Below are positions 1-64,000 of a DNA stretch of 64,000 bases, piece by piece. Position 1 is the first letter of the stretch. Each line of letters opens with the position of its first letter. The notes below the pieces were generated by a model that was given only the letters and a program-made list of their open reading frames with translations, was not told the origin of the DNA and did not search any database. The translations under genes and the position numbers were made by a program. Source of the stretch: Iamia majanohamensis (GTDB taxonomy: Bacteria > Actinomycetota > Acidimicrobiia > Acidimicrobiales > Iamiaceae); NCBI RefSeq assembly GCF_028532485.1, contig NZ_CP116942.1:558001-622000 (forward strand). Reading direction: 5' to 3'.

Positions 1-2
1 CC

Positions 3-644
3 GACGGCCCGCCCCTCGACTCCGTCGAGCGGTCGGTGCGCCTGATGGCCCGGGCCCTCGACCTGGCGCTGGGCTGGCACGAGCAGCGCGCCGACTCCGA
101 CGACGCCCGCGCCGTCGACGCCCTGACCGGGCTGGTCGATCGGCCCTCGTTCGTCCGGGACCTGGGGGAGCGGCTCCGTCGCCTCGGCGGCGACCCCGTC
201 GGCGTGCTCGACGTGCACGTCGGCGGCGTCGGGGCCGTCAACCGTGCCGGCGGGTCCGCCGTCGGCGACGCCGTGCTGGCCGAGGTGGCCGACCGGCTCC
301 GTGCCGGGGTGCGCACGGGCGACGTCCTGGCCCGCACCGGGGGCACCCGCTTCGCGGTGGCGTGCAGCGGCCTCGACGCCCCCGTGGCGGCCGAGGCCCT
401 GGCCCACCGGGTGGTGGACGCCGTGGCCGAGCCGATCCTCCTGCCCGACGGGCCGGCGCACGTGGTCGCCCATGTGGGGGTCGCCCTCACCGCCCGCCAC
501 CGGACGAGGCCGGCCACCGCCGACGCCCTGCTGGCGGGCGCCGAGGAGGCCCTGGAGGTGGCGCGCGGGGCCACCGGCGACGGCCGGGTGGTGGTGGCGC
601 CCGGTGTCGGCGGGACCACCGGGGTCGGCGCCGGGCCGGGGTGA
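3..644 (+). CDS. C-terminal part of a protein with a degenerate GGDEF domain (5' end outside window)
   Basis: The frame is open to the left edge, so the GTG at 36 is probably internal. The readable part starts with a helix resembling the linker that precedes GGDEF domains, then 'DALTGLVDRPSF' (a DxLTGLxNR-like start), 'VGDAVLAEVADRLR' and 'RTGGTRFAVACSG'. The active-site loop reads GGTRF instead of GG(D/E)EF, so the catalytic acidic residues are missing. By family knowledge such domains do not make cyclic di-GMP but may bind GTP or act as regulatory modules. The tail is glycine-rich. It converges on leuA with a 16-base gap. Confidence 0.75.
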   Translation, partial: DGPPLDSVERSVRLMARALDLALGWHEQRADSDDARAVDALTGLVDRPSFVRDLGERLRRLGGDPVGVLDVHVGGVGAVNRAGGSAVGDAVLAEVADRLRAGVRTGDVLARTGGTRFAVACSGLDAPVAAEALAHRVVDAVAEPILLPDGPAHVVAHVGVALTARHRTRPATADALLAGAEEALEVARGATGDGRVVVAPGVGGTTGVGAGPG

Positions 645-660
645 GCGGACCGGCGGACGG

Positions 661-2514
<1,854 letters not shown>

Positions 2515-2550
2515 CTACACGAGGAGGAGGAGGGTGGTCGGGCGGGACAT
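2515..2550 (-). CDS. leuA leader peptide MSRPTTLLLLV
   Basis: An 11-codon frame reads M-S-R-P-T-T-L-L-L-L-V-stop, with four consecutive CTC leucine codons right before the end. Ribosome stalling at these codons during leucine shortage would alter folding of the following RNA and prevent the terminator at 2451-2488. Leucine-rich leader peptides ahead of leuA are a known theme in Actinobacteria. Using the promoter at 2558-2586 the transcript would start close to position 2551, so the peptide may be read from a leaderless start. An alternative in-frame ATG lies at 2562. Confidence 0.85.
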   Translation of the reverse strand: MSRPTTLLLLV

Positions 2551-2557
2551 CCCGAGC

Positions 2558-2586
2558 ACCATCCTCCCTCGTCCGCCGTCTGTCAA
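2558..2586 (-). promoter_or_regulatory. Predicted promoter of the leuA leader
   Basis: Minus strand TTGACA (2586-2581), 17-base spacer, GATGGT (2563-2558). The -35 is a perfect consensus; the -10 keeps the A and final T positions of TAnnnT. The expected start site lies about 7 bases further, next to the leader ATG at 2550. Confidence 0.65.
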
Positions 2587-2712
2587 GCGGGGGCCGGTCG
2601 GAGACCCCGGCCCGCCGGCGGTCCGCGCCGCAGGAGGGTTGGCGGCACCGGGGCGGGGGAAGGGCCCGTGCGCAAGCACCGGGGCACACCACCCGATCCG
2701 AGGAGACTGCAC

Positions 2713-3144
2713 ATGCCGACCAGGAACGCCGAGGCCCGCTGGGAGGGCTCACTGAGCGACGGCAAGGGGACCATGCGGTCCGCCACCGGTGCCATCGACG
2801 GCGCCTACTCGTTCTCGTCCCGCTTCGAGGACGGCTCCGGGACCAACCCCGAGGAGCTGCTCGCCGCGGCCCACGCCGGCTGCTACTCGATGGCCCTGGC
2901 CAACGAGCTGGGCAAGGAGGGCCACGTGCCCGACAGCGTGGAGACCACGGCCAAGGTCCACCTCGAGAAGGACGACGACGGCTTCTCCATCCCGAAGATC
3001 GAGCTCGTCACCACCGCGACCGTCCCGGGCATCGAGGACGACGCCTTCCAGCAGATCGCCGAGGCCACCTCGAAGGCGTGCCCGGTCTCGAAGGTGCTGG
3101 CCGGCGCCGAGATCACCCTGGAGGCCACCCTCTCCGGGGGCTGA
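2713..3144 (+). CDS. OsmC-family peroxiredoxin
   Basis: A 143-residue OsmC/Ohr-family thiol peroxidase, which reduces organic hydroperoxides in the cytoplasm. The two catalytic cysteines are visible: C57 in 'AAHAGCYSMAL' and C123 in 'SKACPVSKVLAG', the pattern of the OsmC subgroup. The start is set by GAGGAG eight bases before ATG 2713. It is divergent from the leuA leader and convergent with the AddA-like gene. I cannot tell OsmC from Ohr substrate preference by sequence alone, but the CPVSK second motif favours OsmC. Confidence 0.92.
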   Translation: MPTRNAEARWEGSLSDGKGTMRSATGAIDGAYSFSSRFEDGSGTNPEELLAAAHAGCYSMALANELGKEGHVPDSVETTAKVHLEKDDDGFSIPKIELVTTATVPGIEDDAFQQIAEATSKACPVSKVLAGAEITLEATLSGG

Positions 3145-3246
3145 GCCACCCGAGGACACCGCGCCGACGCCCCGCGACCGCCCGACCCGGGCCCGCAGGG
3201 CGTCGTCGCGCCCGGGCCGGGGCTGCCGGCCCGGAGCCTCCGCCCC

Positions 3247-6200
3247 TCAGTCGGCGGCGTCGACGGTGCCGGCGGCGACGGCCGCCTCGACCTGGGCGGC
3301 CGCGGCCTCGACGTCGTCGAGGTGGCGCTCGACGACGCCATCCGGGGTGAGGAAGCAGAAGGTCACGCGGGAGACGACCTCCCCCGTCGTGCGGGCGACG
3401 GTGAGGGCGTAGGACGCCCCCTGGGTGCGGTAGCCCTCGACCCGTCGGTCCAGCTCGGAGGGCTCGGCGGTCGCCGCGGTCTTGTAGTCGACGACGACGA
3501 GGCCCTCGGGCGTGCGGTAGAGGAGGTCGACGTAGCCTTCCAGCAGGCGGTCGCCCACCGGCGTGCACACGTAGATCTCGCGCCAGTGGGGTGACCGGCT
3601 GGCCTCGACGACCGACGGTGAGCCGAGGGCCTGGCCCACCAGGGTGCGCACCGTGGCGTCGCGCTCGGGGACGGCCTCGGCCTGGCACTGGGCGGCCACG
3701 GCGTCGTGCACGACGCCGTCGCCCGGGTCGGCGTCGAGGGGGATGGTCTGCAGCACGCCGTGGACGGCACGGCCGACGGCCGTGCCGTAGCGGCCCTTCA
3801 GCCACGGCGGCCGGTCGAGGTCGCCGGGCCGCTTGCGCAGGCCGGCGTCGGCGCCGTCGGGGGCGTGGTCGAGGTCGGGGTCGGGGCGCGCCGCGGCGAA
3901 GTCGAGGAGCAGCTGGCCCGGCGCCACGTCGTCGGGGTCGGGCGGCACGGCGACGTCGTCGGGGCCCGGCCCCTCGGGCGGCTCGACGTCGGGCCGCCCC
4001 TCGTCGGTCAGGGTGGTGGCCGCCACGGTCGTGGGGCGGCGGGCCCTGGCCAGGGCCGCGGCCTGGGTGTCGGCCCACGCCGCGTAGGGCTCGGGGGCCG
4101 TCACCGGTCGGGGCGGGGGGGACGGCGTCGGCGTCGGGGCGGCGTCGGCGCCGTCGGGCAGGGCGTCGAGGGTCTCGGCACCCATGCCCTCGACCAGCAC
4201 CTCGGCGCTGGTCCGCAGCGTGGGCGCCGGGGCGGTCCTCCGCTCGACCCGGTGCAGCGACACCACCAGGTGGTCGCGCGCCCGGGTGGTGGCGACGTAG
4301 AGCAGCCGGAGGCGTTCGTCGTGGGACATCTGCTCGTCGACCGGCTTGGTGGCCGTGAACTCGGGCGTCTCGGCGTTCTTGCCCAGGTAGTACGCCACCC
4401 CGCCCTCGGGCGGAAAGCGGGCGTCGCCCGGTCGGGGCCCGTGGCTCGGCCCGGTGGAGAGGCCCGAGAGGATCGTGATGGGGAACTCCAGCCCCTTGGC
4501 CGCGTGGATGGTCATGATCCGGACGGCGTCGTCGTCGGTCTCGGGGAGGACCGCCTCGGCGACCCGGGCGCCCTCGACGGTCTGCAGCGAGACCCAGTCG
4601 AGGTAGGCGCGCAGGTCGCCGCCGACGGCATCGGACCAGGCCCGGGCCTGGTCGACCACGAAGCGGATGCGGCGCCAGACGTCGCGGGGCCGGCCCTCCA
4701 CGAAGGCCAGCTCCATGGCCCGGCGGTCGGCGACGATGTGCTCGAGCAGCTCGGAGGGCGAGGCCCAGTGGCGCAGGTCGTGCCAGCGCCGCAGGGCGGC
4801 CAGCCCGAGGGCCACGGGGTCGTCGTCGGGCACCGCGTCGGGCTGGCGCCCCAGGTAGGACCACCGCCCCCCTCGTGCCACCCGGAAGCGGTGGAGGTCG
4901 TCGTCGCCGCAGCCGAACAGGGGCGTGCGGAGCGAGGACACGATGCGCAGCTCGTCGGTGGGGTCGGCCACGGCCCGCAGCACCATCAGCAGGTCGCGGA
5001 TGGCGCGGGAGGCGTAGACGAGCGAGCTGGCCTCGGCCCGGTAGGGGATCCCGGCCTCGGACAGGGCGTCCTCCAGGTAGGGGAGCGAGGTGCGGGCCGG
5101 CACCAGGATGGTGATGTCGCCGAGGGCGGCGTCGCGCCAGCCCCCGGCGCGGTCGTCGACCTGCCAGCGCTCGGCCACGGCCCGCTGGACGGTGGACACC
5201 ACCTCGAGGGCCTCGGCGGTGCGGACCTCGGCCGCCCGCGTGCGGTAGGGGTGGGCCTCCCGCCCCAGCACGCTGACGGTGGGGCCCACCGGCGGATCCG
5301 GGCGGACGGCGGTGAGCGGGGTGTAGTGGGGCTGGGACTCGACGAGGAGGTCGTGCACCGGCTCCTCGCCCAGCAGCCGTCCGAACGTGGCGTTCACCCA
5401 CCCGATGACGCCGGCCGCGGTGCGGAAGTTGGTGGTGAGGGTGAGGCCCTCGCCCGCCGGGCCGGAGAAGCGACGGGCGGCGGCCAGGAAGAGGGAGATG
5501 TCGGCCCGACGGAACCGGTAGATCGACTGCTTGGGGTCGCCCACCACGAACAGCCGGCCGGGGGCGACCTCGACGTCGCTCCACTCGCCGGCGCCGGCCG
5601 CGTCGGACCCCGGGTCGGCGGCCGCGATGCGGACGGCCAGCTCGATCTGGATGGGGTCGGTGTCCTGGAACTCGTCGAGCAGCAGGCGCTGGTACCGGTC
5701 GTGCAGCGCGGTGCGCACGCGGGCGCCGTGGTCGGGGTCGCGCAGCAGGGACCGGGCCAGCACGAGCAGGTCGTGGAACTCGAGGGCGCCCTCGCGACGA
5801 CGCTCCTCGGCCGAGGTCAGGGTGAAGCGGCGGATGGCGGAGCCGAGGTGGTGGGCGCACGCCGTCGCCACCGCGGCGGCCACGCCCTCGACCGCCTCGC
5901 CCGCGGCGCGGAGGGCGTCGGCCGCCTCCGCCTTGTGGTCCTTGGAGCCCCAGGCCGCCATGGAGCCCTTCGTGCCGGGCTTGAAGCCCACCTTGTCGCC
6001 GCCCGGCTGGCGGGGGTCGGCCAGGGCGCCGAGCAGCTCCAGCTCGTCGTCGACGGCGCGGACGTGGGCCAGCCAGTCGGCGACCTCGTCGAGGAACACG
6101 CAGAGGCGGTCGGCGGGGTCGGTGCAGCCGGCCCGGTAGCGGCAGGCCTCGGCGACGGCGTCGAGGGCCGGGGCCGCCAGCCGGTGCACCGGCGGGGGCG

Positions 6201-6813
6201 GGGGGCTGTCGGCGGGGACCCGCTCGGCCACCAGGTCCCAGTTGCTGTCGAAGGTGCGGGCCAGGGCGTGGGGGGTGGCGGGCTTGGCCCCCGCCGCGAA
6301 CAGCAGCAGCAGCGTGCGCTCGTAGTCCGGCGCCTCGAAGAGCTCGTCGCTGAACGCGGCCCAGCGGCGTTCGAACTCGACGCCCGAGGACACCTCGTCG
6401 AGCACCTCCACCCGGGGCGGCAGACCGGCCTCGACGGGGTGCTCGGAGAGCAGCCGCTGGGCGAAGGCGTGGAGGGTGCCGATGGCGGCCCCGTCGAGCT
6501 CGGCCAGCGCGGCCCGGGCCGCCCGCCCCTCCTGGGTGGCGCCGCCCTCCTCGGCGGTGGACTCCAGCGCCTCGCGCAGCCGCTCGCGCAGCTCGGCGCC
6601 CGCCTTCTCGGTGAAGGTGATGGCGGCGACCGCGCCCAGGGGCACCGGCGCGCCGTCGGGAGCCGACGGCACCGTGACCAGGGCGCGCACCCGGTCGACG
6701 AGGGCGGTGGTCTTCCCCGACCCGGCGCCGGCCTCGACGAAGAGGGTCGGGCCGAGGTCGCCACCGATGCGGTCGCGGGCGTCCTGGTCGGGGGGCAGGA
6801 CGGTCTCAGGCAC
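3247..6813 (-). CDS. AddA-like UvrD/Rep-family helicase with C-terminal nuclease
   Basis: A 1188-residue superfamily 1A helicase for double-strand break resection. Motifs in order: Walker A 'EAGAGSGKTT' (27-36), 'LLLDEFQDTD' Walker B (near 377), 'VVGDPKQSIYRFRRAD' (near 425), 'LTTNFRTA', 'MTIHAAKGLEFPI' (near 767), 'LYVATTRARDHL' (near 840), then a PD-(D/E)xK nuclease with 'GYVDLLYRTPEGLVVVDYKT' (near 1092-1111). I chose GTG 6813 because GAGGAGGA lies eight bases upstream; it overlaps the end of the AddB-like gene by eight bases, implying translational coupling. The pair resembles AddAB more than RecBCD; mycobacterial AdnAB is an alternative relative. Confidence 0.9.
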   Translation of the reverse strand: MPETVLPPDQDARDRIGGDLGPTLFVEAGAGSGKTTALVDRVRALVTVPSAPDGAPVPLGAVAAITFTEKAGAELRERLREALESTAEEGGATQEGRAARAALAELDGAAIGTLHAFAQRLLSEHPVEAGLPPRVEVLDEVSSGVEFERRWAAFSDELFEAPDYERTLLLLFAAGAKPATPHALARTFDSNWDLVAERVPADSPPPPPVHRLAAPALDAVAEACRYRAGCTDPADRLCVFLDEVADWLAHVRAVDDELELLGALADPRQPGGDKVGFKPGTKGSMAAWGSKDHKAEAADALRAAGEAVEGVAAAVATACAHHLGSAIRRFTLTSAEERRREGALEFHDLLVLARSLLRDPDHGARVRTALHDRYQRLLLDEFQDTDPIQIELAVRIAAADPGSDAAGAGEWSDVEVAPGRLFVVGDPKQSIYRFRRADISLFLAAARRFSGPAGEGLTLTTNFRTAAGVIGWVNATFGRLLGEEPVHDLLVESQPHYTPLTAVRPDPPVGPTVSVLGREAHPYRTRAAEVRTAEALEVVSTVQRAVAERWQVDDRAGGWRDAALGDITILVPARTSLPYLEDALSEAGIPYRAEASSLVYASRAIRDLLMVLRAVADPTDELRIVSSLRTPLFGCGDDDLHRFRVARGGRWSYLGRQPDAVPDDDPVALGLAALRRWHDLRHWASPSELLEHIVADRRAMELAFVEGRPRDVWRRIRFVVDQARAWSDAVGGDLRAYLDWVSLQTVEGARVAEAVLPETDDDAVRIMTIHAAKGLEFPITILSGLSTGPSHGPRPGDARFPPEGGVAYYLGKNAETPEFTATKPVDEQMSHDERLRLLYVATTRARDHLVVSLHRVERRTAPAPTLRTSAEVLVEGMGAETLDALPDGADAAPTPTPSPPPRPVTAPEPYAAWADTQAAALARARRPTTVAATTLTDEGRPDVEPPEGPGPDDVAVPPDPDDVAPGQLLLDFAAARPDPDLDHAPDGADAGLRKRPGDLDRPPWLKGRYGTAVGRAVHGVLQTIPLDADPGDGVVHDAVAAQCQAEAVPERDATVRTLVGQALGSPSVVEASRSPHWREIYVCTPVGDRLLEGYVDLLYRTPEGLVVVDYKTAATAEPSELDRRVEGYRTQGASYALTVARTTGEVVSRVTFCFLTPDGVVERHLDDVEAAAAQVEAAVAAGTVDAAD

Positions 6814-9800
6814 CGTCCGGGTCCTCCTCGTCGCCGGGCGCGCGCCGGTCGGGGTCGATGAGGGCGAGGTAGCCGGCGAGGGCCGGGTCCTCATCGGACA
6901 TGGCGGCCCAGGTCCGGCGCATGTCGGCGACGCCCAGGAAGTCCGGGTCGCAGCTGGCGCACGGGTTGAACGGCATCCCCACCTGGTCGGTGGGGTGGGC
7001 CGGGAAGAGCCCGTCCTCGATCCCCGCCACGATGAGGCCCAGGGTCTCGGAGATGCGGGCCTCGACCTCGGGCGTGAGGGAGTACCCCTTCCGCCGGAAG
7101 CTGCCCTTGCGGGAGACGAACCAGTACTCGGCCTTCACCGGGGCGTCGGGCTCGGCCTCGACGGCCCGCGCCGCGGCGCCGTAGACGGCGAGCTGCAGGC
7201 GGGTGCCGCCCTGGTCGGGGTCGTCCTCGGAGAGCCCGCCGTAGCTGCGGTCGCTGCCCGTCTTGTAGTCGACCACGAGCAGCCCGCCGGCGTCGGTGCG
7301 GTCGATGCGGTCGGCCATGCCCCGGAAGCGCACCTCCCGGCCGTCGGGCAGGGGCAGGGCCACCGGGGGGCCCTCGTCGGCCCCGCCGAACGCCAGCTCG
7401 GCGGCCACCGGTCGGCTGCCCTCGACCTGGCGCACCTCCTCCTCGAAGGTGAGGGTCTGGTCCAGCTCCCGGAGGATCTCGGCGCGGTCGCGGTTCCACA
7501 TGACCCGCCGGCCCGTGCGCCCGAGGGCCTCGTAGTGGTCGCAGGCCTCCTCGCCCAGGGCGCGGAGCCGGGCCCGGTCGGCCGGGCTCCAGCGGTCGCC
7601 GGGGGAGGGCTGCTCGGCGGCGGGGCGGGCGAGGACCTCCCGGACGAACCGCTCGAGGACGTCGTGCACCAGCGAGCCGCGGTCGAGCGCGGTGATCGAG
7701 AGCGCGTCCTCGGGGTTCTCGACCTCCTGCACGCCGAGCACGGACCGCACGAAGTAGTCGAACGGGCACCGGGCCCAACGCTCGAGGCTGGTGGGCGACG
7801 CGGTGCGTGCCGCACCCGGGTCGGCCGGCGAGGCGACGGCCCCGGCCGGCAGCCGGCCGTCGAAGCGGGTCAGGCGGTGCGACGACCGCCCCCGCACCAG
7901 GGCCGCGCCGGCCGAGAGGGCGGGATCGCCGAGGCGGTCGACCACCTCGAGGCTGCGGCTCGTCGCCCCGTCGGCCAGGAGGGCCCGCAGGCGGTGCTCC
8001 TGGGCGGTGGCCGGGACCTCCAGGTGCCGGAGCCCGTGGTCGAAGGACTGCACGTGGACGAGCCAGTCGGCCTCGTGGGCGGCGAGGTCGCGGGCCCAGA
8101 GCCGGGCCCCCGCCATCTGGCTCGCGGCGTCGAGCAGCCACCGCGACGGCACCCGCTCGCTGCTGCGGCGGAGGTCGCCGCGGGGGTGCGAGAGCACGTG
8201 GCGCGAGGCCGACGCGAGGGTCGCGAGCAGCTCGCGCTGCTGGCGGCCCACCCCGTCGCGCCGCAGGGGGAGGGCGCCGCCCACGGCCTGGCGCTCGCGG
8301 TCCGGGAGCAGGGAGTCGTCGCGCGGCGGCGACGGCACGAGGCCCTCGGCCATGCCCACGACGACCACGAGGTCGAGGTCGAGCCCGACGCCCATGGCCA
8401 GCGAGCCGACCAGCACGCCCTCGCCGAACCGCCCGACGCGACCGAGGTCGCCCTCGAGCTCGACCTCCAGGGTGCGCACCACCACGTCGAGGGCCACGGG
8501 GCCGGGCTCGACCGAGGAGAGGGCGCCGAGGCGGTCGACGGCGAGCTCCACCCGCTCGGCCGCCCGGCGCTCCTCGTCGGGCCACCCCTGGCGCCGCCCG
8601 GCCGCGCCGAGGAGGCGGTCGAGCAGCCGCCGCAGCCAACGGGCGTGCTCGGTCCAGGTCCGGGGGGTCGTCGCTGCCGCCTCCACGTCGTCGACGAGGT
8701 CGAGGACGAAGGTGCGCAGGGCGCGGGTGTCCTCGGCGCCGCGCCGGCGTCGGGCGGCCCGCTCCTCGGACCCGCCCTCGGCCTCGATGGCCGCCGCCGC
8801 GGCCTCGAGGTCGTCGGCCCGGGCCGCGAGGCGGGCATCCCACTGGGCCCGCCCCCCGACGACGCCGGCGTCGCGCGAGAGCCGCTCCCAGCGGGCCAGC
8901 GGGGGGCGGTGGCCCTCGTGGAGCACCGGGGCCCCGGTGAGCCAGGCCAGCAGGGCGTGGCGGGTCCAGCCCCCGTCGGGCAGGGCGAGGAGGCCGGTGA
9001 GGGCCCGGCCCGCGGCCCGGGCCGCCAGCGGGACCGACGACGGGCCGTTGTAGGGGATGCCGGCGGCGGAGAGGTGCTCGTGCAGCAGGCGGGCGTAGGG
9101 CTCGGTGCCGGGGTGGAGCACGGCGACGCGGTCGAGGGGGGTGCCGTCGCGCAGGGCGGCGACGATGCGGCGCACGACGGCCCGCACCTCGTCGTCGGCG
9201 TCGGAGGTGGTGACCACGACGGTGCGGTCGGGGCCCACCGGGAGGGCCGGGTCGGCGTCGGGCTCGGGCCGGCCCAGGCCGAGGCGCTCGAGGCTGGCGA
9301 CCACCTCGGCGTCGGCCTCGGCCCGCCCGGTGGTGCCGGCGACGACGTGGGTGGGGGTCACCGCGGCCACCGCCCGCAGGAGCGCGGCTGCGTGCAGCGA
9401 CAGCCGCTGGGGGAGGTGGACGACGACGGTGCCGAGCTCGGTCGCGGCGTCGGGGTCGTCGGCCACGCGGCCGGCGGCGGCGGCCATGAGGTCCTCCTCG
9501 TCCGACCACCCCGCCACCAGCGCCCGGCGCACCGCCCGGTGGACCCGGACCACGTCGGCCGCCCGGGGCCCGGTGCGGGCGAGGGCGGTGAGGGCGGCGT
9601 CGGGGAGGTCGCGCAGCTCGCGGTAGGAGGCGACCAGGGCCGCCTCGGTGGCGGGGTGGGCGGCCACCGCGCCGAAGACCCCCGGCTCGGCGGCGAGCAC
9701 CCGGCGCACCGCAGCCGCGAGCACCGGGACCGAGACCGGGCGACGTCCCTGCCCTGCGAGCACGTTGGCGCCCAGCAGCTCGGCCAGGCGGTAGGTGGTG

Positions 9801-10018
9801 AGGAAGGAGGCCCCGGCCAGGCCCCGGCCGGTGGGCGACACCGGTCCGCACGCCCCCCGGGCCAGCTGCCGCCGCACGGTGACGCCGACGTGGTTGGAGG
9901 CGACCACGACGGTGACCGGCGCCAGGGCCTCGCGGCTCTTGGCGGCGGCCACCACGTCGCGCAGGGCCTGGGCGGCCGGCGCGCCGTGGCCGACGACGTG
10001 GAGGTCGATGGGCGGCAT
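6806..10018 (-). CDS. AddB-like nuclease subunit with inactivated helicase domain
   Basis: A 1070-residue protein that should partner the AddA-like helicase in end resection. The N-terminus has helicase-like folds but no Walker A lysine (it reads 'TVVVASNHVGVTVRRQL'), so ATPase activity is unlikely. The C-terminus has a PD-(D/E)xK nuclease: 'FRGMADRIDRTDAGGLLVVD' followed by YKTGS (about 896-920). An iron-sulfur cluster may be present: one cysteine in 'RCPFDYF' (about 750) and two in 'NPCASCDPD' (about 1020); the fourth ligand seen in classical AddB is not evident. Sixty bases separate it from the upstream LLM oxidoreductase on the same strand. Confidence 0.85.
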   Translation of the reverse strand: MPPIDLHVVGHGAPAAQALRDVVAAAKSREALAPVTVVVASNHVGVTVRRQLARGACGPVSPTGRGLAGASFLTTYRLAELLGANVLAGQGRRPVSVPVLAAAVRRVLAAEPGVFGAVAAHPATEAALVASYRELRDLPDAALTALARTGPRAADVVRVHRAVRRALVAGWSDEEDLMAAAAGRVADDPDAATELGTVVVHLPQRLSLHAAALLRAVAAVTPTHVVAGTTGRAEADAEVVASLERLGLGRPEPDADPALPVGPDRTVVVTTSDADDEVRAVVRRIVAALRDGTPLDRVAVLHPGTEPYARLLHEHLSAAGIPYNGPSSVPLAARAAGRALTGLLALPDGGWTRHALLAWLTGAPVLHEGHRPPLARWERLSRDAGVVGGRAQWDARLAARADDLEAAAAAIEAEGGSEERAARRRRGAEDTRALRTFVLDLVDDVEAAATTPRTWTEHARWLRRLLDRLLGAAGRRQGWPDEERRAAERVELAVDRLGALSSVEPGPVALDVVVRTLEVELEGDLGRVGRFGEGVLVGSLAMGVGLDLDLVVVVGMAEGLVPSPPRDDSLLPDRERQAVGGALPLRRDGVGRQQRELLATLASASRHVLSHPRGDLRRSSERVPSRWLLDAASQMAGARLWARDLAAHEADWLVHVQSFDHGLRHLEVPATAQEHRLRALLADGATSRSLEVVDRLGDPALSAGAALVRGRSSHRLTRFDGRLPAGAVASPADPGAARTASPTSLERWARCPFDYFVRSVLGVQEVENPEDALSITALDRGSLVHDVLERFVREVLARPAAEQPSPGDRWSPADRARLRALGEEACDHYEALGRTGRRVMWNRDRAEILRELDQTLTFEEEVRQVEGSRPVAAELAFGGADEGPPVALPLPDGREVRFRGMADRIDRTDAGGLLVVDYKTGSDRSYGGLSEDDPDQGGTRLQLAVYGAAARAVEAEPDAPVKAEYWFVSRKGSFRRKGYSLTPEVEARISETLGLIVAGIEDGLFPAHPTDQVGMPFNPCASCDPDFLGVADMRRTWAAMSDEDPALAGYLALIDPDRRAPGDEEDPDGA

Positions 10019-10078
10019 CGCCCCGCACCCTAGGCAGGGGGTGTGACACCGTCGCCGGGGCCACCCGGGCCCGGGTGG

Positions 10079-11263
10079 TCAGGGCAGGAGCCAGCCCGGG
10101 TTGGCGGTGCAGCGGGCCACGGCCTCGGTGGGGCGGACCAGGCGGTAGGCCTCCACCACCGGGGCCAGCTCGGCCGGGGTGGCGCCGTGGAGGATCACCG
10201 AGTCGGCGCCCAGGCGCAGCTGGTCGACCACGGTGGCGGCGCAGCGGTCGGCGGGCCCCTGGGCCGACGCCGCCATCCACTCCTCGGGCAGGAGCTCGGC
10301 CACGGCCTCCAGCTCGGCCACCGTGGCGGTGGCGTCGAGGGCGCCGGTCGCCGAGGTGACGACCTCGGCCTCGCGGAACCGGGCCAGCACGGCGGGGTCC
10401 CAGTCGTTCACCCGGACCATCAGATCGCCGTAGCCCTGGAGGTAGGTGGCCAGGCGCCCCACCAGCTTGCGCAGGCGGGCCTCCTCGTCGAGGTGGTCCC
10501 CCACGGTGGCCAGCACCGACCACACCCGCACGGCCGCGGGGTCGCGGCCGGCCTCCTCGGCACCCCGCCGGACGGCCGCCACCGACCGCTCCAGGGCGGC
10601 GTCCGAGAAGAACGTGTGGAGCACCACCGCGTCGGCCACCCGCCCGGCCAGCTCCAGGGTGCGGGGCCCCATGGCGGTGAGCAGGACGGGGATGTCGCCG
10701 TCGAGCTCGGCGCCCTGGTGCAGGAACGGGAACGACCCGGCCGGGCCCTCGTGGCCCACGACCGACCCGCCGTCCCAGAGGGTGCGGAGGATGCCGATCA
10801 GGTCGACCAGCGAGTCGCTCGTCACCCGGGGCAGGCCCATGACGTCGAAGAGGGCGTCGAACCCGCGGCCCAACCCGAGGGAGAAGCGCCCGCCGGTGAG
10901 GGCGTGCATGGTCGCCCCGAAGGTGGCGGTGACGAGGGGGTGGCGGGTCTGTGGGTTGGTGGCCGCGGTGGCCACGCCGATGCGCTCGGTCACCGCGGCG
11001 ACGGCCCCGGAGAGCGTGGCCGCGTCCTTGACGTTGAAGCGCTCGGAGATGAAGGCCGACCCGAGTCCCAGCCGCTCGCCGTCGCGCGCCTCGGCGATGA
11101 CGGTCCGGGGCGTGCTGGTGTGGCCGGCGAGGGCGTAGAACCCGAGCTCGTCGAGGGCCTCGACCGGCTCGGTCAGGCTCGTCACCGCCCGCAGCGGACG
11201 GCGGTCGGGCGGGCCGGGAGGCTCGTCGCCGCCCGGCGGCTCCGGTGGGACGGCGGCGCTCAC
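10079..11263 (-). CDS. LLM-class F420-dependent oxidoreductase
   Basis: A 394-residue luciferase-like TIM-barrel flavin/F420 enzyme. Typical segments are 'LGLGSAFISERFNVKDAATL', 'TERIGVATAATNPQTRHP', 'GGRFSLGLGRGFDALFD' and 'DIPVLLTAMGPRTLELAGRVADAV'. The arrangement recalls the TIGR03857 group of actinobacteria, where F420 is the usual cofactor; substrate unknown. The start is a GTG with a weak ribosome site preceded by a proline-rich stretch, so the true start could lie somewhat later. It is divergent from the MFS gene and heads the minus-strand run into the AddB/AddA-like genes. Confidence 0.85.
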   Translation of the reverse strand: MSAAVPPEPPGGDEPPGPPDRRPLRAVTSLTEPVEALDELGFYALAGHTSTPRTVIAEARDGERLGLGSAFISERFNVKDAATLSGAVAAVTERIGVATAATNPQTRHPLVTATFGATMHALTGGRFSLGLGRGFDALFDVMGLPRVTSDSLVDLIGILRTLWDGGSVVGHEGPAGSFPFLHQGAELDGDIPVLLTAMGPRTLELAGRVADAVVLHTFFSDAALERSVAAVRRGAEEAGRDPAAVRVWSVLATVGDHLDEEARLRKLVGRLATYLQGYGDLMVRVNDWDPAVLARFREAEVVTSATGALDATATVAELEAVAELLPEEWMAASAQGPADRCAATVVDQLRLGADSVILHGATPAELAPVVEAYRLVRPTEAVARCTANPGWLLP

Positions 11264-11322
11264 GCGGCCGACCCTAGGCGGGTCCGGGAAGGTCGCGGCG
11301 GCCGGCGGAGTTGGACGCCCCC

Positions 11323-12534
11323 GTGACCTCTGACGCCGCCCCCACCGTCGAGGGCGAGCGCGAGGCCCTGATCACGCCCACGTTCGTCCTCATCGTGGCC
11401 GCGGCCCTCGGCTACTTCACCGCCATGGGCATGCTGCTGCCCGTCCTGCCCCGCTACGTCGAGGACGAGCTCGGTGGCAGCGGGTTCGCGGTCGGGGCCG
11501 CGGTCGGCGCCTTCGCCGTCTCCGCCGCGCTGGTGCGACCCCTCGTCGGCCGCCTGGGCGACCGGCTGGGCCGCCGCCCGCTGGCGGTGGTGGGGGCGGG
11601 CATCGCCGCGGTGTCCATCGCCGTCTACGGGCTCGTCGACGCGGTGCCCTTCCTCGTGGCGGCGCGGCTGGTCACCGGCCTCGGCGAGGCCGCCTTCTTC
11701 GTGGGGGCCGCCACCGCGGCCCAGGACCTGAGCCCCGACGACCGGCGGGGCGAGGCCGCGTCGTTCTTCTCCACCTCGATCTACGGGGGCCTGGCGGTGG
11801 GGCCCTTCGTGGGCGAGGCCCTGTACCGGGCGGGCGGCGACGGCGTGGTGTGGGCCACCGCCGCGGTGCTGGCCGGCATCGGCGCCGTGGTCGCCCTGCT
11901 CATCCCGCGCGACCTGGGCCGCCAGCCCGACGACGTCGAGGTCGAGGCGGTGGCCGGCACCCGGCGGCGCCTCCTGCACCCGGCCGCCGTCGTGCCCGGG
12001 ACCATCCTGCTCATGGGGCTGATGGGCTTCGCCGCCTTCGCCGCGTTCCTGTCGATCCACCTCGAGGACCTCGGGATCGACGACGCCGGGCCGTACTTCC
12101 TCGTCTACGGCGTCACCGTGCTGCTGGTCCGCGTCCTCGGCGCCCGCGTCCCGGACCGCTTCGGTGCCATCCGCACCACCACCCTGGCCCTGCTGGCCGT
12201 GGCGGCCGGGATGGCGGTGATCACCGCGGTCGACGCCCCCGCGGCCATCTTCGCGGGCACGTTCGTGTTCTCGGTGGGCATGTCGCTGCTGTTCCCCGCC
12301 CTCTTCAGCCTGGTCGTGAACGCGGCCCCGGCCCGGGAGCGGAGCCACGCGGTGGGGACCTTCTCCCTCTTCTTCGACCTGTCCCAGGGGGCCGGCGCGC
12401 CCCTGCTCGGCGTCGTGGTCGACCTGACCGGCACCGACCGGGCCGCCTTCGCCGCCGCGGTCGTCATCGCCCTGGCCGGCCTGGTCGTGGCCCGGGTGCG
12501 CCTGCCGGCCCTGGTCGCCGCCCGCCGGCGCTGA
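11323..12534 (+). CDS. MFS transporter
   Basis: About 403 residues with roughly twelve hydrophobic segments. The first loop carries the major facilitator motif in the form 'VGRLGDRLGRRPLAVVGAG', and the fifth helix region reads 'VTGLGEAAFFVGAATAAQDL'. This looks like a drug or metabolite efflux protein of the YfcJ/arabinose-efflux type. GTG 11323 was preferred because the upstream TTG at 11311 directly abuts the GGCGGAG sequence that could serve as its ribosome site. It is divergent from the LLM gene, so the two may be co-controlled. Confidence 0.85.
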   Translation: MTSDAAPTVEGEREALITPTFVLIVAAALGYFTAMGMLLPVLPRYVEDELGGSGFAVGAAVGAFAVSAALVRPLVGRLGDRLGRRPLAVVGAGIAAVSIAVYGLVDAVPFLVAARLVTGLGEAAFFVGAATAAQDLSPDDRRGEAASFFSTSIYGGLAVGPFVGEALYRAGGDGVVWATAAVLAGIGAVVALLIPRDLGRQPDDVEVEAVAGTRRRLLHPAAVVPGTILLMGLMGFAAFAAFLSIHLEDLGIDDAGPYFLVYGVTVLLVRVLGARVPDRFGAIRTTTLALLAVAAGMAVITAVDAPAAIFAGTFVFSVGMSLLFPALFSLVVNAAPARERSHAVGTFSLFFDLSQGAGAPLLGVVVDLTGTDRAAFAAAVVIALAGLVVARVRLPALVAARRR

Positions 12535-12593
12535 CCCGGCCCGGCGCCGGTGCCCCCCGTGTACCGTCCCGGGTCGATCGAAGGGGACCGCAC

Positions 12594-13556
12594 ATGGAGT
12601 CGTTCGCAGGCAAGCTCGCCGTCGTCACCGGGGGCGGCACCGGCATGGGGCGCGAGCTGGTGGTCCAGCTGGCGGCCGAGGGCTGCTCGGTGGCCGCGTG
12701 CGACGTCCACGTCGACACCCTGGCCGAGACCGAGCAGCAGGCCCTGGCCGGCGCGCCTGACGGCACCCGGGTCAGCAGCCACCGGGCCGACGTCTCGTCC
12801 GAGGACGACCTCCGGCGCTTCCGCGACGAGGCGGTCGAGGCCCACGGCGCCGACCACGTCGACCTGGTGTTCAACAACGCCGGCATCGGCGGCGGGGGCA
12901 GCTTCGTCGCCGGCGGGCGCGACGAGTGGGAGCGCACCTTCGGGGTGTGCTGGGGCGGCGTCTACCTCGGGGCCCGGACCTTCCTGCCCCTGCTGCTGGC
13001 CGCCCCCGAGGGCCACCTGGTCAACACCAGCAGCGTCAACGGCTTCTGGGCCGCCCTCTCGCCGGGCGTGCCCCACACCGCCTACAGCGCGGCCAAGTTC
13101 GCGGTGAAGGGCTTCTCCGAGGCGCTCATCGAGGACCTCCGGGTCAACGCCCCGCACGTGTCGGTCCACGTGGTCATGCCCGGCCACATCGGCACCGACA
13201 TCATGCACAACAGCCGCCGCATCCACCGAGGCGACGGCACCGTCGACGAGGCCACCGCCCTCGACGGGGCCCGGGCCATGCTGGCCCGCTCCGGCCTGGA
13301 GGTCGACGCCATGACCGACGCCGAGGTGCAGGCGGTGGTCGAGGGCTTCGGCGACGCCTTCCGCGACACGGCCCCGCTGAGCGCCGGCGGTGCGGCCACC
13401 GTCATCCTCGACGGGGTGAAGGCGGGGCGGTGGCGCATCCTCGTGGGCGACGACGCCGTCCGCCTCGACGAGGCCGTCCGGGCCGACCCGGAGGGCATCT
13501 ACGCCGCCGACCGGCGCTCGTTCTTCGGCTTCCTCGACGACGCCGCCGAGGGCTGA
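12594..13556 (+). CDS. SDR-family oxidoreductase
   Basis: A 320-residue short-chain dehydrogenase. The nucleotide-binding motif is 'TGGGTGMG' (12-19), followed by 'NNAG' (94-97), and the active site S146/S147, Y164 and K168 ('YSAAK'). The C-terminus is longer than in classical 250-residue SDRs and includes a segment found in actinobacterial 'SDR family NAD(P)-dependent' proteins of lipid or steroid metabolism. ATG 12594 has AAGGGGA eight bases upstream. A -10-like TACCGT lies at 12562. Substrate cannot be inferred. Confidence 0.88.
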   Translation: MESFAGKLAVVTGGGTGMGRELVVQLAAEGCSVAACDVHVDTLAETEQQALAGAPDGTRVSSHRADVSSEDDLRRFRDEAVEAHGADHVDLVFNNAGIGGGGSFVAGGRDEWERTFGVCWGGVYLGARTFLPLLLAAPEGHLVNTSSVNGFWAALSPGVPHTAYSAAKFAVKGFSEALIEDLRVNAPHVSVHVVMPGHIGTDIMHNSRRIHRGDGTVDEATALDGARAMLARSGLEVDAMTDAEVQAVVEGFGDAFRDTAPLSAGGAATVILDGVKAGRWRILVGDDAVRLDEAVRADPEGIYAADRRSFFGFLDDAAEG

Positions 13557-13562
13557 GACGAC

Positions 13563-14015
13563 CTAGCCGTCGTCGCCCGCCATCTGCTCGAGGGCGGCGA
13601 CGAGGGTGGCCCGCTCGTCGTCGGTGAGGCGGGCGTCGCGGTGGATGCGCGTGTACTGCGACGGCGGCATGGACCCCTCCTCCACCTCCTCGGCGGCGTC
13701 GTCGGCCTCGTCGGCGTCGGCGTCCCAGTCCGAGAGGTTGAGCTCGTCGCGGCCCTCCTCCACGTCGCTGCGCACGAGCCACGACATGGGGGCCACGTAG
13801 GAGTAGGCCGGCCAGTCGGTCTCGTTGCTGTGGCAGTCGTAGCAGGAGGTCCGGGCGATGGCGGCCGACTCCTCGTCGGGCCAGGGGGCGTCGCGAACGA
13901 CCGGCGGGTTGGGGTGGGACCAGCCGTAGGGGACGAGCTGGATGGCGAGGAACGCGGCCACGACCACGCCCCCGCCCACGAGGACCACCCGTCGCAGACC
14001 GGGCCGGCGCGCCAT
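13563..14015 (-). CDS. Membrane-anchored haem-binding domain protein
   Basis: A 150-residue protein with one N-terminal membrane segment (about 9-28) and a c-type haem motif C58-Y-D-C61-H62 outside the membrane, followed by 'SNETDWPAYSYVAP'. This is the layout of the Haem_bd family, small cytochrome-like proteins of unknown role that are widespread in Bacteroidetes and present in Acidimicrobiia. The rest is rich in Asp/Glu with 'GSMPPSQYTRIH', which could supply the distal methionine ligand. Convergent with the SDR gene. Confidence 0.85.
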   Translation of the reverse strand: MARRPGLRRVVLVGGGVVVAAFLAIQLVPYGWSHPNPPVVRDAPWPDEESAAIARTSCYDCHSNETDWPAYSYVAPMSWLVRSDVEEGRDELNLSDWDADADEADDAAEEVEEGSMPPSQYTRIHRDARLTDDERATLVAALEQMAGDDG

Positions 14016-14074
14016 CCCCGCAGGCTACGACGGCCGCCGTCGGGTGTGCTCCCGTGCCGCGGTAGACACGGGCC

Positions 14075-15709
14075 ATGGCCACCGCGACGCACGAGGTCCT
14101 CAACCAACCACCCCCGCTGGAGGGCCACGACGCCCTGGCCCTCGACCGGGCCATGGGTGAGGGCCTGGCGCGCGAGGGCGCGGGCAGCCGGGTCGACGAG
14201 GTCGACGCCGTCGGGCGCCGGGTGGGCGACCCGGGCTGGATCCGGGCCGGCGCCCTGGCCAACGCCCACGAGCCCGAGCTCCACACCCACGACCGCTTCG
14301 GGCACCGGGTCGACGAGGTCACCTACCACCCCGCCTACCACCAGCTCCTCTCCCAGGCGGTGGCCGACGGCCTGGCCGGCGGCCCGTGGGCCGACGAGGG
14401 CGTGGCCCCCCACGTCACCCGGGCGGCCAAGTTCTCGCTGTGGACCCAGGTCGAGGCCGGCCACGGCTGCCCGGTGTCGATGACCTACTCCATCGTCCCG
14501 GCGCTGCGGGCCCTGCCGGAGCTGTCGGCCACTTGGGAGCCGCTGCTCACCTCCCGCACCTACGACCCCGCACCGGCCCCGGTCGGGGAGAAGCGCGGTG
14601 CCCTGGCCGGCATGGCCATGACCGAGAAGCAGGGCGGCTCCGACGTGCGGGCCAACACCACCCGGGCCGAGCCCACCGGCGCCCGGGGCCCGGGCGAGGA
14701 GTACCGCCTGACCGGCCACAAGTGGTTCTGCTCGGCGCCCATGAGCGACCTGTTCCTCATGCTGGCCCAGACCGACGCCGGCCTGTCGTGCCTCGCCGTC
14801 CCCCGCTGGCTGCCCGACGGCACCCGCAACGCCATCGAGGTCCAGCGGCTCAAGGACAAGCTGGGCAACCGGGCCAACGCGTCGAGCGAGATCGAGCTCG
14901 ACGGCGCCCTCGGGACCCTCGTGGGCGAGGAGGGCCGCGGCATCCGCACCATCCTCACGATGGTCAACCACACCCGCCTCGACTGCGTGATCGGCGTGAC
15001 CGGCCAGATGCGGGCCTCGGTGAGCCAGGCCCTCCACCACGCCCACCACCGCGAGGTGTTCGGTCGCCGGCTGGCCGACCAGCCCCTGATGGCCAACGTG
15101 CTGGCCGACCTGGCCGTGGAGTCCGAGGCCGCCACCACCACCATGCTCCGCCTGGCCGGGGCCTACGACAGGGGCGAGACGGCCTTCGCCCGCATCGCCA
15201 CCGCGGTGGCCAAGTACTGGACCTGCAAGCGCACGCCGGTGGTGGCCGCCGAGTCCCTCGAGTGCCTGGGCGGCAACGGCTACGTGGAGGAGGCCCCCCT
15301 GGCCCGCCTCTTCCGGGAGAGCCCGCTCAACGGCATCTGGGAGGGCTCCGGCAACGTGATGTGCCTCGACGTGCTGCGGGCCGCGGCCCGCGAGCCCGAG
15401 TCGCTCGAGGCCCTGCTGGCCGAGCTCGACCTGGCCAAGGGGGCCGACGCCCGCCTCGACCGGGCCGTGGCCGACCTCCACGCCGAGCTCTCCGACCTCT
15501 CGGACCTGGAGGCCCGGGCCCGCAGGATCGTCGAGCGGGCCGCCCTCGCCCTGCAGGGGTCGCTGCTCGTCCGCCACGCCCCGCCCGCGGTGGCCGACGC
15601 CTTCTGCGCCAGCCGCCTGGACCGCGACGCCGGCCTCGCCCTCGGCACCCTCCCGGCCGGGGTCGACACCGCGGCCATCGTGGCCCGGGCCTGGCCGGTC
15701 GCGGCGTGA
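14075..15709 (+). CDS. AidB-like acyl-CoA dehydrogenase
   Basis: A 544-residue flavoprotein matching the length and layout of E. coli AidB rather than 380-residue acyl-CoA dehydrogenases. Distinctive parts are 'VTYHPAYHQLLSQAVADGL', 'GHGCPVSMTYSIVPALR', 'GMAMTEKQGGSDVRANTT', 'LTGHKWFCSAPMSD' and 'ECLGGNGYVEEAPLARLFRE'. AidB belongs to the isovaleryl-CoA dehydrogenase clade and is linked to the alkylation response by DNA binding; whether this protein shares that role is inference. It is divergent from the haem-binding gene, with only 59 bases between them. Confidence 0.87.
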   Translation: MATATHEVLNQPPPLEGHDALALDRAMGEGLAREGAGSRVDEVDAVGRRVGDPGWIRAGALANAHEPELHTHDRFGHRVDEVTYHPAYHQLLSQAVADGLAGGPWADEGVAPHVTRAAKFSLWTQVEAGHGCPVSMTYSIVPALRALPELSATWEPLLTSRTYDPAPAPVGEKRGALAGMAMTEKQGGSDVRANTTRAEPTGARGPGEEYRLTGHKWFCSAPMSDLFLMLAQTDAGLSCLAVPRWLPDGTRNAIEVQRLKDKLGNRANASSEIELDGALGTLVGEEGRGIRTILTMVNHTRLDCVIGVTGQMRASVSQALHHAHHREVFGRRLADQPLMANVLADLAVESEAATTTMLRLAGAYDRGETAFARIATAVAKYWTCKRTPVVAAESLECLGGNGYVEEAPLARLFRESPLNGIWEGSGNVMCLDVLRAAAREPESLEALLAELDLAKGADARLDRAVADLHAELSDLSDLEARARRIVERAALALQGSLLVRHAPPAVADAFCASRLDRDAGLALGTLPAGVDTAAIVARAWPVAA

Positions 15710-15776
15710 CCGCGCGCCACCCCGGCGGTCGCCCGGCGAGGCCGAGGACGACGGTGCCGCCGGCCGGGCACCCCCG

Positions 15777-16829
15777 ATGAGCCCGACGATGGCGGCCTAC
15801 CGCCTGCTCGACTGGGAGCGCCCGCCCGAGCTGGTCGAGGTGCCGGTGCCGACGGTCGGCCCCGGCCAGGTGCTGGTGGAGGTGGCCGGTTGCGGCCTGT
15901 GCCACTCCGACCTGACCATGGTCGCCATGCCCGGCGCCATCGGCGAGGCCCTGGGCTGGGAGGTGCCCTTCACCCTGGGCCACGAGGTCGCCGGGCGGGT
16001 GGCCGCGGTGGGCCGAGGCATCGAGGCCGTGGCCGAGGGCGACGCGGTGCTGCTGGCGGCGCCGTCGTGTGGCGCCTGCGCCCACTGCCGCGCCGGCCGG
16101 GGCAGCGCCTGCCCGCACGCCGACGCCGGGCGGGGCTACGGCCGCGACGGGGGCCTGGCCCGCTACGTCCGGGTCGACGGCGAGCGCAGCCTGGTGCCCC
16201 TCGGCGCCCTCGACCCGCGCCACGCCGGTCCCCTCACCGACGCCGGCGGCACGTCCATGCACGCGGTGCGACGGGTGCGCCCCGCCCTCGGGCCGGGGTC
16301 GACCGCGGTGGTCATCGGCGTGGGCGGCCTCGGGTCCTTCGCCGTGCAGATCCTGCGGGCCGCCACCGAGGCCCGGGTAATCGCCGTCGACGTCGACCCC
16401 GCGGCGCGGGACCGGGCCCTCGCCCTCGGCGCCCACGACGTGGTCGACGGCACCGTCGAGCGCCTCCACCGCACCCTGCGGACCTTCGCCCCCGAGGGCC
16501 TGGAGGGCGTCGACGCGGTGATCGACATCGTCGGCACCGACGCCACCATCGCCGCCTCGCTGGCCGCCCTCCGCCGGGGCGGGGCCTTCGCCCTCGTCGG
16601 GGCGGGGGGCGGGGGCTTCCCCCGGCCCTGGTTCGGGGGCCTGCCCCGGGAGGCGACCATCACCGCGGTCGAGCGCTCCACCGTCGACGACGCCCGGGCG
16701 GTGGTGGCCCTGGCCGCCGAGGGGCGGGTCCGGGTGGAGGTCGACGAGTACCCGCTCGACCGGGTGGCCGAGGCCTACGCCGCCCTCGACGCCGGCACCC
16801 TCGTCGGCCGCGCCGTCGTCGTCCCCTGA
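15777..16829 (+). CDS. Zinc-dependent alcohol dehydrogenase (MDR family)
   Basis: A 350-residue NAD(P)-dependent medium-chain dehydrogenase. Catalytic zinc ligands are in 'CGLCHSD' (39-45) and 'GHEVAG' (from 68); the structural zinc site is 'SCGACAHCRAGRGSAC'. The Rossmann motif reads 'GVGGLGSFAVQ'. The N-terminus 'MAAYRLLDWERPPELVEVPVP' resembles actinobacterial secondary-alcohol dehydrogenases. It follows the AidB-like gene by 67 bases on the same strand, so they may be co-transcribed. Confidence 0.88.
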   Translation: MSPTMAAYRLLDWERPPELVEVPVPTVGPGQVLVEVAGCGLCHSDLTMVAMPGAIGEALGWEVPFTLGHEVAGRVAAVGRGIEAVAEGDAVLLAAPSCGACAHCRAGRGSACPHADAGRGYGRDGGLARYVRVDGERSLVPLGALDPRHAGPLTDAGGTSMHAVRRVRPALGPGSTAVVIGVGGLGSFAVQILRAATEARVIAVDVDPAARDRALALGAHDVVDGTVERLHRTLRTFAPEGLEGVDAVIDIVGTDATIAASLAALRRGGAFALVGAGGGGFPRPWFGGLPREATITAVERSTVDDARAVVALAAEGRVRVEVDEYPLDRVAEAYAALDAGTLVGRAVVVP

Positions 16830-16907
16830 CGGCCCGCCCCGGGGGTCCCTCGCTCCCGCCCGACGGGCCCTCGCGCTGCGACCCGAAGCCCGGATCTGCG
16901 CCCCCCA

Positions 16908-16959
16908 CGAACCAGCGACCAGACGCGCGGCCAGAGCAACGCGTCTGGTCGCTGGTTCG
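16908..16959. repeat. Perfect 20-bp inverted repeat
   Basis: CGAACCAGCGACCAGACGCG (16908-16927) is followed after a 12-base loop by its exact reverse complement (16940-16959). It fills much of the 184-base gap between the alcohol dehydrogenase and the cupin gene. There is no T-tract, so it is either a non-canonical terminator, an RNA-stability element or a REP-like palindrome. The core GCGTCTGGTCG resembles GCGCCTGGTCG in the tandem units at 41849-41958. Confidence 0.85.
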
Positions 16960-17013
16960 GCGGTGAGGTGCGGGGCGCTGCGATCGCGGGGCGGGCGCGG
17001 CATCCTTGGGGGC

Positions 17014-17970
17014 ATGGCGATCACCGACCCGCAGAGCCCGGGCCTCCCGGTGGGCGTCGCCGTCGAGGACTGGACCGGCGACGCCCTCTTCCACGAGTAC
17101 ACGCGGGCGGCCAACCCGGTGGGCCGGACGACGTCGCTCGTGCCCGTGGAGCAGTTCCCGGCCTCCCTGCACCGCGACGCGCCCACCGGCGTGGTGCCCC
17201 TCGACCTCTCCGGCCCGCTGGCCATCGACCCCGGCCCGGCCACCAGCCCCGCCCTGCTGGCCTCCTTCGCCACCGTCCGGGCGGGCGAGAACCTGACCAC
17301 CGCGCCGATCGCCACCTCCGAGCTCTACGTGGTCGTGGCGGGGGCGGGCACCACCGAGACCGACGCCGGCGAGGTCGTGGGCTGGGGTCAGGGCGACGTG
17401 CTCGTCCTGCCCGGCGGCTGCCGGTCGACCCACCGCGCCACCGCCGACGCCACCCTCTACTGGGTCACCGACGAACCCCTCCTGCGCCACCTCGGCGTCG
17501 GTCCCACCGAGCGGCGCTTCCGGCCCACCCGCTGGGCCGCCGACCGCTCCGCGGCCGAGCTGGCCCGGGTCGCGGCCGAGCCCGCGGCCGAGCGCCGCAA
17601 CCGGGTGAGCGTGCTCCTCGGCGGGGCCGAGCAGGACCAGACCCTCACCGCCACCCACGTCCTGTGGGCCATGGTCGGGCTGCTGCCGGTCGACGCGGTG
17701 CAGAAGGCCCACCGGCACCAGTCCGTCGCCCTCGACCTCATCCTCGACTGCGAGCCGGGGTGCTACACGCTCGTCGGCCCCCGCCTGTCGTCGGAGGGCC
17801 GCATCGTCGACCCGGTGCGGGTCGACTGGGAGCCCGGCGGCGCCTTCGTGACACCGCCCGGGTGGTGGCACTCCCACCACAACGAGTCCGGGGTCGAGGC
17901 CCACCTGCTCCCGGTGCAGGACGCCGGGCTGCACACGTACCTGCGCACCCTCGACATCCGCTTCTCCTAG
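17014..17970 (+). CDS. Bicupin protein, dioxygenase-like
   Basis: A 318-residue protein with two cupin barrels: one around 'TSELYVVVAGAGTTETDAGEV' with 'GDVLVLPGG', another around 'AHRHQSVALDLILDCEPG' ending with 'VTPPGWWHSHHNES'. The histidines of the second barrel look able to bind a metal. The two-barrel plan is that of gentisate 1,2-dioxygenase and related ring-opening enzymes, but key residues cannot be verified here, so the substrate is open. ATG 17014 is preceded by TTGGGGG at close distance. Confidence 0.75.
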   Translation: MAITDPQSPGLPVGVAVEDWTGDALFHEYTRAANPVGRTTSLVPVEQFPASLHRDAPTGVVPLDLSGPLAIDPGPATSPALLASFATVRAGENLTTAPIATSELYVVVAGAGTTETDAGEVVGWGQGDVLVLPGGCRSTHRATADATLYWVTDEPLLRHLGVGPTERRFRPTRWAADRSAAELARVAAEPAAERRNRVSVLLGGAEQDQTLTATHVLWAMVGLLPVDAVQKAHRHQSVALDLILDCEPGCYTLVGPRLSSEGRIVDPVRVDWEPGGAFVTPPGWWHSHHNESGVEAHLLPVQDAGLHTYLRTLDIRFS

Positions 17971-18021
17971 CCGCGGTCGCGCTCGGGACCGGCCCGTCCC
18001 GCGACGTGCCAGGATCCGGCC

Positions 18022-18405
18022 ATGGATGATCGTTCCGTCGCCAAGGGGGTGGCCGCCGGACGGGTCCTCTTCGGCCTCGTCCTGCTCCTGGCCCCCCGCC
18101 TCCTCGTCCGCCGCACCGGCTCCGGCGAGGAGCCGATCCCGCCCTACGTCTGGTGGCTGCGCGCCTTCGGCATCCGCGACGCCGTGCTCGGCGCCGGCGC
18201 CCTCGTCGCCCTGGGCGAGGACGACGACGCAGCCGCCTCCCGCTGGGTGCAGGCCGGCGCCGCGGCCGACGCCCTCGACGCCGCCAGCGTCGTCGTGTTC
18301 GGCCGGGACCTGGACCGGCGCAGCCGGATGGTCACCCTGGCCGTCGCCGTGCCCGCGGCGGCGGCCGGCTGGCGGGCGGCGCAGGGGCTCACCGCCCGGC
18401 GCTGA
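18022..18405 (+). CDS. Small membrane protein, DUF4267-like
   Basis: A 127-residue protein with about three or four hydrophobic segments: 'GRVLFGLVLLLAPRLLV', 'FGIRDAVLGAGALVAL', 'ADALDAASVVVF' and 'MVTLAVAVPAAAAGW'. The pattern G-R-x-x-F-G followed by G-I-R-D resembles the DUF4267 family of small membrane proteins, whose function is unknown. Assignment is by visual resemblance only. Confidence 0.65.
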   Translation: MDDRSVAKGVAAGRVLFGLVLLLAPRLLVRRTGSGEEPIPPYVWWLRAFGIRDAVLGAGALVALGEDDDAAASRWVQAGAAADALDAASVVVFGRDLDRRSRMVTLAVAVPAAAAGWRAAQGLTARR

Positions 18406-18457
18406 GCCTCCGGGGGCCTCGGAGGGGGCCGCCTCCTCCCCCCGCGGGGTCGGCCGG

Positions 18458-18463
18458 TAGGGT
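18458..18463 (+). promoter_or_regulatory. Predicted -10 box of the FKBP gene
   Basis: TAGGGT ends nine bases before the ATG at 18473. With transcription starting about seven bases after a -10 box, the mRNA would have almost no 5' leader, as is common in Actinobacteria. Confidence 0.45.
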
Positions 18464-18472
18464 CTCCCGCCG

Positions 18473-19180
18473 ATGTCCCCGCTCCCCATCCCCCACGTGT
18501 CGCGACGCCGCATGGCCGCCGTGGCCGCCACCGCCGCCCTGGTCCTCATCGCCGCGTGCAGCGGCGACGACGGCGGCGGCAACGTGGTGGCCGACGCCAC
18601 CAAGGACACGGGCCTCCCCACCCAGTCGGCGCCCACCACCCTGGCCAGCGTGGCCGACCAGCCCTGCGTGGAGGCCACCGACCTGCCCGAGGGCAGCCCC
18701 GAGGTCGCCATGCCCGTGGGCGAGGTGCCCACCGAGCTCGGCATCACCGACGTCACCGAGGGCGACGGGGCCGAGGCCGAGCTGGGCAAGAGCATCACCG
18801 TCGACTACGTGGGCGTGGCCTGCTCCGACGGCATGGTGTTCGACTCGTCCTACGCCGCGGGCGAGCCCGCCCAGTTCACCCTGGCCGAGGGTGGCCTCAT
18901 CCCGGGCTGGATCGAGGGCATCCCCGGCATGAAGGTGGGCGGGCGCCGCCAGCTCGTCATCCCGGCCGACCTCGCCTACGGCGCCGAGGGCAACCAGGGC
19001 ATCGCCCCCGACGAGGCCCTGGTGTTCGTGATCGACCTCAAGGAGGTCAGCGACGCCCCCGCCGAGACCGCCCCCACCGCGCCGGTGGAGGACGGTGGCG
19101 CGAGCACCACGGCCCCGGCCGACGACGCCACCACCACCGCCCCGGCCGACGACGCCACCACCACGACCGCAGGCGGCTAG
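18473..19180 (+). CDS. FKBP-type peptidyl-prolyl isomerase lipoprotein
   Basis: A 235-residue exported foldase. The N-terminus has a lipoprotein signal ending 'LVLIAAC', so it should be anchored to the outer face of the membrane. The FKBP domain (about 85-192) shows 'KSITVDYVGVACSDGMVFDSS', 'FTLAEGGLIPGWIEGIPGMKVGGRRQLVIP' pieces and 'AYGAEGNQGIAPDEALVFVIDL'. The C-terminal tail is a Thr/Ala/Asp-rich linker with the unit APADDATTT repeated twice, probably a cell-wall spacer. Likely helps fold secreted proline-containing proteins. Confidence 0.92.
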   Translation: MSPLPIPHVSRRRMAAVAATAALVLIAACSGDDGGGNVVADATKDTGLPTQSAPTTLASVADQPCVEATDLPEGSPEVAMPVGEVPTELGITDVTEGDGAEAELGKSITVDYVGVACSDGMVFDSSYAAGEPAQFTLAEGGLIPGWIEGIPGMKVGGRRQLVIPADLAYGAEGNQGIAPDEALVFVIDLKEVSDAPAETAPTAPVEDGGASTTAPADDATTTAPADDATTTTAGG

Positions 19181-19208
19181 GCCCCGGGTCGCGACCCGGC
19201 GGGCGGGG

Positions 19209-19817
19209 TCAGGCCGGGTCGACGAACAGCGGGTCGGTGCGGGCCGCCTGCAGCGCGCCGCGCGCCAGCTCGCCCAGGTCGCCGGTGGTGCCGGCGGTGA
19301 GCCAGAGCAGGATCGCCGTGGTCCAGGCCCGGGTGACCTGGGCGGCGAGCAGCCGGGGTCGGGGATCGACGTCGTCGGCCACGCCCAGCTCGTCGGCGAT
19401 GTGGCCGGCGAGGATCACGCAGAGGCGGTCGTGGTGGCCGGCGAAGGCGTTCGCCATGGTGGGCACGATGTAGTACACGCGGGTCTGGACCTGCACCAGC
19501 TCCCGCCGCTCCACGATGTCCTCGACCAGGTGGTGGAGCACGGCGTCGAGCGTCTCGCGCAGGGGCTGGCCCCGACGTCCCTCGAGGAGCTCGCGGAGGT
19601 CGGCCTCCCGCCGGGCGTGCTCGGTGAGGAGCACTGCGTCCTTGGTCGGGTAGTAGCGGAAGAAGGTGCGCTGCGACACCCCGGCGGCGTCGGTGATGTC
19701 CTGCACCGTGGTCTCGTCGTAGCCCCGCTCCAGGAAGAGCTCGAGTGCGTGGGTCTGGAGGGCGGCCGCCGTCGCGGCCTTCTTCCGGGCCCGGAGCCCG
19801 ACCGGTGGAGGCGCCAT
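19209..19817 (-). CDS. TetR-family transcriptional regulator
   Basis: A 202-residue regulator. The N-terminal helix-turn-helix reads 'ALELFLERGYDETTVQDITD' then 'AAGVSQRTFFRYYPTKDAVL', typical of TetR; the rest is a helical ligand-binding domain. ATG 19817 starts the conserved part; the frame stays open upstream but without domain content. Divergent from the J-domain gene. Short inverted repeats in between (CACCC/GGGTG, 19902-19915, and ACGACC/GGTCGT, 19875-19895) are possible but weak operator candidates. Confidence 0.88.
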   Translation of the reverse strand: MAPPPVGLRARKKAATAAALQTHALELFLERGYDETTVQDITDAAGVSQRTFFRYYPTKDAVLLTEHARREADLRELLEGRRGQPLRETLDAVLHHLVEDIVERRELVQVQTRVYYIVPTMANAFAGHHDRLCVILAGHIADELGVADDVDPRPRLLAAQVTRAWTTAILLWLTAGTTGDLGELARGALQAARTDPLFVDPA

Positions 19818-19949
19818 GGCGGTCACCGTATCCCGTGCCTCGGGCCGGGCCGCGGTCGTGCCCGGCCGCTCCGGACGACCACCCGCTGGGGTCGTGGCCT
19901 TCACCCGTGAGGGTGGTGGGGAGGTCGGCCCCGGGGGCGGGGACGGCGG

Positions 19950-19955
19950 TAGCGT
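19950..19955 (+). promoter_or_regulatory. Predicted -10 box of the J-domain gene
   Basis: TAGCGT ends six bases before GTG 19962, again predicting a leaderless transcript and supporting that start. Confidence 0.4.
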
Positions 19956-19961
19956 CGAGGT

Positions 19962-20243
19962 GTGGACCGGGTCGACGCCGCACGGGAGCTGGGGGTGCCC
20001 GTCGGCGCCCCGCCCACGCTGGTCGAGAAGGCGTTCCGCCGGGCCGTGCGGCTGCGCCACCCCGACGTCGGGGGCGACGCGGCCGCCTTCCGGCGGGCCA
20101 CCGAGGCCCGGGCCGTGCTCCTGTGCCCGCCCCCGGCCGATCCGCTGACCAGGGTCGTGACCGTCATCGTCCGCTACCACCCGGCGGTGCGGCTGGTGGA
20201 GGCCCTGGCCCGGGTCGTCGAGCGCCGCACCCCGCCCCGGTGA
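19962..20243 (+). CDS. Short J-domain-like protein
   Basis: A 93-residue protein. Residues 5-50 look like the core of a DnaJ J-domain: 'AARELGV', then 'AFRRAVRLRHPDVGGDAAAF' with the diagnostic HPD tripeptide and a following helix 'RRATEARAVL'. There is no zinc-finger or substrate domain; the second half has a hydrophobic helix 'RVVTVIVRYHPAVRLVEALARVV'. Probably a specialised DnaK co-chaperone. Start is GTG, supported by the close TAGCGT box. Confidence 0.7.
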   Translation: MDRVDAARELGVPVGAPPTLVEKAFRRAVRLRHPDVGGDAAAFRRATEARAVLLCPPPADPLTRVVTVIVRYHPAVRLVEALARVVERRTPPR

Positions 20244-20302
20244 GCCGCAGGGGGAGCGGGGCGACGTGACCGATGCCCCGCCCCTCGCACCCCCCGGTGC
20301 CG

Positions 20303-20331
20303 TTGGCCCCTCGTCCGGGCTCCCCTAGGGT
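20303..20331 (+). promoter_or_regulatory. Predicted promoter of the MscS gene
   Basis: TTGGCC (20303-20308), 17-base spacer, TAGGGT (20326-20331), ending 11 bases before ATG 20343. The same TTGGCC-N17-TAnnGT layout precedes the riboswitch at 45672. Confidence 0.6.
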
Positions 20332-20342
20332 CTCCTGCCGCC

Positions 20343-21356
20343 ATGTCGCTCGTCCCCCTCCTCGCCCAGGTCGAGCCCACCACCCCGACGACCGAGCCGC
20401 TGACCACCAGCACCGAGCCCCAGGACGGGGTCGCCTACAAGGCGGTCGAGGGGTGGACGGGCAGCGAGGAGTGGGCCAACGTCGCCAGCTGGGCGGTGGA
20501 CAAGCCGCTGCGCATCATCCTCATCTGGGTGGTGGCCTGGGTCGTGGCCAAGGTGGTGCGCCGGGTGATCGGGCGCTTCTCGGCCCGCCTCATCGGCTCC
20601 GCCAACAGCGGGCGCCTGCGCCAGGCCCGCGACCGGGCCCCGTCGGTGCTCATGAGCACCCAGACGCCCAGCGTGCGGGCCGCGGCGCGGGCCGAGACCA
20701 TCGGCGGCGTCATGCGGAGCATCTCGACCGGCGTGATCTACGCCTTCGCGGTCGTCTACTCCCTCGAGGTCCTAGGCCTGAACCTCGGGCCCCTCATCGC
20801 CGGCGCCGGGGTGGTGGGCGTGGCCCTCGGCTTCGGCGCCCAGAGCCTGGTGCGGGACTTCCTGGCCGGGACCTTCATCCTGATCGAGGACCAGTACGGC
20901 GTGGGCGACGTCATCGACCTGGGCGACGCGGTCGGCACCGTGGAGGCCGTCAACCTGCGCACCACCCGGCTCCGCGACATCGACGGCACCGTGTGGCACG
21001 TGCCCAACGGGGAGATCCAGCGGGTGGGCAACAAGTCCCAGCAGTGGGCCCGCGCCCTGATCGACATCATGATCGCCCACCACTCCGACGTGGACCGGGC
21101 CCTGGCCATCCTGAAGGAGGCGGCCGACGAGGTCGCGGGGCGGCCCGACCTGGCCACCGACGTGCTCGAGGAGGCCGAGGTCTGGGGCGTCGAGGCCATC
21201 TCGCCGCTCGGCGTGACCCTGCGCCTCGTGGTGAAGACCCTGCCCGGCTCCCAGTGGCGGGTGATGCGCGCCCTGCGCCAGGAGCTGCGGAGCCGCCTGG
21301 AGGAGGCCGGCATCGAGATGCCCTCGGCCTCGTCGGTGGTGGAGCCCGGGGCCTAG
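20343..21356 (+). CDS. Mechanosensitive ion channel, MscS family
   Basis: A 337-residue inner membrane channel that would open on hypo-osmotic shock. After a short extracellular N-terminus rich in Thr/Glu come helices around 'LRIILIWVVAWVVAKVV' and 'VIYAFAVVYSLEVLGL', then the pore helix 'GPLIAGAGVVGVALGFGAQS' and the MscS beta domain 'DFLAGTFILIEDQYGVGDVI', 'VNLRTTRLRDIDGTVWHVPNGEI'. The C-terminal cytoplasmic alpha/beta vestibule is complete. Likely an osmoprotection valve; small-subunit type. Confidence 0.93.
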   Translation: MSLVPLLAQVEPTTPTTEPLTTSTEPQDGVAYKAVEGWTGSEEWANVASWAVDKPLRIILIWVVAWVVAKVVRRVIGRFSARLIGSANSGRLRQARDRAPSVLMSTQTPSVRAAARAETIGGVMRSISTGVIYAFAVVYSLEVLGLNLGPLIAGAGVVGVALGFGAQSLVRDFLAGTFILIEDQYGVGDVIDLGDAVGTVEAVNLRTTRLRDIDGTVWHVPNGEIQRVGNKSQQWARALIDIMIAHHSDVDRALAILKEAADEVAGRPDLATDVLEEAEVWGVEAISPLGVTLRLVVKTLPGSQWRVMRALRQELRSRLEEAGIEMPSASSVVEPGA

Positions 21357-21411
21357 CCCCCGTCGGCAGGGTGTGCGGTCCGCCGGGGGCGGCCGCTACC
21401 GTCTGGCGGCG

Positions 21412-21729
21412 ATGGCCGACGAGACGATCCACCCCCGCCCCGACCAGGCCGAGGAGCCGGTCGAGGACGTGGGGGCCAGCAACGTCGACCTCGACGAGTC
21501 GCGCCACGGGGCGGCCCACGCCTCGCCGGCCGCCCCCGAGCCGGCCCACGACCCCGACCACGGCCACCACGACGACCACGGGGCCCACGACGACCACCAC
21601 GACGAGGACCACCCCGTCGACGACCCCCGGTGGGTCCTCGGGCCGATCGCGGTGGGCGTGCTGGTCGGGGTGATCCTCGTGATCATCCTCGGCGTCCAGA
21701 GCGGCGCCACCCCCTTCCACCAGCTCTGA
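21412..21729 (+). CDS. His/Asp-rich single-pass membrane protein
   Basis: A 105-residue protein. The first 70 residues are acidic and contain a histidine/aspartate tract (about 45-68, repeated HHDDH-like units) that could bind divalent metals; the end is one membrane helix 'WVLGPIAVGVLVGVILVIILGV' followed by a short tail. ATG 21412 is nine bases after a TACCGT -10-like box (21397-21402), again suggesting a leaderless mRNA. No family recognised. It follows mscS closely on the same strand. Confidence 0.6.
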   Translation: MADETIHPRPDQAEEPVEDVGASNVDLDESRHGAAHASPAAPEPAHDPDHGHHDDHGAHDDHHDEDHPVDDPRWVLGPIAVGVLVGVILVIILGVQSGATPFHQL

Positions 21730-21921
21730 GGGGACCCCGCCCGGGGCCTTGCGCACCCCCCGGGTCGGTGGGCGACACTGGTCGTCGCGCCCGGAGGGGT
21801 GCGGGCGTGACCAGGGGAGTGGGCAGCTGAGGGATCGGGCACGAGCGCGGGGAGGGCGGCGCGGGGGCGCGCCCCGCCGGCGCGCCCGCCACCGCGGCGG
21901 CGCGTGGGACGGGGCCGGCCC

Positions 21922-22569
21922 GTGACCCTCGTCGAGCCGCGGCCGGGAACCGGCGCCGCCCCCGCCGACGTCGGAGACGAGGTGGAGGACCCCCCGACCA
22001 CGGTGGCGCCGGGGTCGGGCGACGGCGGCGCCGCCCCGTCGCCGGCGCGCCGCCGCCTGCGCCTCGCACTGCGGGTCCTCGGCGTGCTGGCCCTGGTCGC
22101 CCTGGTGGCGGCCACGGTCGCGCTCCGCCGCGACCTCGACCGGCACCGGGCCACCACCGCCCGGGCCGAGGCCGCCGCCGACCGGGTGGCCACCGCCCGG
22201 GCCGACGCCGCCGTCGTGGCCGCGTCGGTCGTGGCCCAGCTGGAGGGGGCCCGGGCCGACGGGGAGTGGTCGGCCGAGCAGCGGGCCGCCCAGGTGGAGC
22301 GCCTCGCGACCCTCGGGCTGACCGAGGACGACATGGAGGCGGCCCTGGAGGAGGCCCGGTCCACCACCGCCGCGGCCGAGGCCGAGCGCGACGCCCTGGC
22401 GGCCACGGTCGAGCGCCAGGCGCTGGAGGACGTGGAGCTCCAGGCGTGCCTGGTCGAGGTGCGCCGGGCGGTCGACGCCGCGTTCCACGCCGCCAACCGC
22501 GAGGGCGTGGAGGTGCCCCCGACCCGTGAGGTGTGCCGGGCGCTGGCCGCGACCCGGGGCGGGTCGTGA
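21922..22569 (+). CDS. Single-pass membrane coiled-coil protein, partner of the GH43 protein
   Basis: About 215 residues: an acidic cytoplasmic N-terminus, one membrane helix 'ALRVLGVLALVALVAATVAL', then a long Ala/Glu/Arg heptad-like coiled coil and two conserved cysteines near the end ('LQACLVEVRRAVDAAFHAAN' and 'EVCRALA'). No family recognised. The GTG at 21922 is preferred weakly; GTG 21904 is possible. Its last codons overlap the start of the next gene as GTGA, so the two proteins are made together, and the next protein has a similar membrane-coiled-coil N-terminus, suggesting they pair. Confidence 0.6.
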   Translation: MTLVEPRPGTGAAPADVGDEVEDPPTTVAPGSGDGGAAPSPARRRLRLALRVLGVLALVALVAATVALRRDLDRHRATTARAEAAADRVATARADAAVVAASVVAQLEGARADGEWSAEQRAAQVERLATLGLTEDDMEAALEEARSTTAAAEAERDALAATVERQALEDVELQACLVEVRRAVDAAFHAANREGVEVPPTREVCRALAATRGGS

Positions 22570-23924
22570 GGGCGCAGCTCGCCCGCTGGCTGCCGCGCCT
22601 GGTCGCCCTGGCCGTGGTGGCCACCTGCGCAGCCACCGCCGTGGTCACCCTCCAGGACCGGGCCGACGAGGTCGCGGCCGAGGAGGCCGCCCTCCGGCGC
22701 ACGGCCGCCGACGCCCGGGCGACGGCGGCGGAGGCCACCCGGACCGCCACCCTCCTCGAGGAGCTGGAGGAGGTGCGCCTGGCCGGCGCCGCCGACGTCC
22801 GCGCCGCCCGGCGCGACGGCTCGGTGGCCGACCAGGTCACGCTGCTGCGCCGGCTCCTGGAGGCGGCCCAGGCCCAGATCCTCGACGTGCGCCAGCTGAG
22901 CGACGCCCAGCGGGAGCAGCTCGACGTCCTCCGCGGCTGCGTCGCCACCCTCGACCGGGTGCGGGCCCGGCTCGCGGCCGGCGACACCCGGGGCGCAGCC
23001 GGTCACCTGGCCGTCGGCCAGGACGCCTGCGCCCGGGCCGAGGAGGTCACCGACGGCATCGTCGCCGCCGTGCACCCCTTCGACTTCCCCGACCCCGACG
23101 TGATCGAGGTCGACGGCACCTACTACGCCTACGGCACCAACGGCCCCGGCGGCACCATCCAGGTGCTGGCCTCGACCGACCTGGAGGACTGGGAGGTGCG
23201 GGGCTCGGCCCTGCCCGACGTGGGCCCCTGGGCCCGCAAGGGCCTCACCTGGGCGCCTGCGGTGCTGCGCACCTACGACGGCTACCTCCTCTACTACACG
23301 GTCCGCCACGACGCCTGGGGGGTGCAGTGCCTGAGCGTGGCCCGGTCGGCGTCGCCCGCCGGGCCCTTCACCGACTCCTCGGCCCGCCCCATCACCTGCC
23401 AGACCGACTTCGGCGGCTCGATCGACCCCAGCCCCTACGTGGGGGAGGACGGGACCCCGTACCTCACCTGGAAGAGCGAGGGCGAGACGATCGGCAACCA
23501 GTCGGTGCTCTGGGGGGCCCGCCTGGACCGGACGGGCGGCGCCATCGTGGGCGCGTCGATCCCCCTCCTCACCGTCGACCGGCCGTGGGAGGGCGGGGTG
23601 GTCGAGGCGCCCACCATGCAGCGCCTGGGCGGGGCGTGGATCCTCCTCTACTCCGGCGGGGACTGGCGGACCTCGGGCTACGCCACCGGCTACGCCCGGT
23701 GCCTGGGGCCCCTCGGCCCCTGCGCCAAGCCGGCCGACAACCTCGTCCTGCAGACCGACGACGTGGTCGAGGGCCCCGGTGGCCCGTCGGTGTTCCGCAC
23801 CCCCGACGGGCGCCCCATGGTCGCCTACGCGGGCTGGAGCCCCGGCGCCGTGGGCCCGCCCGAGCCCCGCCGCCTGCACCTGGCCGAGCTGCACGCCACC
23901 GCCGACACCGTCACCGCCTCCTGA
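22566..23924 (+). CDS. Membrane-anchored coiled coil fused to a GH43-type glycosidase domain
   Basis: A 452-residue protein. Residues 11-27 are a membrane helix, about 32-165 a coiled coil with two cysteines, and from about 168 a five-bladed beta-propeller of glycoside hydrolase family 43. The three family acidic residues appear in order: 'FDFPDPDVIEVDGTYYAYGT' (base), 'GGSIDPSPYVGEDGTPYLTW' (pKa modulator) and 'GGVVEAPTMQRLGGAWILLY' (acid). GH43 enzymes cut arabinan, xylan and similar glycans; target unknown here. The domain would face outward. Start GTG 22566 overlaps the previous stop by four bases. Confidence 0.82.
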   Translation: MRAQLARWLPRLVALAVVATCAATAVVTLQDRADEVAAEEAALRRTAADARATAAEATRTATLLEELEEVRLAGAADVRAARRDGSVADQVTLLRRLLEAAQAQILDVRQLSDAQREQLDVLRGCVATLDRVRARLAAGDTRGAAGHLAVGQDACARAEEVTDGIVAAVHPFDFPDPDVIEVDGTYYAYGTNGPGGTIQVLASTDLEDWEVRGSALPDVGPWARKGLTWAPAVLRTYDGYLLYYTVRHDAWGVQCLSVARSASPAGPFTDSSARPITCQTDFGGSIDPSPYVGEDGTPYLTWKSEGETIGNQSVLWGARLDRTGGAIVGASIPLLTVDRPWEGGVVEAPTMQRLGGAWILLYSGGDWRTSGYATGYARCLGPLGPCAKPADNLVLQTDDVVEGPGGPSVFRTPDGRPMVAYAGWSPGAVGPPEPRRLHLAELHATADTVTAS

Positions 23925-24022
23925 GCCGACCACGGGCCGCCCCGACCCCCGTCGGCCGCCCGCCACCGGTCCGGAGGGGCGCGCACGTCGTAGCGTCGGC
24001 GGCGGGGCGCGAGGAGGTCGAC

Positions 24023-24937
24023 GTGCCGGACGTGACGATCAGCGACGAGAGCGCGGCGCTGCTCCGAGAGCTGCGGGCCGGCCTGCGGGCCGAGCACGGC
24101 GACGACCGCACCGAGGCCGCGCTCGTCGACGACGCCATCCGGCGGGTGCACCGCGGCTTCGTGGGCCTGCCCCCCGGCGCCGGGGGGCCGGAGGCCCCGA
24201 CCGGCCCCTTCCGCAAGTGGGCCAGCGACCGCCCGGCCGAGGTCCTGCTGCGCCAGGTCGACGCCCTCACGTTCCGCCTGGCCCAGCCCTTCCGCTACGA
24301 CGACGGGAGCCGTCGCTTCGAGGTGCCCGAGGGCGACGTCACCGACCTGGCCTCGGTGCCCCGCTTCCTCACCTGGCTGGTCCCCCGGTACGGGCGCCAC
24401 ACCCTGGCCGCCCTGCTCCACGACCACCTCCAGGACGACACCGCGGTCTCCTCGGTCGAGGCCGACCTCGTCTTCCGCGACGCCATGGCCGACACCGGGG
24501 TGCCCGTGGCCCGGCGCTGGCTGATGTGGTCGGCCGTGGCCCTGCGCACCGAGTGGCTCGCCGGGGGCCTGCACCGCCTGCGGGCCGCGGTGTGGGACGT
24601 GGCCTTCTCCCTCGTCGCCCTGGTCGTGTGGTCGCTCCTGGTCGTGGGGACCGTCCTCGGCGGGGGGCCGGGCTTCGTCGCCGGGGCCGCACTGGTCGGT
24701 GCCGCCCTGGCTGCGCCCGTCGTCCTCTCGTGGGTGTTCGGCCGGGCGTGGCGCGTGGGCGCCATCTCCGGCGTGGCCCTCGTGCTGGTCACCGTCCCGG
24801 CCGCCCTGGTGCTCCTGGCCCTCGGGGTCTACGTCGTGGTCGAGCGGGTGACCGAGCGCCTGTGCGTCCCCCGCCCGGCCCGCAACCCCAGCCTCACCCG
24901 CCACCTCTGCGACCCGGCCGAGCCCGCCGGCCCCTGA
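24023..24937 (+). CDS. DUF1353 domain membrane protein
   Basis: A 304-residue protein. The N-terminal 70 residues are charged; then a DUF1353 domain reads 'FRYDDGSRRFEVPEGDVTDL', 'ASVPRFLTWLVPRYGRHTLA' and 'ALLHDHLQDD', the same short domain found in phage-tail-associated and cell-envelope proteins. About four membrane helices follow ('FSLVALVVWSLLVVGTVLG', 'GFVAGAALVGAALAAPVVL', 'AISGVALVLVTVPAALVLLA'). The start GTG 24023 has GAGGAGG five bases upstream and a TAGCGT box further up. Function unknown; the fusion with membrane helices is less usual. Confidence 0.75.
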   Translation: MPDVTISDESAALLRELRAGLRAEHGDDRTEAALVDDAIRRVHRGFVGLPPGAGGPEAPTGPFRKWASDRPAEVLLRQVDALTFRLAQPFRYDDGSRRFEVPEGDVTDLASVPRFLTWLVPRYGRHTLAALLHDHLQDDTAVSSVEADLVFRDAMADTGVPVARRWLMWSAVALRTEWLAGGLHRLRAAVWDVAFSLVALVVWSLLVVGTVLGGGPGFVAGAALVGAALAAPVVLSWVFGRAWRVGAISGVALVLVTVPAALVLLALGVYVVVERVTERLCVPRPARNPSLTRHLCDPAEPAGP

Positions 24938-24947
24938 CCTCCCGGCC

Positions 24948-25122
24948 TTCTGGGGGCGATCGCCGTCGCTGGGGCCCCGGGAACCTGCCCCGGAACCGTG
25001 TGGCCTGCGTTCTGGGGTCGGTCGCCGGCGTCGGAGCGCCGGGAACCTGCCCCGGAACGGTGTGGCCTGCGTTCTGGGGGCGATCGCCGGCGCCGGGGCC
25101 CCGGGGACCCGCCCCGGAACCG
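24948..25122. repeat. Three tandem 62-bp repeats
   Basis: Units start at 24948, 25010 and 25072, each beginning TTCTGGGG; the third is cut short near 25122. Shared segments include GGGAACCTGCCCCGGAAC and GTGTGGCCTGCG. The third unit and the first contain GCGATCGC-like sequence. The array fills the 206-base gap between the convergent DUF1353 and valS genes. The units touch without spacers, which argues against CRISPR. Confidence 0.85.
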
Positions 25123-25143
25123 GCTCGTGCGGGAGGGTGGGGG

Positions 25144-27738
25144 CTAGGCGTCGGTGAGGGTGACGGCCACGTCGGGGTCGGCGTCGCCGGTGGTGGCCGA
25201 CCAGGTGAGGGTGGCGATGCGGCCCGCGTCGCGGAGGTCCTGCTCGGCGGTGGCCAGGGCGGCCACCCGGGCCTCGGTGTCGCGGACCTCGACCGAGGCG
25301 ACCTCGGCCCGCATGGAGACCTTGGCGTCGGACTTGGCCCGGCGCACGGCGCTCAGGACCTCGGCGCAGACGGCCAGGACGCTCGGGTCGCCCTCGCCGG
25401 CCAGGGCCCGCAGCCCCGCCGCCTCGGGCCAGGGGGCCCGGTGCACCGAGCCCTCCTGCCACCACGACCAGACCTCCTCGGTGGCGAAGGGCAGGATCGG
25501 GGCGAAGAGCCGCAGCAGGGTGGAGAGGGCGACCTCGAGGGTGGCCCGGGCCGAGGCCGCGCCGTCGTCGTCGGGGTCCTCGCCGTAGGCCCGGGTCTTC
25601 ACCAGCTCCAGGTAGTCGTCGCAGAACGACCAGAAGAAGGTCTCGGTGCGCTGCAGGGCCCGGGCGTAGTCGTAGCCGTCGAAGGCCCGGGTGGCCTCGT
25701 CGACCAGGTCGGCCAGGGCGACGAGCACGGAGCGGTCGAGGGCCTCGGTGGGCCGGGCGCCCTCGGGGGCGGGGCCCAGGTTGAGGGCGAAGCGGCTGGC
25801 GTTCAGGATCTTGATGGCCAGGCGGCGGCCGACCTTCATCTGCCCGGCGTCGAAGGCGGTGTCGGTGCCGGGGCGCCCGCTGGCCGACCAGTAGCGGACG
25901 GCGTCGGAGCCGTGCTGCTGGAGCAGGTCGATGGGCACCACCACGTTGCCCTTCGACTTCGACATCTTCTTGCGGTCGGGGTCGAGGATCCACCCCGAGA
26001 GGGCGGCGTTGCGCCACGGCGGGCCGTCGGTCTCGAAGTGGGAGCGGACGACGGTGGAGAACAGCCAGGTCCGGATGATGTCGTGGCCCTGGGGGCGAAG
26101 GTCCATGGGGTAGGTGCGGGCGAAGAGGTCGGCGTCCTCCTCCCACCCGCACGCCAGCAGCGGGGTGAGCGAGGACGTGGCCCAGGTGTCGAGGACGTCG
26201 GGGTCGCCGGTGAACCCGCCGGGGACGTCGCGCTGGTCGGCCTCGAAGCCCGGCGGCACGTGGGACTGGGGGTCGACGGGGAGGGTGTGCTCCTCGGGGA
26301 CGATGGGGTCGTCGTGGTCGGGGCGGCCGTCGGCGTCGAGGCGGTACCAGAGGGGGACGGGCACCCCGAAGAAGCGCTGGCGCGAGACCAGCCAGTCGCC
26401 GTTGAGGCCCTCGACCCAGTTCTCGAAGCGGTGCCGCATGTAGGGCGGGTGCCACTCGAGGTCGCGACCGCGGTCGACGAGGGCGGACCGGAGCTCGGCC
26501 GAGCGCCCGCCGTTGCGGATGTACCACTGGCGGGTGGTGACGATCTCGAGGGGCTTGTCGCCCCGCTCGTAGAACTTCACCGGGTGGGTGATCTTCTCGG
26601 GCTCGCCCCGGAGCTCGCCGCTCTCGGCCAGCAGCTCGACCATGACGTTCTGGGCCCCGCCCGCGCCCTTGCCGGCGAAGCGGGCGTAGGCCTCCCGGGC
26701 CCCGTCGGAGGTGAGCCAGGCCGGGGCCTCGAAGGCGAAGCGGCCGTCCTTGCCGATGACGGCGCGGGTGGCGAGGTCGAGCTCGCGCCACCAGGTGACG
26801 TCGGTGGTGTCGCCGAAGGTGCAGATCATGGCCACGCCGGTGCCCTTGTCCGGCTCGGCCAGCGGGTGGGCCCGCACCGGGACCTCGACGCCGAACACGG
26901 GGGTGGTGACCGTCGAGCCGAAGAGGGGCTGGTAGCGCTCGTCGTCGGGGTGGGCCACGAGGGCGACGCAGGAGACGAGCAGCTCGGGGCGGGTGGTGGC
27001 GACCACGACGTCGTCGCCACCGTCGGTGGGGTGGAAGGCGATGTGGTGGTAGGCGCCGGGCCGCTCGCGGTCCTCGAGCTCGGCCTGGGCCACGGCGGTC
27101 TGGTAGGTCGTGTCCCACAGGCTGGGGGCCTCGGAGGAGTAGGCCTCGCCCCGGGCCAGGTTGCGCAGGAACGCCCGCTGGCTGGTGCGCTGGGCCCGCT
27201 CGCCGACGGTCGTGTACTGCAGCGACCAGTCGACCGACAGGCCGACCAGGCGGAACAGGTCCTCGAAGACCTGCTCGTCGTCCTGGGTGAGCCCGTGGCA
27301 CAGCTCGACGAAGTTGCGCCGGCTGGTGGGGACGAAGTCCTGGCGCTTCTTGGCCGGCGAGGCCGGCGGCTCGAAGTCGGGGTCGTAGGGGACCGAGGGG
27401 TCGCAGGTGACGCCGTAGTAGTTCTCGACCCGCCGCTCGGTGGGCAGGCCGTTGTCGTCCCACCCCATGGGGTAGAAGACGTCGCGCCCGCGCATGCGGT
27501 GGTAGCGGGCCAGCGTGTCGGTGTGGGTGTAGCTGAAGATGTGGCCGACGTGCAGCGAGCCCGACGCCGTGGGCGGCGGCGTGTCGATGGAGTAGACCTC
27601 GGCGCGGGGGCGGTCGCCGGCGAAGCGGTAGGTGCCGTCGGCCTCCCAGCGCTCGATCCAGCGGGCCTCGACGCCCTCCAGGGCGGGCTTGTCCGGCACC
27701 GTGCGGGTGCGGGACGGCGTCGTCGGGGCGTCGGTCAT
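25144..27738 (-). CDS. valS: Valine--tRNA ligase
   Basis: An 864-residue class I synthetase that charges tRNA-Val. The HIGH motif is 'GSLHVGHIFSY' and the KMSKS loop is 'DRKKMSKSKGN'. The editing domain appears around 'VVATTRPELLVSCVALVAHP', and 'DVLDTWATSSLTPLL' is typical of ValS of the archaeal-like group that also occurs in actinobacteria. The C-terminal coiled coil of E. coli ValS is short or absent. I chose ATG 27738 because the conserved sequence begins there; the open frame upstream is low-complexity. No T-box is visible in the 216 bases upstream. Confidence 0.95.
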   Translation of the reverse strand: MTDAPTTPSRTRTVPDKPALEGVEARWIERWEADGTYRFAGDRPRAEVYSIDTPPPTASGSLHVGHIFSYTHTDTLARYHRMRGRDVFYPMGWDDNGLPTERRVENYYGVTCDPSVPYDPDFEPPASPAKKRQDFVPTSRRNFVELCHGLTQDDEQVFEDLFRLVGLSVDWSLQYTTVGERAQRTSQRAFLRNLARGEAYSSEAPSLWDTTYQTAVAQAELEDRERPGAYHHIAFHPTDGGDDVVVATTRPELLVSCVALVAHPDDERYQPLFGSTVTTPVFGVEVPVRAHPLAEPDKGTGVAMICTFGDTTDVTWWRELDLATRAVIGKDGRFAFEAPAWLTSDGAREAYARFAGKGAGGAQNVMVELLAESGELRGEPEKITHPVKFYERGDKPLEIVTTRQWYIRNGGRSAELRSALVDRGRDLEWHPPYMRHRFENWVEGLNGDWLVSRQRFFGVPVPLWYRLDADGRPDHDDPIVPEEHTLPVDPQSHVPPGFEADQRDVPGGFTGDPDVLDTWATSSLTPLLACGWEEDADLFARTYPMDLRPQGHDIIRTWLFSTVVRSHFETDGPPWRNAALSGWILDPDRKKMSKSKGNVVVPIDLLQQHGSDAVRYWSASGRPGTDTAFDAGQMKVGRRLAIKILNASRFALNLGPAPEGARPTEALDRSVLVALADLVDEATRAFDGYDYARALQRTETFFWSFCDDYLELVKTRAYGEDPDDDGAASARATLEVALSTLLRLFAPILPFATEEVWSWWQEGSVHRAPWPEAAGLRALAGEGDPSVLAVCAEVLSAVRRAKSDAKVSMRAEVASVEVRDTEARVAALATAEQDLRDAGRIATLTWSATTGDADPDVAVTLTDA

Positions 27739-27912
27739 GGCGCCAAGGTACCGGCGTCGTCCCGACCCCTCCGAACCCGTTGCCCGCCCTGGGCCCGGCC
27801 CGGTCCGGCGGGCCCCTCGGCCCCGGCCCCGCCGTGCGCCCACGGGTGGGCCCACGGCCGGACCGGGTGCGGCGGCGCCGCCGGGCCCCCGACGGGACGG
27901 TGCCTCGCGCCG

Positions 27913-27952
27913 GAGACCCCCCTCACGCCGGGCCCGGCGCGAGGGGGGTCTC
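27913..27952 (-). terminator. Long imperfect-palindrome hairpin behind the TIGR03086-type gene
   Basis: GAGACCCCCCTC (27913-27924) pairs with GAGGGGGGTCTC (27941-27952); between them CGCCGGGCCCGGCG is itself a palindrome, giving a 40-base stem with one mismatch. It starts two bases after the stop codon of the minus-strand gene. There is no T-tract, as in many actinobacterial terminators. Confidence 0.7.
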
Positions 27953-27954
27953 GG

Positions 27955-28524
27955 TCAGGCGCGGCGACCCAGCGCGGCCAGCACCCTCGCCTGGCGGTCG
28001 GCGCCCGGCGGGGCCTCGACCCCGGCGGCGCACACCCCGTCCACGTAGAGGGCCTCGCCCCACCCGGGGATGGCCGCCTCCATGGTGGCGAGCTCCTCGT
28101 CGGTGAAGCGCTCGTCGCGCCCGGCGGCCCGGGCCAGGTCCCAGCGGTGGGCGACCATGTCGAAGACGTAGAAGGCGACGACGGTGTCGCCCACCGTCGT
28201 CGGCCCGAAGTGGCCGTCGTAGGCCTGTGCGGCCACCGACGGCTCGCCCAGCAGGTCGGTCACCTGCCGGGCGTGGGCCCGCCAGCCCCCCGCCGGGTCG
28301 GCGGCCAGGTCGGGGGCCGGGCCGAGGTCGTGGCCCCGGTCGGACAGGAAGGAGCGCTGCGCGTCGACCAGGTGGGCGAGCACGTCGCGCGCCGTCCAGC
28401 CCTCGCACGGCGAGGGTCGGTCCCAGTCGGCGGCGGACAGCGACTCGGCCAGGGCCGAGAGGGAGGCGTCGGCGGCCCGGTAGCGGTCGACGACGGTCGC
28501 GGTGGTGGTGGGGGTCGGTGTCAT
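27955..28524 (-). CDS. TIGR03086-type metal-binding protein (DinB/maleylpyruvate isomerase-like)
   Basis: A 189-residue four-helix-bundle protein. The signature 'SPCEGWTARDVLAHLVDAQR' (near 40-60) and 'YVFDMVAHRWDLARAAGRDE' matches actinobacterial TIGR03086 proteins, relatives of mycothiol-dependent maleylpyruvate isomerase; the histidines in these two segments would bind one metal. A thiol-transfer role with mycothiol is plausible by family but not shown. Its start is 37 bases from the divergent AraC-type gene, so that regulator probably controls it. Confidence 0.85.
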   Translation of the reverse strand: MTPTPTTTATVVDRYRAADASLSALAESLSAADWDRPSPCEGWTARDVLAHLVDAQRSFLSDRGHDLGPAPDLAADPAGGWRAHARQVTDLLGEPSVAAQAYDGHFGPTTVGDTVVAFYVFDMVAHRWDLARAAGRDERFTDEELATMEAAIPGWGEALYVDGVCAAGVEAPPGADRQARVLAALGRRA

Positions 28525-28561
28525 GGCCCCACGGTGCGCCTGCGGGGCAGGCTGGGTCTTG

Positions 28562-29392
28562 ATGGAACCCGACAGACCGGAGCCCCTGGACCTCGTCGAG
28601 CGGGCCCACCTCGTCGACCCGGCCGATCGCAGCCACACCGTCCACCGCTACGGCGCCCCCGACGACCTGGCCGACCTGGTCCGGCGCTTCTGGCTGCCGG
28701 TGTGGTCGGTCCCACCCGGCGAGGAGGCCGTCCAGCGGGTGCTCCAGTACCCGGTGGCCCTGGTGGTCGTGGCGTCCACCTACACGACCGTCCGGGGCCC
28801 GGCGTCGGGGCTGTCGGAGGTGGCCCTGGCCGGCGACGGCTGGGCCGCCGGGGTGATGTTCCAGCCCGCGGCCGGGGCGATGCTGGTGGGCGGGACCATG
28901 GACGCCTGGACCGACCGGGCCGAGCCCCTCGAGGTCCTCGGCCCCCACACCGTCCCGGTGGTCACCGCGGTGCGCGAGGCCATGGGGGCCGAGCCCCACG
29001 CCGAGGCCTCGCACCGTCGGGCCATCGAGGCCCTGGCCGGCCTGGCCCGGCGCCTCGGACCCGTCGACGCCGAGGGTCGGCTGGCCAACGAGGTGGTCGC
29101 CTGCGTCGAGGACCGCCCGGAGATCACCTCGGTGGCGCTCCTGTGCGCCGAGGTCGGGCTGGGCGAGCGCGCCCTGCAGCGCCTGACCCGGGCCCGCCTC
29201 GGCCTCACCCCCCGCTGGCTGATCCAGCGGCGTCGCCTCCACGAGGCCGCCGAGCGCCTCCGGACCCACGGCGGGTCCCTCGCCGACCTGGCCGCCGAGC
29301 TGGGCTACGCCGACCAGCCCCACTTCACCCGCGACCTGCGCACCGTCACCGACATGACCCCGGGCCAGCTGGCCGCCCTCCACCGCCCCTGA
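28562..29392 (+). CDS. AraC-family transcriptional regulator
   Basis: A 276-residue regulator. The N-terminal half resembles the DUF6597 sensory domain ('RRFWLPVWSVPPGEEAVQRV', 'GVMFQPAAGAMLVGG'); the C-terminus carries two helix-turn-helix motifs: 'CAEVGLGERALQRLTRARLG' with 'LTPRWLIQRRRLHEAAERL', and 'DLAAELGYADQPHFTRDLRT' with 'VTDMTPGQL'. It is divergently transcribed from the TIGR03086-type gene with 37 bases between start codons, so promoters must overlap. Effector unknown. Confidence 0.88.
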   Translation: MEPDRPEPLDLVERAHLVDPADRSHTVHRYGAPDDLADLVRRFWLPVWSVPPGEEAVQRVLQYPVALVVVASTYTTVRGPASGLSEVALAGDGWAAGVMFQPAAGAMLVGGTMDAWTDRAEPLEVLGPHTVPVVTAVREAMGAEPHAEASHRRAIEALAGLARRLGPVDAEGRLANEVVACVEDRPEITSVALLCAEVGLGERALQRLTRARLGLTPRWLIQRRRLHEAAERLRTHGGSLADLAAELGYADQPHFTRDLRTVTDMTPGQLAALHRP

Positions 29393-29449
29393 CCGCCACG
29401 CCGAGCGATCTCGACGGGGCCGGGAGGCCTCGTCGGCCATGATCGGGGG

Positions 29450-30886
29450 ATGGCTGCGGACGCGGTGACCCCCGGGCTGGAGGAGATCCGGCTCCACGAC
29501 ACCCGCACCCGGCAGGTGGTGCCCCTGGAGCCGCTCGTGCCGGGCACGGTCGGCATGTACACCTGCGGGCCCACGGTCTACGCCCCCCAGACCCTCGGCA
29601 ACATGCGCAGCCAGCTCGTGCCCGACCTGGTGCGCCGGGTCCTGCTCGCCGCCGGCCTCGAGGTCACCTACGTCACCAACGTCACCGACGTCGGCCACCT
29701 GGTGTCCGACGCCGACGAGGGCGAGGACAAGCTGGAGCGGGCGGCCGCCTCCTCCGGCGAGACCGCCGCCGAGATCGCCGCCCGCTACACCGAGCAGTGG
29801 GCCACCGACCGGCGCCGCCTGGGCTGCCTCGAGCCCGACATCGTCCCCCGGGCGGCCGCGCACATCGCCCAGCAGATCGCCATGGTGCAGGCCCTCGAGG
29901 ACCAGGGTCGGACCTACGTCATCGACGACGGCGTCTACTTCGACACCTCCACCTTCCCGGCCTACGCCGACTTCGCCGGGCTCCGCCTCGACGAGCTGGA
30001 GGCCACCGGCCGGGTCGAGGCCACCGAGGCCAAGCGCCACCCTGCCGACTTCGCCCTCTGGAAGCTCACCCCGCCCGGGGTGGTGCGCCAGCAGGAGTGG
30101 GACTCCCCGTGGGGCCGGGGCTTCCCCGGCTGGCACATCGAGTGCTCGGCCATGGCCACCGAGTACCTGGGCACCCGCTTCGACATCCACACCGGCGGGA
30201 TCGACCACGTGCGGGTGCACCACACCAACGAGGTGGCCCAGAGCGAGTGCGCCCTCGGCGTGCACCCGTGGGTCTCGCTCTGGCTGCACAACGAGTTCCT
30301 CGACCTGGGCGGGGAGAAGATGTCGAAGTCGTCCGGCCACGTGCTGGTGGTCGACTCCCTCGTGGAGCGGGGCATCGACCCCCTCGCCTTCCGCTACTTC
30401 TTCCTCCAGGCCCACTACCGCCAGAAGCAGGACTTCTCCTTCGCCGCGGTGGAGGCGGCGGGCACCGCCCTTCGCCGCCTGGTGGGGCACGCGGTGGCGG
30501 CGCGCGACGCCGGCGGCGAGCCCGACCCGGCGACGGTCGCGCCCCACCTGCGCCGCTTCTGGGGCTTCCTGGCCGACGACCTCAAGGCGCCCCAGGCCCT
30601 GTCGGTCGTGTGGGACGTGGTCCGGGCCGACGACCTCTCCGACGCCGACCGGTGGGCCTTCCTGGCCGACGCCGACCGGGCCCTCGGCCTCGGCCTGGCC
30701 GAGGCCGAGGCCCCCGACGCCGACGCCTCGGGCTCCGACCCCCGCATCGACGGGCTCGTGGCGGCGCGGGCCGAGGCGCGGGCCGCCAGGGACTTCGCCA
30801 CCTCGGACCGCATCCGCGACGAGCTGGCCGCCGAGGGCATCGAGCTGGAGGACGGCCCCGACGGCACCACCTGGCGCCGCCGCTGA
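29450..30886 (+). CDS. cysS: Cysteine--tRNA ligase, divergent subfamily
   Basis: A 478-residue class I synthetase. Zinc ligands are recognisable: Cys in 'MYTCGPTVYA', Cys in 'WHIECSAMA', and His/Glu in 'VHHTNEVAQSE'; the KMSKS loop is 'GEKMSKSSGHV'. The HIGH motif however reads T-L-G-N ('APQTLGNMRS'), with threonine in place of the first histidine. The subfamily trait 'TNVTDVGHLVSDADEGEDK' separates it from E. coli-type CysS ('TDIDDK'). Close relatives also include mycothiol ligase MshC, but the full length and C-terminal tRNA-binding part favour CysS. A second, canonical cysS may exist elsewhere. Confidence 0.85.
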   Translation: MAADAVTPGLEEIRLHDTRTRQVVPLEPLVPGTVGMYTCGPTVYAPQTLGNMRSQLVPDLVRRVLLAAGLEVTYVTNVTDVGHLVSDADEGEDKLERAAASSGETAAEIAARYTEQWATDRRRLGCLEPDIVPRAAAHIAQQIAMVQALEDQGRTYVIDDGVYFDTSTFPAYADFAGLRLDELEATGRVEATEAKRHPADFALWKLTPPGVVRQQEWDSPWGRGFPGWHIECSAMATEYLGTRFDIHTGGIDHVRVHHTNEVAQSECALGVHPWVSLWLHNEFLDLGGEKMSKSSGHVLVVDSLVERGIDPLAFRYFFLQAHYRQKQDFSFAAVEAAGTALRRLVGHAVAARDAGGEPDPATVAPHLRRFWGFLADDLKAPQALSVVWDVVRADDLSDADRWAFLADADRALGLGLAEAEAPDADASGSDPRIDGLVAARAEARAARDFATSDRIRDELAAEGIELEDGPDGTTWRRR

Positions 30887-30950
30887 TCCCCGTCTGCTGA
30901 CGCCGGGCGCCGGGTCCGGGCCGTTCGGGGTGCCCAGGGGGGCGGAGCGG

Positions 30951-32660
30951 TCAGGGGCAGAGCAGGGGCAGGACGGTGCAGACGGGCCCCTGGGGCCGGG
31001 TCGTGGTGGTCGGCGCGGGGGCGGTGGTCGTGGTCGGCGCGGCCGTGGACGGCGTCGGCGAGGGCGCCGGTGTCGGCGTCGGTGGGGGTGCGGGCGCAGG
31101 TGCCGGGGCGGGGCTCGGGGCGGGGCTCGGGGCGGGGGCGTCGGTGCCTCCGCCGCCCACGGGGGCGCCCCCGCCGCCCCCGGTCGGGCCCCCGCCCCCC
31201 GAGGGCGCAGGGGCCGGGGCGGGCAGGGTGCGGCCGGCGCCGCCGGAGGTCGGGGCCGGGGCGTCGGGCCGACCCGCGGTCGTGGGGGTGGTGCCGGGGC
31301 GGGACGGCGCCGGCGGGGCGGCCGCCTCGGTCGGTCGGGTGGTGGGGCCGGTGTCGTCCTCGGTGGCCACCACGGGGACGACGGGCCGACCGTCGTCGAG
31401 GAGGGGACCGCCGTCGCCGGTCGCCGGGGCGGCGGCCTCCGACGCGCCCGAGGGCCGGGCCGGTCCGCCGGTGGCATCGGCGGTGAGCAGGCTGCCCACC
31501 GCCGAGGCGGTGAGGATGCCGGCGGCCAGGGCGGCGACCACCCGCAGGCGCGCGGGGGTGGCCCCGGCGGTGGCCAGCTGGCGGGCCGAGCGGTCGCGCT
31601 CGGGGAGGGCCAGGTCGTCGGGGAGGGTGTCGTCGAGGCCGGGGAGGGCCAGTACGGAGATCCCGTCGTCCTCGCCGACGGCGGTGTTCGGGTCCTCGGC
31701 GATGTCGGCGTCCACGCCCACCGAGGTCTCGGCGTCCTCCCGAGAGGTGGCGGCGACGGCCCCCGGGGTCGAACGACGGGCGCCGTCCCCCGCAGGCGGT
31801 GCCACGCCCGCGGCGGCCGGGACCGAGGCGGCGCCCTCCGCCGTCGCCGGGAGCACCGTCCGGAGGTCGGCGTCGTGGTCGGCGGCGGCGGTGGGCGCGA
31901 GGCCGGCGTCGGCGGGTGGTTCCTCCGGCAGCAGCGGGGCGGGGGGCGCGGGCGGCGTCGCGTCCCGACCTCGGCGTCCGAGGGGCAGGCGCTCGCACGC
32001 GCGGGTCAGCACGTGGCCGACCTGGCCGAGCGGGCGGTCGAGGCGGGCCACGGCGGTGGCGAGGGGGTGGCGGTCCGGGATGGCGACCTCCAGGCCCTGC
32101 CACTCGCGCCAGCCCGTCGCCGCGGCGTCGACCAGCTCCGGCGGCGGCGTCAGGGCGAGGGCGCGCGCCTCGCGGCCGGCCGCGGCCGACCACCGCGGCG
32201 CGGGCGCGTCCCTCCCGCCCAGGCCGGCCCCGGCGCGGAGCAGGTCGACGACCGCGTCCTCGGCCCACCCCTGGGCCTCGGTCAGCCACGCCGCGGTGCG
32301 GGTGGGACCGTCGAGCGTCGCCAGGGCGGCGGGCAGGTCGACGGGGTCGGGGGCGAGGTCCGGGTGGCCCTCGCGGGCCAGCTCGTAGGCGGTGGCGGCG
32401 AGGGCCGGGCCCACCGGCCCGTCGGGGTCGCCGATGCCTGCGGCCCGGGCCGCCAGGGTGCGGGTGAAGGCCCCGGCTGCGGCCCGGGTGGCCACGGCCC
32501 CGTCCCCGGACGCCAGGGCCGCGGTGGTCCACACGAGGGTGCGGAAGCGGTCGGCCAGGGCGGCGAAGGCCTCGGCCGCCCCGTAGGCCGCCCGGTCGGC
32601 GAGGTGGGCGTCGGTGACGCCGGTCGGCGGGGCGTCGCCCTCCTGGGACCCCTGGGACAT
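30951..32660 (-). CDS. Sigma-factor-like N-terminus fused to a membrane helix and a long Pro-rich outer domain
   Basis: A 569-residue protein. Residues 20-75 and 105-145 resemble degenerate sigma-70 regions 2 and 4 ('AAYGAAEAFAALADRFRTLV' and 'LDGPTRTAAWLTEAQGWAED'). A variable cytoplasmic linker leads to one membrane helix near 370-392 ('VVAALAAGILTASAVGSLL'), then about 175 residues of Pro/Ala/Gly/Thr repeats, ending in a small cysteine motif 'VCTVLPLLCP'. ATG 32660 begins the ordered part. Some known ECF groups carry a fused membrane and outer segment; here the sigma core is weak, so it may be a signalling relic or a new variant. Confidence 0.6.
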   Translation of the reverse strand: MSQGSQEGDAPPTGVTDAHLADRAAYGAAEAFAALADRFRTLVWTTAALASGDGAVATRAAAGAFTRTLAARAAGIGDPDGPVGPALAATAYELAREGHPDLAPDPVDLPAALATLDGPTRTAAWLTEAQGWAEDAVVDLLRAGAGLGGRDAPAPRWSAAAGREARALALTPPPELVDAAATGWREWQGLEVAIPDRHPLATAVARLDRPLGQVGHVLTRACERLPLGRRGRDATPPAPPAPLLPEEPPADAGLAPTAAADHDADLRTVLPATAEGAASVPAAAGVAPPAGDGARRSTPGAVAATSREDAETSVGVDADIAEDPNTAVGEDDGISVLALPGLDDTLPDDLALPERDRSARQLATAGATPARLRVVAALAAGILTASAVGSLLTADATGGPARPSGASEAAAPATGDGGPLLDDGRPVVPVVATEDDTGPTTRPTEAAAPPAPSRPGTTPTTAGRPDAPAPTSGGAGRTLPAPAPAPSGGGGPTGGGGGAPVGGGGTDAPAPSPAPSPAPAPAPAPPPTPTPAPSPTPSTAAPTTTTAPAPTTTTRPQGPVCTVLPLLCP

Positions 32661-32801
32661 GGTGGACCTCCACGGGCCGGCAGGCGGGGCCCGAGCTCGA
32701 CGTCGGGGCCGCGCCCCGGTGCAGGGGGAGGGTTCGCCCTCACCCGTCGGGGTCCTGCCGGCGTCCTCGGGTGGCACCGCCTCCGCGGCCGCCCTACGCT
32801 G

Positions 32802-32817
32802 GTTACTGCGCGGTAAC
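32802..32817 (+). promoter_or_regulatory. Operator-like palindrome before the acyl-CoA dehydrogenase
   Basis: GTTACTGCGCGGTAAC matches its reverse complement at 14 of 16 positions and ends 41 bases before the ATG at 32859. TTAC...GTAA palindromes of this size are typical TetR-family sites at fatty-acid catabolism genes. Confidence 0.6.
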
Positions 32818-32858
32818 TTCCTGCCGCGCGACTCGCCGCCGACACCGGGAGCCGTCCC

Positions 32859-34091
32859 ATGTCCGATTTCTCACTGGCCCTCAACGAGGACCAGCTCCAG
32901 CTGCAGAAGTGGGTGCACGACTTCGCCGCCGACGTCATCCGCCCGGTGGCCGAGGAGTGGGACGAGAAGGAGGAGTTCCCCTGGCCCGTCGTCGAGGAGG
33001 CGGCCAAGATCGGCCTCTACGGCTTCGACTTCATGGCCCAGGCCATGATGGGCGACCCCACCGGCCTCACCATGCCCGTCGCCATCGAGGAGCTGTTCTG
33101 GGGCGACGCCGGCATCGGCCTGTCGATCATGGGCTCGGGCCTGGCCGCCGCCGGCATCGCCGGCAACGGCACCCCCGAGCAGCTCGGCGAGTGGGTGCCC
33201 CAGTGCTACGGCACCCCGGACAAGGTCGCCCTGGGCGCCTTCTGCGTCTCCGAGCCCGACGCCGGCTCCGACGTGTCGTCGCTGCGGACCCGGGCCGAGT
33301 ACGACGAGGCCAAGGACGAGTGGGTGCTCAACGGCACCAAGGCGTGGATCACCAACGGCGGCATCGCCGATGTCCACGTGGTGGTGGCCACGGTCGACCC
33401 CGAGCTCCGGGGCCGGGGCCAGGCCAGCTTCATCGTCCCGCCGAACACCGAGGGGCTGTCGCAGGGCCAGAAGTACAAGAAGCACGGCATCAAGGCCAGC
33501 CACACCGCCGAGGTCGTCCTCGACGACGTCCGCGTGCCCGGCTCCTGCCTCCTCGGCGGCAAGGAGAAGCTGGACGAGAAGCTGGCCAAGGCCCGCGAGG
33601 CCCTGAACAAGCCCAAGCCCGCCTCCAGCGGCAAGCAGCCGGCCATGGCCACCTTCGAGGCCACCCGTCCCGCCGTGGGCGCCCAGGCCATCGGCGTCGC
33701 CCGCGCCGCCTACGAGTACGCCCTGGACTACGCCCAGGAGCGCAAGGCCTTCGGCAAGGCGATCATCGAGAACCAGTCCATCGCCTTCATGCTCGCCGAC
33801 ATGGTCACCGAGATCGACGCCGCCCGGCTGCTCGTGCACCGGGCCGCTTGGCTCTCCCGCAACGGCACCTACGTCAACGCCGAGGGCAGCCAGTCGAAGC
33901 TCAAGGCCGGCCGCGTCGCCGTGTGGGCCACCGAGCGGGCCATCCAGATCCTCGGCGGCTACGGCTACACCCGGGAGTACCCCGTGGAGCGCTGGCACCG
34001 CGACGCCAAGATCTTCGACATCTTCGAGGGCACCGAGCAGATCCAGCAGCTCGTCATCGCCCGGGCCATCAGCGGCCTGCGCATCGAGTAG
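32859..34091 (+). CDS. Acyl-CoA dehydrogenase
   Basis: A 410-residue FAD enzyme of beta-oxidation. Typical blocks: 'FCVSEPDAGSDVSSLRTRAE', 'WVLNGTKAWITNGG', 'GVARAAYEYALDYAQERKAF', 'QILGGYGYTREYPVERWHRD' and the C-terminal 'IFEGTEQIQQLVIARAI'. The catalytic glutamate should lie in the stretch just before 'WHRDAKIFDIFEGTEQ' or at that EGTEQ, as in the short-chain/medium-chain groups. Chain-length preference is not clear. Codon use is less extreme than neighbours (more AAG). Its 3' end is tandemly duplicated just downstream. Confidence 0.93.
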   Translation: MSDFSLALNEDQLQLQKWVHDFAADVIRPVAEEWDEKEEFPWPVVEEAAKIGLYGFDFMAQAMMGDPTGLTMPVAIEELFWGDAGIGLSIMGSGLAAAGIAGNGTPEQLGEWVPQCYGTPDKVALGAFCVSEPDAGSDVSSLRTRAEYDEAKDEWVLNGTKAWITNGGIADVHVVVATVDPELRGRGQASFIVPPNTEGLSQGQKYKKHGIKASHTAEVVLDDVRVPGSCLLGGKEKLDEKLAKAREALNKPKPASSGKQPAMATFEATRPAVGAQAIGVARAAYEYALDYAQERKAFGKAIIENQSIAFMLADMVTEIDAARLLVHRAAWLSRNGTYVNAEGSQSKLKAGRVAVWATERAIQILGGYGYTREYPVERWHRDAKIFDIFEGTEQIQQLVIARAISGLRIE

Positions 34092-34253
34092 CGGGGCCGT
34101 CCCGCCTGCGGCGGAGCCAAGATCTCCACCGTCACATCCGAGGGCACCGAGCAGGTCCAGCAGCTCGTCATCGCCCGGGCCATCTCGGGCCTGCGCATCG
34201 AGTAGCGGGGCCGTTCCGCCTGCGGCGGAGCCGAGATCTCCACCGTCGGGGCC
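34026..34253. repeat. Tandem duplication (114-bp period) of the acyl-CoA dehydrogenase 3' end
   Basis: The segment from the EGTEQ codons through the stop and the following 48 bases is repeated once, starting at 34140. The copies differ at about six positions in the first 105 bases. Each copy contains the small hairpin CCGCC/GGCGG behind the stop codon. The period is a multiple of three, so the reading frame is kept. Confidence 0.9.
34140..34205 (+). pseudogene. Duplicated C-terminal fragment of the acyl-CoA dehydrogenase
   Basis: Encodes 'EGTEQVQQLVIARAISGLRI' plus E and TAG, one residue (I to V) different from the real C-terminus upstream; no start codon or upstream part is present. Confidence 0.85.
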
Positions 34254-34264
34254 GGGCCTCGCCG

Positions 34265-35350
34265 TCAGGGCGCGAGCGGTGTGGGCACGCAGGGTCCGAT
34301 CGCGGGTGTCGACCTCGGTGCCGGGGCTCGGTCGGCGACGGCCCGGTCCTCGGCCCCCTCGACCGGGGGGGCGGTCACCACGCGGTCGCGCCCCTGCTCC
34401 TTGGCGACGTACATGGCCGCGTCGGCGCGCCCGACCCAGCTGGTGACGGTGTCGGCGGTCCGGACCTCGGCCACGCCGACCGAGGCGGTCACGCCGGTGG
34501 CGGCGATGCCGGCGCGGAGCCGCTCGGCGCTCCGCTCGGCCGCGGCCGCATCGGTCTCGGGCAGCAGGACCAGGAACTCCTCGCCGCCCCAGCGGCACAC
34601 CACGTCGTCGCGCCGCACCAGGGAGGTGAGGGCGGTCGCCACGCCGCGCAGGGCGTCGTCGCCGGCCTCGTGGCCCAGGGTGTCGTTGAGGTCCTTGAAG
34701 TGGTCGAGGTCCACGACGAGCACGCTGGCCGGAGGCCCGCCGGCGCCGACGGAGCGGAGCGCGGCGGTGAGCCGCAGCAGGGCCGGCCGACGGTTGAACA
34801 GGCCGGTGAGGGGGTCGAAGGCGGCCATGCGGCCCTCGGTGGCGGCCCGGTTGGCGTAGAGGTCCAGGGTGGCCAGGGCCAGGCCGTGGACGGCGAGCAC
34901 CGTCAGGAGCTGGGCGAAGAGCTCGGGGTGGCCCGGCAGCAGGCCGGCAGCGGCGGGGACGAGGACCACGCCGACGACGGCGAGGGACCACCAGCGACGC
35001 TGCTCGGTCGGGGCGATGACGAGGGCGAAGATCGGCAGGATCGTCCCGTAGGCCGCGGTCTCGAAGGTGAGCTCGGTCGGCGTCGACCCCAGCAGCAGCG
35101 ACCAGGCCGTCGTGGTCACCACCGCCTGGGCCAGGAAGAGGCGGCCCGAGCCGACCGGGCTCAGGCGCCCGGTGCGCAGGGCCCAGAGGTTGGCGGCCAG
35201 GGCGGCCGACCGCAGCGGCAGGGTCAGCAGCACCACCTGGCTCCCCGCGGTGGCCGCCTCCACCGGTCCCGCGACCAGGACCGCGACGACCAGCCAGGTC
35301 ATGGTCCGGCGGGTGAGCCGTCCCGACGTCAGTGCCTCCCCGCCGCCCAT
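34265..35350 (-). CDS. Membrane diguanylate cyclase (GGDEF protein)
   Basis: A 361-residue protein with five or six membrane helices in the first 170 residues, then a GGDEF domain: 'DPLTGLFNRRPALLRLTAAL', 'VDLDHFKDLNDTLGHEAGDD' and 'VCRWGGEEFLVLLPETD'. The GGEEF loop and the metal-binding aspartate are intact, so cyclic di-GMP synthesis is expected. No RxxD inhibitory site is obvious five residues before GGEEF. The last 40 residues are disordered. Contrast with the inactive GGDEF protein at the left edge. Confidence 0.9.
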   Translation of the reverse strand: MGGGEALTSGRLTRRTMTWLVVAVLVAGPVEAATAGSQVVLLTLPLRSAALAANLWALRTGRLSPVGSGRLFLAQAVVTTTAWSLLLGSTPTELTFETAAYGTILPIFALVIAPTEQRRWWSLAVVGVVLVPAAAGLLPGHPELFAQLLTVLAVHGLALATLDLYANRAATEGRMAAFDPLTGLFNRRPALLRLTAALRSVGAGGPPASVLVVDLDHFKDLNDTLGHEAGDDALRGVATALTSLVRRDDVVCRWGGEEFLVLLPETDAAAAERSAERLRAGIAATGVTASVGVAEVRTADTVTSWVGRADAAMYVAKEQGRDRVVTAPPVEGAEDRAVADRAPAPRSTPAIGPCVPTPLAP

Positions 35351-35498
35351 CCGTCCCTCGATCGGCCGTCACCGCCGGGACCTGAGGGCGGGCGCCGCCC
35401 TCCGCCCCCGATCGGCCCGCCGCCGGTACCGTCGCCGGGGACCGCCCGTCCCTGCCGGCCACACCTCGGCGGGGGCACCCCGAGCGAACGGAGACCAG

Positions 35499-36233
35499 GT
35501 GGACCTCACCGGACAGGCCGTCATCGTCACCGGCTCCTCCAGCGGCATCGGCGAGGCCGTGGCCCACCGCCTCGCCGCCCTGGGGGCCGGCATCGTGGTC
35601 AACAGCGCCACCTCCGTGGAGGCGGGCGAGGCCGTGGCCGCCGCCCTGCCCGACGCCGTCTACGTGCAGGGCGACATCTCCGACCCGGCCACCGCCAGCG
35701 CCCTGGTGGGCGCGGCCGAGCAGCGGTGGGGCCGCCTCGACGGCCTGGTCAACAACGCCGGTGTCACCGTCGACGTGCCCTTGGCGGACGTCGACGCGGT
35801 CCGGCCCGAGCACTGGGACCGGGTGCTGCGGACCAACGTGGTCGGCACCTTCCTCGTCAGCCAGGCCGCCCTGCCGCTGCTGCGGGAGGCCCCCGACGGC
35901 TGGATCACCTCGATCACGTCCATCGCCGGCATCCGCCAGACGGGCAGCTCGCTGCCCTACGCCGTGTCCAAGGCGGCCCTCGACCACATGACCACCCTGC
36001 TGGCCAAGCACGCCGGCGACGGGGTGCGGGTCAACGCGGTCGCCCCCGGTCTGGTGGCCACGCCGTGGACCGAGGACTGGGACGCGCTCAAGGCCGGGGT
36101 CGAGGCCGGCGCACCGCTGCACCGGGTGGCCACCGCCGACGACGTGGCCGAGGCCTGCCTCGCCTTCGTCGCCACCCGCTACGCCACCGGTCAGACCCTC
36201 CTCGTCGACGGTGGGCTCGGCCTGGTGATCTGA
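35499..36233 (+). CDS. SDR-family oxidoreductase, FabG-like
   Basis: A 244-residue classical short-chain dehydrogenase. Cofactor motif 'TGSSSGIG' near residue 11, 'NNAGV', active site 'SITSIAG' with 'YAVSKAA', and C-terminal 'GQTLLVDGG'. The start GTG 35499 has GGAGA five bases upstream. FabG-type 3-oxoacyl reductases and glucose dehydrogenases share this pattern. It is divergent from the GGDEF gene and convergent with the TetR gene. Confidence 0.9.
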   Translation: MDLTGQAVIVTGSSSGIGEAVAHRLAALGAGIVVNSATSVEAGEAVAAALPDAVYVQGDISDPATASALVGAAEQRWGRLDGLVNNAGVTVDVPLADVDAVRPEHWDRVLRTNVVGTFLVSQAALPLLREAPDGWITSITSIAGIRQTGSSLPYAVSKAALDHMTTLLAKHAGDGVRVNAVAPGLVATPWTEDWDALKAGVEAGAPLHRVATADDVAEACLAFVATRYATGQTLLVDGGLGLVI

Positions 36234-36289
36234 CCGGTCCCGGCGATGCGGGCCGGGCCGGCATCGGTGCCGACGGGCGGTCGCCCGGT

Positions 36290-36856
36290 TCAGGCCACTG
36301 GCAGGGCGGCGGTGGCGAGGGCGCGGGCGGCGTCCTTGAGGGCGGGGAGCTGGTCGGCCGAGCGGCGGATGCCGCCCACGGCGCAGCCCCCCTCGAGGAG
36401 GGTGGCCACGGCGAGGGAGGTCGGGCCCGGGTCCGGGTGGCCGGCCTCGGCGAGGAGGGCCGCGACGTCGGCGCGCACCCGCTCCTTGCTGGCGACGATG
36501 ACGGCGAGGCCGGGGCTGTCGTCGGGCAGCTCGGCCGCGGCGTTGATGAAGGCGCAGCCCCGGAACGCGTCGCCCTCCAGGGAGGCGAAGTAGACGTCGA
36601 AGTAGACGAGGATCCGGTCGACGGGGTCCTCGACGCCGTCGAGCGCCTCGTCCAGGCGGCGCCGCCAGCGCTCCTCCCGCCAGGACAGGTAGTGCTCGAG
36701 CAGGTCGTCCTTGGACGGGAAGTGGTTGTAGAGGGTGCGCTTGGACACGCCGGCGGCCTCGGCGATGGCGTCGACGCCGGTGGCGGCGATGCCGTGCTCG
36801 TAGAAGCAGTGGTCGGCGGCCTCGAGCACGTCCTCGCGCTTCGAGGGTCGGGCCAT
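36290..36856 (-). CDS. TetR/AcrR-family regulator with two operators
   Basis: A 188-residue regulator. The HTH is 'ADHCFYEHGIAATGVDAIAE' plus 'AAGVSKRTLYNHFPSKDDLL'. The C-terminal part ('LEGDAFRGCAFINAAAELPD') resembles the YcdC/TetR_C group with a conserved cysteine. ATG 36856 starts the ordered region. Twenty bases upstream lies a perfect 16-bp palindrome and 38 bases further a near copy, both overlapping predicted promoters in each direction; autoregulation is very likely. Confidence 0.92.
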   Translation of the reverse strand: MARPSKREDVLEAADHCFYEHGIAATGVDAIAEAAGVSKRTLYNHFPSKDDLLEHYLSWREERWRRRLDEALDGVEDPVDRILVYFDVYFASLEGDAFRGCAFINAAAELPDDSPGLAVIVASKERVRADVAALLAEAGHPDPGPTSLAVATLLEGGCAVGGIRRSADQLPALKDAARALATAALPVA

Positions 36857-36870
36857 GGGCGGATCACCCC

Positions 36871-36899
36871 TTGACTGCACCGATCGGTGCATTTATGGT
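36871..36899 (+). promoter_or_regulatory. Predicted plus-strand promoter over the TetR operator
   Basis: TTGACT (36871-36876), 17 bases, TATGGT (36894-36899). The operator palindrome fills the spacer, so repressor binding would block it. The transcript would run rightward into a region without a recognised gene. Confidence 0.6.
36876..36891. promoter_or_regulatory. TetR operator 1 (perfect 16-bp palindrome)
   Basis: TGCACCGATCGGTGCA is identical to its reverse complement. It lies 19 bases upstream of the TetR start codon. Confidence 0.8.
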
Positions 36900-36919
36900 G
36901 CGGACATCGTAAGTGTACA
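36892..36919 (-). promoter_or_regulatory. Predicted promoter of the TetR gene
   Basis: Minus strand TGTACA (36919-36914), 16 bases, CATAAA (36897-36892), placed between and overlapping the two operators. Confidence 0.5.
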
Positions 36920-36929
36920 GATCGGTGCA
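36914..36929. promoter_or_regulatory. TetR operator 2
   Basis: TGTACAGATCGGTGCA matches operator 1 at 14 of 16 positions; centre-to-centre distance is 38 bp. Confidence 0.7.
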
Positions 36930-37218
36930 GTCATGGACATCCGCCACCCGTTTCCCTCCGCCCCCCGCCGCCGGCGGCCCGGACGCCGGACGCCCCGCCC
37001 GGTCACGTCCCGCGCCGAGGCCCTGGCCGTGGGCCTGGGCTGCCAGGTCGCCCCGCCCCGCCGCCCTCCCTCGAGCCGCCGGGTCTGACCGACGGCCCGG
37101 CGCGGTGCCCCGCACTGCGGGGCCGCGGTGCCCCGCGTCGCGGGGCCGCGGCGCACCGCCGTCCGTCGTCCCGTCGGGCGCCGGCCCCCGGGGGGAGCCG
37201 GTCGCACGGCGGGTGCGG
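36930..37218 (+). other. Stretch without a convincing gene, downstream of the operator-controlled promoter
   Basis: A 51-codon frame from ATG 36933 to 37088 is Arg/Pro-rich with no ribosome site and no recognisable domain. After it, CTGCGGGGCCGCGGTGCCCC-like segments around 37110-37150 form GC-rich hairpins (CGCGGTGCCCCGCG). It could be the leader or terminator of a small regulatory transcript, or simply non-functional. Confidence 0.4.
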
Positions 37219-38655
37219 TCAGGTGCCCACGCCGCGGATCACCGCGGTCCGCAGGGCGGTCATCTCCCGGACGGTGTAGGCGGGGCCCTCGCGGGTGATG
37301 CCCGAGTCCTTGGTGCCGCCGTAGGGCTGCTGGTCGGCCCGGAAGGTGGGGACGTCGTTGACGATGACCCCTCCGAAGTCGAGTGCTTCGAAGGCGGCCA
37401 GCACGGTGTCGAGGTCGCGGGTGAACAGGCCGCAGTGCAGGCCGAAGTCGCTGTCGTTGGCCAAGGCGATGGCCTCGTCGAGGTCGGCGTAGCCGGTGAC
37501 GGTGACGACGGGACCGAAGACCTCCCGGCGCTGCAGGGAGGCGTCCGGCGGCACGTCGACGACCACGGCCGGGGTGATGGCCCCGCCCGGGCCCTCGCCC
37601 CCGCCGACCAGCACCCGGGCCCCGGCGTCGGCCGCCTCGGCCAGCCAGGTGCGGACCCGCTCGGTCTCCTCGGCCGAGATGAGCGGTCCCACCTCGGTGG
37701 CCTCGTCGAGCGGGTCGCCCACGACGAGGGAGCCCACCGCCTCGACGAGGGCGGAGGTGAGCTCGTCGCGCACCGACTCGTGGACGAGCACCCGCTGGGT
37801 CGAGATGCAGCTCTGCCCGGCGTAGGAGAACCCGCCCTGGCGGATGCGCTCGACCACGAAGGCCACATCCGCGTCGGGCTCCACGATCACCGGCGAGGTG
37901 GAGCCCAGCTCCAGGGCCACCTTCTTGTCCGGGGCGGCGGCGGCGATGGCCTTGCCGGCCGGGACGCTGCCGGTGAACGACACCATGGCCGGCACCGGGT
38001 GGGCCACGAGGGGGACGCCCGCCCCCGGCCCGTCGCCGGTCACGACCGAGATCCAGTCGGCGGGCAGCCCCGCCTCGACCAGCAGCCCCACCAGGGCGAG
38101 GGCGGAGAGGGGGGCCTGCTCGGCCGGCTTGAGCACCACCGGGCAGCCGGCCGCGATCGCCGGGCCCACCTTGTGGGCCACCAGGTTGAGCGGGAAGTTG
38201 AACGGGGTGATGGCGGCCACCACGCCGAGGGGCACCCGCTTGGAGAAGCCGAGGCGACCGGCGGCGCTGCGCGACCCCTCGAGGGGCAGCAGGTCGCCGG
38301 AGAGGGTGCGGGCCTCGACCGCCGAGTACCGGAGCGTGTCGAGGCACCGGGCCACCTCGCCCCGGGCGTCGCGCAGGGGCTTGCCCGCCTCGGCGGCGAC
38401 GAGCCGGGCCACCTCCTCGGTGCGCTCGGCCAGCAGCACGGCGGCGGCGTCGAGGACCTCGGCCCGGCGCCACGCCGGGAGGTCGCCCCGGGCCAGGGCC
38501 GCGGCGGCGCCGGCGCAGGCGGCCTCGACCTCGTCGGGCCCGCACCGGGGCACCCGGCCCACGAGGGAGCCGTCCCAGGGGCTGCGCACCTCGTCCCACA
38601 CCTCGGTGGCGACGGGCACGCCGGCGATCACGACCTTGTGGTCCTCTGCGGCCAT
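37219..38655 (-). CDS. Aldehyde dehydrogenase
   Basis: A 478-residue NAD(P)-dependent aldehyde dehydrogenase. Active residues: N154 in 'TPFNFPLN', K176, E249 in 'ALELGSTSP' and nucleophile C283 in 'GQSCISTQRV'. The sequence is of the non-phosphorylating/lactaldehyde-like group ('WDGSLVGRVP', 'GGTKDSGITREG'). It lies 13 bases after the GntR regulator and is co-transcribed with it. In this block it probably oxidises the semialdehyde produced by the class III aminotransferase. Confidence 0.93.
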   Translation of the reverse strand: MAAEDHKVVIAGVPVATEVWDEVRSPWDGSLVGRVPRCGPDEVEAACAGAAAALARGDLPAWRRAEVLDAAAVLLAERTEEVARLVAAEAGKPLRDARGEVARCLDTLRYSAVEARTLSGDLLPLEGSRSAAGRLGFSKRVPLGVVAAITPFNFPLNLVAHKVGPAIAAGCPVVLKPAEQAPLSALALVGLLVEAGLPADWISVVTGDGPGAGVPLVAHPVPAMVSFTGSVPAGKAIAAAAPDKKVALELGSTSPVIVEPDADVAFVVERIRQGGFSYAGQSCISTQRVLVHESVRDELTSALVEAVGSLVVGDPLDEATEVGPLISAEETERVRTWLAEAADAGARVLVGGGEGPGGAITPAVVVDVPPDASLQRREVFGPVVTVTGYADLDEAIALANDSDFGLHCGLFTRDLDTVLAAFEALDFGGVIVNDVPTFRADQQPYGGTKDSGITREGPAYTVREMTALRTAVIRGVGT

Positions 38656-38668
38656 GGGGGTCCTCCTG

Positions 38669-39334
38669 TCAGTGCAGGCCGGTGACGGCCCGGTCGAGGT
38701 GCTGGTCGACGCAGGCCGTGGCCCGCGCCTCGTCGCCGTCGGTCAGGGCGTCGAGGAGGGCGCGGTGCTCGGCCACCACCTCCTCGGTGTCGGGGTGCAC
38801 GTCGCGCAGGCCCCGGAGGCAGAGGCGGGTCTCGACCAGCAGGGTCCGGTACATGCGGACCAGGCGGGCGCTGCCCGACCCGTCGACCAAGGCCTCGTGG
38901 AAGGCCAGGTCGGTCTCGGCGATGTCGGCCCAGGCGCCGGCGGCGGACGAGGTCGCCATCTCCTCCACCAGGCCGGCGAGCACGGCGAGGGCCTCGGGGT
39001 CGCGGTGGCGCGCCACCCGGCGGGCCGCCTCCCGCTCGACCACCGAGCGGGCCAGGTAGACGTCGGCCACCTCGTCGGGCTCGATGGTGGTGACGAACAC
39101 CCCCCGGTGGGGGATGGACGTGAGGAGCCCCTCCTGCACCAGGCGCTGCAGGGCCTCGCGCACCGGTCCCCGGGAGACGGCCAGCTGCTCGGCCAGGTGG
39201 GCCTCGGTGAGCTGGCGCCCGGGGGCGAAGGCGCCGTCCATGATGCGGTCGCGGACGGTCTCGGCGATGACGTCGGCGGTGGAGCGGCGGTCGAGGGGGT
39301 CGAGCTCGGGGGAGGGCGGGGCGGTGGCCGGCAC
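38669..39334 (-). CDS. GntR-family regulator (FCD/FadR subfamily)
   Basis: A 221-residue repressor or activator. The winged helix is 'ETVRDRIMDGAFAPGRQLTE' with 'LAEQLAVSRGPVREALQRLV' and 'SIPHRGVFVTTIEPDEV'. The FCD ligand domain has the histidine-bearing motifs 'DLAFHEALVDGSGS' and 'EEVVAEHRALLDAL' used to bind metal and carboxylate ligands. GTG start with AAGGAT nine bases upstream. A palindrome 24 bases upstream is shared with the aminotransferase/DUF3830 intergenic region, marking the regulon. Effectors of this family are commonly organic acids. Confidence 0.92.
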   Translation of the reverse strand: MPATAPPSPELDPLDRRSTADVIAETVRDRIMDGAFAPGRQLTEAHLAEQLAVSRGPVREALQRLVQEGLLTSIPHRGVFVTTIEPDEVADVYLARSVVEREAARRVARHRDPEALAVLAGLVEEMATSSAAGAWADIAETDLAFHEALVDGSGSARLVRMYRTLLVETRLCLRGLRDVHPDTEEVVAEHRALLDALTDGDEARATACVDQHLDRAVTGLH

Positions 39335-39357
39335 GGGCGCAGGATCCTTCTGTGTAG

Positions 39358-39369
39358 ATTGTCGACAAT
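39358..39369. promoter_or_regulatory. GntR operator, copy 1
   Basis: ATTGTCGACAAT, a perfect 12-bp palindrome within TAGATTGTCGACAATGCTA, midway between the GntR start and the divergent D-2-hydroxyacid dehydrogenase. Confidence 0.85.
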
Positions 39370-39417
39370 GCTACTCGGACCGGACCCCGCCCCCGGAGCC
39401 ACCGGCCGGGCGACGCC

Positions 39418-40425
39418 GTGACCCGGTCCGCCCCCGTGGTCGTGGTGGTCGAGGAGCCCGGCGCGCCGGAGCCCCCGGGGCTCGACGCCCTCGCCGGGTG
39501 CGGGGCCGCCGTGCACGTCGTGCGGACCGAGGAGGAGCTGGCCGCGGTGGCGGCCGAGGCCGACGTGGTGGCCATCTACGACTTCCGCAGCGACCTCCTG
39601 CACCGCCTCGACGGCCGACTCGGTGCGGTCACGTGGGTGCACGCGGCCAGCGCCGGCCTCGACGCGGTGCTCAGCCCCGAGGTGGTCGCCCGTCGGGCCG
39701 CCGGCGAGGTCGTCGTCACCAACGCCCGGGGCACCTTCGACCGGCCCATCGCCGAGTTCGTCCTCGCCGTCCTGCTCCTGTTCGCCAAGGACCTGCGCAC
39801 CACCCTCGACCACCAGGTCGCCCGCCGGTGGGTCCACCGCGACACCGAGCCCCTCGCCGGGCGCCGGGTGCTGGTGGTGGGGGCCGGGTCCATCGGACGG
39901 GCCACCGCCCGCCTGCTCGGCGCGGTGGGCATGGAGGTCGCGGGCGTGGCCCGGCGGGCCCGCCCCGACGACCCCGACATGACCCGGGTCGTCGGCGCCG
40001 ACCGGCTCCACGACGAGCTGGCCCACGCCGACGACGTGGTCGTCTGCGCCCCGCTCACCGCGGCCACCCGGGGGATGTTCGACGCCGAGGCCTTCGCCGC
40101 CATGCGGCCCGGGGCCCGCTTCGTCAACGTGGGGCGGGGGGCCATCGTCGACGAGGACGCCCTCCTCGCCGCCCTCCGCTCGGGCCACGTCGGCGCCGCC
40201 GCCCTCGACGTGTTCGCCACCGAGCCGCTGCCCGACGACCACCCCTTCTGGGCGATGGAGCAGGTGGTCGTCTCACCCCACCAGTCCGGCGACGAGGTCG
40301 GGTGGCGGGGCGCCCTCACCCGGCAGCTGTCCGACGAGCTGGGCCGCTGGCAGCGGGGCGAACCCCTCCTCGCCGTGGTCGACGACGCCGCGGTCGAGGC
40401 CACCGTCGGGACGCCGGCGCGGTGA
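39418..40425 (+). CDS. D-2-hydroxyacid dehydrogenase
   Basis: A 335-residue NAD-dependent enzyme reducing a 2-keto acid or oxidising a D-2-hydroxyacid. Rossmann motif 'VVGAGSIGRATARLLGAVGM', then 'FVNVGRGAIVDEDALLAALR', 'ALDVFATEPLPDDHPFW' and the catalytic histidine in 'VVVSPHQSGD'. The arginine expected in 'NVGRG' is present. The start GTG lies 48 bases after the GntR operator, and the stop overlaps the amidase start by four bases (GTGA), so the two are made together. Confidence 0.9.
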   Translation: MTRSAPVVVVVEEPGAPEPPGLDALAGCGAAVHVVRTEEELAAVAAEADVVAIYDFRSDLLHRLDGRLGAVTWVHAASAGLDAVLSPEVVARRAAGEVVVTNARGTFDRPIAEFVLAVLLLFAKDLRTTLDHQVARRWVHRDTEPLAGRRVLVVGAGSIGRATARLLGAVGMEVAGVARRARPDDPDMTRVVGADRLHDELAHADDVVVCAPLTAATRGMFDAEAFAAMRPGARFVNVGRGAIVDEDALLAALRSGHVGAAALDVFATEPLPDDHPFWAMEQVVVSPHQSGDEVGWRGALTRQLSDELGRWQRGEPLLAVVDDAAVEATVGTPAR

Positions 40426-41834
40426 GCGGGCCCACCACCCTCGAGGGCCTCGACGCCCACGCCCTCCTCGCCGCCTACCGCGTCGGCACGACCTCGCCGG
40501 TGGACGTGGCCGAGGCCCTGCTCGCCCGCATCGAGCGCCTCGAGCCCCGCCTCGGCGCCTGGTGCCTGCTCGACCCCGACACCACCCTGGCCCAGGCCCG
40601 CGCGTCCGAGCAGCGCTGGCAGGCCGGCGCACCCCGGGGCCGCCTCGACGGGGTGCCGGTGGCGGTCAAGGACGTCTTCCTCACCCGGGGGTGGCCCACG
40701 CTCCGGGGCTCGGTGCTCACCGACCCGGCGGGGCCGTGGGAGGTCGACGCCCCCGCGGTCGCCGCCCTCCGCCGCCACGGCGCCGTCCTGCTGGGCAAGA
40801 CGACCACGCCCGAGCTGGGCTGGAAGGCGGTCACCGACGCGCCGCCCACGGGGGTGACCCGCAACCCGTGGGACCCGACGCGGACCCCGGGCGGCTCGAG
40901 CGGGGGCAGTGCTGCTGCGCTCGCGGCCCGGTGCGCGCCGCTCGCCCTCGGCACCGACGGCGGCGGGTCGATCCGCATCCCCGCCGGGTTCACCGGCACC
41001 GTGGGCCACAAGCCGACCTGGGGCCGGGTGCCGCACTGGCCGCCGAGCCCCTACGGCCCGCTGGCCCACGCCGGGCCCATGGCCCGCACGGTGGCCGACA
41101 CCGCCCTGCTCCTCGACGTCCTGGCCGAGCCCGACGTGCGCGACCCCGGGGCCCTCCTGCCCGACGGGGTCGACCACGTCGCCGCCCTGGAGGGCGGGGT
41201 GGCCGGGCTGCGCATCGCCTCCAGCCCCACCCTCGGCTTCGGCGAGGTCGCCCCCGACGTGGCCGCGGCGGTGGCCGGCGCGGTGGCCACCCTGGCCGAC
41301 CTGGGCGCCCACGTCGAGGAGGTCGACCCCGGCTTCGCCGACCCGCTCCCGGCGTGGGAGACGATCTGGCACACCGGTGCGGCCCAGGCGACCGCCCACC
41401 ACGACGAGGCGGCCCGGGCCCGCATGGACCCCGGCCTGCAGCGCATCGTCGACGACGGCCGGGCCCGCAGCGCCGTCGACCACCTCGACGCCCAGGCCGC
41501 GCGCGCCGCCCTGGCCGTGCAGATGGGGCTGTTCCACCAGCGCTACGACCTGCTCGTCACCCCGACGCTGCCGCTCACCGCCTTCGCCGCGGGTGTGGAC
41601 GTGCCCGAGGGCTGGCCGGACGACCGCTGGCCCACCTGGACCCCGTTCAGCTACCCGTTCAACCTCACCCAGCAGCCCGCGGTCTCGGTGCCCTGCGGGT
41701 TCGGGGCCGACGGGCTCCCGGTCGGGCTCCAGATCGTCGGCGCCCGGGGCGCCGACGCCCTCGTGCTGCGCGCCGCGCGCGCCTACGAGGAGGCCCACCC
41801 CGTGGGCGAGGCCGTCCCGCCCGGCCTCGACTGA
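40422..41834 (+). CDS. Amidase (amidase signature family)
   Basis: A 470-residue amide hydrolase. The Ser-cisSer-Lys triad is readable: K83 in 'PVAVKDVF', cis-Ser in 'TPGGSSGGSAAALA' (near 159-160) and nucleophile S183 in 'TDGGGSIRIPAGF'. Family members split carboxamides to acid plus ammonia; this group includes Asp/Glu-tRNA amidotransferase-like and biuret/aryl-amide hydrolases, so the substrate is open. It is coupled to the hydroxyacid dehydrogenase and sits in the GntR-controlled block. Confidence 0.92.
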   Translation: MSGPTTLEGLDAHALLAAYRVGTTSPVDVAEALLARIERLEPRLGAWCLLDPDTTLAQARASEQRWQAGAPRGRLDGVPVAVKDVFLTRGWPTLRGSVLTDPAGPWEVDAPAVAALRRHGAVLLGKTTTPELGWKAVTDAPPTGVTRNPWDPTRTPGGSSGGSAAALAARCAPLALGTDGGGSIRIPAGFTGTVGHKPTWGRVPHWPPSPYGPLAHAGPMARTVADTALLLDVLAEPDVRDPGALLPDGVDHVAALEGGVAGLRIASSPTLGFGEVAPDVAAAVAGAVATLADLGAHVEEVDPGFADPLPAWETIWHTGAAQATAHHDEAARARMDPGLQRIVDDGRARSAVDHLDAQAARAALAVQMGLFHQRYDLLVTPTLPLTAFAAGVDVPEGWPDDRWPTWTPFSYPFNLTQQPAVSVPCGFGADGLPVGLQIVGARGADALVLRAARAYEEAHPVGEAVPPGLD

Positions 41835-41848
41835 GCACCCCCGACCCG

Positions 41849-41958
41849 TCCTGGCGCGCCTGGTCGGCACCCGCGACGCACCTGCGCGTCAGAAGCGTCC
41901 CTCTGCGGTCCTGGCGCGCCTGGTCGTCGTCGGTGACGCACCACCGCGCCAGGAGCGG
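41849..41958. repeat. Two tandem 60-bp palindromic units
   Basis: GTCCTGGCGCGCCTGGTCG occurs at 41849 and 41909, exactly 60 bases apart, each followed by GACGCACC at matching places. In the second unit TCCTGGCGCG pairs with CGCGCCAGGA and an inner TGGT/ACCA stem extends the hairpin; the first unit is degenerate. Placed between convergent genes; may act as a bidirectional terminator or a REP-like element. Confidence 0.75.
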
Positions 41959-41969
41959 CCCGTCGCCGG

Positions 41970-43235
41970 TCAGGCGACGCCGAGGTCGGCCTCCACCTTG
42001 GCCAGGGCGCCGTCGAGGATGGACAGGGCCTGGTCGGCCTCCTCGGTGCTCACCACCAGGGCGGGGATGAGCCGCACCACCTGGCCCTCGGGCCCGCAGG
42101 TGAGCAGGATCATCCCGGCCTCGTTCGCGGCCCGCAGCACCCGGGCCGCGGCCTCCCCGGCGGTGGCCCGCTCGGTGGCGGCCATCTCCAGGCCGATCAT
42201 CAGCCCCCGGCCCCGCACGTCGGCCACCAGCGGGTGGGACCGGGCCAGGCGGCGGCAGCCGTCGATGAGGTGCCCGCCGACCGCGGCCGCGTTGGCGACG
42301 AGGTGCTCCTCGTCGATGACCTCGAGGGTGGCCAGGGCGGCGGCGCAGGCGACGGGGTTGCCCCCGTAGGTGCCGCCCTGCGAGCCGGGAAACCCCCGGC
42401 CCATGAGCTCCGGGGAGGCCATGATCGCCGAGAGGGGCATGCCGCTGGCGAGGCCCTTGGCCGTGATCACCACGTCGGGGCGGACGCCGGAGTGCTGGTG
42501 GCCCCAGAAGCGCCCGGTGCGGCCCACCCCGGTCTGGATCTCGTCGGCCACGAGCAGCATGCCGTGGCGGTCGCAGCGCTCCCGCAGCCCGGCGAGGAAG
42601 GCGTCGGGCACGGGGACGTAGCCGCCCTCGCCCAGCACCGGCTCGATGAAGACGGCCGCGGTCTCGGCCGGGGCGGTGGTCGTGGCGAGCAGCAGGTCGA
42701 GCTCGCGGAGGCAGAAGGCGACGGCCTCGTCCTCGGTCCAGCCGTAGCGGAAGGCGTGGGGGAAGGGGGCGATGACGACCCCGCCGAGCAGGGGCTGGAG
42801 GCCCGCCCGCACCGCCAGCTTGGAGGTGGTCATCGACGCCGCGCCCATGGTGCGGCCGTGGAACGCGCCCTGGAAGACGATCACGTTGGGGCGCCCGGTG
42901 GCGTGGCGGGCCAGGCGGAGGGCGGCCTCCACGGCCTCGCTGCCGGAGTTGGAGAAGAACACCGACCCGAGGGCGGGCAGGCGGTCGGCCAGGGCCTCGG
43001 CCAGGTCACCGAGCAGGGGGTGCAGCACCGTGGTGGTCTGGCCGTGGATCAGCTCGCCGGCCTGGCGACGCACCGCCTCCACCACCTTCGGGTGGCAGTG
43101 CCCGGTGCTGGTGACCCCGATGCCGGCGGTGAGGTCGAGGTGGCGCCTCCCCTCGTCGTCGACGAGCCAGACGCCCTCCCCCCGGACCGCTCGGACGGGG
43201 GAGGCCTGCGTGAGGAGGGGGGAGAGGGCGCCCAT
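41970..43235 (-). CDS. Class III aminotransferase (4-aminobutyrate aminotransferase-like)
   Basis: A 421-residue PLP enzyme. 'DLTAGIGVTSTGHCHPKVVE' at the start, 'FFSNSGSEAVEAALRLAR' for phosphate binding, 'FHGRTMGAAS', 'LVADEIQTGVGRTG' with D231, and the PLP lysine K260 in 'ITAKGLASGMP'. Members act on omega-amino groups (GABA, beta-alanine, acetylornithine); with the neighbouring aldehyde dehydrogenase it would convert an omega-amino acid to a semialdehyde and then an acid. Start ATG 43235 is 26 bases from the GntR palindrome. Confidence 0.92.
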   Translation of the reverse strand: MGALSPLLTQASPVRAVRGEGVWLVDDEGRRHLDLTAGIGVTSTGHCHPKVVEAVRRQAGELIHGQTTTVLHPLLGDLAEALADRLPALGSVFFSNSGSEAVEAALRLARHATGRPNVIVFQGAFHGRTMGAASMTTSKLAVRAGLQPLLGGVVIAPFPHAFRYGWTEDEAVAFCLRELDLLLATTTAPAETAAVFIEPVLGEGGYVPVPDAFLAGLRERCDRHGMLLVADEIQTGVGRTGRFWGHQHSGVRPDVVITAKGLASGMPLSAIMASPELMGRGFPGSQGGTYGGNPVACAAALATLEVIDEEHLVANAAAVGGHLIDGCRRLARSHPLVADVRGRGLMIGLEMAATERATAGEAAARVLRAANEAGMILLTCGPEGQVVRLIPALVVSTEEADQALSILDGALAKVEADLGVA

Positions 43236-43261
43236 GTCGTGACCCTTCGTCGTCGGGCAGG

Positions 43262-43279
43262 TAGATTGTCGACAATCTA
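43262..43279. promoter_or_regulatory. GntR operator, copy 2 (perfect 18-bp palindrome)
   Basis: TAGATTGTCGACAATCTA equals its reverse complement and contains the 12-bp core found at 39358-39369. It lies in the divergent gap between the aminotransferase and the DUF3830 gene, so it could control both. Confidence 0.9.
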
Positions 43280-43415
43280 ACGACACCGGCCCCGGGCGTC
43301 GAGGCACCCGGGCACAGCCGTCGAGCGACGACCTGTCGCCGACGGGCAACCTGGACGAAACACCGGGGCGCGATCCTCCTGGGACACACCCGGTCGGCAC
43401 CACCCGGAGGCGGGC

Positions 43416-43925
43416 ATGGCACGACACCTCTCGATCGAGCTCCCCAAGCACGACGTGCGCGCCGTGGCCCGCCTGCTCGACGGCGAGGCCCCCCGCACCT
43501 GCGAGGCGGTGTGGTCGGCCCTGCCGGTGGGCGGCGACGTGTACCACGCCAAGTACGCCCGCAACGAGCTCTACACCTTCGTGCCCCCGGTGTCCGAGGG
43601 GCTCATCGGCCCCGAGAACCCGACGGTCACCCCCATCCCCGGCGACCTCGTCTACTTCGAGTTCGCCTCCGGGGTGCTGCCCGCCGCCAGCCACGGCTAC
43701 GCGGAGGACCAGGGCGCCGCGGGCCGGGACCTGGTGGTCGACCTCGCCGTCTTCTACGGGCGCAACAACCTCCTGCTGAACGGCGACGTGGGCTGGGTGC
43801 CGGGCAACGTGTTCGCCACCGTCGTCGAGGGCCTCGACGACCTCGTGGCCGCGGGCAACGACGTGTGGCGGGCCGGTGCGGTGGGCGAGGAGCTGCGCTT
43901 CGCCCGCCTGGACGGCGAGACGTGA
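43416..43925 (+). CDS. DUF3830 family protein
   Basis: A 169-residue protein of a family with a cyclophilin-like fold and unknown activity ('APRTCEAVWSALPVGGDVYH', 'NELYTFVPPV', 'TPIPGDLVYFEF', 'YGRNNLLLNGDVGWVPGNVF'). Family members usually sit beside amidases, racemase-like proteins and amino acid catabolic genes, as here. The ATG has GGAGG five bases upstream. Its stop overlaps the next gene as GTGA, so the two products likely act together. Confidence 0.87.
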   Translation: MARHLSIELPKHDVRAVARLLDGEAPRTCEAVWSALPVGGDVYHAKYARNELYTFVPPVSEGLIGPENPTVTPIPGDLVYFEFASGVLPAASHGYAEDQGAAGRDLVVDLAVFYGRNNLLLNGDVGWVPGNVFATVVEGLDDLVAAGNDVWRAGAVGEELRFARLDGET

Positions 43926-44791
43926 CCGTCCTGCCGGCCGGGCCCGCCCCCGGCGCGCTCGCCCCGTCCCGGTACCGGAGCCCGATCCAGTACGACGAGG
44001 TGGCCGCCGAGGTGCCCGTCGGCGTGGTGGTGCCCTTCGACTTCGCCCTCGACTGGGAGTACTGGCGCTGGCTCCCCGCCGGGGTCGCCCTGCACTTCAG
44101 CCGCACCCCGTTCCTCCAGCGCGACGCGGGCATGTACCTGGCCCGATCGGTCAGCCGGCCCAGCACCGTCGACCGCGTGGCCCGCACGCTGCGGGCCGTG
44201 CACCCTGCGGCGATGCTCTACGCCTGCACCTCGGGCAGCTTCGTCGGGGGCGTGGCCGGCGAGGCCGCCCTGCGCGAGGCCATGCACACGGCGGGCTGCG
44301 CACGCGCCGTCACCAGCTCCGGCGCCGCCGTGGCGGCCCTCCGCCTGGCCGGCGCCGAGCGGGTCGCGGTGGCCACGCCCTACTCCGGCAGCCTCACCCG
44401 GCACCTGGTGTCGTTCCTCGACGAGGCCGGCATCGGCGTGGCCTCGGCCGACTACCTCGGGCTCCACCGGGGCATCGCCTCGGTGAGCCAGTCGACCATC
44501 ATCGACCTCGTCCGCCAGGCCGGCAGCAGCGGCGCCGACGCCGTGTTCGTGAGCTGCACGTCGCTGCGCACCTACGGCACCGTCTCCCAGCTCGAGGGCG
44601 AGCTCGGCATCCCGGTGTTCACGTCCAACCAGGTCTCGCTCTGGGCCGTGCTGGTGGCGGCCGGGGTCCTGCCCCGCCCGGCCGACGCCCCCGACCCGGG
44701 GTGGGTGCTCGGCGGGGGCGACCCGATGGCCCGCTCGACGCGCATCCTCATGGACGGCGCGGCCTCGGCCGACGCCCTCCTGTTCGGCTGA
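43922..44791 (+). CDS. Maleate isomerase / Asp-Glu racemase family protein
   Basis: A 289-residue protein of the two-cysteine isomerase-racemase superfamily. Both family cysteines are present at equivalent places: C102 in 'LYACTSGSFVGG' and C212 in 'VFVSCTSLRTYG', as expected for maleate cis-trans isomerase. Possible reactions include maleate to fumarate, racemisation of an amino acid or an EutA-like step. Translationally coupled to DUF3830. Convergent with a second, altered family member. Confidence 0.87.
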   Translation: MTVLPAGPAPGALAPSRYRSPIQYDEVAAEVPVGVVVPFDFALDWEYWRWLPAGVALHFSRTPFLQRDAGMYLARSVSRPSTVDRVARTLRAVHPAAMLYACTSGSFVGGVAGEAALREAMHTAGCARAVTSSGAAVAALRLAGAERVAVATPYSGSLTRHLVSFLDEAGIGVASADYLGLHRGIASVSQSTIIDLVRQAGSSGADAVFVSCTSLRTYGTVSQLEGELGIPVFTSNQVSLWAVLVAAGVLPRPADAPDPGWVLGGGDPMARSTRILMDGAASADALLFG

Positions 44792-44816
44792 GGCGGACCG
44801 CGCCGGACCCGACCGG

Positions 44817-45554
44817 TCAGAGGGCGAACAGCGCGCCGAGCCCGGCCTGGCCCCCGTGCGGGGCGCCGACCAGGCGCAGGGCCTCCCACATGGTGACCTG
44901 GTTGGCGGTGAGCACGGGCTTGCCCAGCGTCGCCTCCAGCTCGTCGATCCACTCGACGGTGTGCAGGGCGGTGTCGGGCACCAGCACCACGTCGGCGTCG
45001 GGGTGGTCGCCCGCGAGCACGAAGGACCGCACCCGCTCGCGGCCGAAGGTGCCCACCTCGGTGGCGGTGAGGATGTCCTCAGCCCCGGTGGCCACCACGT
45101 CGGTGCCGGCCTCGGCGAGGAAGGAGGCGAAGGCGGAGACCACGTCGGGCGGGTAGGTGGCGGCGACGGCGGGCCGGGTCGCGCCGAGCGCCCGCAGGGC
45201 GGCGACGAAGGCCAGCGAGGTGCTCGACGACGGCACGTCGAGGGCCTCGCCCACGGCGGCGGCCTGGCGCCGCGCCCCGTCCAGGCCGAACACGAAGCTG
45301 CCGCTGGTGCAGGCCCACAGCACGGCGTCGACCCGCCCGGCCAGGTGCGAGGCGCCCTCGGCCAGGCGCTCCGGGCCCCCGAGGTCGAGGAGGGCGTCGA
45401 CCCGGTGGGCGTCCTCGCCCACCGAGGTGTGGACGAGCTCCACCACCGGCCGGGCGTCGACCAGGGTCCCGAGGCGGGGGTACTCGTCCTCGGCCGAGTG
45501 GCCGGGGTAGAGGAACCCGAGCCGGGGGCCGGGCGAGGGGGCGTCGGCGACCAT
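44817..45554 (-). CDS. Maleate isomerase-like protein lacking the second catalytic cysteine
   Basis: A 245-residue paralogue of the preceding protein. The first cysteine is kept (C82 in 'LWACTSGSFVFG'), but where the second should be the sequence reads 'VVLVPDTALHTVEW', with D194 instead of Cys. One-cysteine members of the superfamily include arylmalonate decarboxylase, but there the other cysteine is retained. Two-base isomerisation therefore looks unlikely; a different chemistry or a regulatory role is possible. No GntR palindrome is seen upstream. Confidence 0.82.
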   Translation of the reverse strand: MVADAPSPGPRLGFLYPGHSAEDEYPRLGTLVDARPVVELVHTSVGEDAHRVDALLDLGGPERLAEGASHLAGRVDAVLWACTSGSFVFGLDGARRQAAAVGEALDVPSSSTSLAFVAALRALGATRPAVAATYPPDVVSAFASFLAEAGTDVVATGAEDILTATEVGTFGRERVRSFVLAGDHPDADVVLVPDTALHTVEWIDELEATLGKPVLTANQVTMWEALRLVGAPHGGQAGLGALFAL

Positions 45555-45628
45555 GGCCCGAACCTACGCGCCGAGGCTCCCGGCCCGCCCCCGGGGGCGG
45601 CCGTCGCCGTCGGCCCGGGCGGGGTGGG

Positions 45629-45657
45629 TTGGCCCGGGGTCGGTGGGGGAGTACCGT
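45629..45657 (+). promoter_or_regulatory. Predicted promoter of the riboswitch-ATPase transcript
   Basis: TTGGCC (45629-45634), 17 bases, TACCGT (45652-45657). Transcription would begin around 45664, just ahead of the aptamer. Confidence 0.65.
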
Positions 45658-45671
45658 CCTCGGCATCCCCA

Positions 45672-45779
45672 GGAGGGGAGTACCCCGCAAAGTGCTCCAT
45701 CGTCATGACGGCCTCCGGGCCCGGTGGAGCCACCCGAGAGGGTGGGGGAGACCTCCGATCGCCGTCCCTTCGATCGGAG
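45672..45779 (+). ncRNA. yybP-ykoY-type (Mn2+) riboswitch candidate with translational switch
   Basis: The 5' GGAGG (45672-45676) can pair with CCTCC (45752-45756) as stem P1, enclosing GGGGAGTA (L1), CGTCATGACGG, a CCACCC-GAGA-GGGTGG hairpin and GGGAGACC (L3), the conserved parts of yybP-ykoY Mn2+ sensors. A perfect 9-bp hairpin CTCCGATCG/CGATCGGAG (45753-45761 with 45771-45779) uses the P1 3' strand and contains the CGGAG ribosome site six bases before the TTG start of the ATPase. So P1 (ligand bound) and the site-hiding hairpin exclude each other: Mn2+ should turn translation on. Confidence 0.75.
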
Positions 45780-45785
45780 CGCCCC

Positions 45786-48461
<2,676 letters not shown>

Positions 48462-48507
48462 CCCGTCCCTCGGGGCGGGTCCCGGTCCGGGGCCCGTCCC
48501 GGGACCG

Positions 48508-50301
48508 CTAGGCCCCGGGCAGGGCCGAGGCGATGCGCTGGGAGCGGTACACGGTCCAGGGGTCGTCGGGCGTGCCGACCCGCAGGTCGAAGACCACGTC
48601 GCCGCCGTCGGCCGCGGCGTCGTCGCGGTCGACCTCCACCACCCGGGCGCTGAGGGCGCCGTCGGCGTCGGAGATGGCGCCGTGGGTCACCAGCACGTCG
48701 TCGTTGTCGAGGCGGTCGACGTCGCCCAGGAACCCGGTGAACACCGGACGGCCGCCCTCGCCCTCGAGGCGGTGCTCCCAGATCTGGCGGGCGGTCCAGT
48801 CGGCCGGGTCGTCGCTGCTGTCGTCGACCTCGTAGATGACGGCCCGGCTGAAGGGCGGGTCGTCGCCCTCCTCGCCGGCGGTGGCGCCGGGGTGCTGGTT
48901 GCCGTTGTCGTAGACGAGGATCGTGCCGTCGGGGAGGACCTCGGCCGCGTGCTGGTAGGAGGGGGCCAGGCCGTCGAGGGGCAGGTCGCCCTCGGGGCCC
49001 AGCTCCCAGAGCAGCTCGCCGGCGGGCCCGTCGGCGTCGTCCTGGTACCGCAGGGCGAGCACGGCGCTCTGGTGGCGGAGGGACACGATCAGGGCGTTGC
49101 GCTCCTCGTCGAGCACCACCGAGTTGCCGTGGGTCCAGTCGACCACCCCGTCGACGGGGTAGAAGAAGTTCGGCGGGGCGAAGGTCGAGCCCTCGATGCA
49201 CATCTCGGTGCCGGGTCGCTCGAAGGGGTCGTACACGTCCGCCAGGGACCACTCGCCGACGACCTCGCCCGAGTCGGGCTCGACCTCGACGACGACATCG
49301 TAGATCACCGGGTAGGTGACCTCGTCCTCGTCCTCGCCGCACAGCGGGGGGCCGGTGACCTCCTCCAGGCCGGTGGACAGCCAGAGCAGGTTGCCCGACG
49401 GCAGGGGACCGGCGTCGTGGTGGGCGCTGTCGGTGTCCACCGGGACGGCGGCGTCGGTGGTGCGGGCCTGGCCCGTGAGGTCCTCGGGGTTCTCGGTGGC
49501 CACCCGCCCGGCCAGCTCCTCGGTGATGCGGCCCAGGGCGTCGACCTCGCGGACGACCAGCTCGTCGTAGGTGTAGAGGTAGCCGGTGTCGGTCTGGCGG
49601 GCGTCGAGGACGCCGCCCTCGGTGCCGTGGTACCAGACGACCTCGCCCTCCTGGTCGACCGCGGCCAGGTAGCCGCCGGCCTGCCCCTCGCCCTGGGCAG
49701 GGGCCGGGGCACCGTCGCCGGTGGGCGGGGCCCAGGGCTTGAGGCTGAGCAGGGTGAGGCCCGGCTGGGTGCGTTCCTGGTCGACCGACTCCAGGGTGAT
49801 CGGGGGGAAGTCGTCGGGGAGGGCCCCGGTGGTGAACGGCACGGGGGCGCCGAGGTCCAGGGGCGTGCCGTCGGCGCCGGCCGCCTCCACCGCCACCTCG
49901 TACTCGGTCTCCGGGCGCAGGCCCACCAGGGGCAGCTCCAGCTCGGTGGCCGGCTCGGCCCCGGCGGGGAGGTCGACCTGGTGGCCGTCGGCCGAGGTGG
50001 CGACCAGGGCGGCCGTCGCCGGCGCGTCGGTGGTGACCGTGACGACGGCGCTGAGCGTGCTGTCGGGGTTGTCGGCCAGCACGACCGTGCCGTCCGGCCC
50101 GTCGGCCTCGGTCGAGGTCGGCGGCGGGGCCGTGGTGGTGGTGCTCCCCTCGGTGGTGTCCGAGGCGTCGTCGTCGCCCCCGTCGTCGCCCGAGCAGGCC
50201 GACAGGAGGAGGACGAGCACCGCGAGCGGCGCTCCGAGGCGGAGCCGGCGAGCGCGACGAGGCCGGGGTGACGAGGGCGCGGTGGGGTGCAGCGGGATCA
50301 C
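48508..50301 (-). CDS. Arylsulfotransferase (ASST)-family lipoprotein
   Basis: About 597 residues. A lipoprotein signal 'LAVLVLLLSACSGDD' follows a basic N-terminus, then a Thr/Asp-rich linker, a fibronectin-like domain ('LVGLRPETEYEVAVEAA') and a beta-propeller of the arylsulfotransferase family: 'SAHHDAGPLPSGNLLWLSTG', 'VVDWTHGNSVVLDEERNALI' and 'YQHAAEVLPDGTILVYDNGN'. The histidines of these segments match the active-site region of PAPS-independent arylsulfate sulfotransferases; many actinobacterial members are uncharacterised. Start GTG 50301 is the only one just ahead of the signal, but its ribosome site is weak. Confidence 0.82.
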   Translation of the reverse strand: MIPLHPTAPSSPRPRRARRLRLGAPLAVLVLLLSACSGDDGGDDDASDTTEGSTTTTAPPPTSTEADGPDGTVVLADNPDSTLSAVVTVTTDAPATAALVATSADGHQVDLPAGAEPATELELPLVGLRPETEYEVAVEAAGADGTPLDLGAPVPFTTGALPDDFPPITLESVDQERTQPGLTLLSLKPWAPPTGDGAPAPAQGEGQAGGYLAAVDQEGEVVWYHGTEGGVLDARQTDTGYLYTYDELVVREVDALGRITEELAGRVATENPEDLTGQARTTDAAVPVDTDSAHHDAGPLPSGNLLWLSTGLEEVTGPPLCGEDEDEVTYPVIYDVVVEVEPDSGEVVGEWSLADVYDPFERPGTEMCIEGSTFAPPNFFYPVDGVVDWTHGNSVVLDEERNALIVSLRHQSAVLALRYQDDADGPAGELLWELGPEGDLPLDGLAPSYQHAAEVLPDGTILVYDNGNQHPGATAGEEGDDPPFSRAVIYEVDDSSDDPADWTARQIWEHRLEGEGGRPVFTGFLGDVDRLDNDDVLVTHGAISDADGALSARVVEVDRDDAAADGGDVVFDLRVGTPDDPWTVYRSQRIASALPGA

Positions 50302-50481
50302 CTGCGATGGGGGTGGTCTGACCGGACGTCGGACGGTACCACCGGACCAGCCCCCACCGGGGCCGGCCCCGCCGGTCGAGGACGAGGGGGCGGCCGGGTC
50401 CCCGGCGGCCGACGGAGCGGTGGCGCCCGACGACGCCCAGGCCGGTCCGGACGGCGCCGTCGCCTGTGCCACGCTGCGGAG

Positions 50482-51774
50482 GTGGCGACCGAGGACGAGG
50501 CAGGCCCGGGCGACGGCGCCCTGCCGCACGACCCGTCGCCCGCGCCGGACGGTGGGCCTGCCGACGACCGGCGGGCCCCGGGCGACCGGCGGGCCTTCCT
50601 GGTCGCGGGGGCCGGGCTGGCGGGCGCCGGCGTGGCGACCGCCGGGCTGGCCTACCTGTGGCGCGACGACGGCTCCGACGCCGAGTCGGCCCCCCGACCC
50701 GGCGCCACCGCCCCCGCGGGCACCCCACCCGGCGGGTGGCGCGACGCCACCCGCGACCACGGTGCGCGGGGCACGGGCGAGGGCGACGACCAGCCCGCGC
50801 TCCAGGACGCCATCGACGCCGCCGCGGCCGAGGGCGCCGGGCGGGTGGGCGGCGGCGTGGTGCACGTGGGCCCCGGCCTGTACCCGCTGGGTGACAGCCT
50901 CCGGATGCGCACGGGCGTCACCCTCCAGGGCGCGGGCCCGGGCACGATCCTCCAGCTGGCGTCGGGGATCGACGTCCCCGCCATCGTGGTCGAGGACGAC
51001 CTGGACGGCTCACCGGTCGCCTACAGCGCCGTGCGCTCCCTCACCCTCGACGGCTCGACCGGGTCCCAGACCAAGGGTCGCCACGGGATCGCGGTGCGCA
51101 GCAACAGCTCGGGGTCGCAGACGCCCTACACCGGCAGCGACGCCTTCCCCGTGGTGGCCGACGTGCTCGTCGTCTACTTCGGGGGCCACGGCGTCGCCCT
51201 CGGCGTCGCCCCCGACGAGGGCGAGCCCGACGTGCGCGGCGCCCGGTGCTTCAACGTCATCGCCTTCGAGTGCGCCAAGGCGGCGACCGACGGCGACCGG
51301 TCCGGGTTCTACGTCGGCGGCACCGACGGCACCCTGGTGGCCTGCGAGGCGGCCGGCTGCGGCGGCTGGGGCTACGACGTGGTGCGGGCCAACAACCGCC
51401 TCGAGAGCTGCAAGGGCTACTTCAACCGGGGTGAGTTCCGGGTGACCGGCGAGCGCAACCAGCTGCTCGGGTGCCAGGCCCAGGACGGCTTCGGCGACGG
51501 CTTCGCCCTGGGCGCCGACGGTGACCCCACCGCCGACCTCACCGTGGTCGGCTGCCAGGCCGACTCCAACGCCGGGGCCGGCTTCCGCCTGGTGGGGGTG
51601 CGCTCCTCGGCGGTGACCGCGCTCACCGCGTTCGTGCGGGGCGACCTCACCTCCGCCGGGCCCGGCGTCGTGCTGCGGGACTGCTCGGGGAACCTGATCT
51701 CCGGGGTGGTGCGGGGCTTCCCGACCGCCGTCGACGGCACCGATCCCGGGGGCACCACCCAGCTGGTGACCTGA
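50482..51774 (+). CDS. Tat-exported right-handed beta-helix protein
   Basis: About 430 residues. After a disordered head, 'DRRAFLVAGAGLAGAGVATA' is a twin-arginine type signal, so the protein should be exported folded. The rest is a pectate-lyase-3-like parallel beta helix ('ALQDAIDAAAAEGAGRVGGG', 'VTLQGAGPGTILQLASGIDV', and later repeated strands with 'LVACEAAGCGGWGYDVVRAN', 'LLGCQAQDGFGDGFALGADG'). Such folds bind or cleave polysaccharide. GTG 50482 follows GCGGAG very closely, so the start is uncertain. Divergent from the ASST-like gene. Confidence 0.75.
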   Translation: MATEDEAGPGDGALPHDPSPAPDGGPADDRRAPGDRRAFLVAGAGLAGAGVATAGLAYLWRDDGSDAESAPRPGATAPAGTPPGGWRDATRDHGARGTGEGDDQPALQDAIDAAAAEGAGRVGGGVVHVGPGLYPLGDSLRMRTGVTLQGAGPGTILQLASGIDVPAIVVEDDLDGSPVAYSAVRSLTLDGSTGSQTKGRHGIAVRSNSSGSQTPYTGSDAFPVVADVLVVYFGGHGVALGVAPDEGEPDVRGARCFNVIAFECAKAATDGDRSGFYVGGTDGTLVACEAAGCGGWGYDVVRANNRLESCKGYFNRGEFRVTGERNQLLGCQAQDGFGDGFALGADGDPTADLTVVGCQADSNAGAGFRLVGVRSSAVTALTAFVRGDLTSAGPGVVLRDCSGNLISGVVRGFPTAVDGTDPGGTTQLVT

Positions 51775-51818
51775 CGCCGGCGCCCTCGTGGGCGGCGCGG
51801 ACCGGCGCCCGGACGCGA

Positions 51819-51848
51819 CGGAGCCCGGGTCCGAGGACCCGGGCTCCG
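51819..51848. terminator. Perfect 14-bp hairpin between convergent genes
   Basis: CGGAGCCCGGGTCC (51819-51832) and its exact complement (51835-51848) with a two-base centre. Lies between the beta-helix gene and the fasciclin gene, which converge, so it can end both transcripts. No T-tract. Confidence 0.8.
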
Positions 51849-51887
51849 CCGAAGGGATGTGTCCTCAGGAGAGGACGGTGCCCTGAG

Positions 51888-52598
51888 TCAGCCCTCGGCC
51901 GGCATCAGGACGGCATCGATGAGGTGGACCGTGGCGTTGGCGGTCTCGACGTTGCCGCACACGACGGTGGCGGGGTCGCCCGAGCCACCGACGACGGTGA
52001 AGGTCTCACCAGCGGCCTCGATGGTGTCGGTGCCACCGTTCAGGGCCTCGACCTCGCCAGCGGCGATGAGGTCGTCGATGGTCATCTTGCCATCGGCGAC
52101 GACGTGCTGCTGGAGGATGTTGACCAGGGTCTCCATCTGCGCCGGGTCGGTCGTCAGGCTCTCGACGGTGCCCTCGGGGAGGGCCTCGAAGGCGCTGTTG
52201 ATCGGGGCGAAGACGGTGTACTCAGCGGAGGTGTCGTTCAGGGCGTCGCCCAGGTCCGCCGCGGTCACGGCGGCCACGAGGGTGCTGAGGAGGGGGTTGT
52301 TGCTGGCGGCGGTGGCCACCGGGTCCTCGGCCATGCCGGCGCTGGAGCCAGCACCGTCGGCGGGGATCTGCGAGCAGGCCTCGCCCACGGGCTCCATCAT
52401 GTCGCCCGAGTCGTCGGCCTCGGTGGTGTCCGAGCCCTCGTCGGCCGCGGTGGTGTCCGAGCCCTCGTCGGCGGCTGCCGTGGTCTCGGTGCTGGTGTCG
52501 TCGCTGGAGCTGTCCTCGTCGTCGCCACAGGCGGCGGCGATGAGCGACAGTGCGGCCAGCAGGGCCAGCAGTGTCAGCCAGGGCTTCTTGGTACGCAT
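51888..52598 (-). CDS. Fasciclin-domain lipoprotein (MPT70/MPT83-like)
   Basis: A 236-residue surface protein. Lipoprotein signal 'LLALLAALSLIAAACGDDED', an acidic Thr/Asp/Glu linker with the repeat DEGSDTT, then one FAS1 domain (about 95-236): 'LLSTLVAAVTAADLGDALND', 'EYTVFAPINSAFEALPEGTV', 'LLVNILQQHVV'-like stretch and 'VETANATVHLIDAVLMPAEG'. FAS1 domains mediate adhesion. Codon use and A/T content are a little higher than neighbours. The sulfite-oxidase-like gene lies upstream on the same strand, a pairing also known from SigK regulons. Confidence 0.92.
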   Translation of the reverse strand: MRTKKPWLTLLALLAALSLIAAACGDDEDSSSDDTSTETTAAADEGSDTTAADEGSDTTEADDSGDMMEPVGEACSQIPADGAGSSAGMAEDPVATAASNNPLLSTLVAAVTAADLGDALNDTSAEYTVFAPINSAFEALPEGTVESLTTDPAQMETLVNILQQHVVADGKMTIDDLIAAGEVEALNGGTDTIEAAGETFTVVGGSGDPATVVCGNVETANATVHLIDAVLMPAEG

Positions 52599-52910
52599 CG
52601 TGATGGTGTCCTCTCAGGGTGGGGAGGCGGTCGAGTCGTCCGACCGGTCCGGCAGACCCGTTCCGGGCGCCGTGGTGTGTTCGGCCCCCCGGGGGGCGCG
52701 GATGGGTCGGGTCCCCGGATTTCCGCGCGGCGGCCCGGACCGGGCCCCACCGCAGGCCGGGGGGACCGGGTGCGGGACGCCCGGGGACGGCCCCCGGCGA
52801 GCGGTCGGGGCCGAGCCGGCGCCCGGGCGCGACCGGGGCCGGGACCACCTGGCCCCGGCCCCGTCGGCCCTGCGCACGGCCCCTGCGGGGCCCTCGGTGC
52901 TCCGCCGGCG
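52599..52910. other. 312-base intergenic region upstream of the fasciclin gene
   Basis: No gene is supported. On the minus strand it holds the SigK-like promoter candidate at 52679-52705 and a perfect GCCCCCC/GGGGGGC palindrome inside its spacer. A GGAAC at 52664-52660 has no matching -10 at normal distance. The rest is GC-rich sequence with no clear signal. Confidence 0.6.
52679..52705 (-). promoter_or_regulatory. Possible SigK-type promoter of the fasciclin gene
   Basis: Minus strand CCATCC (52705-52700), 15-base spacer, CCGAAC (52684-52679). From memory, mycobacterial SigK promoters of mpt70/mpt83 carry CCATCC and CCGAAT boxes; spacing here may be slightly short. The predicted start would lie about 75 bases from the ATG. 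Confidence 0.35.
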
Positions 52911-54698
52911 TCAGCCCTCGACGGTGACCCGGACGGTGTGCCAGCCGGTGGCGCCGTCGGGCAGGGGCTCGGTGCGCTCCTCGGGCTGGGTCTCCCCGGT
53001 GCCGTCGGTGGCGCGCACCCGGATGGAGTGGCCGCCGGGCTCCTGGGCGTCCCACTCGTAGATCCACTGGACCCAGGTGTCGTCGTTGAGCGCCTCGCCC
53101 AGGGTGGCCTCCTGCCACTCGCCGTCGTCGATCTGGACCTCGACCTCGGCGATCCCCCGGGTCTGGGCGTAGGCGATGCCGCCGACCATCACCGTGCCGC
53201 GAGGGAGCTGGTCGAAGCTGTCGGGGGTGTCGATGCGGCTCATCGTCTTGATCGGGGCCTTCTCGGCGTAGCCGCGGGGCACCCAGTAGCTGTCGAAGTC
53301 GGCGTAGGTGGTCAGCTCCACCTCGTCCAGCCACTTGATGGCCGACAGGTAGCCGTAGATGCCCGGGGTCACGAGGCGCACCGGGAACCCGTGCTCGAGG
53401 GGGAGGGGCTCGCCGTTCATGCCGATGGCCACGATGGCGTCGCGGTCGTAGGCCGCCTCCAGCGGGAAGCCACCGGTGTAGCCGTCGACCGAGCGGCCCA
53501 CGATCTGGTCGGCCCCGTCCTGCACCCCGGCCTCGTCGAGCAGCTCGCGCAGGGGGAAGCCGAGCCACCGGGCGTTGCCGACGAGCGTGTCGCCGATCTG
53601 GTTCGAGACGCAGGTGAGGGTGATGTCGTACTCGCGCAGCTCGCGGTCGATGAGGTCCGCCCACGTCACCGAGAGCTCTTGGTCGACCATCCCCTTGACC
53701 GTCAGCGCGTAGCCGTCGGTCTTCACCTGGGGGACGGTCAGGTTGATGTCGATCCGGTAGAAGTCGGCGTTGGGGGTGATGAAGGGCGTGACGCCCTCGG
53801 GGTTGATGGCCACCGACGCCGGGATGGGGGGCAGCGGGTCGACGGGCCGGGGCAGCACCAGGTCGGCCCGGCTCGCGGCCGCGCTGTTGCGCCCGGCGAG
53901 GAAGCGACCGGTGCCGGCCACCGCCCCGGCCAGGACGATGGTGGTGCCGGCGGCGACCAGGAACTGGCGGCGGGGGGGCATGGCGTCGCGCTGGCCGCTG
54001 GTGTCGACGACGGCGGGCCCGTCGGCGGCACCGGCCGGGGTGGGCTCGGCCCCGAGGGCGAGCACCGCGGGCGGGTGGAGCAGGAGGTACAGCGTGCCCA
54101 CCGCGGCGGCGGCGCCGACCAGTGACGGCCACACCGCCACCAGGAGGCCGACCGCGTTCTGGTCCCGGGTGGCGTAGACGCCGACGAGGGAGACGAGCAC
54201 CACGATGCCAGCCGCCACCTTGGGGCGGCGGCGGGCCAGGGGCCCGAGCGCCATGCCGATGAGGGCCAGGGTGATGAGCGTGCCGATGATCAGGGCCCGC
54301 TTGTCGTTGGTGCCGAAGGTGTCGATGGCGAAGTCCTTGGCCCCGGGCGGCACGTTGTCGATGGCGAAGCCGCCCACGGCCACGACCGGCGACCCGGCCG
54401 AGGTGAGGATGCCGCCCACCAGCTCGCCCACGGCCACGCCCATGGCTGCGGCGAGCAGCCCCGCCACGACGGCCTTGCGGGCGTCGGAGCCGAGGAGAGC
54501 GAGGCCGATGCCCACCAGCAGCAGGGCGGTGGCGGCAGCGACGTACCAGGTGGTGGCCGTGGCCACCTCGCCCGCGGTCACGATGCGGAAGATCTGCACG
54601 AGCAGGGCCACGACCAGGGCGACCCAGGCGACCAGCAACCCCTGGTGCACGGGGGAGCGGTCGCGGAGGTCGTGCCAGGCGGTGCGGAGAGGGGTCAC
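52911..54698 (-). CDS. Membrane-anchored molybdopterin oxidoreductase (sulfite oxidase/YedY-like)
   Basis: About 595 residues. Roughly five to seven membrane helices cover the first 240 residues, followed by a Tat-like 'PRRQFLVAAGTTIVLAGAVA' segment and a sulfite-oxidase fold outside the membrane. The molybdenum cysteine is in 'YDITLTCVSNQIGDTLVGNA'; 'VRLVTPGIYGYLSAIKWLDE' and the C-terminal Mo-co dimer domain 'IAEVEVQIDDGEWQEATL' are complete. Substrate may be sulfite or a damaged-protein sulfoxide. The start is uncertain: GTG 54698 was preferred over ATG 54803 because a palindrome ends next to the latter. Confidence 0.88.
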   Translation of the reverse strand: MTPLRTAWHDLRDRSPVHQGLLVAWVALVVALLVQIFRIVTAGEVATATTWYVAAATALLLVGIGLALLGSDARKAVVAGLLAAAMGVAVGELVGGILTSAGSPVVAVGGFAIDNVPPGAKDFAIDTFGTNDKRALIIGTLITLALIGMALGPLARRRPKVAAGIVVLVSLVGVYATRDQNAVGLLVAVWPSLVGAAAAVGTLYLLLHPPAVLALGAEPTPAGAADGPAVVDTSGQRDAMPPRRQFLVAAGTTIVLAGAVAGTGRFLAGRNSAAASRADLVLPRPVDPLPPIPASVAINPEGVTPFITPNADFYRIDINLTVPQVKTDGYALTVKGMVDQELSVTWADLIDRELREYDITLTCVSNQIGDTLVGNARWLGFPLRELLDEAGVQDGADQIVGRSVDGYTGGFPLEAAYDRDAIVAIGMNGEPLPLEHGFPVRLVTPGIYGYLSAIKWLDEVELTTYADFDSYWVPRGYAEKAPIKTMSRIDTPDSFDQLPRGTVMVGGIAYAQTRGIAEVEVQIDDGEWQEATLGEALNDDTWVQWIYEWDAQEPGGHSIRVRATDGTGETQPEERTEPLPDGATGWHTVRVTVEG

Positions 54699-54785
54699 GG
54701 CAGGGGGTTCGGCGCCGAGCCCGCTCCCGCTTGGTCTCGCGGCCCCGGCCGCCTCGGCGGCGCCGGAGGCGGGTGGGCCGATCAG

Positions 54786-54802
54786 TGTGTGCCAGGCACA
54801 CA
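54786..54802. promoter_or_regulatory. 17-bp palindrome upstream of the molybdoenzyme
   Basis: TGTGTGCCAGGCACACA is symmetrical about the central A, a typical regulator-binding shape. It lies 88 bases from GTG 54698 and would sit inside the gene's transcript or promoter. Confidence 0.5.
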
Positions 54803-54858
54803 TCGTCGGGACGGGCGTGACCTCGAGGGGGGCCGGGCCCGTCCGGGACGGGCGGCGG

Positions 54859-55794
54859 TCAGCGGAGGCGCCAGGGGCGGGGGGCGTGGCCCGTGGCCAG
54901 GGTCGCGGCACGCACGGCCGCCTCCTCGGCCGCGGCCTCCGAGCGGTGGCGGTTGGCCACGCCCCACGCCGCCGACCACAGGGCCCACACCTCGTCGAGG
55001 CCCGCGGCCCGGGCCGCGCCCGTGAGGGGACCCCCGTAGGCAGCGTCGAAGGCCTCCAGGTCGGCCACCGGCCGGTCGTACCAGCGCACGAAGGCCGCGG
55101 TGGGGGCGGCGTCGTAGGCGCACGGTCCCCACCCGGCCAGCTCCAGGTCGACGAGCACCGGGCCGCTGGTCCCGACCACCACGTTGCCTCGGTGCAGGTC
55201 GCCGTGGACCACCGCGCCGCCCTGCTCGGGGTGGTCGGCGTCGGGTCCGTCCTCGGCCCGGTCCACCGCGGCCCGCCACGCCGGCTCCAGGCGGTCGGCC
55301 GCCGCCCGCAGCACCTCCACCTCCTCGCCCGGGAGGGCGAGGTCGAGCTGGGCCCGGGCCGCGGCGACGGGGTCGCAGCGCCCCAGGCCCCGGGGGTCGA
55401 GGGCGCCGGTGGCCCGGTGCAGGGCCCGGGCCAGGCCCCCGAGGACCTCCGCTCCCACCTCGGCGTCGGGGTCGACCCCCGGGACCTCGCGCCAGGCGGT
55501 CACGCTCCACCCGTCGACGGGCGCAGGGCCCGCCCGGCGGCGGGCCGCAGGCACACCGGCCGCGGCCAGGAGGTCGGCCACGGTGGCCTCGGCCCGGGCC
55601 CCGTCGGCGGGCGCCGGGGTGGCGAAGGTGCGGATGCCGGCGGCCGGGAAGCGCACGACGTGGCGGCTGGCGGCCCGCACCACCTCGGCGCCGGCGGGGT
55701 CGAGTCCGAAGGTCGCGGCCAGTGCCGCGACCGACGGCGGCGGCCCCGGGCCGGGGACGGGCTCGCCGGGGTCGGGCCCGCCGGGGTCGGTCAC
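54859..55794 (-). CDS. Aminoglycoside phosphotransferase (APH)-family kinase
   Basis: A 311-residue small-molecule kinase. The catalytic loop is 'GGAVVHGDLHRGNVVVG' and the metal-binding Asp follows in 'PVLVDLELAGWGPCAYD'. The glycine-rich loop is weak. Such enzymes phosphorylate sugars, choline or antibiotics; nothing here narrows it. GTG 55794 overlaps the end of the DUF885 gene by four bases (GTGA), so they form a coupled pair. Confidence 0.85.
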   Translation of the reverse strand: MTDPGGPDPGEPVPGPGPPPSVAALAATFGLDPAGAEVVRAASRHVVRFPAAGIRTFATPAPADGARAEATVADLLAAAGVPAARRRAGPAPVDGWSVTAWREVPGVDPDAEVGAEVLGGLARALHRATGALDPRGLGRCDPVAAARAQLDLALPGEEVEVLRAAADRLEPAWRAAVDRAEDGPDADHPEQGGAVVHGDLHRGNVVVGTSGPVLVDLELAGWGPCAYDAAPTAAFVRWYDRPVADLEAFDAAYGGPLTGAARAAGLDEVWALWSAAWGVANRHRSEAAAEEAAVRAATLATGHAPRPWRLR

Positions 55795-57497
55795 GCCGCC
55801 CGGCGGGTCGCGACCCAGTCGTCGACGAGCGAGGCGAGCACGGGCAGGCTGACCGTCGACGAGCCGAGCACCGCGTCGTGGAAGCCCCGGACGTCGAAGC
55901 GGTCGCCCAGGGCCTCGGTGGCCGCGGCCCGGAGGCGGAGGATCTCCCGCTGGCCCACCTTGTAGCTGAGGGCCTGGGCCGGGATGGCGACGTAGCGGTC
56001 GACCTCGACGGTGATCTCGCCCACGCCGATGGGCACGTGCGCCGCCATCTGGTCGATGGCCTGCTGGCGGGTCCACCCGAGGGCGTGCATGCCGGTGTCG
56101 ACCACCAGCCGGCAGGCCCGCCAGGCGTCGTTGACCAGCATGCCGAGGCGGTCGACGTCGGAGGTGTAGAGCCCCATCTCGTCGGCCAGGGCCTCGGTGT
56201 AGAGGGCCCACCCCTCGACGAAGGCGGTGTGGCCCGAGCTGAAGCGCTGGAACGCGGGGAGCTCGGTGAGCTCGGAGGCGATGGCCAGCTGGAGGTGGTG
56301 GCCGGGGATGGCCTCGTGGAAGGCCACCGACGCCGTGTCGGAGCGGTTGCGCTCGCCCAGGTCGTGGGTGTTCACGAAGTAGGCGCCGGGGCGGCTCCCG
56401 TCCGCCGCGGGCGGGAAGTAGTAGGCGCCGGGGGCGTCGGCGGCCAGCCCCTCGGGCACCGGCTTCACCTCGCACGGGCTCTGCGGCAGCCGCCCGAACC
56501 ACGCCCCCATCACCTCGGTCGCCACCGCCACGCAGCGCCGGGCGTCCTCGAGGGGCTCCTCGGGGCGGGCCGGGTCGTAGCGGAGGTCGGGGTCGGTGCG
56601 GAGCCGCTCGAAGATCACCGACCGGTCGGTGGTGCCGAACAGGCGGGACCCGACCTCGGCGATGCGCTCGTCGACGGCGGCCACCTCGTCCAGGCCCACC
56701 TGGTGCACGGCGGCGGGGTCGAGGTCGAGGCCGGTGTGGGACCGGACGAGGAAGCGGTAGAGGTCCTCGCCCCCGGCCACGTGGCCCAGGCCGGGCTCGT
56801 CGTCGCCCCGGGCGTGGGGGAGCAGCTCGTCGCGGAGGGCGGCGCCGTAGCGGGCGAACGCGGGGCGGACCACCTCGGCCGCGGCGGCGCGGAGGTCCTG
56901 GCGCCAGGCGTCCTCGCCGTCCCAGCCCTCGGGGCCGGGGAAGGTGGTGAAGGGGTCCTCGTCGAGGGGGGAGGCCAGGTAGCCGTCGACCTGGTTCAGG
57001 GCCCGGTCGAGCACCAGCCGGGGCGGGGTGCGGCCCGCGGCCAGCCCGGCCCGGAAGCGCGCCACGGCCGTGTCGAGCAGGTCGCCCACCCGCCGGTGGC
57101 GGGTGACCAGGTCGCGGGCGTTCTGCGGCTCGGGCGCGTTGACCTGCGGGGCGGCGGTGAGGAGCCCGGCGTGGATGCCGTCCATCTGGTCGTAGGCCAG
57201 CTCGGTGGTGCGGTGGGCGAGGTGGCCGAGGGCGTCGTCGAGCGTCTCGACCAGGAGGGCCTGGGTGACGGCGTCGGCCCGGCTCTCCGGCGGGGGCAGG
57301 GCGTCGACCCGGGCCCGCAGCTCGCGCCAGGTGCCCTCCTGGCGGGCGTCGGCCTCCACCGACACGTCCTCGATCTCGGCGTCGAAGCGGCGGTCGCCGA
57401 GGAAGGTGGCGTAGCTGGGGCTGACCCGCATCTGGGCCTCCCAGTACTCGTCGGCCAGGGCGCGGACGGGGGTGGACTCGGGCATGGGCCCCATCAT
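55791..57497 (-). CDS. DUF885 family metallopeptidase-like protein
   Basis: A 568-residue DUF885 protein. The zinc motif is 'VAFHEAIPGHHLQLAIASEL' with HExxPGHH, and 'FSSGHTAFVEGWALYTEALA' supplies the distant Glu. Members resemble carboxypeptidase-like M32/M3 folds and have been proposed to be X-Pro or oligopeptide hydrolases. The very start (ATG 57497) has two later ATGs in frame (57494, 57485). It is coupled to the APH-type kinase and follows the TetR gene by 40 bases on the same strand. Confidence 0.88.
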   Translation of the reverse strand: MMGPMPESTPVRALADEYWEAQMRVSPSYATFLGDRRFDAEIEDVSVEADARQEGTWRELRARVDALPPPESRADAVTQALLVETLDDALGHLAHRTTELAYDQMDGIHAGLLTAAPQVNAPEPQNARDLVTRHRRVGDLLDTAVARFRAGLAAGRTPPRLVLDRALNQVDGYLASPLDEDPFTTFPGPEGWDGEDAWRQDLRAAAAEVVRPAFARYGAALRDELLPHARGDDEPGLGHVAGGEDLYRFLVRSHTGLDLDPAAVHQVGLDEVAAVDERIAEVGSRLFGTTDRSVIFERLRTDPDLRYDPARPEEPLEDARRCVAVATEVMGAWFGRLPQSPCEVKPVPEGLAADAPGAYYFPPAADGSRPGAYFVNTHDLGERNRSDTASVAFHEAIPGHHLQLAIASELTELPAFQRFSSGHTAFVEGWALYTEALADEMGLYTSDVDRLGMLVNDAWRACRLVVDTGMHALGWTRQQAIDQMAAHVPIGVGEITVEVDRYVAIPAQALSYKVGQREILRLRAAATEALGDRFDVRGFHDAVLGSSTVSLPVLASLVDDWVATRRAA

Positions 57498-57537
57498 GGC
57501 GCTCGGCGGCGAGCCCCGGGCCCGGTCGTCGGGCGCG

Positions 57538-58137
57538 CTAGGCGGGGGGCTCCGGCGAGGCCCGGACGCCCCGCAGCCCGGCCCACGCCAGGGTGGCGAC
57601 GCGGTGGGCCACGGCGTCGGGGTCGGGGGAGGAGCCGGCCAGGGACTGGCGGCTGGTGACCTCGGCGATGCCGACGATCCCCCGGGCCAGCAGCAGGCGG
57701 TCGTCGTCGGAGAGCCCCTCCACGTCGATGAGCCCGGCGATGGCGTGGGCGAAGGTCTCCTCCACCCGGAGGACGGCCTCGGTGAGCTCGCCGTCGCGCC
57801 GGGTGTCGGCGCTGAACAGGAGGCGGTAGGCGTCGCGGTGCTCGGTCACGAACCGGAAGTAGACGCGGAAGCCGGCCTCGACCTGCTCGCGGGGGGAGTC
57901 CACGTCCGCGGTGGCCTTGACCACCGCGCTCTCCAGGCGGTCGGCGACGTCGTCGACCAGCTCCAGGTACAGGGCCCGCTTCGACCGGAAGTGCTGGTAG
58001 AGGACGGGCTTGGTGACCCCGGCGGCCTCGGCCACCCGGTCCATGGAGACCCCGCTGAAGCCCTGCTCGGCGAACTCGGCCAGGGCGATGTCGAGCAGCT
58101 GCCGCCGACGGGCGGCGGCGGGGAGGCGGGCGGCCAC
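57538..58137 (-). CDS. TetR-family transcriptional regulator
   Basis: A 199-residue regulator with HTH 'IALAEFAEQGFSGVSMDRVA' and 'EAAGVTKPVLYQHFRSKRAL', then a helical domain with 'YFRFVTEHRDAYRLLFSADT' typical of the TetR_C_33 group. GTG start. The DUF885-kinase pair follows it on the same strand, so it may head that operon. Confidence 0.9.
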   Translation of the reverse strand: MAARLPAAARRRQLLDIALAEFAEQGFSGVSMDRVAEAAGVTKPVLYQHFRSKRALYLELVDDVADRLESAVVKATADVDSPREQVEAGFRVYFRFVTEHRDAYRLLFSADTRRDGELTEAVLRVEETFAHAIAGLIDVEGLSDDDRLLLARGIVGIAEVTSRQSLAGSSPDPDAVAHRVATLAWAGLRGVRASPEPPA

Positions 58138-58186
58138 CGACAGACGCTAGCCCCGGTGGGCGGGCGGGAGCCCGTGGCCCGACGCG

Positions 58187-58298
58187 ACCCCGCCCGACCG
58201 GTGGCGGTCGGGCGGGGTGGGCGCCCCGTGCGGGGCGGCGTGTCCGGGCGGGCTCGGATCCCGGGGGCGGGGGGAGGGGGTGACCCCGGGATCCGAGC
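58187..58298. terminator. Three consecutive strong hairpins
   Basis: Hairpin A: ACCCCGCCCGACCG/CGGTCGGGCGGGGT (58187-58200 with 58205-58218). Hairpin B: CGCCCCG/CGGGGCG (58222-58228 with 58231-58237). Hairpin C: GCTCGGATCCCGGGG with its complement (58252-58266 with 58284-58298). All arms are perfect. They lie behind the minus-strand alcohol dehydrogenase stop (58310) and before the TetR gene, so they most likely end the dehydrogenase transcript. Confidence 0.75.
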
Positions 58299-58309
58299 GC
58301 CGCCGCGGT

Positions 58310-59413
58310 CTAGTGGGTGTGACGGATGACGGACCGGGCGACCTCGCCCGACTCCATGGCCTCGAAGGCCCCGTTCACATCCTCGATCGCGATCTCGCGG
58401 CTGATCAGCTCGTCGAGCTTGAGGTCCCCATCCTGCCAGAGCGAGATGAGCTTGGGAACATCCCTCTGCACGTCGGCCGAGCCGTACCAGCACCCCTTCA
58501 CGGTCTTGTTCAGGTACAGGAAGGTGAAGGCGGCGTTGAGCTCGAGCACGACGTCCATGCGCGGCACGCCGACGATGACGGCCTCGCCGCCGGGGCGGAG
58601 CACGTCGATGGCGGCCATGATCGTCGGCTGCAGGCCGATGACCTCGAAGGACACGTTGACGCCCTTCTCGGTGAGGGCCATCACCTGGCCGACGGTGTCG
58701 CCGTCGTCGGGGTTCACCAGGTCGGTGGCGCCGAACTGCTTGGCCATGTCGAGCTTGGAGGCGAACTTGTCGACGGCGATGATCCGCTCGGCGCCGGCGA
58801 TGCGGGCCCCCTGGATCACGTTGAGCCCCACGCCGCCGCAGCCGATGACGGCGACGGTGTCACCGGGCTGGATCGATGCGGTGTTGAGCGCCGCGCCCAC
58901 GCCGGTCAGCACCCCGCACCCGATGAGGGCGGCGATGTCGAGGGGCACGTCCTCGGCGATCTTGACCACGCTGATCTCCGGGACGACGGCGACCTCGCCG
59001 AAGGTGCCCAGGCACGCCATCTGGTGCAGGGCCCCGTCGGGGGTGGAGAGGCGGGTGGTGCCGTCGAGCAGGCCGCCGGCGGCCTGCATGGCCGCCTTCT
59101 CGCAGAGGAAGGGCTGGCCGCGCCGGCAGGCCGAGCACTCGCCGCAGCGCGGCACGAACGACAGGACCACGTGGTCGCCCTCGGCCACCGAGGCGACGCC
59201 CTCGCCCACGGCCTCGACGACCCCGGCGCCCTCGTGGCCCAGCACGATCGGCGTGGGCAGGGGGATGGTGCCGTTCTGGACCGACAGGTCGGAGTGGCAC
59301 ACGCCCGAGGCCTCGACCCGCACCCGGACCTCGCCCGGACCCGGATCGGCGATGTCGATGTCGTCGCGGACCTCGAGGTCGGATCCGACGCCGGTGAGGA
59401 CTGCCGTCTTCAT
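58310..59413 (-). CDS. Class III-like zinc alcohol dehydrogenase
   Basis: A 367-residue medium-chain dehydrogenase of the glutathione/mycothiol-dependent formaldehyde dehydrogenase class. Catalytic zinc ligands C39 ('GVCHSD') and H60-E61, structural zinc cysteines C90, C93, C96, C104, third ligand in 'LIGCGVLTGVGAALN', Rossmann 'VIGCGGVGLNVIQGARIAGA'. It could be mycothiol- or NDMA-dependent, as in actinobacteria. ATG 59413 has GGAGG five bases upstream. Codons are slightly less GC-rich than the neighbours, a sign of high expression. Divergent from the esterase gene. Confidence 0.92.
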   Translation of the reverse strand: MKTAVLTGVGSDLEVRDDIDIADPGPGEVRVRVEASGVCHSDLSVQNGTIPLPTPIVLGHEGAGVVEAVGEGVASVAEGDHVVLSFVPRCGECSACRRGQPFLCEKAAMQAAGGLLDGTTRLSTPDGALHQMACLGTFGEVAVVPEISVVKIAEDVPLDIAALIGCGVLTGVGAALNTASIQPGDTVAVIGCGGVGLNVIQGARIAGAERIIAVDKFASKLDMAKQFGATDLVNPDDGDTVGQVMALTEKGVNVSFEVIGLQPTIMAAIDVLRPGGEAVIVGVPRMDVVLELNAAFTFLYLNKTVKGCWYGSADVQRDVPKLISLWQDGDLKLDELISREIAIEDVNGAFEAMESGEVARSVIRHTH

Positions 59414-59530
59414 GGGGGCCTCCGGGGCAGGTGGTGTGGAGGAGACAGTAGGGCACGGAACTGACCCACCGGTCAAGTCCCGATCCCCGGGCCTGCGTAC
59501 CATGACCGCACGCCACCTCCGGAGGTCCCC

Positions 59531-60469
59531 GTGCCCGTCGTCGCCGAGATCCAGGTCCTGCTCGACCAGCTCGCAGGCAACCCCGTCGACTTCTCGTCGA
59601 TCACCCCGACCGAGATGCGCACGCTGATGCGCCTCCTGTCCGACGCCGACGAGAAGGTGGCGGTGGGCTCGGTCGAGGACCGGACCATCCCCGGCCCGGC
59701 GGGGGAGGTGCCGGTGCGGGTGTACCGACCCGAGGGGGCACCCGGGCCGGCCCCGATCCTGGTCTGGTACCACGGCGGCGGTTGGGTGATCGGCGACCTG
59801 GAGACCACCGACGGCGCCGCCCGCTCCTTCTGCCACGGCGCCGGCGCGGTGGTCGTGTCGGTCGACTACCGCCTGGCCCCGGAGCACCCGTTCCCGGCCG
59901 GCCCCGAGGATGCGTGGGCCGCGCTCACCTGGGTGGCCGACCACGCCGGCGAGGTGGGTGGCGACCCGGCCCGCATCGCCGTCGGGGGCGACTCCGCCGG
60001 GGGCAACCTGGCCGCCCTGGTGGCCCTGCGGGCGCGCGACGAGGGCGGGCCCGCCCTGGTGCACCAGCTGCTGGCCTACCCCTCGGTCGACCTGGCCATG
60101 GGCCACCCGTCGATCGAGGAGAACGGCGAGGGCTACTTCCTCACCAAGGCGTCGATGGAGTGGTTCCGGCTCCACTACCTGGGGGCCGAGCGGGAGCACG
60201 GCGACCCGACCAGCCCCGAGGTGTCGCCCCTCCGGGCCGACGACCTCTCCGGGGTGGCCCCGGCCCAGGTGCTCACGGCCGAGTACGACCCGCTGCGCGA
60301 CGAGGGCGAGGCCTATGCGGTGCGCCTGGCCGAGGCCGGGGTGGCGGTCGACCTGGTGCCCCACCCGGGGCTGGTGCACGGCTTCCTCGGCTTCGGGACG
60401 CTGTCGCCCGACGCCGCCGCGGCCACCGAGGGCGCCGTCCAGCGCCTCCGCCAGGCCCTCACGGCCTGA
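59531..60469 (+). CDS. Alpha/beta hydrolase, hormone-sensitive lipase family
   Basis: A 312-residue esterase/lipase. The oxyanion motif 'HGGGW' (81-85), nucleophile S155 in 'GGDSAGGN', acid Asp in 'AEYDPLRDEG' and His in 'LVHGFLGF' are all visible. These enzymes cleave short-chain esters. The GTG start has GGAGG five bases upstream. It is divergent from the class III-like dehydrogenase. Confidence 0.93.
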   Translation: MPVVAEIQVLLDQLAGNPVDFSSITPTEMRTLMRLLSDADEKVAVGSVEDRTIPGPAGEVPVRVYRPEGAPGPAPILVWYHGGGWVIGDLETTDGAARSFCHGAGAVVVSVDYRLAPEHPFPAGPEDAWAALTWVADHAGEVGGDPARIAVGGDSAGGNLAALVALRARDEGGPALVHQLLAYPSVDLAMGHPSIEENGEGYFLTKASMEWFRLHYLGAEREHGDPTSPEVSPLRADDLSGVAPAQVLTAEYDPLRDEGEAYAVRLAEAGVAVDLVPHPGLVHGFLGFGTLSPDAAAATEGAVQRLRQALTA

Positions 60470-60478
60470 GCCCGGCTC

Positions 60479-60880
60479 CTACCAGCTGTCCTCGCGGTCG
60501 GCCCGGTCGGCGGCGCGCACGGCGTAGCCGAACACGATGGAGGGGGCGAGCACGATCGAGCCCACCACCAGGCAGGCCACGATCAGGGCGACCACCCAGG
60601 GCTCCAGGCCCACCACGAAGCCGACCAGGAACGCGACCACGGCGAGACCGAAGAGGCCGTAGCCGACCTTCTGGCCCACATCGACCCACCCGGCGATGCG
60701 GCGCCGTCGGGCGATGACCGGGTCGGTCGCGGCCGCCTCGCGCCGGGGGTCGGGGTCGGGGGCGGCCACCGCGACAGCCTGCCGGTCGGCCCCCTCCCCC
60801 CGCCACCCGAGCGCGTGCCGTCCCACCCTCGAGGTGGCACGCGTCCGCCACCGGATCCCGTCGTGCTCGCGTGCCGGCAC
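60479..60880 (-). CDS. Small membrane protein of unknown function
   Basis: About 133 residues with a charged N-terminus and two membrane helices ('VGYGLFGLAVVAFLVGFVVG' and 'WVVALIVACLVVGSIVLAPS'), ending in 'VFGYAVRAADRADREDSW'. No family recognised. The GTG start is doubtful; a start nearer residue 50 would fit the ordered region better. Nine bases separate its stop from that of the convergent esterase. Confidence 0.6.
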   Translation of the reverse strand: MPAREHDGIRWRTRATSRVGRHALGWRGEGADRQAVAVAAPDPDPRREAAATDPVIARRRRIAGWVDVGQKVGYGLFGLAVVAFLVGFVVGLEPWVVALIVACLVVGSIVLAPSIVFGYAVRAADRADREDSW

Positions 60881-60907
60881 GAGATCTCCGCCGCTCGGGG
60901 CGGGGGG

Positions 60908-61930
60908 TCAGGTCGCGGGGCGGGTGGGCCCGGTGGACCCCGGGTCGGTGAGGTCGGTGATGAGCCGGTAGCGGTCGGGCAGGCGGTACTGGGCGAAGTT
61001 GAAGACGGTGCGCTTGTAGTCCCAGCAGCGGTCGAGGTCGACCAGGGCCAGCACCAGCTCGTCGTCCTCGGTCGTGGCCCGGGCCACGACCTCCCCGCCG
61101 GGGGAGATGATCTGGCTCTCGGCCAGCGACCACACCCCCTCCTCCACGCCGCCCTTGGCCACGCCCACCACCCAGGTGCCGTTCTGGTAGGCGCCGGCCG
61201 CCATCACCAACGTGTTGTGGTGGCCGGCGAGGCGGTCCTGGCCCGGGTCGGGGGCGTAGTGGATCGGCGTGTTGTAGCCGATGAGCACCAGCTCCACGCC
61301 TTGGAGGCCGAGGACCCGGTAGGTCTCGGGCCAGCGCCGGTCGTTGCAGGTGGCCGAGCCCACGATGCCCCCGAAGGCCTCGTGGACCTCGAAGCCGGGA
61401 CCGGGCTCGAAGTAGCGCCGCTCGAGGTGCTGGAAGGCGCGCCACGGCTCCTCGTCGGCGTGGCCGGGCACGTGCACCTTGCGGTAGCGGCTGACGATGC
61501 GGCCGTCGCGCTCGACGAGGATCGCGGTGTTGTAGCGGTGGCCGTCGGGGGTGAGCTCGGCGTAGCCCAGCTGGAACCCCACCCCGAGGCGGGCGGCCTC
61601 GTCGAAGAGGACCTTGGTCTCGGGGCCGGGCATCTCGGTCTCGAAGAAGGCGTCGAGCTCGGCGTCGTCGTCGATCACGTAGCGGGGGAAGAACGTGGTG
61701 AGGGCCAGCTCCGGGAACACGACCAGCTCCGCGCCCCGGTGGGCCGCGCCCCGCAGCAGCGACAGCAGCCGCTCGACCACCTCGGCCCGGGGGGCGTCGC
61801 GGGCGACGGGGCCCATCTGGGCCGCGGCCACCACCACCTCCCGGGGGAAGGTCCCGCTCAGGCGCCGGGACGACAGGCCCCCGGCGGCCCGGGACCAGCT
61901 CGGCGTCGTCTCCCCCGGCTCGACGGTCAC
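60908..61930 (-). CDS. Nitrilase-superfamily N-carbamoyl amidohydrolase
   Basis: A 340-residue carbon-nitrogen hydrolase with the Glu-Lys-Cys triad E74 ('VFPELALTTFF'), K151 ('YRKVHVPG') and C195 ('GSATCNDRRWPETYRVLGLQ'). The CNDRRWPET segment is characteristic of D-N-carbamoylases that act on N-carbamoyl-D-amino acids. GTG 61930 overlaps the M20 gene stop by four bases. In the operon it would release ammonia and CO2 from a carbamoylated product. Confidence 0.9.
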   Translation of the reverse strand: MTVEPGETTPSWSRAAGGLSSRRLSGTFPREVVVAAAQMGPVARDAPRAEVVERLLSLLRGAAHRGAELVVFPELALTTFFPRYVIDDDAELDAFFETEMPGPETKVLFDEAARLGVGFQLGYAELTPDGHRYNTAILVERDGRIVSRYRKVHVPGHADEEPWRAFQHLERRYFEPGPGFEVHEAFGGIVGSATCNDRRWPETYRVLGLQGVELVLIGYNTPIHYAPDPGQDRLAGHHNTLVMAAGAYQNGTWVVGVAKGGVEEGVWSLAESQIISPGGEVVARATTEDDELVLALVDLDRCWDYKRTVFNFAQYRLPDRYRLITDLTDPGSTGPTRPAT

Positions 61931-63198
61931 GCCGGGCCCGCCCCGTCGGACCACGGGTCGTCCTCGGTGGCCAGCTGCACCAGCACGTCGAACAGGACCC
62001 CGGCGCCGGCCTCCAGGTCGGCGGGCAGGGTGTGCTCGTCGGGGTTGTGGCTGATGCCGTCGACGCTGGGCGTGAACACCATCGCGGTGGGGCACACCCG
62101 GGCCAGCATCTGGGCGTCGTGGCCGGCGCCCGAGGGCATCCGGCGCACGGAGTGGCCCCGGGCCCGCGCCGTGCGCTCCACCCGGTCGACCATCCCGGCG
62201 TCGAACTCCACGGGGGCGAACCGGGCCAGGGACCGACGCTCCACGGTGACGCCCTCGGTCGCGGCCAGCGCGTCGGCCCGGGCCGCGAAGGCCTCCTCCG
62301 CGGCGCGCAGGGCGTCGTCGTCGGTGTGGCGGAGGTCGACGGTGAAGGTGGCCCGGGCCGGCACCACGTTCACCAGGTTGGGGTGCAGCTCGACCCGGCC
62401 CACGGTGGCCACCTGCGGGGGACCGGCCTCGTCGGCCAGCTCCCGCACGAACACGGCCAGGGCGGCGGCCACGTAGGCCGGGTCGTGGCGGTGGTCCATG
62501 GGCGTGGTGCCGGCGTGGTTGGACTGGCCGGTGACGGTGACCTCCTGCCAGGAGATGCCCTGCACCCCGGTGACGGCACCGATGGTGTCACCCTCGGCCT
62601 CGAGCACCGGGCCCTGCTCGATGTGGAGCTCGACGAAGGCGGCCGGGGGGCGGGCGGGGCACGGGAGGGGGCCGACGTAGCCGATGCGCTCGAGCTCGTC
62701 GCCGACAACCGCGCCGTCGACGGCGACGGTGTCGAGCGCCTCCTCGAGGGGGAGGCCGCCGACGTAGACGAGGCTGCCGAACATGTCGGGGGCGAAGCGG
62801 CTGCCCTCCTCGCCGGTGAAGAAGGCGACGGCCACCGGGCGGGCCAGCTCGAGGCCGGAGGTGATGATGGTCTCGACCGCCTCCAGCCCGGCGAGCACCC
62901 CGAGGTTCCCGTCGTAGCGGCCGCCGGTGCGGACGGTGTCGATGTGCGAGCCGGTGAGGACGGGCGCCTCGGTGGCGTCGGCCGGCCAGGTGCCCACCAC
63001 GTTGCCGATGCCGTCGACGTCGACCCGGAGGCCCAGCTCCCGCATCCACGACACGACCAGGTCGCGACCCTCCCGGTCGGCGTCGGTGAGCGCCAGGCGG
63101 GAGCAGCCACCGTCGCCGGTGTCGCCGATGCGGGCCAGCTCGGCCAGGCGGGCCTCCAGCCGGGGCCAGGAGATCGCCGGCGCGTCGGTGTCGGTCAC
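61927..63198 (-). CDS. M20-family N-carbamoyl-L-amino acid hydrolase / allantoate amidohydrolase
   Basis: A 423-residue zinc hydrolase of the hydantoinase/carbamoylase group. Metal-binding 'TGSHIDTV', 'YDGNLGVLAG', 'TGEEGSRF' and 'ELHIEQGPVLE' are in place, and 'GQSNHAGTTPMDHRHDP' marks the dimerisation domain used for substrate selection. Allantoate amidohydrolase, ureidoglycolate hydrolase and L-carbamoylase cannot be told apart here. GTG 63198 overlaps the upstream stop by four bases, so three genes are coupled. Confidence 0.92.
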   Translation of the reverse strand: MTDTDAPAISWPRLEARLAELARIGDTGDGGCSRLALTDADREGRDLVVSWMRELGLRVDVDGIGNVVGTWPADATEAPVLTGSHIDTVRTGGRYDGNLGVLAGLEAVETIITSGLELARPVAVAFFTGEEGSRFAPDMFGSLVYVGGLPLEEALDTVAVDGAVVGDELERIGYVGPLPCPARPPAAFVELHIEQGPVLEAEGDTIGAVTGVQGISWQEVTVTGQSNHAGTTPMDHRHDPAYVAAALAVFVRELADEAGPPQVATVGRVELHPNLVNVVPARATFTVDLRHTDDDALRAAEEAFAARADALAATEGVTVERRSLARFAPVEFDAGMVDRVERTARARGHSVRRMPSGAGHDAQMLARVCPTAMVFTPSVDGISHNPDEHTLPADLEAGAGVLFDVLVQLATEDDPWSDGAGPA

Positions 63199-64000
63199 CC
63201 CTCCTCCCCGTCCCCGGCGTCGCCGACCCCGGCCACCGCCGCCGGGGCCATGGGCACCCGGGTGAGGGGGCGGCCGGTGGCGGCGCGGACGGCGGCGACC
63301 ACGGCCGGGGTGGAGGAGATCACCGGGGGCTCGCCCACGCCCTTGGCGCCGAAGGGCGCGTCGGGCTCGGGCACCTCGACCCAGTCGACCACCACCTCGG
63401 GCACGTCGAGGGTGGTGGGGATCAGGTAGTCGGTGAAGGAGGCGTTGCGGGGCGCGCCGTCGGCCAGCACCACCTCCTCCATGGTGGCCAGGCCCACGCC
63501 CTGGGAGATGCCCCCCTCGACCTGGCCCAGGGCGGCGGTGGGGTTGAGCACGCGCCCCGCGTCCTGGGCGGTGGCGACCTGCACGACCCGGACGAGGCCG
63601 AGGTCGGGGTCGACGTCGACCACGGCGCGGTGGGCGGCGCAGGCCATGGACACGTGGGCGTCGCCCTGGCCGTCGGCGTCGAGGGGGAAGGTCGTGCGGT
63701 GCTGGAACCGCACCGAGGCCTCCACCGGCTCCTCGGCGGTGACCGCGGCCAGGGACAGGTCGACGGGGACGGCCCCGCCGTCGCTCACCACCCGCCCGGC
63801 CCGCAGGCGCAGGTCGGCCTCGGCCGCCCCGGTGGCCGCCGCCACCCGGGCCACCACCTCGGCCCGCACCTCGCGGCAGGCCTTCTCCACCGCCCCGCCC
63901 GACATCCAGGTCTGGCGGCTGGCCGAGGTGGAGCCGGCCGAGCCGATGGCGGTGTCGGCCGGGGCGAGGAGGACGTCGTCGACGCCGAGCACCTCGCGGG
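63195..64000 (-). CDS. Xanthine dehydrogenase-family molybdopterin subunit, C-terminal part (5' end outside window)
   Basis: The 268 visible residues belong to the large molybdenum subunit of the xanthine oxidase family: 'GSAGSTSASRQTWMSGGAVE', 'GQGDAHVSMACAAHRAVVDV', 'VVQVATAQDAGRVLNPTAAL', 'GQVEGGISQGVGLATMEEV' and 'PDAPFGAKGVGEPPVISSTP'. The catalytic glutamate is in 'AKGVGEPP'. The frame is open to the right edge. As first gene of the coupled operon it suggests oxidation of a purine or related heterocycle upstream of the carbamoyl hydrolases. Confidence 0.92.
   Translation of the reverse strand, partial: REVLGVDDVLLAPADTAIGSAGSTSASRQTWMSGGAVEKACREVRAEVVARVAAATGAAEADLRLRAGRVVSDGGAVPVDLSLAAVTAEEPVEASVRFQHRTTFPLDADGQGDAHVSMACAAHRAVVDVDPDLGLVRVVQVATAQDAGRVLNPTAALGQVEGGISQGVGLATMEEVVLADGAPRNASFTDYLIPTTLDVPEVVVDWVEVPEPDAPFGAKGVGEPPVISSTPAVVAAVRAATGRPLTRVPMAPAAVAGVGDAGDGEEG

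Follow-up and report, generated by a model that had tools for sequence, protein, structure and literature searches.

The yybP-ykoY riboswitch class and its Mn2+ role are already known, and the target of the L. lactis yoaB riboswitch is a P-type ATPase. In the L. lactis aptamer (4Y1I), the Mn2+ site includes U39-C40-A41 and C45, with A41 coordinating the metal (PMC9190785). This riboswitch has a four-way junction that includes helix P2, and its platform is an intrinsic terminator. The E. coli mntP riboswitch, a Mn2+-responsive translational ON switch (PMC11647493), also contains P2, has ACAUACU as L3, and serves a different exporter family. E. coli alx, reported to sense Mn2+ (PMC9603457), is a P2-less form that controls Alx, an exporter of the TerC family; its P4 region is much longer than that of the element described below. 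Among actinobacteria, the terC (cg2157) leader of C. glutamicum scored 49 bits with an earlier RF00080 version and was visible in RNA-seq (PMC3890552).

We analysed a 64,000-nt stretch of the Iamia majanohamensis genome (the window), in which the leader of a PMR1-like ATPase gene is very probably a P2-less, Mn2+-sensing yybP-ykoY riboswitch acting as a translational ON switch before a metal pump (Table 1). Like alx, it has L1 GGGGAGUA, an L3 of the form UCAUNAC, GAGACC and an 18-nt L1-to-CGUCA spacing without room for P2; unlike alx, it precedes a P-type ATPase and has one short hairpin as its platform. Its residues U45703-C45704-A45705 and C45709 match the L. lactis positions, and A45705, as aligned, corresponds to the Mn2+-binding adenosine A41. 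In contrast to yoaB, the window element has no P2 and masks the ribosome site. P2 and the four-way junction of the crystallised members are replaced here by a joiner, and, since alx lacks them too, we did not treat them as defining. The translational ON control proposed for the window element is that of mntP. With the C. glutamicum leader it shares an actinobacterial origin, whereas the target there is TerC. Other Corynebacterium terC leaders match the DNA pattern used for finding relatives.

Table 1. Features of the ATPase leader and gene in window coordinates
Feature	Position	Strand	Basis or remark
Putative promoter: TTGGCC 45629-45634, 17-nt spacer, TACCGT 45652-45657	45629..45657	+	TANNNT enrichment in relatives
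Upstream GGGGAGTACC copy	45646..45655	+	overlaps putative -10 box
Mn2+-type (yybP-ykoY) aptamer, without room for helix P2	45672..45756	+	model R1, 94.6 bits (window is one of its six training sequences); covariation, n = 92
P1.1 5' strand GGAGG	45672..45676	+	partner 45752-45756; 96.1% of cells paired (helix 1)
L1 motif GGGGAGTA	45675-45682	+	remainder beyond P1.1, 45677..45682
P1.2 5' strand CCCC	45683..45686	+	partner 45744-45747
7-nt joiner in place of canonical helix P2	45687..45693	+	L1-to-CG spacing in relatives
P3.1	45694-45702/45722-45730	+	within 45694..45730
L3 UCAUGAC	45703-45709	+	7 nt, contains A45705
P3.2	45710-45713/45718-45721	+	within 45694..45730
P4 hairpin, GAGA loop	45732..45743; stem 45732-45735/45740-45743	+	
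P1.1 3' strand CCTCC (switch strand)	45752..45756	+	45753-45756 doubles as masking-hairpin base
Masking hairpin, 9-bp perfect stem, 9-nt loop	45753-45761/45771-45779	+	shuffles; -13.3 kcal/mol alone
Ribosome-binding site CGGAG, inside hairpin 3' arm	45775..45779	+	6 nt before TTG
TTG start codon of ATPase	45786-45788	+	
P-type ATPase, PMR1/SPCA-like, TTG start	45786..48461	+	TIGR01522; human SPCA1

All elements that the preliminary description had listed for a yybP-ykoY-like core were found in the sequence, and so was the P1 pairing GGAGG/CCTCC that it had proposed. The core runs GGAG-GGGAGTACCCC ... CGTCATGAC ... GGGGAGACCTCC, then CTCCGATCG-N9-CGATCGGAG, with the TTG six bases later. CGTCA is located at 45701-45705, GAGACC (45748-45753) lies opposite the L1 motif GGGGAGUA, and the 3' end of GGGGAGACC is 45753. 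The 5' strand of P1.1 has the same letters as a ribosome-binding site. P1.1, P1.2, P3.1, P3.2 and P4 are all present in the window, and each helix covaries. Across 92 distinct sequences, 90.8% of the cells in the aptamer helices were paired, compared with 76.9% after shuffling, and two-sided changes numbered 334 as against 112 in the shuffles. Sliding the partners by one column lowered the pairing to 54-58%. The first P1.2 pair (helix 2) varies between UA, GC, CG and AU.

L1 GGGGAGTA is exact in 173 of 175 relatives, about 80 of which were retrieved with a pattern that includes GGGGAGTA. The third base of L3 is A in all of the 170 parsed relatives (170/170); in most cases L3 reads UCANNNY where the aptamer precedes an ATPase or TerC gene, and ACANRC where a GDT1 or CDF gene follows. 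The spacing from L1 to the CG at L3 is 15-19 nt in 165 of these 170, which leaves no room for P2. Since E. coli alx has the same spacing, the P2-less form is not new.

Covariance model R1 was built from six orthologous ATPase leaders (five plus the window) and recovers them. It matched in 84 of 395 genomes of the class and in 76 of 396 of the phylum, and it detected E. coli alx, which was absent from model building, with 30 bits (E 4e-5). R1 also confirmed loci from a DNA-pattern scan of named genomes, where the matches listed include Corynebacterium, Arthrobacter, Blastococcus, Nocardioides, Janibacter, Actinomadura, Chloroflexi and others. The genes adjoining the aptamers are mainly P-type ATPases and TerC, followed by GDT1, CDF and CaCA exporters. 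Among the closest ATPase orthologues, five (L002, L004, L005, L007, L009) share the leader found in the window; in five others (L003, L006, L008, L010, L012) a search of the leader region gave no aptamer core. The association of the aptamer with the ATPase orthologue is frequent, not universal.

A second Mn2+-type aptamer is found in the same genome outside the window (G000:C1:537659-537757; L125:560-658), before a GDT1 (UPF0016) gene. Its L3 is ACACGCU, and its platform looks like two successive hairpins, in which the P1 3' strand pairs with GGUCGAGG and a separate ribosome-site hairpin follows, possibly as a relay. Mn2+-type aptamers lying divergent or clustered within ~120-650 bp were seen in several genomes (L205:3382-3487(-)/3615-3723(+), L195:1621-1728(-)/1844-1953(+), L033:780-872(-)/1501-1597(+), G339:C157), with up to five matches in one genome.

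The perfect 9-bp hairpin noted earlier, which re-uses the 3' strand of P1.1 in its 5' arm and holds the CGGAG of the TTG start in its 3' arm, is present. When the downstream leader was dinucleotide-shuffled 5000 times, 5 of the shuffles offered the P1 3' strand a hairpin as good as this one. Perfect 9-bp hairpins are common in the window (53 overlapping matches in 64 kb, compared with 11-23 in shuffles). Because they are so abundant in this GC-rich sequence, relatives were needed to decide, and the comparative data settled the matter. For 174 leaders, the hairpin of the P1 3' strand with downstream sequence had a mean score of 19.3 versus 12.9 for shuffled sequence, and 98 leaders reached p<=0.05, where 5% is expected. 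A ribosome-site-like 3' arm stands just before an in-frame start in 117 of the 174; about one third of the relatives have no clear ribosome-site hairpin in this position.

The two partners of the switch strand change together. GGAGG in P1 goes with GGAG in the arm, and GAAGG mostly with GAAG. The P1 5' base and the ribosome-arm base gave counts of 58/25 against 2/79 (Fisher p 1e-21, a statistic that ignores ancestry). Calculated separately, and again with ancestry ignored, the covariation had p values of 2e-9 within the class and 5e-7 elsewhere. Because P1 and the ribosome-site arm covary, the P1 3' strand is common to two mutually exclusive partners, both of which are maintained. Both strands of P1 covary with the ribosome-site arm as a three-strand swap, which supports translational ON control. 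This design is conserved in many actinobacterial relatives. The preliminary description had regarded the locus as a neat actinobacterial case; its platform is a conserved one, not an isolated example. The clear platform conserved across actinobacteria, with the P1 3' strand as the anti-ribosome-site strand and an arm that copies the P1 5' strand, is new. The relatives support what was advanced at the outset on the class of riboswitch, the kind of target and the translational ON logic. The computation itself shows the aptamer fold, its relatives, the genes that they precede, and the mutually exclusive pairing that covaries over three strands.

The following mechanism is proposed; that Mn2+ is the ligand, that its binding turns translation on and that the ATPase transports Mn2+ are assigned by analogy with the class. 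Without Mn2+, the P1.1 3' strand (CCUCC and the following bases) would pair with the ribosome-site arm CGAUCGGAG, and the masked site would leave ribosomes unable to begin at the UUG at 45786. Mn2+ would join L1 and L3, with A45705 as the coordinating adenosine. In the bound form, P1.1 (GGAGG/CCUCC) would form and take the switch strand away from the ribosome-site arm. The freed site would allow the PMR1-like pump to be made and the excess metal to be exported. The calculated secondary-structure energies were -61.2 kcal/mol for the OFF state versus -49.0 kcal/mol for the ON state. In this energy model, the bias of ~12 kcal/mol toward OFF is larger than an equilibrium switch should have, and it is the weakest quantitative point. 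Mn2+, tertiary contacts and the order of co-transcriptional folding would therefore have to supply the ON state. In a longer fold, the ON state still pairs part of the ribosome site with the early coding sequence.

The same aptamer could instead act mainly through Rho-dependent transcription termination helped by untranslated RNA, with masking of the ribosome site as a secondary effect. The riboswitch region of E. coli mntP is subject to Rho (PMC11647493), and untranslated GC-rich leaders are plausible Rho targets. However, no intrinsic terminator was found in the leader, and the covariation of the ribosome-site arm with P1 points to selection on translation; we regard control mainly by termination as unlikely. 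A reading in which the RNA fold is incidental begins with the in-frame ATG at 45705, inside L3, from which the frame stays open to 45786. This ATG arises only from the local L3 UCAUGAC, whereas the relatives have UCAUCAC, UCAGUAC and other variants, and the strong covariation is of a non-coding kind. The starts of relatives also lie at or near the TTG position, as in L127, where CGGAGCGCCCCGTG aligns to CGGAGCGCCCCTTG. The upstream start was rejected as extremely improbable.

The ligand could also differ, with a related metal-sensing RNA using the same core for Ca2+ or as a broader divalent sensor. PMR1-type pumps also move Ca2+, the target is a Ca2+/Mn2+-type ATPase, and P2 is absent. Against this, L1 is kept, as are the L3 positions (UCA...C) that contact Mn2+ in crystals, other targets belong to the TerC/Alx and GDT1 families, and alx, of the same P2-less form, is reported to sense Mn2+ (PMC9603457). 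A different ligand appears quite improbable.

Among NCBIfam models, TIGR01522 gave the best match to the ATPase at 753.1 bits, under its cut-off of 798.3, and the best PDB match was human SPCA1 (E 1.7e-180). The metal-site motifs PEGLP and MDGPPA are kept. In M6, the ATPase has Met (MDGPPAMALG) at the Gln of human SPCA1 (MDGPPAQSLG), a position that affects Mn2+ transport in yeast Pmr1. The substrate is therefore not certain, which weighs against the main reading, and the change may bear on Mn2+ versus Ca2+ selectivity. The divergent neighbour (44817-45554, minus strand) matches arylmalonate decarboxylase/EutA-like proteins, and an apparent second gene of this type and an aminotransferase gene occupy ~41970-44791. 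Together they look like a small group of catabolic genes that has nothing to do with the switch.

The promoter-like boxes described earlier are present with their 17-nt spacer, and transcription would be predicted to start near 45664. A strict sigma-70 promoter scan gave no match. In 170 relatives, TANNNT was concentrated 13-18 nt upstream of P1, with 8.4 per position at 10-22 nt compared with 0.44 at 25-60 nt. The putative -10 box TACCGT overlaps the end of the upstream GGGGAGTACC repeat, and the repeat therefore probably precedes the transcript and does not serve as a second aptamer strand. The preliminary description had offered this copy as an alternative P1/L1 partner at 45645-45655. The repeat exists, its position was corrected to 45646-45655, and the pairing role was abandoned, the full 10-mer being absent from every other upstream region among the 170 relatives. 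The repeat probably lies outside both the transcript and the switch.

A covariance search with RF00080 had been suggested at the start, with a missing hit, together with no structural change on Mn2+, named as grounds against the riboswitch. Locally run, Rfam 15 RF00080 gave the window element 14.6 bits, aligned to the upstream GGGGAGTACC copy, below the gathering cut-off of 45 bits, which is a database criterion and not a biological one. Nothing reached the gathering threshold in a search of the whole window, and RF00080 had no match in the whole I. majanohamensis genome. The model exceeded its cut-off in only 1 of 296 phylum genomes, and 18 actinobacterial motif loci, three of them from Corynebacterium, had no Rfam match at the gathering threshold. 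RF00080 returned 41.6 bits for mntP and nothing at E<=0.01 for alx. Since alx, reported as a Mn2+ riboswitch, escapes Rfam 15 as well, the missing hit is not a refutation; it reflects a property of the model. The current Rfam model overlooks a large and well-supported set of Mn2+ riboswitches, which a better one would recover, so Mn2+ control is probably under-annotated in actinobacteria. In the Rfam 15 alignments, the RF00080 consensus structure has a long-range 3' helix and no P1 pairing. Other Rfam matches in the window (mir-608, GP_knot1, DUF3800-XI) were far under their cut-offs and chance-like.

Some aptamers precede stress-type genes (L033, L086, L034, L039, L047, L051, L054, L073, L078, L079, L093, L105, L106, L128, L131). 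Universal stress proteins, DksA-like zinc fingers, CBS proteins, site-2 proteases and a Balon-like ribosome hibernation factor are encoded there, a set that resembles the mycobacterial DosR regulon. Two of these genes encode Balon-like factors that score under the strict cut-off of the family, and the one in L086 shares its operon with TerC, which comes after it. No aptamer lay near any of the 30 best Balon-like loci of the class (0/30); a regular association was rejected, and the putative link is rare. As a tentative and rather unlikely idea, the Mn2+ riboswitch may in some relatives have been extended from exporters to genes for stress responses and dormancy (universal stress proteins, DksA-like zinc fingers, CBS, HtpX, and the Balon-like factor with TerC), with Mn2+, soluble as oxygen falls, serving as an RNA-sensed slow-down signal. 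Aptamers also stand before a TFIIB-type zinc-ribbon gene and/or an HtpX (M48) protease gene (L042, L053, L056, L088, L032, L109). The gene order is zinc ribbon then HtpX in L056, HtpX then TerC in L053, and HtpX then ATPase in L088.
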